Assembly (NCBI GenBank): GCA_022572725.1
Contig: JACZVJ010000009.1
Location: 1 to 47,273, forward strand
Source: Nitrospinota bacterium
Lineage (GTDB): Bacteria; Nitrospirota; Nitrospiria; Nitrospirales; UBA8639
DNA length: 47,273 bases
Direction of reading: 5' to 3'
Numbering within the stretch: the first letter of the stretch is position 1; each line of letters begins with the position of its first letter. Shown here piece by piece: positions 1 through 47,273 of this stretch. The position numbers and the translations under genes are program-made. The notes below the pieces were generated by a model that was not told the origin of the DNA, searched no databases, and was given only the letters and a program-made list of their open reading frames with translations.

Positions 1-171
1 CAATCCTGCCGAACTCCCCAACGACTAGTTAATGGGTGGGCACCTAAATCTGAGTCACAAAGAGGGATGGTTGCCCGACGAGACAGTTGAAGCGGAAGAA
101 TTTGCAACGACTCTGACTACTTTGAGCGGGCAATTTTCTTTAAAAACCCAGAGAACAGCCAGGACTCCATC

Positions 172-558
172 TTGTTTAGCTGTGCTGAATCCCACATTGA
201 GATGTTTTCGAAATTAGCTAGCAGTGATCAACCGAGTTTTGATATACGGCTATCAGTTGATTTCAAGTCCCGGAAGTTTTATAAAAACGTGCGGTGCAAG
301 AATGCCGTACGATTCAAAGACAATACCTTAGCCAATAGCTCCTTTGACCTAGTAGGAAGAAAGGTGTCTTTTGGAAATGACTTACACATCATAGAAGGCA
401 GATTGACTCGTATTGCCTTGTCTTTCCCATATGATCGCGGTTCCTCACCCTCTCGATTTATCAATATTCCAGACGGGGCTGACGGAGCTATCGTTGAACC
501 GTGGCATATCGGACTCAGAACCGACCTTGTTTCGTCTCGCGAAAAAAGAGGGAATTGA
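172..558 (+). CDS. Cassette protein of unknown function, 5' end interrupted
   Basis: A 128-residue frame starts at a TTG codon and ends just before the first attC site. I do not recognise a family. The frame stays open upstream as far as a TGA at 88-90, and the residues between 91 and 172 look protein-like (several aromatic and acidic residues). A second plausible start lies in another frame at 32 (ATG), where the peptide is acidic and also looks coding until about 120. The simplest reading is one gene beginning near 32 with a frame break around 115-125. If so, the product made from 172 is an N-terminally truncated remnant. No signal peptide or membrane segment is seen. The 559-645 tail before the attC looks non-coding. 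Confidence 0.4.
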   Translation: MFSCAESHIEMFSKLASSDQPSFDIRLSVDFKSRKFYKNVRCKNAVRFKDNTLANSSFDLVGRKVSFGNDLHIIEGRLTRIALSFPYDRGSSPSRFINIPDGADGAIVEPWHIGLRTDLVSSREKRGN

Positions 559-645
559 ATGACTCCTTTTGGCCGATAGCAGCGATTGGCCTTAGGACAG
601 TAGCACTCGTTTCAAGGGTGCAAGCATGGACATATTCCAGTTGCC

Positions 646-741
646 GTCTAACAATTTGTTGGAGCGGACGCATTTACAGTCTCCTCCTCTTGCTACCGCA
701 ATCGTCGTCGCTGTAAAGGGCCGCTCAACAATGCGTTAGGC
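646..741 (+). other. attC recombination site 1
   Basis: R'' box GTCTAAC at 646-652 and R' box GTTAGGC at 735-741 enclose imperfectly complementary arms (TTGGAGCGGAC near the left, GGGCCGCTCAACAA near the right) and a pyrimidine-rich centre. The length of about 96 bp is normal. It closes the cassette of the unknown gene at 172-558. Confidence 0.82.
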
Positions 742-788
742 GGTCCTATTGTGATAGTGACAGAGTGAACTTGGAGGTTTAATCATCA

Positions 789-1432
789 GTGCCGATCATT
801 GTTAAGCATCGCTCCAATCTTGAAGTCTGTTCGGTTAGCCGCGCAGGCATCGGTATGGTTCAGTCTGTTGTCGAGCAAGCCAAATGGAATATCGGTGATA
901 AGATTGAGGTTGGTTTTATCGGAAACGCCAAATGCTTGCTCCTTCGATCGGTATCGAGCGAGGACGGATTCAAGCTGGCCTATGCCAACACTAGGAAAAA
1001 ACCGGTGGTAGAGTTTTTGTTAACGCATTCATACGTAACTATCTTTCAGCAATCGTTGAGTTACCCAAGAAAAATCTTCCCCCAGTATTTCTCAAAGGTT
1101 CGGAATGGAACATCGCGTTGTTGCTGGAACCAATCGACTGGAGTACCGCAGAATTCACCAAGACGGGTTCCAACACGCTCGCGAAAGACGCTGTTGGAGT
1201 TTATGAACTACTCGGAAACGGAGATATTGTGTTGCGAATCGGCCAAGGCAAGATTAGAGATCGAATAAATGCGCATCTACAGGATCCAAGATTCACCCAA
1301 CCCACAGTAAAGACGTTCCGTTACTTGCCTCTTCCAGATTTAGTAGATTCGCAACTTATGGAGAGGATTCTTATCGAAAAATATGAGAACGATATCGGCG
1401 TGTTGCCTCGCTTTCAAGAAATTCGAGCATGA
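789..1432 (+). pseudogene. GIY-YIG-like protein split by a -1 frameshift at an A6 run
   Basis: The gene starts at GTG 789, 11 nt after GGAGG. Its first 70 or so residues (ending NTRKK) are coding-like in one frame; from about 1001 the coding signal moves to the -1 frame and runs to TGA 1430-1432. Joining at the six-A run near 996-1001 gives one protein of about 214 residues. The C-terminal third carries a GVYELLGNGDIVLRIGQG stretch and a later ERILIEKYEND stretch, which resemble the GIY-YIG nuclease fold with its conserved Glu; the N-terminal half is unassigned. Read without a shift, the first frame continues as an unrelated tail to 1268. The junction reads G-AAA-AAA in the zero frame, so programmed -1 slippage is possible, but decay of an unused cassette gene is simpler. 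Confidence 0.6.
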
Positions 1433-1525
1433 CAAATTAAGGATACAGAGTTATTGGTCTGTTGGGTGAAATAGTGGACCGACCCCGATTAATCTAAATA
1501 ACCTATCAAAACACTTGTGAAAATC

Positions 1526-1584
1526 CCCTAACCAGGCAAATTCAGCCGACCTCCTACGTCGGAGGCTGATTTGCGACGTTAGAC
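1526..1584 (+). other. attC recombination site 2
   Basis: R'' CCCTAAC (1526-1532; C in place of the usual purine) and R' GTTAGAC (1578-1584) flank nearly perfect arms: CAAATTCAGCC pairs with GGCTGATTTG, and GACCTCC/GGAGG close the centre. At 59 bp this is the classical compact form. The 93 nt before it (1433-1525) are non-coding. Confidence 0.85.
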
Positions 1585-1592
1585 GGCACACG

Positions 1593-2120
1593 TTGGCCAG
1601 ATCGAAATCCGACATCTCGAACTCCGCGATTCGGATCTTCCTCCAGCGCGTCGGCGAGTACTACGATCAGGCGAGGGGCTTTACCAAGTTCACGCCGACC
1701 AAGGGCCAAAAGGCTGAGCTTGTCGATTGGTTTGCGCGGGAATGCTGCTTCTGCGGGACTGAGATTACCGCCGAGCACTTCACGCAAGATCATCTAGTCC
1801 CGATGAACAAAGACTCGCTCGGACTGCACGCTTGGGGCAATGTCGTCCCAGCTTGTCGGCCATGCAACCGCGACAAGCACAGGAAGGACTGGCGAGCCTT
1901 CCTTCAGACGAAGTGCGAAGGCGATCTCCTCCTATCCAGACAGCGCCGGATTGAGGCGTTCATCGAGGAGAAGCAATACGAGCCCGACCTGCAAATCGCC
2001 GACTTCGCAGATAATCTCTACTCCGACGTCGGCGAGGTCGCCATGACTTTGATCGACCTGCGATTCAAACAAGCGCAGGAAGCGATCCAAGCGCTCCTGG
2101 CGGGGAAGGGCGCCGCCTAA
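1593..2120 (+). CDS. HNH endonuclease family cassette protein
   Basis: The 175-residue protein starts at TTG 1593, only about 9 nt after the preceding attC and with no clear Shine-Dalgarno, common for cassette genes. Residues about 50-90 hold a zinc-bound HNH (beta-beta-alpha metal) domain: CCFCG knuckle, then DHLVPM with the catalytic Asp-His pair, then NVVPACRPCNRDK with the second zinc knuckle and the Asn of HNH. Family knowledge suggests metal-dependent DNA cleavage. The target and any partner are unknown; solitary HNH cassettes may serve defence or be selfish nucleases. The C-terminal 80 residues are helical and acidic. The stop codon TAA lies inside the next R'' box. The gene is GC-rich compared with neighbouring cassettes, pointing to a separate origin. 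Confidence 0.85.
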   Translation: MARSKSDISNSAIRIFLQRVGEYYDQARGFTKFTPTKGQKAELVDWFARECCFCGTEITAEHFTQDHLVPMNKDSLGLHAWGNVVPACRPCNRDKHRKDWRAFLQTKCEGDLLLSRQRRIEAFIEEKQYEPDLQIADFADNLYSDVGEVAMTLIDLRFKQAQEAIQALLAGKGAA

Positions 2121-2245
2121 CCAGGCGCTGCAGCTGACAGGCTCGGTCGGCGCCGAAACCAAACTTGGTAGACTTACGGAGTACCCGGCGTTCAAGCCAC
2201 AGGCAGCAGTGCGCCGCCTGCAGCTGAGCGCCCAGTCCGTTATGT
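2115..2245 (+). other. attC recombination site 3
   Basis: R'' GCCTAAC at 2115-2121 overlaps the stop codon of the HNH gene; R' is GTTATGT at 2239-2245. The arms are clearly complementary: GGCGCTGCAGCTGACAGGC on the left against GCCTGCAGCTGAGCGCC on the right. It is a long form of about 131 bp. Confidence 0.82.
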
Positions 2246-2381
2246 GTCAAGAGTTTCAAGGAATGAGTAAAATAACGGGCAGAGTCTTTTCCCACCAGAA
2301 ATGTAAAAGGTTCTGTGAGTTGAAAATAATCAATCTGGTTATACTAATTGGCCTTAACCAACTTCAGAAAAGGAGATCGCC

Positions 2382-2813
2382 ATGACTACCAGAGGTTATA
2401 TAAGATATAGAAGTGACTATAAGTATCAGCTAGCTGAGGGTTATGCGGTCAGTATTTCCATTAAACCGAAATCTGATATCCAAACAGAATTTATTGATTT
2501 AGATACTACCGGGAATTTAACGGTTAAAATGGGCTATGCCTGGGATGGTCCTTCCGGGCCGGTAAAGGACACAAAGGAGAATATGCGTGCGTCCCTGGTC
2601 CACGATGCACTCTATCAGCTAATGAGAAATAAAAAGCTCAATTCTAGAACGCATAGAAAGACAGCGGACAAGGAGTTTAAAGATATATGTAAGGCCGATG
2701 GAGTGTCTAACTTTTGGGCATCAATTTATTACAAGGCTTTACGAAAGTTCGGAAAGCCTGCTGCCAGTCCGGAGAAGAAGAAAAAGGTAATTCGTGCTCC
2801 GAGGGGGTCATGA
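2382..2813 (+). CDS. DUF1353 family protein
   Basis: The 143-residue protein starts at ATG with a strong AAGGAGATCGCC leader. It has the DUF1353 signature: a YAWDGPSGP motif near residue 48, then ASLVHDALYQLM near residue 67 and a C-terminal helix with an Ala-Asp pair around the RTHRKTADKEF stretch. DUF1353 proteins occur in phages and mobile elements; no biochemical role is established that I know of. The conserved His-Asp pair suggests a small hydrolase or metal site, which is inference only. The last 20 residues are Lys-rich (KKKK). Composition is AT-rich relative to the chromosome. It sits alone between two attC sites and probably has its own promoter in 2246-2381. Confidence 0.82.
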   Translation: MTTRGYIRYRSDYKYQLAEGYAVSISIKPKSDIQTEFIDLDTTGNLTVKMGYAWDGPSGPVKDTKENMRASLVHDALYQLMRNKKLNSRTHRKTADKEFKDICKADGVSNFWASIYYKALRKFGKPAASPEKKKKVIRAPRGS

Positions 2814-2822
2814 AATCACTAC

Positions 2823-2955
2823 GTATAACCATCGGATTAAGATTGAGCAAAACAGCATTCTTTCTTCGTACACCGCCTTTGAGATTTCATTCTTTTTTCA
2901 AATGCAACCTGTTTCGGTTTGATGCTGTTTTGCCAACTTATCCAAGGCGTTAGGC
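2823..2955 (+). other. attC recombination site 4
   Basis: R'' GTATAAC (2823-2829) and R' GTTAGGC (2949-2955) flank arms that pair well: GAGCAAAACAGCATTC on the left against GATGCTGTTTTGCC on the right. About 133 bp. The R'' begins 10 nt after the DUF1353 stop codon. Confidence 0.78.
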
Positions 2956-2981
2956 AATAAGGCAGAACCGGAGAGAAGCTA

Positions 2982-3596
2982 GTGAATGAACCAGCACAAA
3001 AAAGTAACAAACGACAGCGTGCAGATAAAATAAAGCAATATAGATGCAAAAACTTAATTGCTGTTATAGAAGATCCACACGATATAAAAAACTTCTGAAC
3101 TGTAATAAGGAATGTAAATGCCTTAGGTGTGGAGAAGGCTTATATCGTAGACCCACGGAAAGCCTTGCCCGATGATTGGCAAGAGATGAGGGGAAAGAAA
3201 TCACTGACATCAACATCGGTTTCCGCAATAAAATGGAGCTTCGTAAAGAGGTTTGATAGTACCGAAGCGTGTCTCCAGCACTTGGAGAAAAACCTGTTTG
3301 TATCTATTGTTACATCGCCACATGTAAAGGGGCATAAAAATGTGATTTTGCACGAGGGCGACTATACCCAGCATGCCAAACTAGCCGTATGGTTTGGAAG
3401 TGAGTCGAGGGGAATTAGCGATCTCGCCGTAAAACGCAGTGAAATGTGCGTAAGCATACCAATGCTCGGCATGATCGAAAGTCTAAACCTGGGAACAACG
3501 TCAGGAATTGTTTTATATGAAATTACAAAGCAACGGCGTGAGTATCAGAGAAAATACAAGTATAAAAATAGACGCGGTAGAAAATATATTGCCTAA
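2982..3596 (+). pseudogene. SpoU/TrmH-type RNA 2'-O-methyltransferase with an in-frame TGA
   Basis: From GTG 2982 (preceded by GGAGAGAAG) the frame reads a Lys/Arg-rich N-terminus and then the SpoU motif 1 region AVIEDPHDIKNF-stop-TVIRNVNALGV. The TGA is at 3096-3098. Past it the same frame continues without a break to TAA 3594-3596. The SPOUT knot motifs are intact: WFGSESRGIS (motif 2) and IPMLGMIESLNLGTTSG (motif 3). The family has Gly or another small residue where the TGA stands, so GGA to TGA would be one base change. A downstream GTG at 3129 could give a 155-residue product, but it would lack motif 1 with its conserved Asn and catalytic-region Arg. The likely substrate class is tRNA or rRNA ribose. 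It is probably a dead cassette gene unless the TGA is read through. Confidence 0.75.
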
Positions 3597-3662
3597 CAAG
3601 GCGCTCGTTCGGACGCAAACTACGCTACGCTTCGTTTGCGCCGCACAGCTTGATCGTTAGTC
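3591..3662 (+). other. attC recombination site 5
   Basis: R'' GCCTAAC (3591-3597) contains the stop of the methyltransferase frame; R' is GTTAGTC (3656-3662). The inner arms GGACGCAAAC and GTTTGCGCC pair closely around a short CTACGCTACGCTTC centre. About 72 bp, a textbook site. Confidence 0.92.
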
Positions 3663-3687
3663 GCCTGACAAACCCACACCCTTTTGC

Positions 3688-3716
3688 TTGACAAGGCTTC
3701 CGCTCAAGCGTAGAGC
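3688..3716 (+). promoter_or_regulatory. Possible cassette-borne sigma70 promoter
   Basis: A perfect TTGACA at 3688-3693 is followed after 17 nt by TAGAGC, which matches the -10 consensus in only three positions. It lies 28 nt before the start of the next cassette gene, which also has a strong ribosome-binding site. The weak -10 keeps this tentative. Confidence 0.35.
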
Positions 3717-3743
3717 AATTGTTAACTAACGAGGAGGAATACA

Positions 3744-4082
3744 ATGTCTGCAATTTTACTCAACTCTCAAGCTGATGCGGTCACTGCTGCGTTGGGAAAT
3801 GGAAACGACGCCATCGTCACCGTATCGGTTCTGGCCGCCGACGGTACGATCGGGACCGGTCTCGGTATCGGGGATTTTACAGTCTACACAAGGGTCCAAG
3901 CGCCTGGAGGCGCAGGACTTCAAATCAACAACGTTCTTGAGGGTGGCGACCCGGGTTTCTATAATATCCATCTCATTCCCATGGGGGGCACCAACTGGCA
4001 GAACGGAACCTACATCGTCGGCATCAAGGTGGAGAGGGGCCGCAAGATTGGATTCACAGTTGCAAAGTTCGAAGTCACCTAA
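3744..4082 (+). CDS. Cassette protein of unknown function
   Basis: This 112-residue protein starts at ATG after GAGGAGGAATACA, a near-ideal ribosome-binding site. I do not recognise a family. It is rich in Gly, Val, Thr and Asn, has no signal peptide or membrane segment, and shows alternating hydrophobic positions (for example AIVTVSVLAADG and YIVGIKVERGRKIGF) typical of a small all-beta domain. The GGAGLQINNVLEGGDPGFYNIHL region looks like a beta sandwich with Gly-rich turns. A soluble beta-fold binding protein is a guess only. It is alone in its cassette with a candidate promoter directly upstream. Confidence 0.72.
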   Translation: MSAILLNSQADAVTAALGNGNDAIVTVSVLAADGTIGTGLGIGDFTVYTRVQAPGGAGLQINNVLEGGDPGFYNIHLIPMGGTNWQNGTYIVGIKVERGRKIGFTVAKFEVT

Positions 4083-4130
4083 GCTCGTATGAGATGTCTT
4101 CCAACGCTGATTACGACAACACAATGACGC

Positions 4131-4194
4131 GTCTAACAGCCGCTTCAACTTGACGGTCCCCTGCGGGGCCCGCAAGTTAAGCTCAATGTTAGCA
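4131..4194 (+). other. attC recombination site 6
   Basis: R'' GTCTAAC (4131-4137) and R' GTTAGCA (4188-4194). The arms CTTCAACTTG and CAAGTTAAGC pair, and GGTCCCC/GGGGCCC close the centre. About 64 bp. Confidence 0.9.
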
Positions 4195-4216
4195 ATTAAA
4201 TGAGAGGACTGTAGCC

Positions 4217-4478
4217 GTGCCTGAAGTATCACGATTTTTCGGAATCATAATCAGGATGTTCATATGATGAACATAATCCTTCTCATTTTCACGCTGAATA
4301 CTCAGGCAGGAAGGCTGTATTTGATTTTAAAGGAAACATACTTAAAGGAGATCTTGCCTCAAAAACAGCCACCAAACTCGTACGTGAATGGGTTGATCTT
4401 CATGTATCTGAGCTTGAAGAGGATTGGAAGTTGGCAAGAGAAAGCCAAAATCTCAAGAAAATCAAACCTTTGACATGA
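4217..4478 (+). pseudogene. DUF4160 protein gene with a +1 frameshift
   Basis: From GTG 4217 the peptide begins PEVSRFFGIIIRMF, the normal start of DUF4160 proteins, then hits TGA at 4265. One base further on, the frame from 4266 continues the family sequence: DEHNPSHFHAEYSGRKAVF and a C-terminal helix ending near KKIKPL, with TGA at 4476-4478. The whole protein would be about 86 residues. One surplus base in the ATATGATGAAC stretch (4262-4272) explains the break. DUF4160 and DUF2442 genes very often occur as adjacent pairs, and here the DUF2442 partner follows 10 nt later and is intact. The function of the pair is not established; a toxin-antitoxin-like role has been suspected from its distribution. 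This copy is probably inactive unless frameshifting occurs. Confidence 0.75.
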
Positions 4479-4488
4479 GGGTACAAGT

Positions 4489-4731
4489 ATGTGGGATATG
4501 AATGAGGTAATAAGTATTAATTATAAAGACGGCTACACTTTCCATATAGTGTTTGATGATGGCGTGGCCGGAAATATTGATTTATCGGAATACACAAATA
4601 AAGGGCCTATATTTGCCCCATTGAAGGACAAGGACTTTTTTAGAAAGGCAACTATAGAGGGGGGAACAATATCCTGGCCAAATGGTGCCGATATTGCACC
4701 TGAAACATTGTACGAGAAAATAAATTGCTAA
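4489..4731 (+). CDS. DUF2442 family protein
   Basis: The 80-residue protein starts at ATG 4489 and carries the full DUF2442 signature: an N-terminal [15 protein letters not shown] strand, [14 protein letters not shown], then [11 protein letters not shown] and the C-terminal [16 protein letters not shown] motif. It is the usual partner of the frameshifted DUF4160 gene just upstream, in the same cassette. With that partner broken, this gene may survive alone. Its stop codon lies within the R'' box of the next attC. No function is established for the family; a small DNA- or protein-binding fold is likely. Confidence 0.88.
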
Positions 4732-4830
4732 CAGCAAGTTCCAGCCGACAATTAAAAGCGGGGCGGCTTTTCCGTTCTACCCCCACCCCCTGCCGCCACT
4801 TTTAATTGCGGCTGAACCTGGACGTTAGGC
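4726..4830 (+). other. attC recombination site 7
   Basis: R'' TGCTAAC (4726-4732) overlaps the DUF2442 stop; R' is GTTAGGC (4824-4830). Long complementary arms: GTTCCAGCCG(A)CAATTAAAAG on the left against CTTTTAATTGCGGCTG on the right, with GCGGGGCGGC/GCCGCC further in. About 105 bp. Confidence 0.9.
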
Positions 4831-4853
4831 ACACAAAGCAAAAGGAGAAAGCT

Positions 4854-5276
4854 ATGAACATCAAGTTTCTAATTGCGAGTATTATTATTGTGGCCATTCC
4901 CGTCCTTAGTGGTTGCCCCCGTCCTGGGCCCGATTCGCCATATATCCCAGAACCACGGGCGAAAATGGATTTCGATAACACATCTACGGTGAATGTAGTA
5001 ACCGGTCTAGGAAAAGATTGCGTGACCGGCAAAAAAGTTGAAGTATGGGCCCTAATCACCGGAGGGCCTGACGGAGATTCAGTGAGTGTCGAAGGTTATT
5101 GTGGTCATACTCAGGTTGCAAACACCGTTGTAATAGTTCCGAGAGATAATTGGGCTGATGTCAATTTCGATCGAAAACTGCAGCCAAATGATCAAGAAGC
5201 GGGGTGTTTGGTAACTCCCATATTTATCAATCCAGGAAATCCTTCAACTTTTCGTGCAAGTTGTAAATTTGAATAA
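4854..5276 (+). CDS. Small secreted lipoprotein, unknown function
   Basis: The start is ATG 4854, placed by AAAGGAGAAAGCT just upstream and by the signal peptide. MNIKFLIASIIIVAIPVLSGC is a lipoprotein signal with lipobox LSGC (lipidated Cys about residue 21). The mature part of about 120 residues begins Pro-rich and contains five further Cys in a beta-rich sequence, so disulfides in the periplasm are likely. No family recognised. It is alone in its cassette. Lipoproteins are frequent cassette cargo and may alter surface properties. Confidence 0.78.
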   Translation: MNIKFLIASIIIVAIPVLSGCPRPGPDSPYIPEPRAKMDFDNTSTVNVVTGLGKDCVTGKKVEVWALITGGPDGDSVSVEGYCGHTQVANTVVIVPRDNWADVNFDRKLQPNDQEAGCLVTPIFINPGNPSTFRASCKFE

Positions 5277-5367
5277 AATGTTCCGAGCATTCTCACGAAA
5301 TAGTTCGACTCCCAGCTAATTGGGAGAGTGCTAAGAGACCTTGGTAAAGCAGTACGTTAGTATCAGT

Positions 5368-5442
5368 GCCTAACCAGCCAATCGAGGCGGACCGGATAAA
5401 GTGCTAGCGCGCTTTTCCGGCCACTCATTGGTGCCGTTGGGG
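5368..5442 (+). other. attC recombination site 8 (non-canonical R')
   Basis: R'' GCCTAAC (5368-5374) is perfect. The best R' is GTTGGGG (5436-5442), which breaks the final pyrimidine. Between them GGACCGGATAAAG and CTTTTCCGGCC are complementary around TGCTAGCGCG. A second R'-like GTTAGTA lies just upstream at about 5355, and a CTCCCA/TGGGAG hairpin at about 5310-5330, so the 91 nt behind the lipoprotein gene may hold a damaged older site. Confidence 0.68.
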
Positions 5443-5454
5443 CATGAAAGAAAT

Positions 5455-5718
5455 ATGGCAACTGGACGCAGCAAAAAGATCGTCGGGCAAACCGGCGAGT
5501 ACCTCGTCGCGGCGGAGCTCTCACGCCGCGGGCTGATCGCCACCACGTTCACCGGTAACGTGCCTCATTACGACATCATCGCGTCCGACGAAACCGGCAG
5601 ACACGTTTCCGTCCAGGTGAAATCCAGCCGGAGTGCATCTTGGCAGTTCGTCAGATTTGGGGTCATGTCAGATTTGGGGTCAGGCATGAGTATTGACTTA
5701 TTTGTTGAGCCGGCCTAG
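5455..5718 (+). pseudogene. PD-(D/E)XK-like protein truncated by REP-like sequence
   Basis: From ATG 5455 the first 65 residues match a small nuclease-like family common in cassettes: GQTGEYLVAAELSRRGL (helix with Glu), then HYDIIASDETGR and VSVQVKSSRSASWQF, giving a D-x(n)-Q-x-K catalytic pattern near residues 44-62. Immediately after WQF the reading frame runs into a 16-bp direct repeat and ends 22 codons later with a tail of no relation to the family. Full-length relatives continue well past this point, so the gene is cut at about 5650 by inserted REP-like DNA. It would be inactive or unstable. Confidence 0.6.
5650..5682. repeat. Tandem 16-bp REP-like repeat
   Basis: Two exact copies of GTCAGATTTGGGGTCA occur at 5650-5665 and 5667-5682, separated by one T, and are followed by GGCATGAGTATTGAC. 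The GGGGTCA core recurs in the ends of the two RAYT remnants downstream. Such sequences are typical of the palindromic repeats next to REP-associated transposase genes. Confidence 0.65.
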
Positions 5719-5730
5719 GCTGTGGGTCCG

Positions 5731-5983
5731 GAACCAAGGGGTCGGAGTGCTTGAAAGCATCCCTCTGTGGTGTTGTTCGACCACGAGGTAAGTGGGAGGG
5801 CGATCACCGCGATCCGCGAAGGGACGGAAAAAGGGGCGGCCATTGGGAGTGAACACGTTCAAGAGGTGATGGCGCGTAGGATACAACGGCGGGTGACGCG
5901 ATTGGGGTATGGCGGTGACCGGAAGAGCCAGGCGTATCGGAGGTGGAATAAGGAATCGAATCAAACACTCTGACCTCTTGTTT
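5731..5983 (+). mobile_element. RAYT-derived non-autonomous element, copy 1
   Basis: About 253 bp bounded by GAACCAAGGGGTCGGAGTG at the left and the inverse CACTCTGACCTCTTGTT at the right. Inside, 5761-5952 is about 90 % identical to the second copy at 6872-7213 and encodes the C-terminal tail of a REP-associated tyrosine transposase (FDHEVSGRAITAIREGTEKG, then RRVTRLGYGGDRKS). Compared with copy 2 it lacks about 90 bp after CTTGAAAGCAT and has a 1-nt loss near 5940, so no intact product is possible. The HUH catalytic part of the transposase is absent. Confidence 0.7.
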
Positions 5984-6221
5984 CCCTCCTTCATGTGTTG
6001 AATCGGGGCGGGAAGGGTGTGCGAAGCCCGGTCGATTCGTTGTGAGGTCGGGGGGCATATACGGAACCATAGATGACCCAGGAAGAAGATAGACAAAGGG
6101 CTGAAATGCCACAAAGACGTTCAAAGACGACAGGTTACGCGGTTCATTGTCAAGCCAATTCCAGGGGCTTATTCTGCGCAACCAGAAGACTCAGGGACTT
6201 ATACAGAACAAGGTCATCATT
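5984..6221. other. Stretch without a recognisable gene between RAYT remnant 1 and higB
   Basis: No convincing coding frame, RNA gene or repeat was found here. The sequence is likely the decayed tail of the truncated nuclease cassette together with transposon debris. A GCGCAAC at about 6176 could be a poor R'' box for the R' at 6222, but no complementary arms were seen. Confidence 0.45.
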
Positions 6222-6228
6222 GTTAGGC
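6222..6228 (+). other. R' box of a decayed attC, start of the HigBA cassette
   Basis: GTTAGGC at 6222-6228 is a perfect R' core. It is followed 40 nt later by higB, the usual distance for a cassette gene. No good matching R'' and arms were found upstream, perhaps because the site was damaged by the neighbouring insertions. Confidence 0.45.
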
Positions 6229-6231
6229 GTC

Positions 6232-6260
6232 TTGAAATCTGTAACGCCATAGGTTACAGT
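6232..6260 (+). promoter_or_regulatory. higBA promoter with overlapping operator palindrome
   Basis: TTGAAA (6232-6237), a 17-nt spacer and TACAGT (6255-6260) form a good sigma70 promoter. A perfect inverted repeat TGTAAC-N7-GTTACA (6240-6258) fills the spacer and enters the -10, as expected for an operator bound by the HigA antitoxin to repress its own operon. The predicted start of transcription (about 6267) is almost at the GTG of higB, so the message may be leaderless. Confidence 0.6.
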
Positions 6261-6268
6261 TTAAAGGT

Positions 6269-6547
6269 GTGATCCGTGGATTTAAACACAAGGGGTTGGG
6301 CAAGTTTTTCCAGGCCGGCTCCAAAGCAGGCATCCAAGCGCAACACGCTGAACGGCTACGCCTTATCTTGGGCCGTCTGAGCGCTGCAACTGCCCCCAAG
6401 GATATGGCACTTCCGGGATTAGATCTTCATCCTCTCAAGAGCAACAGAAAAGGCACCTGGGCCGTATCGGTCAGTGGGAACTGGCGAGTTACGTTCAAGT
6501 TTGTTGGAAAGGACGCTGAATCCGTTCATTACGAGGATTATCACTGA
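6269..6547 (+). CDS. higB: HigB-type toxin, ribosome-dependent mRNA interferase family
   Basis: The 92-residue protein begins at GTG 6269 and matches HigB along its whole length: IRGFKHKGLGKFF at the start, AERLRLILGRLSAA in the second helix, LPGLDLHPLKSNRKGTWAVSV, and the terminal WRVTFKFVGKDAESVHYEDYH. The conserved Arg of GNWRVTF and the final Tyr-His are present, so the toxin is probably active. HigB enzymes of the RelE fold cut mRNA on the translating ribosome and stop growth. higA follows after 12 nt in the same operon, in toxin-first order. The pair sits in an integron cassette, where such modules stabilise the array against loss, and is flanked by RAYT remnants. Confidence 0.93.
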   Translation: MIRGFKHKGLGKFFQAGSKAGIQAQHAERLRLILGRLSAATAPKDMALPGLDLHPLKSNRKGTWAVSVSGNWRVTFKFVGKDAESVHYEDYH

Positions 6548-6559
6548 GAGGTCATAACG

Positions 6560-6847
6560 ATGCGCATGCACAACCCACCTCACCCCGGGGAAATCATTAA
6601 AACTCTTTGCTTGGAACCACTCGGTGTGACCGTCACCCAGGCAGCAGCGGCTCTGGACGTAAGCCGGAAGACTCTCTCCGCCATTCTCAATGGTCATGCA
6701 GGTATTAGTCCTGAGATGGCGGTCCGCCTTTCCATTGCCTTTGGAACATCCGCTGAGAGCTGGCTCAACCAGCAAACGCAGTATGACTTGTGGCACGCCG
6801 AGCAGCGTCGCAAGGAACTTCGGGTCGCCAAGCTCGTAGCTGTGTAG
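6560..6847 (+). CDS. higA: HigA-type antitoxin, XRE-family DNA-binding protein
   Basis: This 95-residue protein starts at ATG 6560 and opens with the HigA hallmark [12 protein letters not shown] five-helix XRE domain follows: [23 protein letters not shown] is the helix-turn-helix, and [25 protein letters not shown] completes the fold. The C-terminal [16 protein letters not shown] helix is also typical. HigA binds HigB to neutralise it and represses the operon, probably through the TGTAAC-N7-GTTACA palindrome upstream of higB. Both partners look full length. Confidence 0.95.
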
Positions 6848-6871
6848 TTTGACGCCTAAGAACCATAATAA

Positions 6872-7213
6872 GAACCAAGGGGTCAGAGTGCTTGAAATCA
6901 TTCCCAATGCCTTGGGGCACCCGGATCGCGTGGTGATCCCGCATGAGGAGTATCTGGCATTGGGAGAAGAGAATGAAGAGCGGCGGCGGGCCTCTGTGGC
7001 GTTGTTCGACCACGAGGTAAGCGGGAGAGCGATCACCGCGATACGCGAAGGGACGGAAAAAGGGGAGGCCATTGGGAGTGAACAATTTCAAGAGGAAATG
7101 GCGCGTGGGATTCAACGGCGGGTGACGCGATTGAGGTATGGCGGTGACCGGAAGAGCAAGGCGTATCGGGGTGTGGAATAATGAATCGAATCAAACACTC
7201 TGACCCCTTGTTC
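6872..7213 (+). mobile_element. RAYT-derived non-autonomous element, copy 2
   Basis: About 342 bp with imperfect terminal inverted repeats of 23-24 bp: GAACCAAGGGGTCAGAGTG at the left and CACTCTGACCCCTTGTTC at the right, each extended by TTGA/TCAA inside. Between them lies only the 3' end of a REP-associated tyrosine transposase gene. RAYT genes are normally flanked by inverted REP sequences, so this is best read as an internally deleted copy that kept both ends. Left of it GCCTAAG and right of it GTTAAGG look like eroded R'' and R' boxes, so it may have inserted into the attC of the HigBA cassette. No clear target duplication is seen. Confidence 0.7.
6888..7181 (+). pseudogene. RAYT transposase C-terminal fragment
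   Basis: An open frame of about 97 residues from GTG 6888 (longer from TTG 6849) matches the C-terminal part of REP-associated tyrosine transposases: NALGHPDRVVIPHEEYLALG, then an ERRRASVALFDHEV segment, then IREGTEKGEAIGSEQFQEEM and the basic tail RRVTRLRYGGDRKS. The N-terminal HUH motif and catalytic Tyr are missing; the frame runs straight out of the left terminal repeat. It is therefore a remnant, although the frame is still open and could be translated downstream of higA (40 nt away). Confidence 0.65.
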
Positions 7214-7323
7214 ATTTCGCGCGCGTTAAGGGTGACGGCCAGGAGCGTGGCTGGAACCAATAAGCCCTCGGCCTGCAGCACAGCAGCGGGCCGTGTTACA
7301 TGGCTTTCTTTTTAAGGGATTAC

Positions 7324-8112
7324 ATGGCTACAGCGTTAACCCGGCAGCCTGCCAAGTCACTCGTGAATTGTGAAGTCTCCTATGTTCAGCGTGAAGGAAT
7401 AGACTTTCAGCGCGCGGTACGACAACACGAGGGGTACTGCCGAGCTTTGAAGCAGATGGGGGTGGAAGTTGAGACTCTTCCTCCAGAAGATCCGTACCCC
7501 GACAGTGTCTTCGTCGAGGACAACGCCATTATTCTCGATGAACTCGCCGTGGTCACGTCGATGGGACCTGGTTCAAGGCAGGGCGAGCCGGCTCTTCTCG
7601 TTCCTGTTCTTTCCCGATACCGTCGTATCGTGCACATCGCTCCCCCTGCCACAATTGAAGGCGGCGATGTCTTGCGAATTGGAAAAACGTTATACGTAGG
7701 GCTGTCTGCCAGGACTGATCATGCGGGGGTGGAAGCCCTGCGTGCTATTGCCGAGCCTTTCGGCTATGTGGTGCATCCCATTGAAGTTCAAGGTTGTCTC
7801 CATCTTAAGACGGCCTGTGCTCCGCTCGATGACGAGACCTTATTGGTTAACTCTTCTTGGATCAACGTTGAGGCGCTGGGCTCATTCCGGCTACTCCCCG
7901 TCCCGGCCAGTGAACCGTTTGGGGCGAACGTGCTGAGGTTGGAGCGTGGTGTTCTCGCGAACGCCTCGTATCCTTTGACTCTCAATATGATCGAGGCTCA
8001 AGGGTATCCTGTCACAGGGGTTGACATTAGTGAATTTTCGAAAGCTGAGGCAGGACTCACGTGTTTGAGCCTCATGATCGATTCTAACCATGTCATGAGC
8101 GGATCAACCTGA
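7324..8112 (+). CDS. Dimethylargininase / arginine deiminase superfamily hydrolase
   Basis: The start at ATG 7324 is chosen because AAGGGA lies just upstream; another ATG eight codons earlier has no such site. The 262-residue protein is a guanidino-modifying enzyme of the DDAH branch: PDSVFVEDNAIILDE near residue 55 binds the guanidinium, PATIEGGDVLRIG carries the Gly-Gly-Asp loop, HLKTAC near residue 160 has the catalytic His, and AEAGLTCLSLM near residue 245 the nucleophilic Cys. The reaction is hydrolysis of methylated arginine or a related guanidine to citrulline plus an amine. Length and motifs are complete. It marks the chromosome side of the integron boundary. Confidence 0.87.
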   Translation: MATALTRQPAKSLVNCEVSYVQREGIDFQRAVRQHEGYCRALKQMGVEVETLPPEDPYPDSVFVEDNAIILDELAVVTSMGPGSRQGEPALLVPVLSRYRRIVHIAPPATIEGGDVLRIGKTLYVGLSARTDHAGVEALRAIAEPFGYVVHPIEVQGCLHLKTACAPLDDETLLVNSSWINVEALGSFRLLPVPASEPFGANVLRLERGVLANASYPLTLNMIEAQGYPVTGVDISEFSKAEAGLTCLSLMIDSNHVMSGST

Positions 8113-8459
8113 TGACTTTGCCTACGTCACATTTATGGATTATCCCGGCGGTTAGCGAAAAAAGCCATTTTTTCTTATAAAGATGAACCCAACGAACGGA
8201 GGGTTGATGGCGTGAAAGAAATTAGCGAGGAAGGAACGGAGCGTTTCACCGTAATCAAATCGAGACAGTGCAATATTGCTTTCGTTTAGCTCGCCTCGTG
8301 CTGGAGAGGTGGGGGCACCCAGCGCTTCATCTGACTGTGCAACTACATGCAGGGTTAAAATAGTACCAGCAATCAGATCAGCCTTCCTGTATTCTCTGCC
8401 CTGGTCGTCTGTTGCAATGCGCAGTTCCCCTCCCTACAATCCCCCTTTGACGTTTGGTT
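8113..8459. other. Intergenic stretch before the mutY-type gene
   Basis: No convincing gene is present. A GTG-started 26-codon frame at about 8212-8292 (KEISEEGTERFTVIKSRQCN) is too short to support. The AT-rich part at 8150-8180 may belong to a terminator or promoter, but no clear box is seen. Confidence 0.4.
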
Positions 8460-9176
8460 ATGGCACGGCAAAAAAAATCTCCACCTAAAGGGTCTCACCC
8501 CAAAACCTCTCGGGCAAATGGTCAGGTGGCCCTCGGTGCGAAGCGCCGTTTTCAGAAGAGGTTGTTGAAATGGTACCAGGAGCATGGCCGGGACTTGCCG
8601 TGGCGGCGGACCTCTGATCCCTACAGGATTCTGGTTTCTGAGATCATGCTTCAGCAGACGCAGGTCGATCGGGTGATCCCGAAATACCATGAGTTTTTGG
8701 AACGCTATCCCACCTTGAAGGATTTAGCAGCGGCGAAGCCTCAGAAGGTGCGGGAGACGTGGTACCCTCTTGGGTATAACATCCGGCCCTATCGCTTGCA
8801 CAGCATTGCCTGCGAGGCGGTGGAGCGATATGGCGCAAAGATCCCCAAAGATTCTGATAAGTTGCAGGCGATGAAGGGGATCGGGCGGTACACCGCGGGG
8901 GCCGTCCGTTCATTTGCGTTTGGTGAAGATGCTCCGATTCTGGATACCAATGTCATGCGGGTGTTACATCGAGTCTTTTTGGGGAATGGCGATCCCAAGG
9001 CCCAAAAGACCAAATTATGGGCGATGTCTGCGGAGCTTATCCCCAAGGGGAAAGGCTATGATTTCAACCAGGCGCTGATGGATTTTGGGGCGATGGTCTG
9101 CACGGCCAGAAATCCTTACTGCCTTCTTTGCCCCATGCGCGAGTTTTGCCAGGCCTACCCTGTGGAAACTCGATAA
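8460..9176 (+). CDS. mutY: A/G-specific adenine glycosylase family protein, short form
   Basis: The 238-residue protein has a basic N-terminal tail and then the HhH-GPD glycosylase fold. RDLPWRRTSDPYRILVSEIMLQQTQV contains the catalytic Glu (about 61). MKGIGRYTAGAV is the helix-hairpin-helix with LDTNVMRV supplying the catalytic Asp. The four Cys of the [4Fe-4S] cluster stand near the C-terminus in CTARNPYCLLCPMREFC. The role is removal of adenine mispaired with 8-oxoguanine. The C-terminal Nudix-like domain that recognises 8-oxoG in classical MutY (about 350 residues) is absent, while a separate MutT-like gene follows 158 nt downstream. The GYNIRPYRLH segment differs from the usual ARARNLH, so a related T/G mismatch activity cannot be excluded. 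Confidence 0.85.
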   Translation: MARQKKSPPKGSHPKTSRANGQVALGAKRRFQKRLLKWYQEHGRDLPWRRTSDPYRILVSEIMLQQTQVDRVIPKYHEFLERYPTLKDLAAAKPQKVRETWYPLGYNIRPYRLHSIACEAVERYGAKIPKDSDKLQAMKGIGRYTAGAVRSFAFGEDAPILDTNVMRVLHRVFLGNGDPKAQKTKLWAMSAELIPKGKGYDFNQALMDFGAMVCTARNPYCLLCPMREFCQAYPVETR

Positions 9177-9334
9177 TAGTTGTTGCCCAGACTTTTCTCA
9201 GTTGAGCTTTCAACTTCTGCTTTCGACGTTAATGCATTTCTTCTCCCCCTTTCACCCACACTCCTCCACAGGGGGGAAGTAGATCAATTGGGCGTGATGT
9301 CACCCGGCGGGGTATAGGGGGCTCATTTTCTACA

Positions 9335-9742
9335 ATGGCTCACAGGGAATGGATTCAAGTTGCCGCGGCCCTAATTGAGCGGGAAGGCCGGTATTTAATT
9401 ACCCGCCGGTATGCCGATGCTCACCAGGGCGGGTTGTGGGAGTTTCCTGGTGGGAAACGGGAACCTGGTGAGACCTTGGAATCATGTGTTCAGCGGGAGG
9501 TGCGAGAGGAGTTGGGTATTGAGATTACCCATCCGACCCTGTTTACCGTTCTCCGGCACGACTATCCTGGGAAATCCGTCGAATTGCACTTTTTTTCCTG
9601 TTCGATTTTGCACGGGGAGGCCCATTCTCTTGGTTGCGCTGATTTCCGGTGGGTGAAGCCTGAGGAATTGGCTCGATTTGAATTTCCGCCAGCGGATGCC
9701 CCTATTGTCCAAAGCTTAGGAGGCGGTCCGAGATTAGATTGA
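9335..9742 (+). CDS. mutT: MutT-type Nudix hydrolase
   Basis: The 135-residue protein has a complete Nudix box starting at [13 protein letters not shown] and continuing [10 protein letters not shown], fitting GX5EX7REUXEEXGU. The surrounding LWEFPGGK and [19 protein letters not shown] motifs are those of MutT and of the MutY C-terminal domain, which bind 8-oxoguanine. The likely reaction is 8-oxo-dGTP to 8-oxo-dGMP plus pyrophosphate, which keeps oxidised guanine out of DNA. It lies just after the glycosylase gene on the same strand. An alternative is that it supplies the missing 8-oxoG recognition module of the short MutY in trans. The ribosome-binding site is weak. Confidence 0.87.
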
Positions 9743-10003
9743 TCTACTGCGGTTGCACCGGATTTGGCCAGATTCTCCGATCCTTTTCGTTCAATAGGCC
9801 CCACTATTCGCCTCAAACGATCGAAAAATCTGACTCAAACCGGCACAACCTCGCGACGATCACTAATCTCGGACAGCCTCCTATTGGGCTTAAGCAGTCG
9901 CGCGGTGAAAAAGGTTTGTGAAGCGTAAAGCAGAAGGAACAACCGATGTGTCTAGCCCCTTCTCTTCACTCATGACTCTTTACTTTCAGATTCCGCGATT
10001 CCC

Positions 10004-10543
10004 ATGCAATTTCCTATCAAGGCCAAGTTAAAGGATGGCACTCCTGTTGAGTTAGTTCTTGCGGAGAACGATGACGTCGCGGCTGTTCAGGACCTCTACC
10101 GTGTTATTGTTGAGGAGGGGACCTCGTATCCCCATCAACACCCGCTGGACCGGGAAGGGGTGGTGGACTATTGGTTTCGGGGAAAAACCACGATTGTGGC
10201 CTACTCAACAGAGGACCCGCGGGCGGAGGGCTTGTTGGGAGCCTTTTATCTTAAGCCCAATTGGCCTGGACGTGCGCGAAAGGTGGCCAATGCCGGATTC
10301 ATTGTGGCGCCGGCCTGGCGGAACAAAGGGCTTGGGTGGTTGCTGGGCGCCACGATGTTGGACTATGCCAGGAGTTTAGGGTACCACAGCGTCATTTTTA
10401 ATTTGGTGTTTTCCCAGAACCCAGTAGCCAGGGCCCTGTGGGTGAAGTTGGGATTTAGCGATTTGGGAGTGATCCCACGTGCGGTGGAAAATGCAGATGG
10501 TACCTATCAGGATGCGGTCATTATGTTTTGCTCTCTCAAATGA
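10004..10543 (+). CDS. GNAT-family N-acetyltransferase
   Basis: The 179-residue protein matches the GNAT fold: an N-terminal substrate half (LVLAENDDVAAVQDLYR), a central strand with AGFIVAPAWRNKGLG that carries the acetyl-CoA pyrophosphate loop (R-x-x-G-x-G), the following helix WLLGATMLDYARSLG, and a C-terminal NPVARALWVKLGFSDLGVIP motif. The substrate cannot be told from the sequence; the EGTSYPHQHPLD segment is seen in homologues annotated as phosphinothricin- or amine-type acetyltransferases. Upstream 9743-10003 holds no gene. It stands 69 nt before the exonuclease gene. Confidence 0.85.
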   Translation: MQFPIKAKLKDGTPVELVLAENDDVAAVQDLYRVIVEEGTSYPHQHPLDREGVVDYWFRGKTTIVAYSTEDPRAEGLLGAFYLKPNWPGRARKVANAGFIVAPAWRNKGLGWLLGATMLDYARSLGYHSVIFNLVFSQNPVARALWVKLGFSDLGVIPRAVENADGTYQDAVIMFCSLK

Positions 10544-10612
10544 ACGCCATTAGTCCTGCGGGTGGAATGGCTTGTGAGTTGTTGTCGAGAGTGATTTAGG
10601 GCTCAATTGCTT

Positions 10613-11329
10613 ATGAAGGTGGTCTTGGACATTGAAACGATCCAAGCTCCGAGAGAGGAGTGGGCGCGGCTGGTGGGGATTGATTCTGTGACGGTGGAAT
10701 CTTGCTCGGAGGACTTGCCCTCGGATCTCTTTACACACGCCGAGGCTCAGGAACGGCTCAAAAAGGAGGACGAGCTTTATGAACGCTCCGCATTTGATGC
10801 AACCTTTAGCCGTGTTGTCTGTGTTGGTGTTTTAATGTTCTCGGACGCCATGGTGCCGCAAGGGGCCATCTGCTGGCATGGTGCGAATGAGCGGGAATTG
10901 CTTCGCCTGTTTTGGGCGCGTTTGGGGGACCCTCGCCCCTCGCTGTTTATCACCCATAACGGGCTTGGGTTTGATCTGCCGTTCCTCAAAAAACGGTCCG
11001 TTATCCATCAAGTCAAGCCTTCAATAGAAATTAGCCTTGCGAGGTTTCGAACGGAGCCGGTGTACGACACGATGGCGATATGGAGTAATTGGGAAACTCG
11101 GGGGTGGGTCAAGCTGGATGTGTTGGCGAGAGCCTTAAACGTGGAGGCCAAATCGGGAAGTGGGAAGGAGGTGGCGGAGATGTGGGCGGCCGGTCGGGGT
11201 AAAGAGATCGCCGAGTATTGTCTCCAAGATACCTATGTCACCTACGCTTGTTACCAACGCATGACCTTCCAGAAACCACTTCCTCGGGAGGAGATATTAC
11301 GGAACACCCAATTGATAGAAACCTCTTAA
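10613..11329 (+). CDS. PolB-like DEDD 3'-5' exonuclease
   Basis: Start at ATG 10613, two codons after a possible TTG. MKVVLDIETIQAP gives ExoI (Asp-x-Glu), ITHNGLGFDLPFLKKRS gives ExoII, and EIAEYCLQDTYVTY gives ExoIII with the final Asp. This is the pattern of the predicted 3'-5' exonucleases related to the proofreading domain of family B polymerases. The protein is 238 residues with no polymerase domain. It probably trims DNA or RNA 3' ends in repair. Its end overlaps the convergent lipoprotein gene by 4 nt. Confidence 0.85.
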   Translation: MKVVLDIETIQAPREEWARLVGIDSVTVESCSEDLPSDLFTHAEAQERLKKEDELYERSAFDATFSRVVCVGVLMFSDAMVPQGAICWHGANERELLRLFWARLGDPRPSLFITHNGLGFDLPFLKKRSVIHQVKPSIEISLARFRTEPVYDTMAIWSNWETRGWVKLDVLARALNVEAKSGSGKEVAEMWAAGRGKEIAEYCLQDTYVTYACYQRMTFQKPLPREEILRNTQLIETS

Positions 11330-12264
11330 TGACGGCCTGTCCGTTCTTTTAACCGCTCGATCTCGACTTTTTGCTCTGCCAATTCCTTTTTTAACGCCCG
11401 CAGTTCTTCCATTACATTTTGAGTTTCCTTGGATCCTTGTGTTATCGGCCCCTTGGAAATTCCTGACCTTTCCGACTTCAGGGGCCCTGGCACCTTTTCG
11501 ATTTTCCCCTCTTTGGTAGCCGAACCCATCCCGCCGATTGGTCCATTTTGTTCGATACCTTGATCCGCTTGCTTTGTGATCGGTGCCTGAGGTTTCGCTT
11601 CTTGTTGAGGAGGAAGCTTCGCGAGGTATCGGTAATCGATCACCAGTCGATCTGGGCCGGATGTGCCATGGAATCCTGATTGGCTGTCGCGTGTCCGGGT
11701 GGCTTCTTCTGGAATGAATAGAGTTGTTCGTTTATAGATCCCAGTTGGATCGGAACCCAAGGCGGCCCGTGCCCTCTTTGGTTCCCCCTGCGCGGCTTGT
11801 GGAGTGTACGCGAGGGTCAAATACAGTTCGTTCCCACCTACCCACATGGTGCCTTGTGTAGTCTTCAGTCCCCCTGCACCTTGGTTTTGGATCCAAACAG
11901 TGACCTGTTCTTCGGGAGTGACCAGGGAAAAGGCCTTCCGAAGGTGCGGGGTCAATACTTCCACCTGTTCGTCGGAAAAAACTCTTTGGGGCTCGGAGTT
12001 GCCCCCTATAAGTTTTTGGAGCATCCCCACCCGACGTTGGACATGGACTCCTTTAAGGATCCGGGCCAGAATTTCTGGTTCTAGATTTACAGGATGACTG
12101 GCCTGGTAGGTTTCATCAGGTACGGTCACCAGAGAAACCTTTCCCTGGGGGCCTTGGTAAATTTCGGTCTTTACCCGTGGGGTCCATGTGCAGCCGGTCC
12201 CTTCCAGACAAAGTATTGAAACAAGGCAGATTGGTATAACGGCTTGGAGAGCTCTCCGCTGCAT
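11326..12264 (-). CDS. Lipoprotein with C-terminal coiled coil, unknown function
   Basis: The 312-residue protein has a signal peptide with lipobox (LEGTGC, Cys about 25), so it is membrane-anchored in the envelope. Residues 60-180 form an alpha/beta region of unknown family (EPEILARILKGVHV, RVFSDEQVEVLTPHLRKAFS, VTVWIQNQGAGGLKTTQGTM, ELYLTLAYTP). Residues 215-270 are low-complexity linker rich in Pro, Gln, Gly and Lys. The last 35 residues (MEELRALKKELAEQKVEIER) make a strong coiled coil. The layout suggests an envelope scaffold that oligomerises through its tail. Confidence 0.78.
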   Translation of the reverse strand: MQRRALQAVIPICLVSILCLEGTGCTWTPRVKTEIYQGPQGKVSLVTVPDETYQASHPVNLEPEILARILKGVHVQRRVGMLQKLIGGNSEPQRVFSDEQVEVLTPHLRKAFSLVTPEEQVTVWIQNQGAGGLKTTQGTMWVGGNELYLTLAYTPQAAQGEPKRARAALGSDPTGIYKRTTLFIPEEATRTRDSQSGFHGTSGPDRLVIDYRYLAKLPPQQEAKPQAPITKQADQGIEQNGPIGGMGSATKEGKIEKVPGPLKSERSGISKGPITQGSKETQNVMEELRALKKELAEQKVEIERLKERTGRH

Positions 12265-12445
12265 GTGTGAACCTCTGCCTTAGATTACCAAAAGATTTTG
12301 TAGGAGAAAACGCGTTTTTAGGGAGAGACCAAATGTTCATGCACTCGAGGAACGTTGGGTTGACCCATCAGCCGGTGTTTGATTAGAGTGACGGGCCTTC
12401 CTTCATGGTCTTTGGGGGAGGAATTTAATCAGGAAGGGCTTTCGA

Positions 12446-12805
12446 TTGGAACTTAGCGCCAAGACGCTCTGGCCTCTTTTCCCTTTACTTCTACTGGTCG
12501 TGGTTGTCTCTTTGACCTGGGCCTATGTTTACGTGGTTCGCCAGTCCCATGGTCGGGTGGCCACGTGGGTTCAGGGGGGAGCTTTGGTGTGTTACCTCCT
12601 CGCTGCGGCGACTGCTATCGCGAGCGAGAGTGGCGGGATGTCGGCCAATGTCCATAGGCCGTTTTCTATTCTCACTCAAATATTGATCGTGTGGTCACTG
12701 TATCGAATTTGGGGCCAAGGACAGCAGACCCTCATGTTTCTCAACCTCGGGGCTTGGGCGGCGATTTTAGCCGATACAGCCCTGCATTATATCCTCGTCC
12801 GCTGA
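12446..12805 (+). CDS. Small integral membrane protein, unknown function
   Basis: From TTG 12446, preceded by AGGAAGG, a 119-residue protein with three or four hydrophobic segments: residues 8-30, 44-62, 75-90 and 95-115. A short basic loop (RQSHGRVATW) follows the first segment. No family is recognised. It is divergent from the lipoprotein gene upstream and convergent with the heme-oxygenase-fold gene. Confidence 0.65.
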   Translation: MELSAKTLWPLFPLLLLVVVVSLTWAYVYVVRQSHGRVATWVQGGALVCYLLAAATAIASESGGMSANVHRPFSILTQILIVWSLYRIWGQGQQTLMFLNLGAWAAILADTALHYILVR

Positions 12806-12882
12806 TTCTTCCTCCCAATAGGACTCCGTTTCACAATGAGGTGGCCTCCAGGGTCGGGGAGACCCGACCAGGTCTGTTTGCC

Positions 12883-13635
12883 TTAGGGGCGGCGAAGCCC
12901 ACAGGCTCGTGCGATACCCTCTCGATATTGAAGCCAGACGTCCAGCGCTTGCTCGAGGCTACCTAGCACCAGTTTCTGTTTGCCTGTCTCAACGGCCTCC
13001 TTGACGATAAGATCGTATGCGGTCCGGCGGTTACAGGGTTCAATCATTTCTCGGACCCGGACGAGATCCATATACTCCGGACTTAGTCCGTGGTACACCA
13101 CGAGGGGATGTTTTAACACGATGTCTTCAATCTCTGCTTTTGTTTTTGGTTGATGTTGATGAAGGACTTCTTCTCGATCGTTCGCTGTTCCTTCGACGAA
13201 GATGGTAAGATTAGCCGCCCCGACTAACCATTCCTCATCTTGGCAAATCCCGTCTAGCCATTCCCGGTAGGCCCAACTCGATGCCAGGAGCTCTACCTCA
13301 CGAAACTCTGCCCGGCTAAATCCTAGCCCCAGCATCATTTGAAGAAACGACTCTTGGTGGGGTTTCCCCAGCGAAAGGCCACCCGTTTCTTCTTCGTAAA
13401 TGGTTGTAGCCAAATGTCTTCGAATCTGCCAGGAGGGGTTCTTGCCCATGATGCGTCCCAGCAACACTGCGAAGTCACGAAGGTACACTGCATATTCTTG
13501 ACGAAAGTGAATTCTGAGCTGGGCATTGGTGACCGTGCTCCCATTAAAGTGGGAGTTGGTCCAGTGCTGTTTTCGGCTCAAGATGTCAAACAGGTGATCG
13601 CGGAATTGTTCTGGAGAGAGTTTTCGAAACATCAT
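12883..13635 (-). CDS. Heme-oxygenase-fold (TenA/PqqC/CADD-like) protein
   Basis: The 250-residue all-helical protein resembles the iron-containing redox enzyme family: an early LRIHFRQEYAVYLRDFAVLL helix, IRRHLATTIYEEETG with two or three candidate Glu ligands, KPHQESFLQMMLGLG with a His, TIFVEGTANDRE with a Glu, and a late VVYHGLSPEYMDL helix with His, Glu and Asp. Members include TenA, PqqC and the CADD-like para-aminobenzoate synthase. The last ligand set does not match CADD cleanly, so I do not assign that reaction. No neighbour points to folate, thiamine or PQQ. A short divergent region with an AT-rich patch at 13730-13760 separates it from the gene at 13811. Confidence 0.7.
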   Translation of the reverse strand: MMFRKLSPEQFRDHLFDILSRKQHWTNSHFNGSTVTNAQLRIHFRQEYAVYLRDFAVLLGRIMGKNPSWQIRRHLATTIYEEETGGLSLGKPHQESFLQMMLGLGFSRAEFREVELLASSWAYREWLDGICQDEEWLVGAANLTIFVEGTANDREEVLHQHQPKTKAEIEDIVLKHPLVVYHGLSPEYMDLVRVREMIEPCNRRTAYDLIVKEAVETGKQKLVLGSLEQALDVWLQYREGIARACGLRRP

Positions 13636-13810
13636 TATTCAGACAGAAAGGATCTCGGATTACCCGCGTGCGTAGATTGCACCTCGCTCTCGACTGTTAT
13701 TCTGTACTAGGTTGTTAGTTGAATTATCGGCTGTGATTTGCTTTTCGATAATTTAAGCCAATACAATGCACCCTTTAGCATACCACAACTGACTAGAGGG
13801 CTGTATAGCT

Positions 13811-14095
13811 ATGGACCCCTTAAACCTTGGAAATCCAGAAGAAATTTTTGTGTTTTTAGCCGATGTCTCCTTGCGAGGCAAGGGGCTGACGACTGACAAT
13901 CTTATGGAGTATGTCCTGGACGAAGGGTTCACCGAGCCAACCTATCTCAATGCAAAGGGCGAGGATCCCGATGCGTATTATAAAGGGCAGCCCAATGCTT
14001 GGGCGATTTACCAAGTCCGGGAATGGAAACGGGTTTTGGTGATCAGTGGAGGGGAGGGAAAAGAGCGACGCGCACAAATAACGGAAACCCCTTGA
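13811..14095 (+). CDS. Conserved small protein, unknown function
   Basis: A 94-residue soluble protein starting at ATG 13811. It begins MDPLNLGNPEEIFVFLADVS, is acidic, and has a Tyr/Asp-rich centre (KGEDPDAYYKGQPNAWAIYQ) followed by EWKRVLVISGG. I recognise no family. Codon use fits the chromosome. It precedes a DUF2007 gene on the same strand by 160 nt. Confidence 0.6.
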   Translation: MDPLNLGNPEEIFVFLADVSLRGKGLTTDNLMEYVLDEGFTEPTYLNAKGEDPDAYYKGQPNAWAIYQVREWKRVLVISGGEGKERRAQITETP

Positions 14096-14254
14096 AATCC
14101 TTTTGAAAATTGGGCACCCCATGGCAACACCCCGAGGGTTTCATAGGCAGGGGGATGGCAATCAGGTTTTACCCGGCGGCCCCCAACGTCTGGGGTTCTT
14201 GAATGATCCCTGTGGGGCATTAACGTTGTCTACCATTGTAAAAGGTCCCTACTG

Positions 14255-14494
14255 ATGGCAATGGAAAAGCTTTTGGAATGTCACGATGAGGGAGAGTTAG
14301 CAATCATTAAAAGCTTATTGGATGCCAATGGGATCGAATACTTCGTCCAGAATGAACATTTTGGAAGCCTGTACCCAGGGATCTCGATGTCTTTCAATGG
14401 GCGAATCATTATGGTGCCTGAGGTGGAATTGGAGAGAGCCCAAACCCTGCTGAGTAAGTTTGGAGAATCAGACGAGTGTGATGAGGCCGGGTAA
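14255..14494 (+). CDS. DUF2007 family (putative signal-transducing) protein
   Basis: The 79-residue protein begins MAMEKLLECHDEGELAIIKS, then LLDANGIEYFVQNEHFG and a C-terminal IIMVPEVELERAQTLLSKFG. This is the whole DUF2007 fold, a small ferredoxin-like domain related to ACT/PII-like folds, probably cytosolic. The family has no proven ligand. The gene ends 3 nt before the convergent stop of the membrane protein on the other strand. Confidence 0.82.
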   Translation: MAMEKLLECHDEGELAIIKSLLDANGIEYFVQNEHFGSLYPGISMSFNGRIIMVPEVELERAQTLLSKFGESDECDEAG

Positions 14495-14497
14495 CTC

Positions 14498-14932
14498 CTA
14501 TTCGTAATACCAGCCCCCGGCTAGGATACCTTCCTCGAAATAAAGATATCGGTGGCTCACGGTCCCCGCATCCTTCCAATCTTCAAAGACCCATTCTTCG
14601 CGGCGGATGCCTTTATCGGTGTAGGTCACGTTCATCTGATAGGGGGACCCCCACGCCTGCAGTGCCTGCTCGCGAGTCATGCCTGCCACGACGCGCTTGT
14701 CTTGAATATGCTTTTCGAATGTGGGATCGAGTATGATGGGGAGATATCCCCAGGCAAGCATAAACAGGCCCAGCAGGGCGAATCCTGTGTATATGGTGAG
14801 CCGGACAGGGCGCCGGCAGAGGAAGGGCTTAAAAGTCTGGCCGGCAGCCGTGGATCGGTCTGGGGTGATTCTTTCGATACCCTTTGATCCTTCAAAGGGG
14901 GGATCTTGTGCTTGGTTTGGTGGGTCCATCAC
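14498..14932 (-). CDS. Membrane-anchored SmpA/OmlA-like small protein
   Basis: The 144-residue protein has a Pro-rich cytosolic start, a transmembrane segment at about residues 46-68 (LTIYTGFALLGLFMLAWGYL), and an outside domain with VVAGMTREQALQAWGSPYQ and EEWVFED. The M(T)xxQ(A/V)xxxxGxP pattern followed by W-x-Y/F strands is the BamE/SmpA-like fold used by many small envelope proteins. Function unknown. The divergent gene at 14988 starts 55 nt away. Confidence 0.68.
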   Translation of the reverse strand: MMDPPNQAQDPPFEGSKGIERITPDRSTAAGQTFKPFLCRRPVRLTIYTGFALLGLFMLAWGYLPIILDPTFEKHIQDKRVVAGMTREQALQAWGSPYQMNVTYTDKGIRREEWVFEDWKDAGTVSHRYLYFEEGILAGGWYYE

Positions 14933-14987
14933 TGGCCGAAAGGCAGTCTAACAAGGTAGAAATAAAGTCGTCAACAAAGGTGTGCCG

Positions 14988-15347
14988 ATGTTTATTGAGA
15001 TCGAATCCAACCCCAACTGTGAGGATTCTATCTTTCTGCGTTTTAAGGAGCTTGGGCCAGCACGGCGGATTAGGCAGGTTAAAAGTTATGAGCAATCCGC
15101 AAAGGGGGAGTGGTGTGATATCGTCGGCTGGAGTGAAGATCCCGACCATCCCATGTGTCCAGCCTTCGCCCAGCCTGTTGAGGATTCCGGAACCGGTCTT
15201 GCTTATTTGGTGTTTGGAGGAATTTGGGGGGTGCGGTTAAAGCCTGTTTCTTTTCAGGAGGAATGGAGTCTCGAAAGTTCCCACCAATGGGGCGAGACTT
15301 ATTTATCGTTATCGGATGAACGAGATGTTCAATACGAGGAGTCATGA
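14988..15347 (+). CDS. Small soluble protein, unknown function
   Basis: Start ATG 14988 is preferred because AACAAAGG precedes it; a GTG lies two codons earlier. The 119-residue product begins MFIEIESNPNCEDSIFLRFK, has a Trp-rich middle (GEWCDIVGWSEDPDHPM) and ends ETYLSLSDERDVQYEES. No signal peptide or recognised family. Confidence 0.6.
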   Translation: MFIEIESNPNCEDSIFLRFKELGPARRIRQVKSYEQSAKGEWCDIVGWSEDPDHPMCPAFAQPVEDSGTGLAYLVFGGIWGVRLKPVSFQEEWSLESSHQWGETYLSLSDERDVQYEES

Positions 15348-15366
15348 GAAAAGTAGGATGGAGAGT

Positions 15367-15388
15367 CGTCCCCGACTAGGTTGGGACG
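15367..15388. terminator. Possible hairpin between convergent genes
   Basis: CGTCCC and GGGACG form a 6-bp stem with a 10-nt loop between the convergent stops at 15347 and 15416. There is no clear T tract, so termination is uncertain. Confidence 0.3.
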
Positions 15389-15415
15389 GTGCAGCCTTTC
15401 TCCTCTCAGAAAAAC

Positions 15416-16195
15416 TTAATCAGCGTATTGGGGGATGGGAATTTTTTTCTTGAGTTTCGGTGGCTTGGGCGGACGGTTAGCGAATTCCTTTGAATAGGGA
15501 TTCAAAATGGGTTCATGGGTATGCCGCTGCGTTTGTTTGACCATTGGAAAACTCTGGGTTGTAAACTCAAGACGATCGATGAGCGCCTCCATGGTCAGAT
15601 AATCGGGAATGCCTTGAAGCGCAAATAGTTGGAACGCGAGCGACCAGTCCCAATTTTCCTTATCCCGTTCCTTGACGATCAGTTCAGCTTCCCGGGATGG
15701 TGGACCTTTAAAAATGAGGATCCAGAGGTTTGATCGAAACACCGAAGCACTCGGGGCTGTTGGTGGTTTGAACTCATGCACCAAATTTGGAAGGGACTGG
15801 ATGGACACGGCGGGAGTAAACTCGACTTCTACCCGTTTAACATACAGTGTTGGAAAGTCAACGTCCTCACTGAGGTCGGGGGTATACAAAAAGGAATAGC
15901 GGACCTTCACACCATTGCGGTTGTAAATGTAAACATCTTCTCCATTTTCTGGGGAAACTAATTTTTTGAAGTACTTTTTCCAGTCTTGAGAGGTGTAGTA
16001 ATGAAACACCCGAAGGGCCGCTTTCCTTGAGCGAATGGCATGGGGGACCCCCAATTTTTCGTGAACCTCGGCCTGAGTAAGACCCAAATACCCATCTTCA
16101 AAATAAGGCTTACCCCCTGCAGGACTTGCCAAAATGAACAACGAGAAGGTCAAGGTTGCGACAAGCCACGGCTTGCCACTGCAGGGAGGAACCAT
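15416..16195 (-). CDS. Exported protein of unknown function, SmpA-like N-terminal part
   Basis: 259 residues. The N-terminus (WLVATLTFSLFILASPAGG) is a signal peptide of general type, cleaved near residue 28. YLGLTQAEVHEKLGVPHAIR resembles the small-protein A / BamE-like motif (xGMTxxEVxxxLGxP). The middle has Tyr-rich beta strands and the C-terminus is Pro/Lys-rich (PPKPPKLKKKIPIP). Probably periplasmic or outer-membrane associated. No specific partner is evident. Confidence 0.68.
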   Translation of the reverse strand: MVPPCSGKPWLVATLTFSLFILASPAGGKPYFEDGYLGLTQAEVHEKLGVPHAIRSRKAALRVFHYYTSQDWKKYFKKLVSPENGEDVYIYNRNGVKVRYSFLYTPDLSEDVDFPTLYVKRVEVEFTPAVSIQSLPNLVHEFKPPTAPSASVFRSNLWILIFKGPPSREAELIVKERDKENWDWSLAFQLFALQGIPDYLTMEALIDRLEFTTQSFPMVKQTQRHTHEPILNPYSKEFANRPPKPPKLKKKIPIPQYAD

Positions 16196-16499
16196 GAAAG
16201 TTGATTTTGGTTCTTGAAGTAAAAAATTTGCCTGTTTTCATCCTATGCGCTCGAAATGAACCAAGTCAAGGAAGGCGTGTTTTTTGGAAAGTCGGAATGG
16301 TATGAGGAACCCAGGAAGGAACCATAACCTCTGTGATGGGATAAAAGGTGGCTGGGTATAGTCCGGGCCTTTTTTGTCCGAAAAGGAACCTAAGCGTTTT
16401 GGTAACCGGGCCAACATTTTGGTAGCCCTGGCTGGCCGGTGTCCAAATCTTGCGCAAGTCGCGTTCTTTTGAGTTCACACTCACGAGTTAGAGGAAATT
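16196..16499. other. metH upstream region
   Basis: 304 nt between the divergent exported-protein gene and metH. I looked for a B12 box and for SAM riboswitch helices and saw neither. GTCCGGGCC followed by TTTTTTGTCCG near 16360-16380 is T-rich but lacks a convincing stem. A purine-rich TTAGAGGAAATT directly before ATG 16500 acts as the metH ribosome-binding site. Confidence 0.5.
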
Positions 16500-19400
16500 A
16501 TGGATAGAGAGCCAACCCCTCTTTCCGAGTTGAAGGCCTTGCTGAGCATGCGGGTTGTGGTATTGGATGGGGCCATGGGCACCATGATTCAAGAGCATAA
16601 GTTGGAGGAGGCAGATTTTCGTGGGGTCCAATTTGCAAATCATTCCTGTGATCTCAAGGGGAATAATGATCTGCTTTCCCTTACTCAACCCGAGCTGATT
16701 TCCTCCATTCATTGTGCATACATGGAAGCCGGAGCTGACATTATCGAGACCAATACCTTTAATTCCAATGCCATCTCCATGGCGGATTATCAATTGGAGT
16801 CTTTGGTGTATGACCTTAACGTGGCCGGCGCCCGGGCTGCTCGGAAGGCCGTTGAAACGATGGGGGCTAAAGATCCCAACCGGCCGCGTTTTGTGGCCGG
16901 GGCAATGGGGCCCACCAATCGAACGGCTTCAATGTCTCCGGATGTGAATGATCCAGCCTTCCGGGCAGTGACCTTTGATCAATTGTGTGAAGCCTATTAC
17001 GAGCAGGTACGGGGACTCATTGATGGTGGGGTGGATTTGCTTTTGGTGGAAACCATATTTGATACCCTCAATTCCAAGGCTGCTCTGTTTGCAGTTGATC
17101 GTTATTGTGAAGAGCAGCAGCGGCAAATTCCCGTCATGGCCTCAGTGACCATCACTGACCTGAGTGGACGAACCCTATCTGGTCAGACAATCGAGGCATT
17201 TTGGAACTCGATTTCGCATGCCGAGTTGTTGAGCGTGGGGATCAATTGCGCGCTCGGGGCCAAGCAAATGCGTCCTTATATCGAAGAGCTTTCCCGCCTT
17301 GCCCCAGTCTATATCAGCTGTTACCCCAACGCAGGGTTGCCGAATGCCTTCGGAGGATTCGATGAGACTCCGGACAAAATGGCAACTGATTTACGGGATT
17401 TTGTTAGCAATGGGTGGCTGAATATCGTTGGCGGATGTTGCGGCAGTACCCCAGCTCATATCCGAGCTATTGCCGGAGCGGTAGGAGATCTTCCCCCCCA
17501 TGTCATAAGTGCGCCTGCCCGAGTGACCAGGCTGAGTGGACTTGAACCTTTGTCGATTCGCCCCGAGGCTAATTTTATCAACATTGGTGAACGAACCAAT
17601 GTGACTGGCTCTCCCAAGTTTGCCAGGCTGATCCTCAACGGGGAGCTTGAAGAAGCCTTGTCCATCGCCCGGCAACAGGTTGAAGGGGGAGCTCAAATTT
17701 TAGATGTCAACATGGATGAAGCCTTGTTGGATTCTGAAAAAGCTATGGTGAATTTCTTGAACCTGATTGCTTCTGAGCCGGACATCGCTCGAATTCCTAT
17801 TATAGTGGACAGCTCAAAATGGTCGGTCATTGAAGCAGGGTTAAAGTGCCTGCAAGGCAAAGGCATCGTGAATTCCATCAGCCTCAAAGAGGGTGAAGAG
17901 TCCTTTAAGCGGCAGGCCCGACAGGTCAAGCGATATGGGGCTGCTGTGGTTGTTATGGCGTTTGATGAAACTGGACAAGCTGACACCATTGATCGGAAGG
18001 TGGAGATTTGTACGAGAGTCTATCGCATTCTGACTGAAGAGGTAGGATTTCCTCCAGAAGATATTATCTTTGACCCGAATATTTTAACCGTGGCCACCGG
18101 CATGGAAGAGCACAACGCCTATGCGGTCAACTTCATTGAGGCAACTCGACGCATCAAAGCCGCTCTTCCTCATTGTAAGGTCAGTGGTGGGGTCAGCAAT
18201 ATCTCGTTTTCGTTCCGTGGGAACAACGTAGTTCGGGAAGCGATGCACTCGGCCTTTCTCTACCATGCCGTCCATGCGGGATTAGATATGGGGATTGTCA
18301 ACGCAGGGCAATTGCGGGTGTATGAAGATATTCCTAAGGATTTATTGGAACTGGTTGAGGACGTGCTGTTGAATCGGAGACCAGATGCGACCGAACGGCT
18401 GGTGACCTTTGCCGAAACAGTGAAACAGGGAGGAAGGACAGCCGTCAAAGATGAGGCTTGGCGACAGGGGACAGTGGAAGAACGCCTATCACATGCACTG
18501 GTCAAAGGGATTGTGGACTATATCGATGAGGATGTGGAGGAGGCCCGTCAGCAGTATGAGAGACCCCTCCATGTGATTGAAGGCCCTTTAATGGCGGGCA
18601 TGAATATCGTAGGGGACCTGTTTGGATCGGGGAAAATGTTTTTGCCCCAAGTGGTGAAAAGCGCGCGCGTGATGAAGAAGGCGGTGGCCTATCTGCTCCC
18701 GTACATGGATGCCGAAAAACAAGCGTCGGGAGGCGGGGCAGCGCAGGCGAAAATTCTCATGGCGACGGTCAAAGGGGATGTCCACGACATTGGAAAAAAT
18801 ATTGTGGGCGTCGTGCTGGCGTGCAACAACTATGAAATCATTGATCTGGGCGTCATGGTTCCTTGCGACAAGATTTTGAAAACCGCCAAAGAAGAAAAAG
18901 TCGATTTGGTCGGGTTGAGCGGGCTCATCACGCCATCCCTCGACGAAATGGCACACAACGCCAGAGAAATGACCCGTGAAGGGTTTACCATCCCTCTGCT
19001 CATTGGGGGCGCCACGACGAGCAAGGCGCATACCGCGGTGAAGATTGCTCCGGGTTACAAGGAACCGGTTGTGCATGTTTTAGATGCTTCATTGGCAGTC
19101 AAGGTGGTGCGTCAACTATTAAGTCCTGAAGCGAAGCCGGCGTTTGTTGAAAAAGTTCGACAACAACAGCAACAGTCCCGTGAGGCCTACGAAGGGAAGA
19201 AAACGAAGAAAACGTTGTTGCCTCTCCAAGAGGCCCGCAAGCGTCGAATGGTGATTGATTGGGAAAGGTCCGATATTCCAAAGCCAAGTTTTCTGGGAAC
19301 CCGTGTGATCGAGGATTTACCCTTGGAAAAACTCGTACCGGTGATTGATTGGTCCCCTCTCTTTTATACCTGGGAATTAAAGGGACGGTATCCAAAGATT

Positions 19401-20210
19401 TTTGAGGACCCCAAAATGGGCGGGAGAGCCAAAGAGCTCTTTGATGATGCCCAAGGGTTGCTCCAAGAGATCATTAAGAATAAGCTCTTAACCGCCAAGG
19501 GAATCTATGGCTTTTTCCCGGCAAATAGTATGGAGGATGATATTCAGGTCTACACCGATGAATCCCGTGGCGAGATCCTCACAACCTTCCATACCCTTCG
19601 CCAGCAAATGAGTAAACCTGAAGGAGACTTCAATTTCGCGCTCGCGGATTTTATCGCCCCCAAATCTACGGGCTTGGCGGATTATCTGGGGGGGTTTGCG
19701 GTCACCGCAGGGATTGGGATCGAAGCCCTTTGCGAGCGATTTGAAAAAGACCATGATGACTATAATTCAATCATGGCCAAGGCCCTCGCTGATCGATTCG
19801 CCGAGGCCTTCGCCGAATGGCTCCACCAGGAAGCACGACGGGAATGGGGATATGGGGTACAGGAGAATCTTTCCAACGAAGACCTGATACGAGAACGGTA
19901 TCGCGGGATCCGCCCGGCGCCCGGCTATCCCGCTTGCCCAGACCATACCGAAAAACAGATCCTGTTTAATGTGTTAGCCGCTGAAAAGCATACTGGCATT
20001 CATCTGACCGAAAACTATGCCATGTATCCTGCTAGCTCCGTCAGCGGGCTTTACTTTGCCCACACCCAAGCCAAATACTTCGCTGTGGGGAAAATTGACC
20101 TTGACCAGGTCAAGGATTATGCCGTGAGGAAATCCATGGACCTGCGGACAGTGGAGCGTTGGCTCTCCTCCAACCTGCATTATGATCCGGGCCAGGCGAA
20201 AACGAAGTAA
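16500..20210 (+). CDS. metH: Cobalamin-dependent methionine synthase
   Basis: At 1236 residues this is full length for the four-module enzyme. Module 1 (1-330) binds homocysteine and zinc: GINCALG and [12 protein letters not shown] hold the three Cys ligands. Module 2 (about 350-620) is the methyltetrahydrofolate domain ([30 protein letters not shown]). Module 3 (about 640-890) carries cobalamin: [11 protein letters not shown] has Asp760, His762 and Gly765 for base-off binding, then [11 protein letters not shown] and LIGGATTS. Module 4 (930-1236) is the S-adenosylmethionine reactivation domain: [20 protein letters not shown] and [17 protein letters not shown]. It moves the methyl group from methyltetrahydrofolate to homocysteine. 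It is monocistronic. Confidence 0.98.
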
Positions 20211-20252
20211 GGTGTCGCGAAGCGGGTGAAGCTCTGGGATCTAGATTTCCCC

Positions 20253-20278
20253 CCCCTCTTTTCAGGGTGAGGGGTTTC
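20253..20278 (+). terminator. Candidate terminator of metH
   Basis: CCCCTC and GAGGGG form a stem with a 10-nt loop, followed by TTTCT. It is 43 nt downstream of the metH stop. The T tract is short, so efficiency is uncertain. Confidence 0.4.
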
Positions 20279-20518
20279 TGTGAGCCAGCCCAACAAAGGG
20301 AATGAATCTCTTGGAATGAAAAATTTCGCCCTCATTGAAATAGCCCCTCCTCTTTTCATGTGACATTCGTAGGTATTTCCTTCCCTGTCTCCAGCTCCCT
20401 TCACCAACGGGGCCCCAAACGACTGCAACGAATTCTTGAAGGGAAAATTGAATACCGTGGTTTGGGTGAGGTGCTCAACGCGTCCAGTGGTACCATCCTG
20501 ACCAACTGAGGAGGGGTT

Positions 20519-20536
20519 GAGAGAGAGAGAGAGAGA
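20519..20536. repeat. (GA)9 dinucleotide repeat
   Basis: Nine uninterrupted GA units in the intergenic region. Such runs are prone to slippage; no coding frame crosses this one. Confidence 0.85.
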
Positions 20537-20606
20537 AAGCTTCGAAAGGCGCTCCAAGAGAGTCTCAAAAAAATGCAAAGCCGATTGGCTAAGCCAGGTG
20601 GGAGGG

Positions 20607-21113
20607 TTATGAAAAAGTTAGAGAGAGTTCAGCCGGTTCGGGAATGGCTGAATCGAGACTGACAGCTTTAAGAGCATCGGAGATCCACCGGTATCGTTCT
20701 TCTGCCCAGGCATTGAACGCGTTGGAATTTTCGAACATGAGGTCCCAAGCCCGGACTCCATCGAGGAGAAGGAGTTGGTGCGGTTTATTTTGCCCTGGGA
20801 AATAGACCACCAGGACAGCGGAATTCCCCATAAGGCTGATATCGGTGAACATATGAATCATGGCTTCTGGGGGCAAATGAACGGAAAGGGACGCGGCCTC
20901 GACGATGGGCCCGTAGATTCGATGAAGAAATTGTTGGATAGTTTCGTAGGGCGACTTGGATTCATGAAGCTTGGTATTGGGAGTTTCCCCGATGAGGTTT
21001 TCGGTTAGATATTCTACAGCTTCCCAAGTGGGCATGGAGCCCGAATGAACGAGCGAATCCATGAGGTAGGAAAGCCAGTTGCGGGTTATTGGATGATAGG
21101 CGTTATGTGTCAT
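20607..21113 (-). CDS. Soluble protein of unknown function
   Basis: 168 residues, starting MTHNAYHPITRNWLSYLMDS. The fold looks alpha/beta: helices at the start (WEAVEYLTENLIG, YETIQQFLHRIYG), then strands SAVLVVYFPGQNKPHQLLLLDG and a Trp-rich end (NAWAEERYRWISDALK). No signal peptide, membrane segment or family recognised. It is divergent from the radical SAM operon. Confidence 0.68.
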   Translation of the reverse strand: MTHNAYHPITRNWLSYLMDSLVHSGSMPTWEAVEYLTENLIGETPNTKLHESKSPYETIQQFLHRIYGPIVEAASLSVHLPPEAMIHMFTDISLMGNSAVLVVYFPGQNKPHQLLLLDGVRAWDLMFENSNAFNAWAEERYRWISDALKAVSLDSAIPEPAELSLTFS

Positions 21114-21447
21114 GGCTTATTCCTCACGCATCCCTTTTCGGGAAAATTGTCGTACGACTTTAAGGTTTTTAAATGTTGATTAGATCAGTAACTGTCAGGC
21201 GGGAAATACCTGGAGTCAATTTAACTCACGAATCTTAAGAATATCATAAAATATGTCATTTTGTCAATAGGATCAAAGCCTCGATTCACTGCCCTTGCCA
21301 ACCCTTGACCACCCTTTTTCCGTAGGAATAGAATGGCTCCTCTTCTTTAAACTTTTGAGATTCTTGGGCTTTTTCTAGTCAGGGCTTGAAAAACGTCCAA
21401 GGGAGGGAATGGTTTGGCTTGATCATTATATAGCGAGGATCATTAGT
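21114..21447. other. AT-rich divergent intergenic region before the radical SAM genes
   Basis: 334 nt between divergent genes. It contains a GTCGTACGAC palindrome near 21152 and an AT-rich patch at 21230-21270, likely promoter ground, but I see no clear -35/-10 pair. Confidence 0.4.
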
Positions 21448-23343
21448 ATGAGGATAGACTATAATAAAGGCGAACGGGTGACGCCTCAGCTCATTCAACT
21501 CCGCCGGGAAACCGAAAAGACGGCCTCCGACCAAAAACGGAAGGTGATGCTGGTTTTTCCCCCGGATTGGTACCCCTCCGAACCCTACCTGAGCCTTCCA
21601 ACCTTGACTGCCTTTCTCCGAAGTGCAGGGCACGACGTTGTGCAAAAGGATGTCAATTTGGAGATGTACGATTGGTATTTTAGCGCAGACTTTCTGAAAA
21701 GGGTTCAGAAAAAAATCCCTCAACAATTGGATCGGCTTAAGAAAATTTCTAGAGATCGAGAATTGACTGAAAGTGAAGTTGACCTGCAGTTGGCTCTGTG
21801 TGAATGTACTCGCACTCGGATTTCCGAACTCATCGAAAAGGCCGAAGAGGCCAAGGGCATTGTGAGGTCGGCAGATTTATATGATGCAGGTAAACTGGAG
21901 TGGGCCATCAATGTTTTTCGCGAGGTCACGGACACGATTTCGCTGGTATACGCTCCCGCTCGAATTTGTATGCCACCGATGGAGACCGACCTGTCCTACA
22001 AGGTTTTTATGTCCACCGAAATTCTGGAGGCCGTTCAGGACAAGCAGGTCAATGTGTATCGCGATGTTTTTGACCATATTTTAAAGCCGGCCATTGTGGC
22101 CGAAGCGCCTGACATTATTGGGATTTCCATTGTCCTTCAACAGCAGCTCTTTTCCTCCATGACCTTTTGCGCCCTCATCAAGGAACAGTTTCCTCATATT
22201 CATATCACCATTGGAGGAAATACGGTTACCAGGCTTCGTGATGTCCTGCCTACGGCCACCAACCTCTTTGCCCTGTTTGATAGTGCGGTCATGTTTGAGG
22301 GCGAAACCGCCTTCCTCCAACTCGTGGAAGCGGTTGGAACCGATCGAGGCTTCTCCGAGATTCCCAACTTGATGTATCGCGATGCCTCGGGGATCCATAC
22401 CTCTTCGGTGACCTGTGCAGAAGATATGGCCCAGCTCCCTCCTCCCGATTTTGATGGCCTTCCATTGGAAAAATATTTTGTGCCTGTCCCTATTTTGCCT
22501 TACTTGGCCACGCGGGGGTGTTATTGGGGACGTTGCGAATTCTGTGACCATGGAGAGGGGTATACCGCTGGCTATCGTACAAAGAAGGTCGATCAAATCA
22601 TTGAGGAGATTCAATATCTTAAGGACAAATACTCCACAGCTCATTTCCACTTTACGGATGAGTCCTACCCCCCGGCTTTGTTCCGGAAACTGACCCGCAA
22701 GCTTATTGACCAAAAAATGAATATCGCTTGGACGACGCATATGCGGTTTGAAAAGAGTTTGTTGGACGAGGAGGTCTGGAAGGACGCCAAGGAATCTGGG
22801 TGTAAGTTTCTTCACGTGGGATATGAGTCTGGTAGTGAGCGTGTGCTTAAATTGATGGATAAAGCGACGACCACGGATGTTATTCGACGGAGTCTTGAGT
22901 TGTCTTCCACCTATGGGGTGTGGAACCACGTGATGGGGTTCTTTGGGTTCCCGGGTGAAACCTATGAGGATGCCAAGTTTTCCATGCAATTTCTTGAAGA
23001 CAATAAGGACCATGTGCATTCCATCGGGTTTGGAACATTCGATTTAAGTAAACACAACCCTGTTGCAAAGAATGCGGAAAAATGGGGGATCACGTACTAT
23101 ATAAATCCTGAGTGGGACCTGGCCCTGGATTATTATTTCACGGTTAAGGAAGGGCTTGGGGTAGAAGACGCCGAGCGGGTGTTTGAGGAATTTGAGCAGA
23201 ATCACTATTCTGGGTGGGATCTGAAGATCTTTATACGGGAATATGTCTTCCTTTATGTGGCTCGTTTTGGGACCAACAGGCTGCCAGCTCTTCAATTCAG
23301 GGTGAGTCCTGAGGAAGATGTTCAAGAGTTGGCCAAAGTGTAA
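21448..23343 (+). CDS. B12-binding-domain radical SAM protein, paralogue 1
   Basis: Start ATG 21448 has GAGGAT 8 nt upstream; ATG 21409 is also open, but its GGAGGG is only 1 nt away. From 21448 the protein has about 631 residues. The N-terminal Rossmann part begins RKVMLVFPPDWYPSEPYLSL and continues FLRSAGHDVVQKDVNLEMYD. It is followed by a long helical insert and IIGISIVLQQQLFSSMTFCA and IHITIGGNTVTRL, the cobalamin-domain core without the DxHxxG motif. The radical SAM barrel starts ILPYLATRGCYWGRCEFCDH; the cluster Cys are spaced CX4CX2C instead of CX3CX2C. SAM-binding GGE-like and later strands follow (HFTDESYPP, HVGYESGSERVLKLMDK). The reaction is unknown; methylation or ring chemistry are typical for the class. 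The next gene is a close paralogue 57 nt on. Confidence 0.85.
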   Translation: MRIDYNKGERVTPQLIQLRRETEKTASDQKRKVMLVFPPDWYPSEPYLSLPTLTAFLRSAGHDVVQKDVNLEMYDWYFSADFLKRVQKKIPQQLDRLKKISRDRELTESEVDLQLALCECTRTRISELIEKAEEAKGIVRSADLYDAGKLEWAINVFREVTDTISLVYAPARICMPPMETDLSYKVFMSTEILEAVQDKQVNVYRDVFDHILKPAIVAEAPDIIGISIVLQQQLFSSMTFCALIKEQFPHIHITIGGNTVTRLRDVLPTATNLFALFDSAVMFEGETAFLQLVEAVGTDRGFSEIPNLMYRDASGIHTSSVTCAEDMAQLPPPDFDGLPLEKYFVPVPILPYLATRGCYWGRCEFCDHGEGYTAGYRTKKVDQIIEEIQYLKDKYSTAHFHFTDESYPPALFRKLTRKLIDQKMNIAWTTHMRFEKSLLDEEVWKDAKESGCKFLHVGYESGSERVLKLMDKATTTDVIRRSLELSSTYGVWNHVMGFFGFPGETYEDAKFSMQFLEDNKDHVHSIGFGTFDLSKHNPVAKNAEKWGITYYINPEWDLALDYYFTVKEGLGVEDAERVFEEFEQNHYSGWDLKIFIREYVFLYVARFGTNRLPALQFRVSPEEDVQELAKV

Positions 23344-23400
23344 GACCGCAGCAGAGACACGATTTAGAGCCTTGCCCTTTATTCATAAGGATACACTCTC

Positions 23401-25368
23401 ATGACCTCCGAGTTGATCAAAATTGATGGAACGGATCCTAATTCAAAAAGCGGGCGGAAGTTAAAGACGTTGCTTCTCTTTCCGCCGGAATGGGTGCCCA
23501 CAGCTCCCTATCTGGCCCTCCCGAGTCTCACGGCCGTGCTTCGGGAAAATGGCCATGAGGTGATCCAAAAAGACGTCAATATTGAAATGTATGATTTGTT
23601 CTTCAGCGATATGTTCTTGATTTGGGTCAATGCCCGCATGGCTCAACAGCTTCGGACCTTGGAAGCCAAAGAACAAGTTGAAGGACTGACTGAGCGCGAG
23701 ATAAATCACAAGGCCTGTTTGGAAGAACATCAGGGAATTGATGTGATGGATTTGGCCGAGCAAGCCGAACGGGCCAAGCACATCAACCGGAGTGAGGAAT
23801 TTTACGATGCCGATAAACTGGAATGGGCTCTGAATACCTTTCGGGAAGTGATGCGGTACATCTCGGCAGCCTACTTTCCTGCCTCCCTGGTCTACTATCC
23901 CATGGAAAGTAATTTGGGGTACCGGCCAGGGGTATCGAGTGAGGTCCTAGCATGTCTCGATGACGAACAGGTCAATGTGTACCGCGACATTTGCCGTCAA
24001 TTGGTTCTTCCTGAGGTCAGCAAAGAACAGCCTGATGTAGTGGGCGTCTCGATTGGAACCCAGATGCAGCTTTTGGCTGGAATGACGTTCTGTAAAATGA
24101 TCAAGGAAACTTTCCCACACATTCATGTGACAGTGGGGGGAAATGTCATTACCAGGCTCCAGGAAGATCTGCCGAAGAAGGAGCAGTTTTTTACCTCCGT
24201 TTTCGACTCAGCCATTCTCTATGAGGGAGAGCATGCGCTGCTCTGGTTGTTAGAGGCCATTGCAGGCGATCGGGATTGGACGGCGGTTCCCAATCTGATG
24301 TATCGAGATAAGGGTCAGGTCCGCGTCAACCCGGAGATTTACACGGAAAAGACCACGGCCTTGCCACTTCCTGATTTCGAAGGGCTTCCTCTGGATACCT
24401 ACTTCGTTCCCGTTCGAATTCTTCCCTATCTTGCCACCCGTGGATGCTATTGGGGACGCTGCAAGTTTTGCGACCATGGGCAGGGTTATTTTGATCAGTA
24501 TAGGGGAAAGCCGGCTGGGGACGTGATTCGGGAAGTCAAGGCGCTCAAGGAAAAGTATCAGGTCAATCACTTCTTATTTGCGGATGAGTCATACCCTCCG
24601 GCTCTGTTTAAAAAGGTCTCCCAACTTCTGGTCGAAGAAGATCTGAATATTAATTGGACGACCTTGATTCGGTTTGAAGAAACCCTTCAGGACCCAGAGA
24701 TTTGGAAATTGGCAGCCAAGTCCGGGTGTCGGACTCTCTACTATGGCATGGAGTCGGCCAGTGAACGTGTTCTGGAATTAATGGATAAGCATGCCAAGAA
24801 GAGCGTTATTGAAAATAACTTAAGAGAAGCATCGAAGGTCGGGATTTGGAATCACGTGATGGCTTTTTACGGGTTCCCAGGAGAAACCCGTGAAGAAGCT
24901 GAAGAGACGCGGCAGTTCCTCCTTGACAACAAGCCTCACATTCATTCGGTGGAATTATTTTATTTCGTGGCATACCGCCATACCCCGATGGTCCGCAATG
25001 CAGATAAATTTGGCATCACGATCCACAAGCAAGAAGAGTATGATATCCCTCTCGACTACTATTACACCTTAAACGAACCTGGGGGGGTCAGTTGTCGGGA
25101 GGCCATGCAAATGTGCGAAGATTTCTATCGAAATGATTTCGAGCCTTGGGCGGTTCGAATCAACGCTCGCGAGCAAGTCTTCCTGTACATATCGAAGTTT
25201 GGAAACAACAAGCTTCCGCAGATATATGCCAGTCAGAAGAGTCCGGAGGACATTCGCTCAGACCGCGTCTCCGGTTTGATTACGTGGCCAGTCGCCAAAG
25301 CCGATCCGGAAGGTGGAAAGGACGGAGAGCCGGGAATGACGCGGGTGGTGAGCCACGCCGCCTTTTAG
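23401..25368 (+). CDS. B12-binding-domain radical SAM protein, paralogue 2
   Basis: 655 residues, same layout as the preceding gene and about half identical by eye: LKTLLLFPPEWVPTAPYLAL at the start, IQKDVNIEMYDLFFS, the helical insert, VVGVSIGTQMQLLAGMTFCK, IHVTVGGNVITRL, then ILPYLATRGCYWGRCKFCDH with the same CX4CX2C spacing, FLFADESYPPALF and YGMESASERVLELMDK. It is surely a tandem duplicate kept for divergent or cooperating function. The two genes probably form one operon. The last 30 residues are a charged extension absent from paralogue 1. Its stop overlaps the convergent J-like gene by 4 nt. The substrate is unknown. Confidence 0.86.
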   Translation: MTSELIKIDGTDPNSKSGRKLKTLLLFPPEWVPTAPYLALPSLTAVLRENGHEVIQKDVNIEMYDLFFSDMFLIWVNARMAQQLRTLEAKEQVEGLTEREINHKACLEEHQGIDVMDLAEQAERAKHINRSEEFYDADKLEWALNTFREVMRYISAAYFPASLVYYPMESNLGYRPGVSSEVLACLDDEQVNVYRDICRQLVLPEVSKEQPDVVGVSIGTQMQLLAGMTFCKMIKETFPHIHVTVGGNVITRLQEDLPKKEQFFTSVFDSAILYEGEHALLWLLEAIAGDRDWTAVPNLMYRDKGQVRVNPEIYTEKTTALPLPDFEGLPLDTYFVPVRILPYLATRGCYWGRCKFCDHGQGYFDQYRGKPAGDVIREVKALKEKYQVNHFLFADESYPPALFKKVSQLLVEEDLNINWTTLIRFEETLQDPEIWKLAAKSGCRTLYYGMESASERVLELMDKHAKKSVIENNLREASKVGIWNHVMAFYGFPGETREEAEETRQFLLDNKPHIHSVELFYFVAYRHTPMVRNADKFGITIHKQEEYDIPLDYYYTLNEPGGVSCREAMQMCEDFYRNDFEPWAVRINAREQVFLYISKFGNNKLPQIYASQKSPEDIRSDRVSGLITWPVAKADPEGGKDGEPGMTRVVSHAAF

Positions 25369-25688
25369 GAATGCCCATCAGGGTTTTGAGACAAATCTGT
25401 TTCCTGAACCCACCGAAGGAGCACTTTGTAGGCCCCATGAACCTCCTTCGACATCGCCTCCCCCTTCTTATACATTTGCATATACTTCCGTGGATTATTG
25501 GTGAGGTTGGCATATCGATGAGGATGCCATCTGACTAATAATTCGCGGTACCGTTGGGTGAGCCGATCGGGGGTGACCGGGGCCGTGAGTTCAAAGACTT
25601 GGAGGGCTCTTTCGATTTGTTCCCGGGTTATCAGGACAGCTTTAGCAGTTTCGTGCTTCTCGGGATCCGGGGCCATGGGCACTGCCAT
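25365..25688 (-). CDS. Degenerate J-domain-like protein
   Basis: 107 residues from ATG 25688. Residues about 24-100 fit the J-domain: ITREQIERALQVFEL, then LTQRYRELLVRWHPHRYANL and a final KEVHGAYKVLLRWVQE helix. In true J-proteins the loop between helices II and III has His-Pro-Asp, which stimulates DnaK; here it is His-Pro-His, so DnaK stimulation is unlikely. It may be a docking protein or an assembly factor for the adjacent radical SAM enzymes. It lies between two radical SAM genes but on the opposite strand. Confidence 0.65.
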   Translation of the reverse strand: MAVPMAPDPEKHETAKAVLITREQIERALQVFELTAPVTPDRLTQRYRELLVRWHPHRYANLTNNPRKYMQMYKKGEAMSKEVHGAYKVLLRWVQETDLSQNPDGHS

Positions 25689-25814
25689 CAAAAAAGGAAA
25701 GGGGCTTGTTCAGCAAGGGGTGGAGTGTTGCAGACCACAAATGGCTCTGTCAATGAAATGACCCAACACGTTGGGGTATCGTGGATGAAGGTCTCATTAC
25801 TGTAGGAATGAACC

Positions 25815-27053
25815 ATGGGACGTGCCTTGCCTGTTCTTGAGCCTACCCTTGTGTTGAAAGGGAAAGGCCATCGAGAAGTGCTCAAGCGGGAGATGGATGC
25901 GGGCAAAATTCCCCTCAGTCTCGGGAAAAATTGTCCGGTGAAGTGTGAATTTTGCTATGAGCTCGACCATTCTTATCGTGAAACGCTTGATCCACCGAAA
26001 ACCACTCAGGATGATTGGGAATTCATCCTCAGCTACATCAATTCCAAACCCACCGATCCCATGCAGTTCTGGTGTTTGGGCGGAAACGAATATATGGAAT
26101 GGACAGATCTCTTTCTCCACCCGAAGGCTATGGAGTGGGTGGAGGATTTTCTGCAGCATACGGATAAAAACATTACATTCTTTACCGTGGGTTTTGTTCA
26201 TGTTCCAAAGTTACATCAGCTTGTAGAACAGTATCCAGGTCGCATTAACTTTGAGTTGTCGGTGATCACTCTGGGGTCTTACCGAGAGCGGCTCATGCCC
26301 CATGCCCCTTCCATTACACACCTGATGAAAGTCCTCGATGGGCCAGCCGTGTCAGCGGCCAACTTTTACTCCTTCGATCATCACACTATGTCGAAGGATG
26401 CAGAAGTCATTTCCCAGATTAATCAGAAATGTGTGCTGTGGATGGGGTGCTTAACGCCGGTTCGGGGAATTAAAGAAGAAACGGCGGCCCTCATGCGGCA
26501 AGGGCGGCAATACCTGCCGGCCGAAGCAATGCGGATTTATGACGCAGGCTATCCCAATCTCACTTCCATTCACACAGAGTCCTACGTGACAGCTTTTCTG
26601 AATCGAAAACGGATTATGAGTCTATTTGATTCTTTGGAATTGGAAAAACAAGACACGGTCGTGATGGCGGGAAATGTGTATAAGATCTTGAATATGTACC
26701 GAAAAAACCGTGCCAGGTTTTGGCATGTCCCCAATGCCACGCTGGGTGGTGACACGGATTGTACGGGTCTTCTGACCTTTGAGGACATCCGAAAACGGTT
26801 GGGCAATGAAAAACGTATTCACATCCCCAAATGCGTGATGGAGTCTGGCCGAGGTCCGTACACGGATATCGCCGGGGTCACCCTTGAGGAGTTCATGAAA
26901 AAGACCGGGGTAAAGGTGAGAATTCTTCATAAAATTGATACCAAATTCGCGAACACCCGATTGTATCGAAACGGCTCTTTGAAGAACTTTGTCGAAGATT
27001 ACGTGCGGAATCCATTGTCTGCTGATTATGAGAGGCTGCCCCTCAGTGCCTGA
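25815..27053 (+). CDS. Radical SAM protein with DUF512-like C-terminal motif
   Basis: 412 residues, ATG with TAGGA 7 nt upstream. CPVKCEFCY (Cys40, 44, 47) is a canonical CX3CX2C cluster motif, near the N-terminus. FWCLGGNEYMEWTDLF follows as the SAM-binding Gly region, and INFELSVITLGSYRERLM and LDGPAVSAANFYSFDH are barrel strands. The C-terminal half has a NATLGGDTDCTGLLTFEDI segment that resembles the GG-x-VTVTGLLTG-x-D motif of DUF512 proteins, and two further Cys (WMGC, KCVMESG). No B12 domain. Reaction unknown. It is divergent from the J-like gene and near the two B12-type radical SAM genes, so a shared pathway is possible but not shown. Confidence 0.78.
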   Translation: MGRALPVLEPTLVLKGKGHREVLKREMDAGKIPLSLGKNCPVKCEFCYELDHSYRETLDPPKTTQDDWEFILSYINSKPTDPMQFWCLGGNEYMEWTDLFLHPKAMEWVEDFLQHTDKNITFFTVGFVHVPKLHQLVEQYPGRINFELSVITLGSYRERLMPHAPSITHLMKVLDGPAVSAANFYSFDHHTMSKDAEVISQINQKCVLWMGCLTPVRGIKEETAALMRQGRQYLPAEAMRIYDAGYPNLTSIHTESYVTAFLNRKRIMSLFDSLELEKQDTVVMAGNVYKILNMYRKNRARFWHVPNATLGGDTDCTGLLTFEDIRKRLGNEKRIHIPKCVMESGRGPYTDIAGVTLEEFMKKTGVKVRILHKIDTKFANTRLYRNGSLKNFVEDYVRNPLSADYERLPLSA

Positions 27054-27140
27054 ATGCTCTCCAAGGGCAACAGGAGTTTCTCAGGCCTCTGAAAAGTCAG
27101 CACTGGCTAGCCTACCTGTTCCCCCACGCCTTCCACCTTT

Positions 27141-28073
27141 ATGAGTGCTGACTCGCAGCGCCTGCAATATTACCAGGCCGATGTGTTCACCGATCGCCCC
27201 TTTGGGGGCAATCCAGTTGCAGTATTCCCCGATAGTGAAGGTCTCACCGACTGCGAGTTTCAACAAATCGCCAGGGAGATGAACCTTTCGGAAACGGTGT
27301 TTGTGGTCCCTTCCACCGATCCGATCGCTTGCGCCAAACTTCGTATTTTCACCCCGACCCAAGAAATTCCCTTTGCGGGCCATCCTGTTCTCGGCACCTT
27401 CCATATTTTGGGAACGTTGAAGCGTTTTCCGCTAACAGAGCCCATCACACGAGTGATGTATGAATGCAATATTGGGGTTTTCCCAGTGGAGCTTTGTGTC
27501 TTGAAAGGTCAAATTGACCGTGTTGTGATGGTGCAACCCCAACCCCAGTTTTTAGGGATTGTGGATGCCGTTGAGGATTTGTATGACGTGAGCAAGGCTC
27601 TGCGCATCCCCAAAGCGGCTATCACCGCCACTCGCTTTCCAGTCGAGGTGGTGTCAACAGGGTTGCCGGTCATGGTTGTACCTGTTCGCTCTTTGACAGC
27701 CGTCAAATCCATTTCCGTCGATCCGACCGCCGTCATCGAAGTCTGTGCTCGATTGGGAACCAACGGTATTATGGTTTTCACCACCATGACCGTGGAGGAC
27801 TGGTCAATGGTGCACACCAGAATGTTCGCTTCCCCCATTGGGGTTGTGGAAGATCCTGCCACGGGCAGTGCGAGTGGGGCCTTGGGGGCCTATCTTGTAA
27901 AGAATGGGGTCGTTGATGTCGGACCCATGACCGAAATCGTCGCCGAACAAGGATATGAAATTGATCGCCCCTCACGGATCCTGATCCAGGTGCTTTCCGA
28001 TGACGATATCATTCAGGAAATTAAAGTGGGGGGTCAAGTGGTGATGGTGGCTGAGGGAAAGCTGGTCTTTTGA
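27141..28073 (+). CDS. PhzF-family isomerase-like protein
   Basis: 310 residues with the two-lobed PhzF/diaminopimelate-epimerase-like fold. Signature motifs: VFTDRPFGGNPVAVF at residue 15, REMNLSETVFV with the catalytic Glu51, EIPFAGHPVLGTFHIL, and in the second lobe VVEDPATGSASGALGAYLV. The family isomerises or hydrolyses small acids; the substrate here is not evident and no phenazine genes are near. Start at ATG 27141 has no strong ribosome-binding site. It is followed 31 nt later by the oxidoreductase gene. Confidence 0.88.
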   Translation: MSADSQRLQYYQADVFTDRPFGGNPVAVFPDSEGLTDCEFQQIAREMNLSETVFVVPSTDPIACAKLRIFTPTQEIPFAGHPVLGTFHILGTLKRFPLTEPITRVMYECNIGVFPVELCVLKGQIDRVVMVQPQPQFLGIVDAVEDLYDVSKALRIPKAAITATRFPVEVVSTGLPVMVVPVRSLTAVKSISVDPTAVIEVCARLGTNGIMVFTTMTVEDWSMVHTRMFASPIGVVEDPATGSASGALGAYLVKNGVVDVGPMTEIVAEQGYEIDRPSRILIQVLSDDDIIQEIKVGGQVVMVAEGKLVF

Positions 28074-28104
28074 GCGGAGTGGAGTGGGGGGAGGAACACA
28101 CGAC

Positions 28105-29139
28105 ATGAAGGCAGTGAGATTTCACGAGCATGGCGGACCTGAGAAGCTCCAGGTTGAGGACACCCCGATTCCCGAAATTGGACCGGGTGAAGTGTTGATT
28201 AGGGTTAAAGCCTGTGCTCTGAATCATCTCGATATTTGGATTAGGCAAGGCATTCCTGCTTATCGAATTCCGCTCCCCCACGTGTCCGGCTGCGACGTCA
28301 GTGGCGTGATCGAGCGAATGAGTGAGCCGGATGCGCAAGGGCTTTCCATGGGGCAATCGGTCTTTATCTCACCCGGCTTGAGCTGTTGGCACTGCGAGCA
28401 GTGTCTTGGAGGGCGGGATAACTTATGTCCTTCCTATCAAATCCTTGGGGCTCAGGTGGATGGCGGCTATGCAGAATATGTGAAGGTTCCCACTGTGAAT
28501 GCCCTCCCCATTCCTGATGGACTGACCTTTGAAGAGGCTGCGGCGTTCCCTTTGGTTGCTGTGACGGCCTGGCATATGGTCGTCACGCTTGCCAAGGTTC
28601 GTCCGGCGGAGACGGTGCTGGTGATGGGTGCGGGGAGTGGGGTGGGAACTATGGCAGTGCAGATTGCCAGGGTGGTTGGTGCCCGAGTGTTTACCACTGT
28701 CGGGTCAGAGGAAAAGGTCGCCAAGGCCCAGTCGCTAGGGGCGGAAGTGGTAATAAACCATGCGAGTGAGGATATCGAAAAACGGGTCCATCATCTAACC
28801 GAGGGGCGTGGGGTCGATGTTGTCATCGAGCACATTGGAGAAAAAGTCTGGGATCAATGTATTGGGGCACTCGTTCGTGGGGGACGACTGGTCACCTGTG
28901 GGGCGACGACGGGTGGGCAAGTCAAGTTGGATGTTCGGGTCCTATTTTCCCGTCAGCTCACCCTGATGGGGTCCTATATGGGGACAAGGGCCGAACTCGT
29001 CGAGGCTGCTAAAATGGTGGGGGTTGGGAAGCTTCGGCCAGTAGTGGACTGCGTGATGCCTTTGTCTGAGGCGCGAAATGCACAAGAGCGTTTGTTGGCC
29101 CGTCAGATTTTTGGAAAAGTGGTGCTCACCACGATGTAA
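28105..29139 (+). CDS. Zinc-type alcohol dehydrogenase / quinone oxidoreductase family
   Basis: Start ATG 28105 follows GGAGG at 10 nt. 344 residues of medium-chain dehydrogenase: GPGEVLIRVKACALNHLDIW in the catalytic domain, then CWHCEQCLGGRDNLC with four Cys for the structural zinc, and VLVMGAGSGVGTMAVQIARV as the NADPH-binding Rossmann turn. The Asn in ALNHLD, in place of the Cys zinc ligand, puts it with quinone reductases and crotonyl-type reductases that lack catalytic zinc. It probably reduces an activated double bond with NADPH. Probably co-transcribed with the PhzF-like gene. Confidence 0.86.
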   Translation: MKAVRFHEHGGPEKLQVEDTPIPEIGPGEVLIRVKACALNHLDIWIRQGIPAYRIPLPHVSGCDVSGVIERMSEPDAQGLSMGQSVFISPGLSCWHCEQCLGGRDNLCPSYQILGAQVDGGYAEYVKVPTVNALPIPDGLTFEEAAAFPLVAVTAWHMVVTLAKVRPAETVLVMGAGSGVGTMAVQIARVVGARVFTTVGSEEKVAKAQSLGAEVVINHASEDIEKRVHHLTEGRGVDVVIEHIGEKVWDQCIGALVRGGRLVTCGATTGGQVKLDVRVLFSRQLTLMGSYMGTRAELVEAAKMVGVGKLRPVVDCVMPLSEARNAQERLLARQIFGKVVLTTM

Positions 29140-29189
29140 TTCTCCGCTTGAAGGGGTCTCGTGAGAGTTGTATAGGGATGGGGGAAAGG

Positions 29190-29762
29190 CTACCTCGTAA
29201 TTTCTTCAACAATGTGAGGCAATTCGGGCAAGATCAATTGCTCCATGGCCAATCGAACGGCTCCGCTTGACCCGGGAATGGAAAAGAGAATTTTCCCACG
29301 GTACAACCCGGCCGTAGATCGGCTCAATATAGCAGGCGAGCCGATTTCTTTATAACTCAAATAGCGAAAAATTTCGCCAAACCCTTCCAGCCGTTTCTCC
29401 AATAACGCATCCACAGCCTCGAAAGTCGTATCCCTCGAGGAAATTCCCGTTCCTCCATTAATGATCAGGGCGGAGACGGTCTCCAGCCGTACAAGCTGTT
29501 CAACCAGCTTGCGAACTTCTTCAGGTTCGTCCTTCACAACATGGTAGGCCTCCACCCGGTGTCCTTTTTCCTTGAGGAGTTCCTGAATGATCTGCCCGCT
29601 TTTGTCCGTCTCTGGAGTTCGGGTGTCGCTGCAGGTAATGACGCAACACCCAATGGATGATGGCGCACGAGCCTTATGTTCTGCGGGAGCATGAGGCTCC
29701 TTTGGGTGTTCTTTTCCAGATTCAGGGGCTGTATGTGAATGTGTGTGGGGATGTTCAGCCAT
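29190..29762 (-). CDS. moaB: MoaB/Mog-family molybdopterin biosynthesis protein with His-rich tail
   Basis: 190 residues. From residue 36 it is a complete MoaB/Mog domain: IGCCVITCSDTRTPETDKSG, VSALIINGGTGISSRDTTFE with the GGTG nucleotide loop and catalytic Asp, and LFSIPGSSGAVRLAMEQLI. These proteins adenylylate molybdopterin before metal insertion or a related step. The first 35 residues are an added segment with nine His (HPHTHSHT, KEHPKEPHAP) and several acidic residues, likely a flexible metal-binding tail. The divergent or upstream neighbour on the same strand is a [2Fe-2S] ferredoxin, 27 nt away. Confidence 0.9.
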   Translation of the reverse strand: MAEHPHTHSHTAPESGKEHPKEPHAPAEHKARAPSSIGCCVITCSDTRTPETDKSGQIIQELLKEKGHRVEAYHVVKDEPEEVRKLVEQLVRLETVSALIINGGTGISSRDTTFEAVDALLEKRLEGFGEIFRYLSYKEIGSPAILSRSTAGLYRGKILFSIPGSSGAVRLAMEQLILPELPHIVEEITR

Positions 29763-29789
29763 AGCCCGGTTCCTGCATCAAAAATCTTT

Positions 29790-30116
29790 TTAATCCCAGA
29801 CAGAGTCAGGTTTCATTTGCTCAACGGGGGTGCCCTTTTTAATGTGTTCGTCGAGAATGAGGGGGACATCGGATTCTTTGACCTGGGAATACCAGGTGCC
29901 GTCGGGATAGACGACCATGGTCGGGCCCAGCTCACATGGGCCTAAACAGGTGGAGCCTGTTATCAGCACATCACCGGGCTGAAAGCCACGTTCCATTAGC
30001 CCCATATTCAGGGCCATGAGGATATTTTGCGACCCGGCTCCTCCGCAAGACGGCTTGGGGTGTCCCGGAGGGCGGGCGTTGGTGCACACGACAATGTGAT
30101 ATTTGGGTTTGGGCAT
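29790..30116 (-). CDS. Thioredoxin-like [2Fe-2S] ferredoxin
   Basis: Start ATG 30116 has AAAGGAGTGAAC just upstream. 108 residues with the Shethna-type thioredoxin fold: HIVVCTNARPPGHPKPSCGG gives the first two cluster Cys, STCLGPCELGPTMVVYPDG the other two. The cluster spacing (CX12-14C ... CX3C) fits the family. It is a small soluble electron carrier; possible partners are molybdenum or radical SAM enzymes. It is encoded upstream of moaB on the same strand and likely co-transcribed. Confidence 0.9.
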   Translation of the reverse strand: MPKPKYHIVVCTNARPPGHPKPSCGGAGSQNILMALNMGLMERGFQPGDVLITGSTCLGPCELGPTMVVYPDGTWYSQVKESDVPLILDEHIKKGTPVEQMKPDSVWD

Positions 30117-30242
30117 GTTCACTCCTTTCAGCTGAGAGATCCCTCAATGAGGTTCAGGTATGAGTCGTTTTGGACTCAGGAATACAAAAGCGAGATGGGC
30201 CAAAGGGGTGTTGAAAGGATAAGTCCAATGTATCAGCTCCCT

Positions 30243-30686
30243 TCACTTGGAACGAAAAATTTCCCACATGTCGATGCACTCCTCGGGAAGTTCCCAGTGC
30301 TTGACCCCCTTAATGACCCAATCTAAATAATGGTCTTTCACTTTGAATTTCCCGATGGGATTCGCCACGTGCGTAGTCACGAGCTCTTTTTGGTCCTCCT
30401 CGGTCATCACCGATGCTTCCAGATGGCGAAAGGATCCCTCGGGAACTTCCCCCTCAAATTCATCCAAAATTTTCAAATCTTCTTCCGTGATGTCGAAGAC
30501 CACACCCCAAACCCGTTCCCCTTGAGAAGGAGTCACACTTCCCAAGCCACAGCGCCACTGGGAGGACCACCGGGGGAAGTAGATCTTATGGTCTGGGAGG
30601 TAAGCCTTGAAAAGAAAGCGGTGTTCAGGCGCTCGTCTTTTGAGCTGGGTGGGATTAAGATTATCTGCGAAAATAAAGAATTTCAT
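30243..30686 (-). CDS. Gamma-glutamylcyclotransferase-like (AIG2) protein
   Basis: 147 residues. The start MKFFIFADNLNPTQLKRRAP is the family's YGSNL-like loop in altered form; LPDHKIYFPRWSSQW, GERVWGVVFDITEEDLKILD and the EFEG motif (catalytic Glu near 80) follow. The fold cleaves gamma-glutamyl or related amides, but the altered first loop makes the substrate uncertain. No clear ribosome-binding site. It lies between the ferredoxin gene and the divergent tryptophanase gene. Confidence 0.8.
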   Translation of the reverse strand: MKFFIFADNLNPTQLKRRAPEHRFLFKAYLPDHKIYFPRWSSQWRCGLGSVTPSQGERVWGVVFDITEEDLKILDEFEGEVPEGSFRHLEASVMTEEDQKELVTTHVANPIGKFKVKDHYLDWVIKGVKHWELPEECIDMWEIFRSK

Positions 30687-30958
30687 CAGGAACGTCGGAG
30701 CATGGAGGCCTTCCAGACCGGCCGGGTCGTACTTGTACCATAAGGCATTGTTGGATTGTCAAGGTCAGGAAATGTGCCTGGAATGGGAATTGGCTTCCTA
30801 GAGGAGGTCGGGGTTTCCTTTAAGGCCACTTTTGGGAGAGAATGGAAAGAAGGATTCCAAAGCCTACACCTGGAAAGTCCTGAGAAGACACCCCTTGGGA
30901 TTTCTTCATGGACCTTGATCAAATATTGACCCACGAAACGTGCCCTTCTGGGTAGCCT

Positions 30959-32377
30959 ATGAGGACGCCTTCCTGGAACTATCGAACCATTATCGAGCCC
31001 TTTAAAATCAAAGTCGTTGAACCTATTCGCATGACGACGCGGGAGGAGCGGCAGGTCATCCTGCGCCAGGCCCACTACAACATGTTTAACATCAAAGCCA
31101 ACGACATTCTCATTGACCTTCTGACGGATAGTGGGACCGCGGCCATGTCCTCCGAGCAGTGGGCAGCGATGATGCGGGGGGATAACGCCTACGCCGGGTC
31201 AAAGAGTTTCTACCGTTTTGAAGAAGAAGTGAAAGGGCTCACGGGATATGCCCATATCATCCCGACTCATCAAGGGAGAGCGGCGGAGAAAATCCTGTTC
31301 TCCATTGTCGGTGGAAAGGGCAAAGTCGTGCCCAACAACACTCACTTCGATACCACGCGGGCGAACGTCGAGTTTAGCGGGGCGGAGGCGGTTGATCTCG
31401 TCATCCCAGAAGGGAAACAACCCCAGGCGAAACATCCGTTTAAGGGAAATATGGATGTGAAGAGGCTGGAACGGCTGTTAGGAGAATCCAAGCCCGGGCA
31501 GGTGCCGCTCTGTATGCTCACCGTCACCAATAACTCCGGAGGCGGACAGCCGGTGTCCATGGAGAACATCCGGGAGACGAGTGCCCTCTGCCGGAGGTTT
31601 GGCGTCCCGTTCTTTTTAGATGCCTGCCGGTTTGCCGAGAATGCCTATTTCATCAAGCTTCGGGAACCTGGCTATGAGGAGAAAACCCCGGCTGAAATTG
31701 CCAGGGAAATGTTTCGCCACAGTGATGGCTGCACAATGAGCGCCAAGAAGGATGGACTGGTGAACATGGGCGGATTTTTGGGCCTCAATGACGAACAGTT
31801 GACCCAACAGGCCAGAAACGTCCTGATCCTGACCGAGGGATTTCCCACATACGGCGGATTGGCAGGCCGTGATTTGGAGGCGATCGCACAGGGTCTCCGT
31901 GAAGTGTTGGATGAAGACTATCTGAAATATCGGCTTCGCTCAGTCGAGTATCTGGCCGAGCACTTGATCCGAATCGGCTACCCTCTCATCGAACCGCCGG
32001 GAGGACACGCAGTCTACATTGATGCGCGGACTCTCCTCTCGCACCTTCCCGCAAACCAGTTCCCGGCGCAAAGCCTCTGCTCGGCCTTGTACGAATATGG
32101 AGGAATTCGCACGGTGGAAGTCGGCAATGCCATGTTTGGACGGACGGAAAATGGGGAAGAGATCCCAGCCGATATGGATCTGGTCCGGTTGGCGGTGCCG
32201 CGTCGAGCCTACACGCAAAGTCACATCGACTATGTCATTGAAGTCGCGGAGATGGTGTATCAAGACCGGCAGACCTTAAAAGGATTCCGAGTGGTCAAAC
32301 AAACCCCGATCCTGCGCCACTTCACCATTGAATTGGAACATGTCGAAAGTCGGCTAGCTGGGAAAAAAGGGGATTAA
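30959..32377 (+). CDS. Tryptophanase / tyrosine phenol-lyase family PLP enzyme
   Basis: 472 residues, full length for the family. NMFNIKANDILIDLLTDSGT and AYAGSKSFYRFEEEV are near the N-terminus; TVTNNSGGGQPVSMENI and FLDACRFAENAYFIK bind the cofactor; DGCTMSAKKDGLVNMGG holds the PLP-binding Lys (about 262); LVRLAVPRRAYTQSHIDYV is the C-terminal substrate region. It catalyses beta-elimination of Trp (indole, pyruvate, ammonia) or Tyr (phenol). The SAKKDG loop and AVPRRAYTQSH give mixed signals, so specificity stays open. No tnaC leader peptide was seen upstream. The start could also be the ATG a few codons on. Confidence 0.92.
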   Translation: MRTPSWNYRTIIEPFKIKVVEPIRMTTREERQVILRQAHYNMFNIKANDILIDLLTDSGTAAMSSEQWAAMMRGDNAYAGSKSFYRFEEEVKGLTGYAHIIPTHQGRAAEKILFSIVGGKGKVVPNNTHFDTTRANVEFSGAEAVDLVIPEGKQPQAKHPFKGNMDVKRLERLLGESKPGQVPLCMLTVTNNSGGGQPVSMENIRETSALCRRFGVPFFLDACRFAENAYFIKLREPGYEEKTPAEIAREMFRHSDGCTMSAKKDGLVNMGGFLGLNDEQLTQQARNVLILTEGFPTYGGLAGRDLEAIAQGLREVLDEDYLKYRLRSVEYLAEHLIRIGYPLIEPPGGHAVYIDARTLLSHLPANQFPAQSLCSALYEYGGIRTVEVGNAMFGRTENGEEIPADMDLVRLAVPRRAYTQSHIDYVIEVAEMVYQDRQTLKGFRVVKQTPILRHFTIELEHVESRLAGKKGD

Positions 32378-32526
32378 AAACTCGAGCTCTTCAGGATCTT
32401 GTATGTGCAAGGAGGTCAGCTGTTCCCCGCGCGCCCTGTGGGGGAGAGGGAAGGGTGAAGGGGGGCTCCCAAAGACGGTGGTCGTTTTGCGAGGGGGAAT
32501 AAGCTCTCCGCAAGTTAGACGAAAGC

Positions 32527-33216
32527 CTAATAATCACGTGGCCGAAGATGCAATTCGCCCCGTTCACTGTCCACGTAGACAAGGAAGTGCTCGAAAAAAC
32601 TCATTCCAAGGAGACCATCACTAAACCCATCAATATTTTGAATAGCGGCAGGAACCTGATGCCGCACGGCATCCCCAACTCGAATCGTCTCAAGCTCGGT
32701 AACTTGAGCCTGGACTTGCCCACCTGCCGTGTTGTACGTCACCTCCTGTGCCTCCTCATCCAAAAGACCCAAATCAAACGCCACGTCTGTTGAAAGAACG
32801 GTTTCCGTGGCCCCCGTATCCACCAAGAGGGTGGCTTCTCGGAAATCATTGAGTTCGACCCGAACAAAAAGAGAACGCCCTTGCCTGATGAGGGGTACGA
32901 CAATCTCCTCGGGGTCGGTTGGGGGCGTATTCGTCTCCTTAGGGTTCCCTTGAAACACAAGGTCTAGGAAATTTGAGGAGGGGAGCCGGCCACTCATTTC
33001 CTTGAGGTTCTCCTGGGTGAGGACTTGGTTCTCCAAATAGTGGAGACCGTACCCGCCCAAGGCTCCGATCGCAGCCAGGACAAGGGCCAAACGGGTCAAA
33101 ATCCCAAATGTGGTATTGCCTGCCATGAGGGGTCTCTTTGAAACTTTCCTTGCCGGCCTAAAGGGAAAATGAGGAAATTTTGGTGCCCCAAGGCCTTTAA
33201 AGAATATATCGGTCAT
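32527..33216 (-). CDS. Membrane-anchored retropepsin-like aspartic protease
   Basis: 229 residues. A basic N-terminal stretch is followed by one transmembrane segment at about 37-58 (LTRLALVLAAIGALGGYGL). After a linker, residues 105-225 form a single retropepsin domain: VRVELNDFREATLLVDTGAT with the catalytic Asp133-Thr-Gly, then QVTELETIRVGD and FSDGLLGMSFFEHFLVYVD, the flap and hydrophobic Gly motifs. Such proteins act as dimers in the envelope. Start 33216 is chosen by the frame; ATG 33126 would give a shorter cytosolic tail. Function unknown. Confidence 0.85.
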   Translation of the reverse strand: MTDIFFKGLGAPKFPHFPFRPARKVSKRPLMAGNTTFGILTRLALVLAAIGALGGYGLHYLENQVLTQENLKEMSGRLPSSNFLDLVFQGNPKETNTPPTDPEEIVVPLIRQGRSLFVRVELNDFREATLLVDTGATETVLSTDVAFDLGLLDEEAQEVTYNTAGGQVQAQVTELETIRVGDAVRHQVPAAIQNIDGFSDGLLGMSFFEHFLVYVDSERGELHLRPRDY

Positions 33217-33698
33217 TCAAGGAAGGGGTTGAACCGGGTTGGCGAAAAGGGAGGACGGCAGGTTTTTGGTGCCTGCTAAGCCGTTCGAACCCACAAGTTA
33301 TTGACAAAAAGACATTACAGGGCTAAGGAGGGGACCAAAGGCTTAGCCATTACGGTATTTTGGCAGGCTATTTCTAGATATCGCGGCGCTGCGCGCCGCG
33401 CTATCGGGCCCGTGAGCTGTCGCAAGGTTCCGCCGGCGGGCAGCGCCGGCTATCACCTCGCTCGAGCGGACACCGCTCTGCGGCGGGGCCCCGTGCTCGC
33501 AACGCCTGCCTGGACACGGTTTTTCACCTCATGTGCTAGGGGAGTTTTTCACTCATGGTCTTTAGGTCCTTCAGCCCCGCCAGGCTCGCTGCGCGCGGGG
33601 TGCCGCTCAGCTCGCTAGGCTGTTAAGCAGCCTTAACAACTCGAGGTAGGAAATTGGTTGGCAGCCATGCGTATTCAAAACGGAGGTTGCCACTATTC
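33217..33698. other. Non-coding island with GC-rich hairpins
   Basis: 482 nt without a supported gene. The part at 33380-33500 is much richer in GC than its surroundings and full of short palindromes (GCGGCGC/GCGCCGC, CCGCCGGCGG). GTTTTTCACCTCATG near 33519 and GTTTTTCACTCATG near 33546 are near-direct repeats. AGGCTG-TTAAG-CAGCCT (33617-33633) and GTTAAG-CAGC-CTTAAC (33622-33637) are overlapping inverted repeats. It looks like a structured intergenic repeat. Confidence 0.5.
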
Positions 33699-34328
33699 AT
33701 GGGCCATATAAAAATCCGGTACCCCCTGGCTCTGGTGTTGATCGCGCTGGTCTGTGTTGGATGCAATGCCCTTAAGCGAACTGCCTACGAAGGGTTTGAT
33801 CGGAACGAGTGGCAGCATCCGGAGGAAGTGATCCGTTCACTTGGTCTCCAGGCTGGAGACCAAGTGGCGGATCTGGGCTCTGGAAGTGGGTATTTCACCG
33901 TACGGTTGGCCTCGGCGGTAGGTTCAACTGGGAAGGTGTATGCGGTAGATGTCGATCACGAGATGAACGACTATGTGGTAAAGCGGGCTCAAGAGGAAGG
34001 CTACAACAACGTCGAGGTCATTTTGGCTAAGTACGACGACCCTTTGCTCCCTGGGTCAGGTGTGGATTTGATCTTCACATGCAATACCTACCACCACCTT
34101 GAAGACCGGGTGCAATACTTCGCCAACGTTCGGAAGTATCTCCGTCTCAACGGCCGTGTTGCGATCGTTGATTTTAACGGCGAGGGGTGGTTCCAGAAAA
34201 TATTCGGTCATTGGACGGCAGGCGAAGTGATCCAGAAAGAAATGGAAGAGGCCGGTTATGTGCTGCAACGGGAGTTTACCTTTTTGCCAAAGCAGTTCTT
34301 TCTGGTTTTCTCCACTCAGGCGTCATGA
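33699..34328 (+). CDS. Lipoprotein with SAM-dependent methyltransferase fold
   Basis: Start ATG 33699 is placed by GGAGG 12 nt upstream and by the signal peptide. MGHIKIRYPLALVLIALVCVGC is a lipoprotein signal with lipobox VGC (Cys about 22). The mature part is a class I methyltransferase: VADLGSGSGYFTVRLASAVG is the SAM-binding motif I, KVYAVDVDHEMND motif II, DLIFTCNTYHHLEDR motif IV, and LNGRVAIVDFNG motif V. SAM is not expected outside the cytoplasm, so either the signal acts as an anchor or the domain has another job. A few family members share this layout. Confidence 0.82.
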   Translation: MGHIKIRYPLALVLIALVCVGCNALKRTAYEGFDRNEWQHPEEVIRSLGLQAGDQVADLGSGSGYFTVRLASAVGSTGKVYAVDVDHEMNDYVVKRAQEEGYNNVEVILAKYDDPLLPGSGVDLIFTCNTYHHLEDRVQYFANVRKYLRLNGRVAIVDFNGEGWFQKIFGHWTAGEVIQKEMEEAGYVLQREFTFLPKQFFLVFSTQAS

Positions 34329-34389
34329 GATTCCTTGTCTGCTGACTTGCTGTTTTCCTCATTTTTAGTCTGTCGTACGGGGTTCCGTT

Positions 34390-35295
34390 GTGACCTTGCG
34401 GCTCAGGGATGGCATCGATAGTTCCCCTTGTCCAAGGCCTCACATCGCCTTGCCCAATACTCATCAACGGGTCAATCCAGGGCTTCTCTTCCTAATGAGT
34501 CTCCTTCCATTTTTTTCTGGTGGGTGTACCGATTGGCTGGTCAATTCCTTGGCCTTTCATCCTGAGCCTGGAAACCAAGTTGACCCTCAATCTTTCGATC
34601 CTTCCATCCAAGAAGTATTTTTTGATTCCCTCGATGGGGTCCGGCTTCAGGCCTTTTATTTTCCGCGTGCGAACGCGGATCGGGTTGTTCTTTTTCTCCA
34701 TGGCAACGCCGGGAATGCTTCCCATCGGATTGAGCATGGCCAACGGATCGCGAACTTCGACACCAACGTGTTCCTCTTGAGCTATCGAGGTTATGGGAAG
34801 AGCGAAGGTTCACCTAGCGAACAGGGGGTCTATATAGATGCCAAGTCCGCCCTGCGCTACCTTCACACCAACCTAGGATTTCCCGTGGAGCGGACCGTCA
34901 TTTTAGGCCGGTCGTTGGGTGCGGCTGTTGCCGTCGAGGTTTCCCAAAACGAACCTCTAGCTGGCCTGGTGTTGGTGTCTCCCATGTCTTCCGGCCAAGA
35001 CATGGCTCGTCACCTTTCCCTCTCTTGGTTAACCTGGGTTGCTGGAAATCCTTTTAATTCTGCGGAAAAAATTCGTGGTGTTACTGCCCCGGTGCTCTTT
35101 ATCCATGGAGAAGTGGACCGAACCATTCCAGTCGAAATGGGCCGTAAACTCTTTGAGCTTTGCCCCTCCACCAAGGAGTGGAAGGTAGTCCCAGGTGCTG
35201 GCCACAACGATTTAATTTGGGTAGCTGGTGATCAATACTGGGAGTGGATAAGGAAATTCATCGATTCCGTGGCTCCGCTTCATGCACAATCCTAG
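34390..35295 (+). CDS. Lipoprotein alpha/beta hydrolase (YfhR/BEM46-like)
   Basis: The frame opens at GTG 34390; TTG 34450 would give a better lipoprotein signal (PGLLFLMSLLPFFSGGC with the lipobox Cys). The hydrolase domain has VVLFLHGNAGNASHRI (oxyanion loop), VILGRSLGAAVAVEV with nucleophile Ser in GRSLG, VLFIHGEVDRTIP with catalytic Asp and VPGAGHNDL with catalytic His. The triad is complete. It belongs to the small branch of serine hydrolases near YfhR and BEM46, with unknown lipid- or ester-type substrates. Envelope location is inferred from the lipobox. Confidence 0.84.
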   Translation: MTLRLRDGIDSSPCPRPHIALPNTHQRVNPGLLFLMSLLPFFSGGCTDWLVNSLAFHPEPGNQVDPQSFDPSIQEVFFDSLDGVRLQAFYFPRANADRVVLFLHGNAGNASHRIEHGQRIANFDTNVFLLSYRGYGKSEGSPSEQGVYIDAKSALRYLHTNLGFPVERTVILGRSLGAAVAVEVSQNEPLAGLVLVSPMSSGQDMARHLSLSWLTWVAGNPFNSAEKIRGVTAPVLFIHGEVDRTIPVEMGRKLFELCPSTKEWKVVPGAGHNDLIWVAGDQYWEWIRKFIDSVAPLHAQS

Positions 35296-35356
35296 CAGGT
35301 TGCGAACCTTTCCTGTGAAGGTGTTGGTTTTTATACAGAGTGGGATTATGTGATCC

Positions 35357-36136
35357 ATGATCGGCGCGATTGCCGGGGATATGATCGGGTCTGTTTATGA
35401 GCGGTCCCCAATCAAGCGCACGGACTTCCCGTTGTTCCACCCGCAATGTTGCTTTACCGACGATACCGTGCTCACCGTCGCGGTAGCAGATTGCATAATG
35501 TCGGGTGAAAGCTTTACCACCAAATTCCACGACTATTTTCAGGCCTACCCCTACGCCGGGTATGGTGGAACCTTCATTCAATGGGCGCTTCATCGGCAGT
35601 CAGAGCCCTACAATAGCTGGGGGAATGGATCAGCCATGCGGGTCAGCCCGGTGGGCTTTGCCTATGACACCTTGGACGAAGTTCTTAGCCACGCTAAGGG
35701 CAGCGCTGAGGTGACGCACAATCACTCCGAGGGCATTCGCGGCGCCCAAGCGACTGCGGCGGCTATCTTTTGGGCTCGTACTCGTAAGGACAAAGAATAT
35801 ATTCGAAGCTCTGTCGAACACATGTTTGGCTATGATCTCGGCCAGCGACTTCAGGATATTCGTCCTGGTTATACCTTTGATATTTCATGCCAGGGGTCTG
35901 TTCCCCAAGCCATCATCGCGTTTCTTGAATCTAGGACTTACGAGGAGGCAGTGCGAAATGCCATATCCCTTGGTGGCGATGCGGATACCATGGCTTGTAT
36001 TGCGGGAGGGATTGCGGAGGCCTACTATGGTGGGATACCGAAGACCATTGAAGAGTGGGCGTTGGGTCTTCTGGATGAGCGGCTGAGAAGAGTAACGGAG
36101 GAATTCCATCGCCGGTTTGTTCTTCAAGCTGGCTAA
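35357..36136 (+). CDS. ADP-ribosylglycohydrolase family protein
   Basis: 259 residues. MIGAIAGDMIGSVYE opens the fold; CFTDDTVLTVAVAD gives the first metal ligands (Thr-Asp-Asp); WGNGSAMRVSPVG and VTHNHSEGIRGAQATAAAI are signature loops; and ISLGGDADTMACIAGGIAEAYYG supplies the second Asp-x-Asp-Thr metal site. All metal ligands of the DraG/ARH family are present, so hydrolysis of ADP-ribosyl or related N-glycosidic bonds is likely. No nitrogenase or toxin partner is seen nearby; release of ADP-ribose from guanine or arginine is possible. Confidence 0.92.
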   Translation: MIGAIAGDMIGSVYERSPIKRTDFPLFHPQCCFTDDTVLTVAVADCIMSGESFTTKFHDYFQAYPYAGYGGTFIQWALHRQSEPYNSWGNGSAMRVSPVGFAYDTLDEVLSHAKGSAEVTHNHSEGIRGAQATAAAIFWARTRKDKEYIRSSVEHMFGYDLGQRLQDIRPGYTFDISCQGSVPQAIIAFLESRTYEEAVRNAISLGGDADTMACIAGGIAEAYYGGIPKTIEEWALGLLDERLRRVTEEFHRRFVLQAG

Positions 36137-36320
36137 TACATGAAGTGTACGGGGGCCTAATTTTTTGCGGTAATGTTTCCCCCCCTGCAGCGGTTTTTGG
36201 CTTTCAGCTCCTTCTCCCCAGCTTTTGGCGATCTTTGGGGTACTTTTTTGGCCTGGCCTCTGGGTCCCCTGAGGAATGCCTCTCCGGTTGACAACCCTCC
36301 CCTCCTATTTGTGATAACTG

Positions 36321-36335
36321 CAAAGAATTTGCAAT
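36321..36335. promoter_or_regulatory. Inverted repeat, candidate Fur-family operator
   Basis: TGCAAA-GAA-TTTGCA is a perfect interrupted palindrome 67 nt before the start of the Fur-family gene. AT-rich flanks (GATAAC left, ATAAT right) extend it partly and may include the -10 region. Fur-type regulators commonly bind such sites to control themselves. Confidence 0.55.
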
Positions 36336-36402
36336 AATACTCTTCCTATTCATTCGACAACCTCGTCCTCTTGTTTTCAATTCATCCCAAAGGAGAAGGA
36401 CG

Positions 36403-36822
36403 GTGATTGGAAAACTGATTGAAGGATTGCGGGCTACCGGCCGTCGCCTGACCCGCACCCGACGGGCCGTTCTGAGGGTGCTTGAAGGGAACCAGTATCC
36501 GTTAAGCGCTTCCGAATTGTATGAGCGGTTGCAAAAAGAAAAGGTTTCGATTGATCTGGTTACGGTGTATCGGACGCTCACCGTGTTGAAGGAACTAGGC
36601 TTCGTTTCTCAGCTTGAGCTTCATCATGAGGGCCAGTTTCGATACGAAATCCGGCAGGGGCGGAAGCACCATCATCACATTCGGTGCCAGGGGTGCGGTC
36701 GTATCGTTGACCTTCTCCTCTGTCCCTTAAAAAAATTGACGTCGTTGATTGAAAAAGAAACTCAATTCGTGGTGAATGAGCACACTCTCGAATTCGGAGG
36801 TTTGTGCCCCAAATGCCAGTGA
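36403..36822 (+). CDS. Fur-family metal-dependent transcriptional regulator
   Basis: Start GTG 36403 with AAAGGAGAAGGAC upstream. 139 residues: winged helix at 10-85 (RLTRTRRAVLRVLEGNQYPL, VTVYRTLTVLKELGFV), then HHEGQFRYEIRQGRKHHHHI with the His-rich metal site and two Cys pairs (CQGC and CPKC) for structural zinc. The metal it senses (Fe, Zn or Mn) cannot be decided, but the neighbouring MerC-like membrane protein and the operator hint at zinc or a similar metal. It ends 4 nt before that gene; the two are surely one operon. Confidence 0.92.
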   Translation: MIGKLIEGLRATGRRLTRTRRAVLRVLEGNQYPLSASELYERLQKEKVSIDLVTVYRTLTVLKELGFVSQLELHHEGQFRYEIRQGRKHHHHIRCQGCGRIVDLLLCPLKKLTSLIEKETQFVVNEHTLEFGGLCPKCQ

Positions 36823-36826
36823 TCCC

Positions 36827-37306
36827 ATGAACAGGTTTGGACCTTCCTTAACAAAGTTTGGCTCGGTGGCTTCCTTGATCTGCGCCGTTCATTGCGCGCT
36901 GACCCCGTTGGCCATTTTGGCGCTACCTGTTTTTGCCGGTCGCGCGGGAGGGGCGACGGAGACTGTTTTTGGGACGGTATTTGCCTCGACGACCGAATGG
37001 GTTTTTTTGGGCTTGATTTTGGGGCTCGCCGGTGTTGGCCTTCTGGTTACCTTCCCGCTTCACCGCGATTCCCGACCGGCCATGTTGACTCTAGCGGGGC
37101 TTATTTCCATGGTGGGCGCGCACCTTGTGTTTGTGGAGGGAACCCTGTGGGAGATTGGCGGGGTTCTTTTTGGTGCTTCGCTCATTGCCTGGGGTGGGTT
37201 TTTGAATCGATCTTTATGCCAATGCCGGGGTTGCCATAAATCAGAGCCACTAGAGGTGCCTAAAGGTACGGAGGTACAGCCTGCACCGGCTTCGAGCGTT
37301 CAATAA
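36827..37306 (+). CDS. MerC-domain membrane protein
   Basis: Start ATG 36827 lies 4 nt behind the regulator's stop, so coupling of translation is likely. 159 residues with four membrane segments. The first has the MerC signature FGSVASLICAVHCALTPLAI with two Cys in a Cys-x3-Cys arrangement for metal; a later end (LCQCRGCHK) adds four Cys/His. MerC takes up Hg(II), but chromosomal copies next to Zur-type Fur regulators are thought to handle zinc. This one looks like a regulated metal permease. Confidence 0.85.
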   Translation: MNRFGPSLTKFGSVASLICAVHCALTPLAILALPVFAGRAGGATETVFGTVFASTTEWVFLGLILGLAGVGLLVTFPLHRDSRPAMLTLAGLISMVGAHLVFVEGTLWEIGGVLFGASLIAWGGFLNRSLCQCRGCHKSEPLEVPKGTEVQPAPASSVQ

Positions 37307-37433
37307 AAGCCCTTCCCACGAGTCTTCTTTAAAAACCAGGGGGAGGAAATTTTTGAGAGTTGTGGAAAAGTTTACTTGAATGGGCGCCGTTCACCGGGTT
37401 CTTCCAAACGGTGACTTTGGGAGTGACGGGGAA

Positions 37434-37619
37434 ATGTCCATGTCTTTTAGTCAGGAATTAGGTCGCTGGCTAAGTTTTATTGCGGAATTGTTCGAGTCCG
37501 GCCGGGGACTGCCACTGGTCGCGGTTCTGGTCGTGGCCGGCTTGTTCCTTTACCTTTTGGTCCTTGGCCTTTCCTTGATCATACCCGTCTGGCGTCGTTC
37601 CCGTATGTCCCATCATTGA
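37434..37619 (+). CDS. Small single-pass membrane protein, unknown
   Basis: 61 residues from ATG 37434, with a longer start at 37380 open. One transmembrane segment near residues 25-50 (LPLVAVLVVAGLFLYLLVLG), then a short basic tail (RRSRMSHH). No family. It may be a small accessory protein of the preceding operon, 127 nt away. Confidence 0.45.
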   Translation: MSMSFSQELGRWLSFIAELFESGRGLPLVAVLVVAGLFLYLLVLGLSLIIPVWRRSRMSHH

Positions 37620-37863
37620 CTGGCCTTCCCGAATTGGGGCTCGTGGTTTTCCCACCTAAATCCTCTTTGCCCAATTGCTCTGCATGTCCTGGGAATCGCG
37701 CAGTGTTGAGCTGAGGCAGTCGAGGCCTTGCCTTCGGACGGTCCGGCTGGTTGCATTATCATAGATCTGTTGTGGAGGTGTGCCGTGCAAGAGGGATCCA
37801 ATTCAACCAGGAATTTTCTGATGCTTCTTTTGGAGGTGCGGGGCCCGGTGGGACATCTATCTT

Positions 37864-38940
37864 TTACCGGTGGACGGCTTCTTCTCCCGATTCCTTCATG
37901 ATGGTTTCCGCGAGCTCATAAAGGAGCGACTCGGTCTCTTCCCAGCCCAGGCACGCGTCGGTAATGGACACGCCGTATTCGAGCTTTTTCCCCTTTGCCC
38001 ACGTTTGCTTTCCAGGCTTGAGGTTGCTTTCCATTAAAAGTCCCATAATGGCCTCTTGCCCATCACACACCTGCTTAAGAACCGATTGCGCCACCGGAAT
38101 TTGCCGGGTATGGTCCTTCTCGGAATTCCCATGAGAGCTGTCCACCATGATTGGACGACTCACCTCTTCATCACCGAGTCCCGCCAATGCGCGGGCAATG
38201 TCCTCCGGCCCATAGTTTGCTTTTCCGCCGCCACCGCGCAATACAATATGACGATCAGGGTTGCCGTTTGTTTTGATGGTGGAGGTGACACCTTCGATGT
38301 TGATCCCCACAAAACTATGAGGTTGGCTGGCCGCCACCATGGCGTTCAAAGCGACCTGAAGGCTTCCATCTGTTCCGTTTTTAAACCCGACCGGCATGGA
38401 CAGGCCGCTGGCCATTTCGCGGTGGGTCTGGCTTTCCGTCGTTCGGGCCCCGATGGCGACCCAGCTTAATAAGTCCGAGATGTACTGGGGGGTGACTGGA
38501 TCGAGAAGCTCCGACGCGCAGGGAATTCCGAGGTTGTTTATGGTCAGCAAGATTGTTCGGGCCAGTTCAAACCCCGCCCCGATATCACAAGTGCCATCCA
38601 AGTGAGGGTCATTAATCAGGCCCTTCCACCCTACTGTCGTGCGGGGTTTTTCAAAATAGGTTCGCATCACGATCAGAAAATGGTCTTGCGTAGCCTCAGC
38701 CACGCGCTTCAAGGCTTTAGCGTAAGTATACGCGGTTTCGGCGTCGTGAATTGAGCAAGGACCCACGACCACCAGAAGGCGATGGCGGTCTCGCCCATGC
38801 AAGATGTCTCGAATGGCCTGGCGGGTTTGAATGACGAGGGATTCCGCTTCCTCGGTCAGGGGTAACTTTTCCTTTATCTTCCGGGGTGTGATGAGCTCCT
38901 TGATTTCAATAATATGCCGGTTATTAATTGATTCTTTCAT
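37864..38940 (-). CDS. 3-deoxy-7-phosphoheptulonate (DAHP) synthase, class I
   Basis: 358 residues, full length for the AroF/G/H type. LLVVVGPCSIHDAETAYTYA, VMRTYFEKPRTTVGWKGLIN, WVAIGARTTESQTHREMASG with the metal-binding loop, MPVGFKNGTDGS, RPIMVDSSHGNSEKDHTRQ and GVSITDACLGWEETESLL are all present; the Cys of GPCS and the late His and Asp are the metal ligands. It joins phosphoenolpyruvate and erythrose 4-phosphate as the first step of aromatic amino acid synthesis. The N-terminal arm may mediate feedback inhibition. The leader has alternative hairpins next to its ribosome-binding site. Confidence 0.96.
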   Translation of the reverse strand: MKESINNRHIIEIKELITPRKIKEKLPLTEEAESLVIQTRQAIRDILHGRDRHRLLVVVGPCSIHDAETAYTYAKALKRVAEATQDHFLIVMRTYFEKPRTTVGWKGLINDPHLDGTCDIGAGFELARTILLTINNLGIPCASELLDPVTPQYISDLLSWVAIGARTTESQTHREMASGLSMPVGFKNGTDGSLQVALNAMVAASQPHSFVGINIEGVTSTIKTNGNPDRHIVLRGGGGKANYGPEDIARALAGLGDEEVSRPIMVDSSHGNSEKDHTRQIPVAQSVLKQVCDGQEAIMGLLMESNLKPGKQTWAKGKKLEYGVSITDACLGWEETESLLYELAETIMKESGEEAVHR

Positions 38941-38952
38941 GGTGAAAACCTC

Positions 38953-38985
38953 TCTGGGATTTTTGAGGTCCCAGATCCCTCAAAG
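38953..38985 (-). promoter_or_regulatory. Overlapping alternative hairpins in the DAHP synthase leader
   Basis: Read on the minus strand, TTTGAGG (38979-38985) can pair with CCTCAAA, and TCTGGGA with TCCCAGA (38953-38975). The arms interleave, so the two 7-bp stems compete or form a pseudoknot. The AGAGAGG ribosome-binding site follows directly, 7-8 nt before ATG. A translational switch is possible; no leader peptide or aromatic-rich frame was found. Confidence 0.4.
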
Positions 38986-39238
38986 AAAAAAATAGAATGA
39001 ATGGGATAAAACCAATCTTTCCCTTTCGTGAGGGTAGTTTTTGAAGATATCCATCCCCGATGAAAAAGTCTCCCTTCCCAACTTCCTAATCTGGGGCAGG
39101 AGGAAAAGGCCCAAACCTAGAATCAGACATTCTAATTTAATGAAATTCTCATCGCAACCGTCAATACTGGTTAAAAACCGTCTTGGACAGGGTCAATCTT
39201 AGGGATAGGAATCAAACTGACCTGGTCCGGTCCAGGGA
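38986..39238. other. Intergenic region upstream of DAHP synthase
   Basis: No gene is supported between the leader hairpins and the end of the PilZ gene. An A/T-rich stretch at 38985-39010 and 39120-39160 could hold the promoter, but no clear boxes are seen. Confidence 0.4.
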
Positions 39239-39901
39239 TTAGACGACCGTATTGATGAGTTTAGCTTGCTGAGAATGAAACCAGCGATGAAGATCTTGGC
39301 TTGCCACATCGGAGGGTGAGGAAAATTGGAACTGAATTCCCATGTGAAGGTCGGGGGTAGGGTCGATCCATTCAATCCACCCCTGGAATTTGGAGGTGTG
39401 GGATAGCCCAGGTAGCCGACATGACAACACAACATTAAGTGTGGCCATGTTGGGCCAGGTGGCCTCAGGTACCTGAAGCAAACAGCCTGTTGGGCAGAGG
39501 TTGCTGAGCGTGCCCGGTAGAACGGCGAGGATCCGACCTTCGTGGCTCATTGGGCGAATGGTCCCTGAAATTTCAACTGGCACGCGCGGATGGACTCTTG
39601 GGGCACGACGGGTAATTTTATGTGGACGGTTTAGAATGAGAGCAGGAAGATTGTCCTGAATTTCCTTAACCGTGGTTTCGAATTGGTAGGTATCGCCTTC
39701 GATCAGGGTGTGCCCGCGGCAGGTCGTCCCGGGCTTTAATTGGTCCCAATGATGGGGTTCTGGTAATCCACAGATTAGAGAATGGTCCGAGCCAAGTCCT
39801 AGCAGTTGACAACGCAGAATACCGCGAGCTTGGTGGCTGGAAAAGGTCAGCCAGACAGTGTTTATGCCTGCTGTAGGAGAGGTGTAGGGTGTCTGATCCA
39901 T
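39239..39901 (-). CDS. PilZ-domain (YcgR-like) c-di-GMP effector
   Basis: 220 residues. The N-terminal 100 residues are a beta-barrel of YcgR-N type (ILRCQLLGLGSDHSLICGLP, TLIEGDTYQFETTVKEIQ). The PilZ domain follows: RRAPRVHPRVPVEISG holds the Arg-x3-Arg motif and NLCPTGCLLQVP the (D/N)xSxxG-like turn, here with Pro for Ser, then GIQFQF. It should bind c-di-GMP and act as a brake or motility switch; flgM lies close by on the same strand. The weakened second motif may lower affinity. Confidence 0.85.
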   Translation of the reverse strand: MDQTPYTSPTAGINTVWLTFSSHQARGILRCQLLGLGSDHSLICGLPEPHHWDQLKPGTTCRGHTLIEGDTYQFETTVKEIQDNLPALILNRPHKITRRAPRVHPRVPVEISGTIRPMSHEGRILAVLPGTLSNLCPTGCLLQVPEATWPNMATLNVVLSCRLPGLSHTSKFQGWIEWIDPTPDLHMGIQFQFSSPSDVASQDLHRWFHSQQAKLINTVV

Positions 39902-40105
39902 ATCCTAATGACAATTCCGTTCCTTGGGCGCCCCTTATGAATGAAGTTATCGGGAGAAATGCGGAAATCGTCAAGCATGAACCGAGAATAATTGGGCTCT
40001 TGGTTTCCGCAATGACCAATCAGGATTCCTCGCGCCCTTCGAGGTCGAACTCAAATAAAGTGGAAATGGGCAAAAAGGGAGAATAACCAGGGGCAATAGA
40101 CGGTG

Positions 40106-40129
40106 GGTGAAGGGAAGCATCCCTTCACC
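40106..40129. terminator. Strong hairpin downstream of flgM
   Basis: GGTGAAGGGA and TCCCTTCACC form a perfect 10-bp stem with an AGCA loop, 28 nt beyond the flgM stop (minus strand). No T tract follows on the minus strand; an A-rich stretch lies on its other side. It may end transcription or stabilise the flgM mRNA 3' end. Confidence 0.55.
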
Positions 40130-40156
40130 ACACAAAAAGCGAGAGTTCTTAAAATA

Positions 40157-40477
40157 TTAAGCGGGAGGCGTGTTAAGGAAGGTATCCCGAATTAATGCAT
40201 CAGCGATTTGCTCGCTCTCAATGTGATATTGTCCGGAATCAAGGGCTTGGCGAAGCCGCTCTATCCGCTCCTCCCGAACATCTGGCAGGCGGGAAATTGC
40301 CACTTGAATTCTTTGGCGTTCCGTGGCTTCGGGGGATAGCTCTATTTGATCGGACGGAGGACCCAAGGGTTCCGTGCGCTTGGAACCTGGCTTGGGTGGT
40401 TGAGCGTGCTTAGGTTGGGTGACACTTTTTAAGTGGCTTGTGAGCTCTGGCAGTTTATCGGGTCCTAAAGGAGTCAT
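40157..40477 (-). CDS. flgM: Anti-sigma-28 factor FlgM
   Basis: 106 residues. The first 55 are Pro/Lys-rich and flexible; the C-terminal half IELSPEATERQRIQVAIS and VREERIERLRQALDSGQY, then IADALIRDTF match the sigma28-binding helices of FlgM. It holds FliA inactive until the hook is finished and is then exported. No other flagellar genes are in the window, except the PilZ brake 256 nt downstream on the same strand. Start ATG 40477. Confidence 0.92.
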   Translation of the reverse strand: MTPLGPDKLPELTSHLKSVTQPKHAQPPKPGSKRTEPLGPPSDQIELSPEATERQRIQVAISRLPDVREERIERLRQALDSGQYHIESEQIADALIRDTFLNTPPA

Positions 40478-40682
40478 GAGGTATAGCCTTTGGATAAATG
40501 GTTAAAATTATCTCACTAAAATCATACTCTTTTCACAGGGTGGAGACAATAGAATTGTCCCCACAAGGCTCAACAAAAGTAGGTATGATTTCATGGTGAG
40601 GGGTTCCTTTGTGAAAGAGAAGTCATTGGGTTACTGGAAAGGGGAGTGAGAAAAGCCTTCCTCTGGTGAAGGGAAAGTTGCC

Positions 40683-41594
40683 ATGGTCAAGAGGCAAGAA
40701 CTGTTCGTGCCAGCCGTTATCACGAAAGCTCACACTTTCGACCCAGGGGAGTTCAGAAAAATCGAACTCACGCTTCCCCACGAATTTGAAGTTCAGGGAA
40801 AGACATACCCCATCCATGATCGAATGCGGCCGGGAACGGCTTTCCTGGCCAAACCCATGGGAGTTAGGACGACGAGGTTCCGGAGACGGATGTACACACG
40901 GTCGAATTGCGCATTTACCGCCGCACGGGCCCTTGAAACGATCATTAATGATACCCACCACGAAAAAGCCGATACCTCTCCCTGGTGGCAAACGGAGGAA
41001 GTTGAAAAATTACACCAAATTGGCGGGACAATCGATGTTCGCGTGGATTTCGATGATGCCACATCGGAGTTGGTGGTCTATGAAAACAGTTATCAGGTGG
41101 AGCCGACCAACCTTCGATTAGAGGTGGATGCCGATTGGTCAGCCATGCGTATTCTGGCAATTGCCTTTTCCACAGGGATTACCCCTTTTCTCTCTCACCT
41201 TCGCTATATGAGTGCTTTCAACTTTGGGCGGGCAACCCAACAGTCCGGTGTCCAGTTCATACTTGTGGTCAGTGTCCGGCACCCTCGGCAGCTTATGGAT
41301 CATCAAGAATTATTAGATCTTGCCCACCGGTTCCCTGAGAATTTTCGATACCATCCAGTGTTGACACGGGAGTGGCCTGATTCCTGGAATTTCGGCCGGG
41401 GCAGAATTATTCGGATGGAAAAGACTGAAGGTGGAGAAGAACAGGTTAATTTAAGTCCTTTACTGGGATTGGTCACGGATATTTCCCAATTTCATGTGAG
41501 GATGTGTGGGAACGCCTCCGCTCGAGACCAGCTTGTTCATGGATTTCACCAGACTGGGAATGCCCCAGTAAGTTTCCGGGCGGAAGTATGGTAG
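40683..41594 (+). CDS. Divergent ferredoxin-NADP reductase-like flavoprotein
   Basis: 303 residues. The C-terminal half has the NAD(P)-binding fold: ILAIAFSTGITPFLSHLRYM (GTGITPF-like motif with Ser for the first Gly), FILVVSVRHPRQLMDHQELL, FRYHPVLTREWPDSW and FHVRMCGNASARDQLVHGF with the late Cys-Gly. The N-terminal half should bind FAD but its RxYS motif is not clear; MYTRSNCAF may stand in. It could be a reductase for a ferredoxin or flavodoxin. Start ATG 40683 lies next to a weak GAAGGGAAAGTTGCC site. Confidence 0.7.
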   Translation: MVKRQELFVPAVITKAHTFDPGEFRKIELTLPHEFEVQGKTYPIHDRMRPGTAFLAKPMGVRTTRFRRRMYTRSNCAFTAARALETIINDTHHEKADTSPWWQTEEVEKLHQIGGTIDVRVDFDDATSELVVYENSYQVEPTNLRLEVDADWSAMRILAIAFSTGITPFLSHLRYMSAFNFGRATQQSGVQFILVVSVRHPRQLMDHQELLDLAHRFPENFRYHPVLTREWPDSWNFGRGRIIRMEKTEGGEEQVNLSPLLGLVTDISQFHVRMCGNASARDQLVHGFHQTGNAPVSFRAEVW

Positions 41595-41667
41595 GGTGCC
41601 CGCTTCCCGAACCGCTAGAAAAGAGGTCAATGTGGGAGAAGGGTCGCACAATCCTGATTGTGAGAAC

Positions 41668-41955
41668 CTACACCTTTATGGGCACTTTTTTCAGGAGTAC
41701 GTTGTCTGGAATCTCAGGCTTGCGAATCAGGCGAACCATGGGCTTCCCGATGAATGCATGGTGCCCGCAAATCAAGCAATGGACGGCTAGCACAGCAAGC
41801 AATTCTTGATTAAGTTTTTCTAACCGCACGGTCCGTGAACCGCATCGAGTGCAACGCGGAACCGTTCGCGCAGGTTGAGGTGGTGCGGCATGACCGACTG
41901 GGAGTGTCTTCGCGTATTTGGTCCGTTTGGGGAGGGATTTGGTTCTGGTTTTCAT
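41668..41955 (-). CDS. Small zinc-ribbon protein
   Basis: Start ATG 41955 has AAGGGGG at 5 nt. 95 residues, very basic at the start (MKTRTKSLPKRTKYAKTLP), then a zinc ribbon made of CTRCGSR and CLICGHH. The tail is basic too (MVRLIRKPEIPDNVLLKKVP). A nucleic-acid-binding role is likely from the charge; no family name is known to me. Confidence 0.65.
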   Translation of the reverse strand: MKTRTKSLPKRTKYAKTLPVGHAAPPQPARTVPRCTRCGSRTVRLEKLNQELLAVLAVHCLICGHHAFIGKPMVRLIRKPEIPDNVLLKKVPIKV

Positions 41956-42180
41956 GAGGGCCCCCTTGGGTGATGAGAGTTTACCACTTGGGTTTATCAT
42001 TCAAGTCACGTGCCAAAATTAACACTTCCCCGTTCGTGGATTTTTTTTGAGGTTGTGTGCTGTTGGTATCGAAAAAAATTTGTACCTCGGCAAAAGATTC
42101 CCAGAGGGGAAAATTTTGATAGGAAGGATCTTCTGCCGAATGTGAGATTGCTGGACGGTTTGAGGGTGATGAAATGGTGG

Positions 42181-42636
42181 TTAAGGGGAGGACGATGGGG
42201 TGTGGAGGTGTTTCGCCCGTATGGCTTTTGCCCGACTTTCAAGTTGTTGAGCTTCCTCTGGTCTATCGGACTCCCTGAGAAGGGCAGCGTAGTTTTCCAA
42301 AATGGTAGCCACGTCGGGGTGGTCCGGCCCGTTGGCTTTTTCTTTAAGTGATAAGGCCTGTTGGTAGATCGATTCCGCTTTGGAATATTCCCTCTGACTC
42401 CTGAAAAACTCGGCCAGGCTATAGAGAGAACTGAGGAGGAGTGGATTAGCCGGGTCAAGCTTTCGCGCTTGGGCAACAGCCTTGAGTAACTGTTGCTCGG
42501 CGTGACTCTTGGCCCTCGGGGTGCCAGGTTTGGTAGGAGCGCACCCGGCGATCCAACCGGCTAGCAAGAGGCAGAAGGCTGGGATGAGCCAGAGCATGAA
42601 AAGGTTTGGCCAGGAGTGGGGCTTAGGTTTCTCCAT
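42181..42636 (-). CDS. TPR-repeat lipoprotein
   Basis: 151 residues. LIPAFCLLLAGWIAGCAPTK is a lipoprotein signal (lipobox AGC). The mature part holds about two and a half tetratricopeptide repeats: NPLLLSSLYSLAEFFRSQRE, YSKAESIYQQALSLKEKANG and HPDVATILENYAALLRESDR, of the kind called TPR_10/12 with HPDVA. It is a small protein-binding scaffold in the envelope. Start codon ATG 42636. Confidence 0.82.
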   Translation of the reverse strand: MEKPKPHSWPNLFMLWLIPAFCLLLAGWIAGCAPTKPGTPRAKSHAEQQLLKAVAQARKLDPANPLLLSSLYSLAEFFRSQREYSKAESIYQQALSLKEKANGPDHPDVATILENYAALLRESDRPEEAQQLESRAKAIRAKHLHTPSSSP

Positions 42637-42848
42637 TCCCCAATGGGCCTGTCAATTGACTGAATGGTTGAGGACCTTTTGGAGGGTCCGGGTGGTCAGA
42701 AGTCTGACATCCAGATGCCTGTTATGACGAATCCTCATAGTTGTTCGACATACCCTTTTCCAGCAAAGGCGTCAAGCGTGTCGGTAGTTTGTGGGGCCCT
42801 GGAAAGGGTTGATTTGAAGGCGTGGGATGCTCACGGAGGTGGATTCCT

Positions 42849-43928
42849 ATGGCGTTGATCTGGTGCGCCATCTCAGGGCATGGATTTGGACATGCGGCTC
42901 AGGTGATTCCGGTCCTTAACGAGTTAGCACGGGACGTTCCAGGCCTCAAAGTCATTCTGAGGACCACTGTCCCGGAAAAGTTTTTTGCCAGTTGGTTGAA
43001 AGTTCCCTGGGAAATCAACCCCGTGAATCAAGATATCGGTTGTGTGCAAAAGGGGCCTCTGCGCATCGATGTTCAGGCGACATGGGAAGCCTATGCCCGA
43101 TTCCACGAGGGCTGGGAGCAACGGGTTGCTGCGGAAGCTCGGGCGATAGCCTCACGGGCCCCCAAGCTTGTCCTCTCCAATATCTCCTACTTGGCTATTG
43201 AAGCCGGTGCTCGGGCTGGACTCCCCACGGTGGCACTGGCCTCTCTGTCGTGGGATGAGATCCTGCGACCGTTGATGGCCCAAGAAAACCAGGATCACCT
43301 TTCTGTAGTGAGGCACATCCAGGGGTCTTACCGATTTGCCGATTTACTCATTCGGTTGACGCCTGGGCTTCCGATGGAAGCCTTTCACCATAGGATAGGT
43401 GTGGGCCCCATTTGCCTGCCACTGGCAGTGTGCCAATCTTCCTGGCGAGCCCAAATCGATGGGCATCCGGATGCCCCAATTGTCTTGGTGGCCCTGGGAG
43501 GTGTTCCACTGGATTTCTTGCCCTATGACCGAATAGCGCAGGTATCCGGCTATCGGTTTCTATTAGATTTGCCAATTCCGGACGGGTTCAGGGGGCTCCG
43601 TTCGACCTCTTCTTTACCAATGGGGTTTGAGTCAATTCCCGCGATCGCCGACATCGTTGTTTCCAAGCCCGGATATGCAACCGTGGTTGAGACTGTCATG
43701 GCTCGCAAGCCTCTGGTTTATGTCAGGCGGTACAACTTTGCGGAGGAAGCCCTTTTAGTGGAGTTTTCCCACCGGTTTGGCCGTTCGGTTGAACTCTCGA
43801 AAGAAGACTTTTTTTCTGGGGCCTGGAAGGAAGCCTTAGATGAGGTGTGGGCCAGGCCTTTTCCGGAGGCGTGCCCCCCCGAATCCGGCATCAGGCATGC
43901 AGCTGAGCTCATCGCGAAGTATCTGTGA
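42849..43928 (+). CDS. Glycosyltransferase-like protein (GT-B fold)
   Basis: Start ATG 42849 with GGAGG at 9 nt. 359 residues. ISGHGFGHAAQVIPVLNELA is the N-terminal Gly-rich loop of GT-B transferases (MurG-like), followed by VILRTTVPEKFFASWLK. In the second half APIVLVALGGVPLDFLP and MGFESIPAIADIVVSKPGYA with VVETVMARKPLVYVRR match the nucleotide-sugar-binding lobe (Gly-Tyr-Ala instead of Gly-Gly-x-x). It resembles the N-terminal part of L-arabinokinase-like proteins. The sugar and acceptor are unknown. The last 93 nt overlap the convergent gene on the other strand. Confidence 0.82.
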   Translation: MALIWCAISGHGFGHAAQVIPVLNELARDVPGLKVILRTTVPEKFFASWLKVPWEINPVNQDIGCVQKGPLRIDVQATWEAYARFHEGWEQRVAAEARAIASRAPKLVLSNISYLAIEAGARAGLPTVALASLSWDEILRPLMAQENQDHLSVVRHIQGSYRFADLLIRLTPGLPMEAFHHRIGVGPICLPLAVCQSSWRAQIDGHPDAPIVLVALGGVPLDFLPYDRIAQVSGYRFLLDLPIPDGFRGLRSTSSLPMGFESIPAIADIVVSKPGYATVVETVMARKPLVYVRRYNFAEEALLVEFSHRFGRSVELSKEDFFSGAWKEALDEVWARPFPEACPPESGIRHAAELIAKYL

Positions 43929-44591
43929 ATAGTGGCAAGAGACGAGGGAGAGATGGCCTTTCCTGTTGGGTCGCAAGGGACGGGCTTGGTCCGGGGTCAG
44001 TGAGGGAAAGAAAGAGACTGAGCTGGCCTCAAGGTTATTTTCCAAGCGGTGATCCTTGACCATTCGTTCTCTCCAAAACACTCCCCTGACTTCTACCGTG
44101 TGGTTGGTCGTCATTTGAATATCCCCACGGGTTCTATCATGTCGTCCAAACACCACCACGGTATTGGGTCCGTCCTTTAGCTCAAAAACAAAATCGATGA
44201 ACAGCTCCGTGTCATCCAGGTGTAACTCTAATCGAGTAACCGTGCCTCGCACGCGTACAACCTTCTTGTGGTAGCGATCTGGATGTGTGAGGAGCGTTGA
44301 CACGGTCACGAGATCCGTGTTGAATTCCACCTCCTTGCTGACCCAAAATCCTTTCTTCTCTTTGGGAACGTCTGGTGGCTGTGGACACGTTGATCCACCC
44401 AAACCTCTTCCTTCCTTGCGGGCTTTCCTTCCCAGCATTTTCTCGAAGTTGCGGGGGGAGGGAAGGTCCGGGGTCGGGGGGTGGAATGAGTGCGGTGCGC
44501 CAGTTTCCACTCTAGGTGTCAGGAGGGTATTGCTATCGGGGGGTCCACTCAAAGGAAAAAATAGGGTTAAAAAGCAAAGGATACAGGTCAT
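43836..44591 (-). CDS. Exported OB-fold protein, unknown function
   Basis: 251 residues. The first 15 residues (MTCILCFLTLFFPLSG) look like a short signal peptide. A Pro/Arg-rich linker follows, then at 100-185 a small OB-fold: KKVVRVRGTVTRLELHLDD, FIDFVFELKDGPNTVVVFGR, and TTNHTVEVRGVFWRERM, as in tRNA-like and cytochrome c maturation-type OB domains. The last 31 residues are encoded inside the opposite strand of the glycosyltransferase gene; that end is rich in Arg and Gly and may be adventitious. Family unknown. Confidence 0.68.
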   Translation of the reverse strand: MTCILCFLTLFFPLSGPPDSNTLLTPRVETGAPHSFHPPTPDLPSPRNFEKMLGRKARKEGRGLGGSTCPQPPDVPKEKKGFWVSKEVEFNTDLVTVSTLLTHPDRYHKKVVRVRGTVTRLELHLDDTELFIDFVFELKDGPNTVVVFGRHDRTRGDIQMTTNHTVEVRGVFWRERMVKDHRLENNLEASSVSFFPSLTPDQARPLRPNRKGHLSLVSCHYSQILRDELSCMPDAGFGGARLRKRPGPHLI

Positions 44592-44796
44592 GCCGCGGGG
44601 TTCCTGGAGTTTACGTGGGAGTAGAGTTTGTATCGACTAAAGTCGCAGGTTCTAGTGTACAGCACCGCTTTGAGAAAATCTTGATCCAGGATGGTTGCCC
44701 CCTATTCTGAATCTGCCGTGATTGAAGCAAGTCAATTCCTGGCGGAATACCCCTAGGTGATAAAGTTTTTGTATAACTTGATAATGGTTTGGTATT

Positions 44797-45018
44797 ATGG
44801 GGATTGAGATGACACGTCAGCAACGATATCAGCGGCGCCACAAAGATGCCGGCCTCTGTATCTACTGTCCCCGAAAAGCGGTGAGTCAATGGTTTTGTGC
44901 CATCCACCTGCAGAAAAGGCGAACGATGATGAGAGAACGCAAGGGAAGTCGACCTTGGCACCCCGGAGGCCCGGGCCGTCCTCCTTTGACCAGGCGTCCT
45001 CGTAAGGCTGCCTTGTAG
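44797..45018 (+). CDS. Small Cys/His-rich basic protein
   Basis: 73 residues from ATG 44797 (ATG 44809 also possible, with GGGGATTGAG before it). CIYCPRKAVSQWFCAIHLQK gives a Cys-x2-Cys ... Cys-x2-His zinc site, and the rest is very basic (ERKGSRPWHPGGPG, RRPRKAAL). It resembles small zinc-finger proteins of unknown role found near or in phage and chromosomal regions. A TATTAT lies just upstream and may be a -10. Confidence 0.55.
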   Translation: MGIEMTRQQRYQRRHKDAGLCIYCPRKAVSQWFCAIHLQKRRTMMRERKGSRPWHPGGPGRPPLTRRPRKAAL

Positions 45019-45178
45019 GTGAGAGACTAAACCAAGGGACACCTGAGGTTTTGTATCGAGCCTCATAGATGGTGGAAAGGCAAGTGGTATGTCGATTGGT
45101 GGAAATGGCTGGTTGACCCTCAGTGGGGAGGAAGAGTTTTCGAACCAAGAAATTAGTCAAAGGCGGTTGACAGTTTAT

Positions 45179-45652
45179 TCATGAAAAGACTCCACGAAGG
45201 AACCGGAAAGCCTGCGTGTAGATTCCCGGTGATGAACTCTCCCTGGGTCCCGCCACATTCAAAACCCTAATGGGTGTTTCCTGAACCCATGATGACACGG
45301 TGTCTGGGGTAGGGTGATCCGCCAGATTCAAGATAAGGCAGGGCTTGTTGAGACGATGGGCGGCCCGAATGGTGAAGGCCGTTCCGCCTGTGGGCTTTTT
45401 GAGGGTCAGAACCAGTGTCCCGTCTGAATCTCGCACGTTCCATTCGGTTCTTTGTGAAGGACGATCGGAGGGTGTTTCTTGTAAAGGGTAGCGGGAAGAA
45501 ATTACCCCATCCTCGGCCTTACGCCCTCTAGGACACCAACCACCTATTTTCAGGCCAAATTCCACGGCGGCATCCAATGCAGCACGATCCACCCCAGTTT
45601 GTCCTCCAGTGATGATTTTTTTCACCAGTTTTCTAGTGGAAGGCTTGTTCAC
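45179..45652 (-). CDS. Putative molybdenum carrier (cpYpsA-like) protein
   Basis: 157 residues. KKIITGGQTGVDRAALDAAV opens a Rossmann-like SLOG domain, LKIGGWCPRGRKAEDGVISS follows with the conserved Gly-Trp-Cys-Pro, and GTLVLTLKKPTGGTAFTI and PIRVLNVAGPRESSSPGIYT close the fold. This is the family called putative molybdenum carrier, related to YpsA and to nucleotide- or ADP-ribose-type ligand binders. The role in molybdenum transport is not firm. Confidence 0.87.
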   Translation of the reverse strand: MNKPSTRKLVKKIITGGQTGVDRAALDAAVEFGLKIGGWCPRGRKAEDGVISSRYPLQETPSDRPSQRTEWNVRDSDGTLVLTLKKPTGGTAFTIRAAHRLNKPCLILNLADHPTPDTVSSWVQETPIRVLNVAGPRESSSPGIYTQAFRFLRGVFS

Positions 45653-45876
45653 CAGGGACCCGTGGAATTTGGATCAATGAGGGGTTTTGGGGTTGCCCCA
45701 AGAGTGGTCCGTGGGTGATTTTCCTAAGATTTGGAGCAAAAAAGATTCCTTTCCACTGTTTTCGTGAAAGGGATTATCCGAAAAAAGAGAATAGCTGAAC
45801 CCAATCGATGTTTCTAGGGTGCTGCATGGGCTTCTTACTTTTTTAGGAAAATGACGGTGGATAAGGAGGGCAGGCT

Positions 45877-46212
45877 ATGGGGAGTAGGTATGTGGTCGGA
45901 AGGGTTCCCCTCTACCTGGTATTAATAGGAAGTTTGCTTTTGGCCGGATGTCTCCTAGAGACTTGGGAGGGTTTAGTGCAAGACGAGTATAAATCGAGTC
46001 GAGCCGATCGCATCTGCCACCCCTATGGCGATTGTGAGCAAGGGGAATGGGTTCGCATTGGAAAATCGGAGATTGATGCCTTTTTAGCGTATTCGGAATG
46101 TGAGGACCGCTTTGTCCAGACCCACGGCCAGTGGTCTGAGGGCACCATAGTAATGGGCCTGGAGGTTGGTCGATGTATGAAATCGAAAGGCTATATTCTT
46201 GCGCGCCCATGA
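45877..46212 (+). CDS. Small lipoprotein, unknown function
   Basis: 111 residues from ATG with AAGGAGG upstream. VPLYLVLIGSLLLAGCLLET is a lipoprotein signal (lipobox AGC, Cys about 25). Four further Cys (ICHPYGDCEQ, SECEDR, GRCMKSKGY) probably form two disulfides. The end, C-x(n)-CMKSKGY, is common in small envelope proteins. No family function known. Confidence 0.78.
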   Translation: MGSRYVVGRVPLYLVLIGSLLLAGCLLETWEGLVQDEYKSSRADRICHPYGDCEQGEWVRIGKSEIDAFLAYSECEDRFVQTHGQWSEGTIVMGLEVGRCMKSKGYILARP

Positions 46213-46513
46213 CTTCAAAGTTTCCCATTTGGGGGCATGGGATCTTTCGGTTCCAACTTTTGGTCTTTCCGTGAGAATCAATTGGGCATGAATACATGAG
46301 GTGTCCTTGTATCCTTATACATTATACATTTTCCCTAATTTAAAGAATCTTCCTTAGGCGAGAAACATGCGACAAAGCCTTCTTAATGACCGTCCTCATA
46401 CTTTCCAAAGTACCTCTGCTTACCCTCCTGCTGGTCGGTTGTCCTACCACGCTTTTGCTCCCGTGTTTTCTTCGCCTTTGTGATTGGATCCATCCCGGAG
46501 CCGGGAGAATCTC
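46213..46513. other. Intergenic region before the HTH gene
   Basis: 301 nt. A 58-codon frame from ATG 46386 (MTVLILSKVPLLTLLLVGCP) looks like a lipoprotein signal but has no ribosome-binding site and overlaps the next gene, so it is not called. An AT-rich part at 46310-46350 may hold a promoter (TATACATTATACATTTTCC). Confidence 0.45.
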
Positions 46514-47273
46514 GTGGAAAGCTCAGGGTTCTTGCAACAAATTAAACAACAATTTGGGCTAAAGAGTGATTATGCTTTGGCCAAGTGCCTTGGCATTACT
46601 CAGCCCGAAGCTAACTTGATCCGGCGGGGCCGGAAGGTGCCGAACCCCGAGTTGTGTATTAAAATGGCCAATTTATTAGGCCGAAACCCTGTGGAGTTGC
46701 TCCTTGTGGCTCAGAAGGATAAAGCTCCCGTTCACGCCAGACGCTATTGGACCCTCGCTTTGACAGCCGTTGATGCCATGCTGAACGTTCCGCAGCACCC
46801 TCGGTATCTACCTCTTAAAATTCAGGCTATTGGGGAGGAACTCCGTCAATTAGGAACTCAGACCCTTTGTTATGAAGGGGCGCTGGCGCACGCTGAAGCC
46901 GTTCGGCTGATGGAGACGGCTCAACGATCAGTCGATGCCGTCATGGAGCGCTGGCATCTCTGGCGATTGGGTGAACTGTTATACCCCAATTATTTGTTGG
47001 TCAATCAAGGGGCGGTCCGCCGTCGAGTATCGATTCGTCGTCTCCTGATCCTCACTCTGGCCCAAGTTACAGCCGAAGCGTCTTTGGCGGATGCCATTCA
47101 AGTGATGCATGATCAACGCGGTGCAGGCATTTCCGTCTTTTTCGCCTTCCGGGAGGAACTCGAACGTACGGTGACCTTCCAACGGCTGGCCGAGGCCTAC
47201 AAAACCCATGGCGGGACCAATGAAATTAATGCCGCTTTATTTGATGAGGAAATGCTGATTTTTTCACGTTCTT
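46514..47273 (+). CDS. HTH-domain protein, partial at window end
   Basis: From GTG 46514 with GGGAG 6 nt upstream, an open frame of at least 253 codons runs off the window. Residues about 8-60 form an XRE-like helix-turn-helix: FGLKSDYALAKCLGITQ, ANLIRRGRKVPNPEL and IKMANLLGRNPVELLLVAQ. Residues 75-253 are mixed alpha/beta with RYWTLALTAVDAMLNVPQHP, MERWHLWRLGELLYPNYLL, RRLLILTLAQVTAEASLADA, GAGISVFFAFREELERTVTF and NEINAALFDEEMLIFSRS. The second half, with its paired acidic strands, is reminiscent of a sensor or nuclease-like domain but no family is clear. Possibly a one-protein regulator. Confidence 0.72.
   Translation, partial: MESSGFLQQIKQQFGLKSDYALAKCLGITQPEANLIRRGRKVPNPELCIKMANLLGRNPVELLLVAQKDKAPVHARRYWTLALTAVDAMLNVPQHPRYLPLKIQAIGEELRQLGTQTLCYEGALAHAEAVRLMETAQRSVDAVMERWHLWRLGELLYPNYLLVNQGAVRRRVSIRRLLILTLAQVTAEASLADAIQVMHDQRGAGISVFFAFREELERTVTFQRLAEAYKTHGGTNEINAALFDEEMLIFSRS

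Follow-up and report, generated by a model that had tools for sequence, protein, structure and literature searches.

Paired genes for predicted cobalamin-dependent radical SAM proteins in Nitrospirales: conservation, relatives and a possible tie to nitrite oxidation

Which reaction, on which substrate, might be carried out by two adjoining radical SAM genes that Nitrospirales bacteria keep side by side? We examined this pair, R1 and R2, and its surroundings in a 47,273-nucleotide window that is one whole contig of a 3.17-Mb genome; Nitrospira and other Nitrospirales are its nearest named relatives among the best 80 loci listed. The first-pass annotation had described two B12-type radical SAM paralogues, a J-like gene and a third radical SAM gene (R3), followed by PhzF-like and quinone reductase-like enzymes, and had suggested that the three radical SAM genes form one dedicated pathway. 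All of the genes it named were present (Table 1). The reading we prefer, with a probability of roughly 0.35, is that R1 and R2 C-methylate a protein connected with the machinery of nitrite oxidation.

Table 1. Features in the window, with what each call rests on.
Feature	Position	Strand	Basis or remark
Haem-oxygenase-like iron-containing redox enzyme	12883-13635	-	PF14518
MetH, full-length cobalamin-dependent methionine synthase	16500-20210		Just upstream of block
168-aa protein	20607-21113	-	Divergent, upstream of R1
R1, predicted cobalamin-dependent radical SAM protein	21448-23343	+	Pfam domains, AlphaFold2 model, fold matches
R2, second predicted cobalamin-dependent radical SAM protein, old R1 paralogue	23401-25368	+	Pfam domains, tree, 48% identity to R1
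J-like small protein	25365-25691	-	PF00226, E 6.5e-4 (below cut-off); adjoins R2
R3, putative divergent DUF512-type radical SAM protein	25815-27053	+	Profile and hhalign match, synteny
PhzF-family isomerase	27141-28073	+	TIGR00654, 237 bits (cut-off 76); conserved with R1-R2-J
MDR zinc-binding alcohol dehydrogenase / quinone-oxidoreductase-like	28084-29139	+	Domain search; less conserved neighbour
MoaB-like	29190-29762	-	Convergent neighbour; linked by synteny only
Thioredoxin-like [2Fe-2S] protein	29790-30122	-	Convergent neighbour; linked by synteny only
GGCT/AIG2-like	30243-30686	-	Convergent neighbour; linked by synteny only
Tryptophanase / tyrosine phenol-lyase-like protein	30959-32377		NF009709; outside conserved block

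Domains, structure and age of the R1-R2 pair

The longest ORF of R1 spans 21409-23343 (644 aa), and its residue 14, at 21448, is the start in nearly all orthologues, giving a protein of 631 aa and agreeing with the start assigned in the first pass. R2 (655 aa) follows after 57 nt, and from this operon-like spacing the two genes are probably co-transcribed; in relatives the gap ranges from -1 to 166 nt. PF04055 and PF02310 exceed the Pfam gathering score in both proteins (for PF02310, 34.8 and 34.4 bits against a cut-off of 32.1), and both retain an intact CxxxCxxC motif whose cysteines were invariant across 25 sequences. The AlphaFold2 model of R1 (pLDDT 88) has a B12 Rossmann fold into which a helical stretch of about 150 aa is inserted, followed by a radical SAM domain, with fold matches to TsrM, OxsB, MgmA, TokK, AprD4 and CysS. 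By these domains R1 and R2 are predicted cobalamin-dependent radical SAM proteins, the cofactor and SAM cleavage being predictions as well. Methylation is the commonest chemistry among cobalamin-dependent radical SAM enzymes (PMC11659888), and family membership makes a methyl-adding role for R1 and R2 likely.

The pair had been called uncharacterised, and placement of the paralogues in a solved family had been named as one of two results that would overturn the first-pass reading. No such placement emerged from NCBIfam, PDB or fold searches. Every NCBIfam match fell far under its curated cut-off, with R1 and R2 scoring 129.8 and 112.8 bits against TIGR03975 (cut-off 281.85), 127 and 153 against TIGR04479 (PhpK; 600), 68 and 58 against TIGR04014 (MgmA; 360), and 50-86 against the hopanoid or lipid B12 radical SAM models HpnJ, HpnR and TIGR04072 (360-650). 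A PDB sequence search returned weak matches only, to OxsB, MiaB/RimO-like proteins and 9ccb. On these scores R1 and R2 fall outside the characterised families compared, and a search of the literature on radical SAM enzymes in Nitrospira, Nitrospina or anammox bacteria found nothing on theirs.

The description of the paralogues as recent-looking duplicates did not hold. They are 48% identical, and in our tree R1 and R2 form sister clades (100/100), an ancient split with Nitrospirales and Nitrospina in each clade; the duplication predates the sharing between Nitrospirota and Nitrospinota and is therefore not recent.

A conserved core and a separable third radical SAM gene

We collected loci with R1 at >=60% identity and more than 6.5 kb downstream, which gave 80 loci, 70 of them from Nitrospirales and some genomes represented twice. 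Conservation across relatives, proposed in the first pass as a check, with its lack as the other refuting result, was high: R2 adjoins R1 in 70/70 Nitrospirales loci, and the J-like and PhzF genes are each present in 69/70. R3 is kept in 44, the MoaB-like gene in 60, the [2Fe-2S] and GGCT genes in 57 and the MDR gene in 49. The order R1-R2-J-(R3)-PhzF recurs in 70 Nitrospirales loci and is thus not chance. The R1/R2 family (E up to 1e-60) was found in 101 of 296 Nitrospirota genomes, only one of which lies outside the window's order. Gaps in MAGs affect all counts of absence given here.

Many genomes retaining R1-R2-J-PhzF have no R3, and in family f2 it is solitary, mostly beside proC-like genes, so the core of the block is R1-R2-J-PhzF. 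Because R3 is separable from this core, a single three-gene pathway is not supported. The R3 protein (412 aa; cluster motif CPVKCEFC) matches PF04459 (DUF512) just under the cut-off by itself (E 3.3e-5) and attains it only with neighbours in frame (25.2). The match recurs weakly at the C-terminus of 16/16 orthologues, few of which attain the cut-off, and the Radical_SAM domain was found in 12/16. Aligned by hhalign to a profile of 17 canonical DUF512 proteins from other Nitrospirota, R3 matched with 97.7% probability (E 1.8e-12) over 288 columns that include the cluster cysteines. Its structural model is of low confidence (pLDDT 65), and a fold search with that weak model gave no clear match. 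On the PF04459 and hhalign matches we moved R3 from the ordinary radical SAM enzymes to the DUF512 type. Work from 2024 established that DUF512 binds cobalamin and resembles the corresponding domain of Mmp10 (PMC11659888); R3 is therefore probably a third cobalamin-dependent enzyme with another architecture, a point beyond the first-pass annotation, and all three radical SAM enzymes would probably be B12-dependent. Most other Nitrospirota have a single canonical DUF512 protein in each genome, and the window's order has the divergent R3 only.

The J-like gene and R2 are convergent, with ends that overlap by 4 nt. The HPD aspartate was absent in 24/24 sequences, and on this we rejected a role as Hsp70 partner or DnaJ co-chaperone. 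The homologues share the motif W.P.RY..LTNNP.KYM.MYKK.E, and the product is best described as a J-like helical protein with a predicted role of another kind. Upstream of R1, the 168-aa protein is conserved in family f1 and had no Pfam or NCBIfam match; besides its gene, no conserved small ORF was found in the block gaps of 16 loci. The first pass had likewise seen no precursor peptide, and since R1 and R2 reached no NCBIfam cut-off either, a RiPP cluster was rejected. Several genomes of family f1 keep metH close to R1, and in this family the haem-oxygenase-like gene is conserved near metH. An Rfam search of the window gave no match, and promoter and terminator predictions in it were no more than expected by chance.

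Distribution, candidate substrates and rival readings

The named scan reports the best 80 loci, and orthologues were taken from it and from follow-up. R1 orthologues were detected in a Nitrospina MAG (57% identity) and in the anammox bacterium Ca. Loosdrechtia (56%), and an R2 orthologue in Nitrospina (55%). A third paralogue, R4, is found in Nitrospirales, Nitrospina and the class of Ca. Loosdrechtia, and forms its own clade spanning three phyla (100/100). Nitrospira moscoviensis has R1, R2 and R4. Within that class, whose genomes we infer to be anammox bacteria, R1 is present at 55-77% in 18/74 genomes and an R4-like gene in about 40, many having R4 but no R1. One anammox-class R1 group nests in Nitrospirales family f1 (99/99), a clear case of R1 passing from this family to some members of the class; another joins Nitrospina. 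In loci L277-L286 of this class, R1 is about 66-72% identical to that of Nitrospira, nests within Nitrospirales in the tree, lacks R2, J and PhzF alongside, and often has a hemerythrin-like gene nearby.

Among 77 Nitrospinota genomes, 65 carry the family, and all 21 with NxrB at >=65% identity are among them; none of the 12 without the family has NxrB at that level (Fisher p 0.03, uncorrected for kinship). NxrB was not useful as a discriminating test within Nitrospirales, because nxr is nearly universal there and seemingly drops out of MAGs. Five genomes of genus g12 (G237, G279, G285, G296 and G301) have one R4-level match each and no R1 or R2; NxrB is present in G237, G279, G285 and G301, and the R1-R2 block was possibly lost along this lineage.

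In the window's own genome R4 (G000:C89:36324-37973; L091 8322-10094) is 35% identical to R1. It adjoins genes for a TorD-type chaperone (TIGR03482), two heme-b gamma subunits (TIGR03477), ferredoxin, NHL and TPR proteins, and in Nitrospina another paralogue has comparable genes nearby, including a TIGR03477 gene. By gene content this neighbourhood is a putative NXR-like (type-II DMSO-reductase) cluster, partly common to Nitrospina. PqqD is a peptide-binding module; the Pfam search did not find it in R1, R2 or R4, and outgroup relatives from Chloroflexi, Dehalococcoidia and one archaeon carry it at the C-terminus above the cut-off. The archaeal relative, in uncultured archaeon LFW-280 (L192 1-3797, one 4.9-kb contig), lies 0.8 kb downstream of mcrA and is a candidate further MCR-modifying enzyme. 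A Chloroflexi relative (L197 3860-11139) shares an operon with a DMSO-reductase-family molybdoenzyme and its FeS and membrane subunits. In methanogens, the mcrA product is C-methylated by the cobalamin-dependent radical SAM enzymes Mmp10 and MgmA (PMC11659888, PMC11796369). Together, the position of R4 beside NXR-like genes, the outgroup PqqD domains and the mcrA and molybdoenzyme neighbours favour a protein target in large redox enzymes, though we put a protein substrate for R1 and R2 at somewhat below even odds.

If R1 and R2 do modify such a protein, SAM would methylate cob(I)alamin, and a second SAM would be cleaved at the [4Fe-4S] cluster to a 5'-deoxyadenosyl radical, which would take hydrogen from an unactivated carbon of the substrate so that methylcobalamin could deliver its methyl group there. 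The most likely target would be a residue of NXR or of an associated subunit, within the machinery of nitrite oxidation, with R1 and R2 serving one site each, analogous to Mmp10 and MgmA on methyl-coenzyme M reductase. The J-like protein might act as a binding partner or substrate presenter rather than an Hsp70 co-chaperone, and R3 would be a separate DUF512-type cobalamin enzyme joined to the block in some lineages.

A link to NXR specifically is somewhat less probable than a protein substrate as such. The nxr genes are not next to R1 or R2, and several NxrB-bearing Nitrospira genomes without the pair indicate that NXR does not strictly depend on it, provided that those assemblies are complete. 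The paper on the Kuenenia NXR structure reports no methylated residue, though methylation was not among the changes covered by its mass search. Less probable again is that R1, R2 and R4 form a set devoted to maturing periplasmic-type NXR and give it C-methylated residues like those of methyl-coenzyme M reductase; were this so, nitrite oxidation would depend on vitamin B12.

Almost equally probable is that the substrate is a small molecule or lipid: R1 and R2 would modify, for example methylate, a hopanoid, methyl-branched lipid, quinone or cofactor, with PhzF and the MDR enzyme performing further steps. With PhzF a constant neighbour, co-directional with the pair (69/70 loci, the MDR gene 49/70), such a pathway fits as well. 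Lipids or small molecules are the substrates of many cobalamin-dependent radical SAM relatives, and R1 and R2 have weak, sub-cut-off similarity to HpnJ, TIGR04072, PhpK and HpnR. Mid-chain methyl fatty acids are common to anammox bacteria and Nitrospira; our literature search found no usable paper on them. However, R1 stands without PhzF, J or R2 alongside in the anammox class and Nitrospina, no lipid-enzyme model came near its own cut-off, and the outgroup PqqD domains indicate peptides or proteins.

We consider it improbable that the pair performs non-methylating chemistry, such as ring closure or contraction, hydroxylation or cyclisation of the BchE, OxsB or HpnJ type. The folds closest to the R1 model include OxsB and AprD4, and the BchE and HpnJ models match R1 and R2 weakly, but TsrM, TokK, CysS and MgmA folds are equally close and methylation is the commonest outcome in the class (PMC11659888). 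Slightly less probable still is that the shared distribution is a by-product of gene transfer among co-habiting nitrogen-cycle bacteria, with a housekeeping role apart from nitrite oxidation: the transfer of R1 out of family f1, its inconsistent neighbours in the anammox class and the Nitrospira MAGs with NxrB but no R1 or R2 would fit, but three orthologous groups (R1, R2 and R4) track the same lineages among the genomes scanned, and R4 adjoins NXR-like subunit genes.

Protein C-methylation tied to nitrite oxidation stays our preferred reading. The R1/R2 family is near-constant in Nitrospira-type genomes and is found again in two unrelated groups that oxidise nitrite, Nitrospina and the anammox class; together these bacteria make much of nature's nitrate and N2, and NXR is the main nitrate-forming enzyme on Earth. 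The conserved pair and this recurrence point, at the level of sequence, to an unstudied chemical step tied to nitrite oxidation; should NXR or a partner prove to be the target, a key nitrogen-cycle enzyme would bear an unseen modification tied to cobalamin supply.

Relation to known radical SAM systems

Among protein-modifying structures, the top-ranked in the R1 fold search was MgmA (TIGR04014, the methyl-coenzyme M reductase glutamine C-methyltransferase; PDB 9ccb). It has a cobalamin-binding and radical SAM fold in common with R1 but is only 16% identical, and R1 has the helical insert of about 150 aa in its B12 domain. The best NCBIfam match of R1, over 340 residues, was TIGR03975, a RiPP maturation radical SAM C-methyltransferase; PqqD occurs in R1/R2 outgroups, whereas the block itself has no precursor peptide. 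For R2 the best match was the PhpK-family P-methyltransferase TIGR04479, but no phosphonate or phosphinate genes were recognised nearby. TsrM, OxsB, TokK and CysS resemble R1 in overall fold, yet they are 13-15% identical (TM 0.41-0.51 by query) and their substrates are natural products. R3 can be likened, through PF04459 and hhalign, to the DUF512 proteins and Mmp10 as a radical SAM protein with a predicted C-terminal cobalamin-binding domain, from which it differs in being very divergent and in having no PDZ domain.
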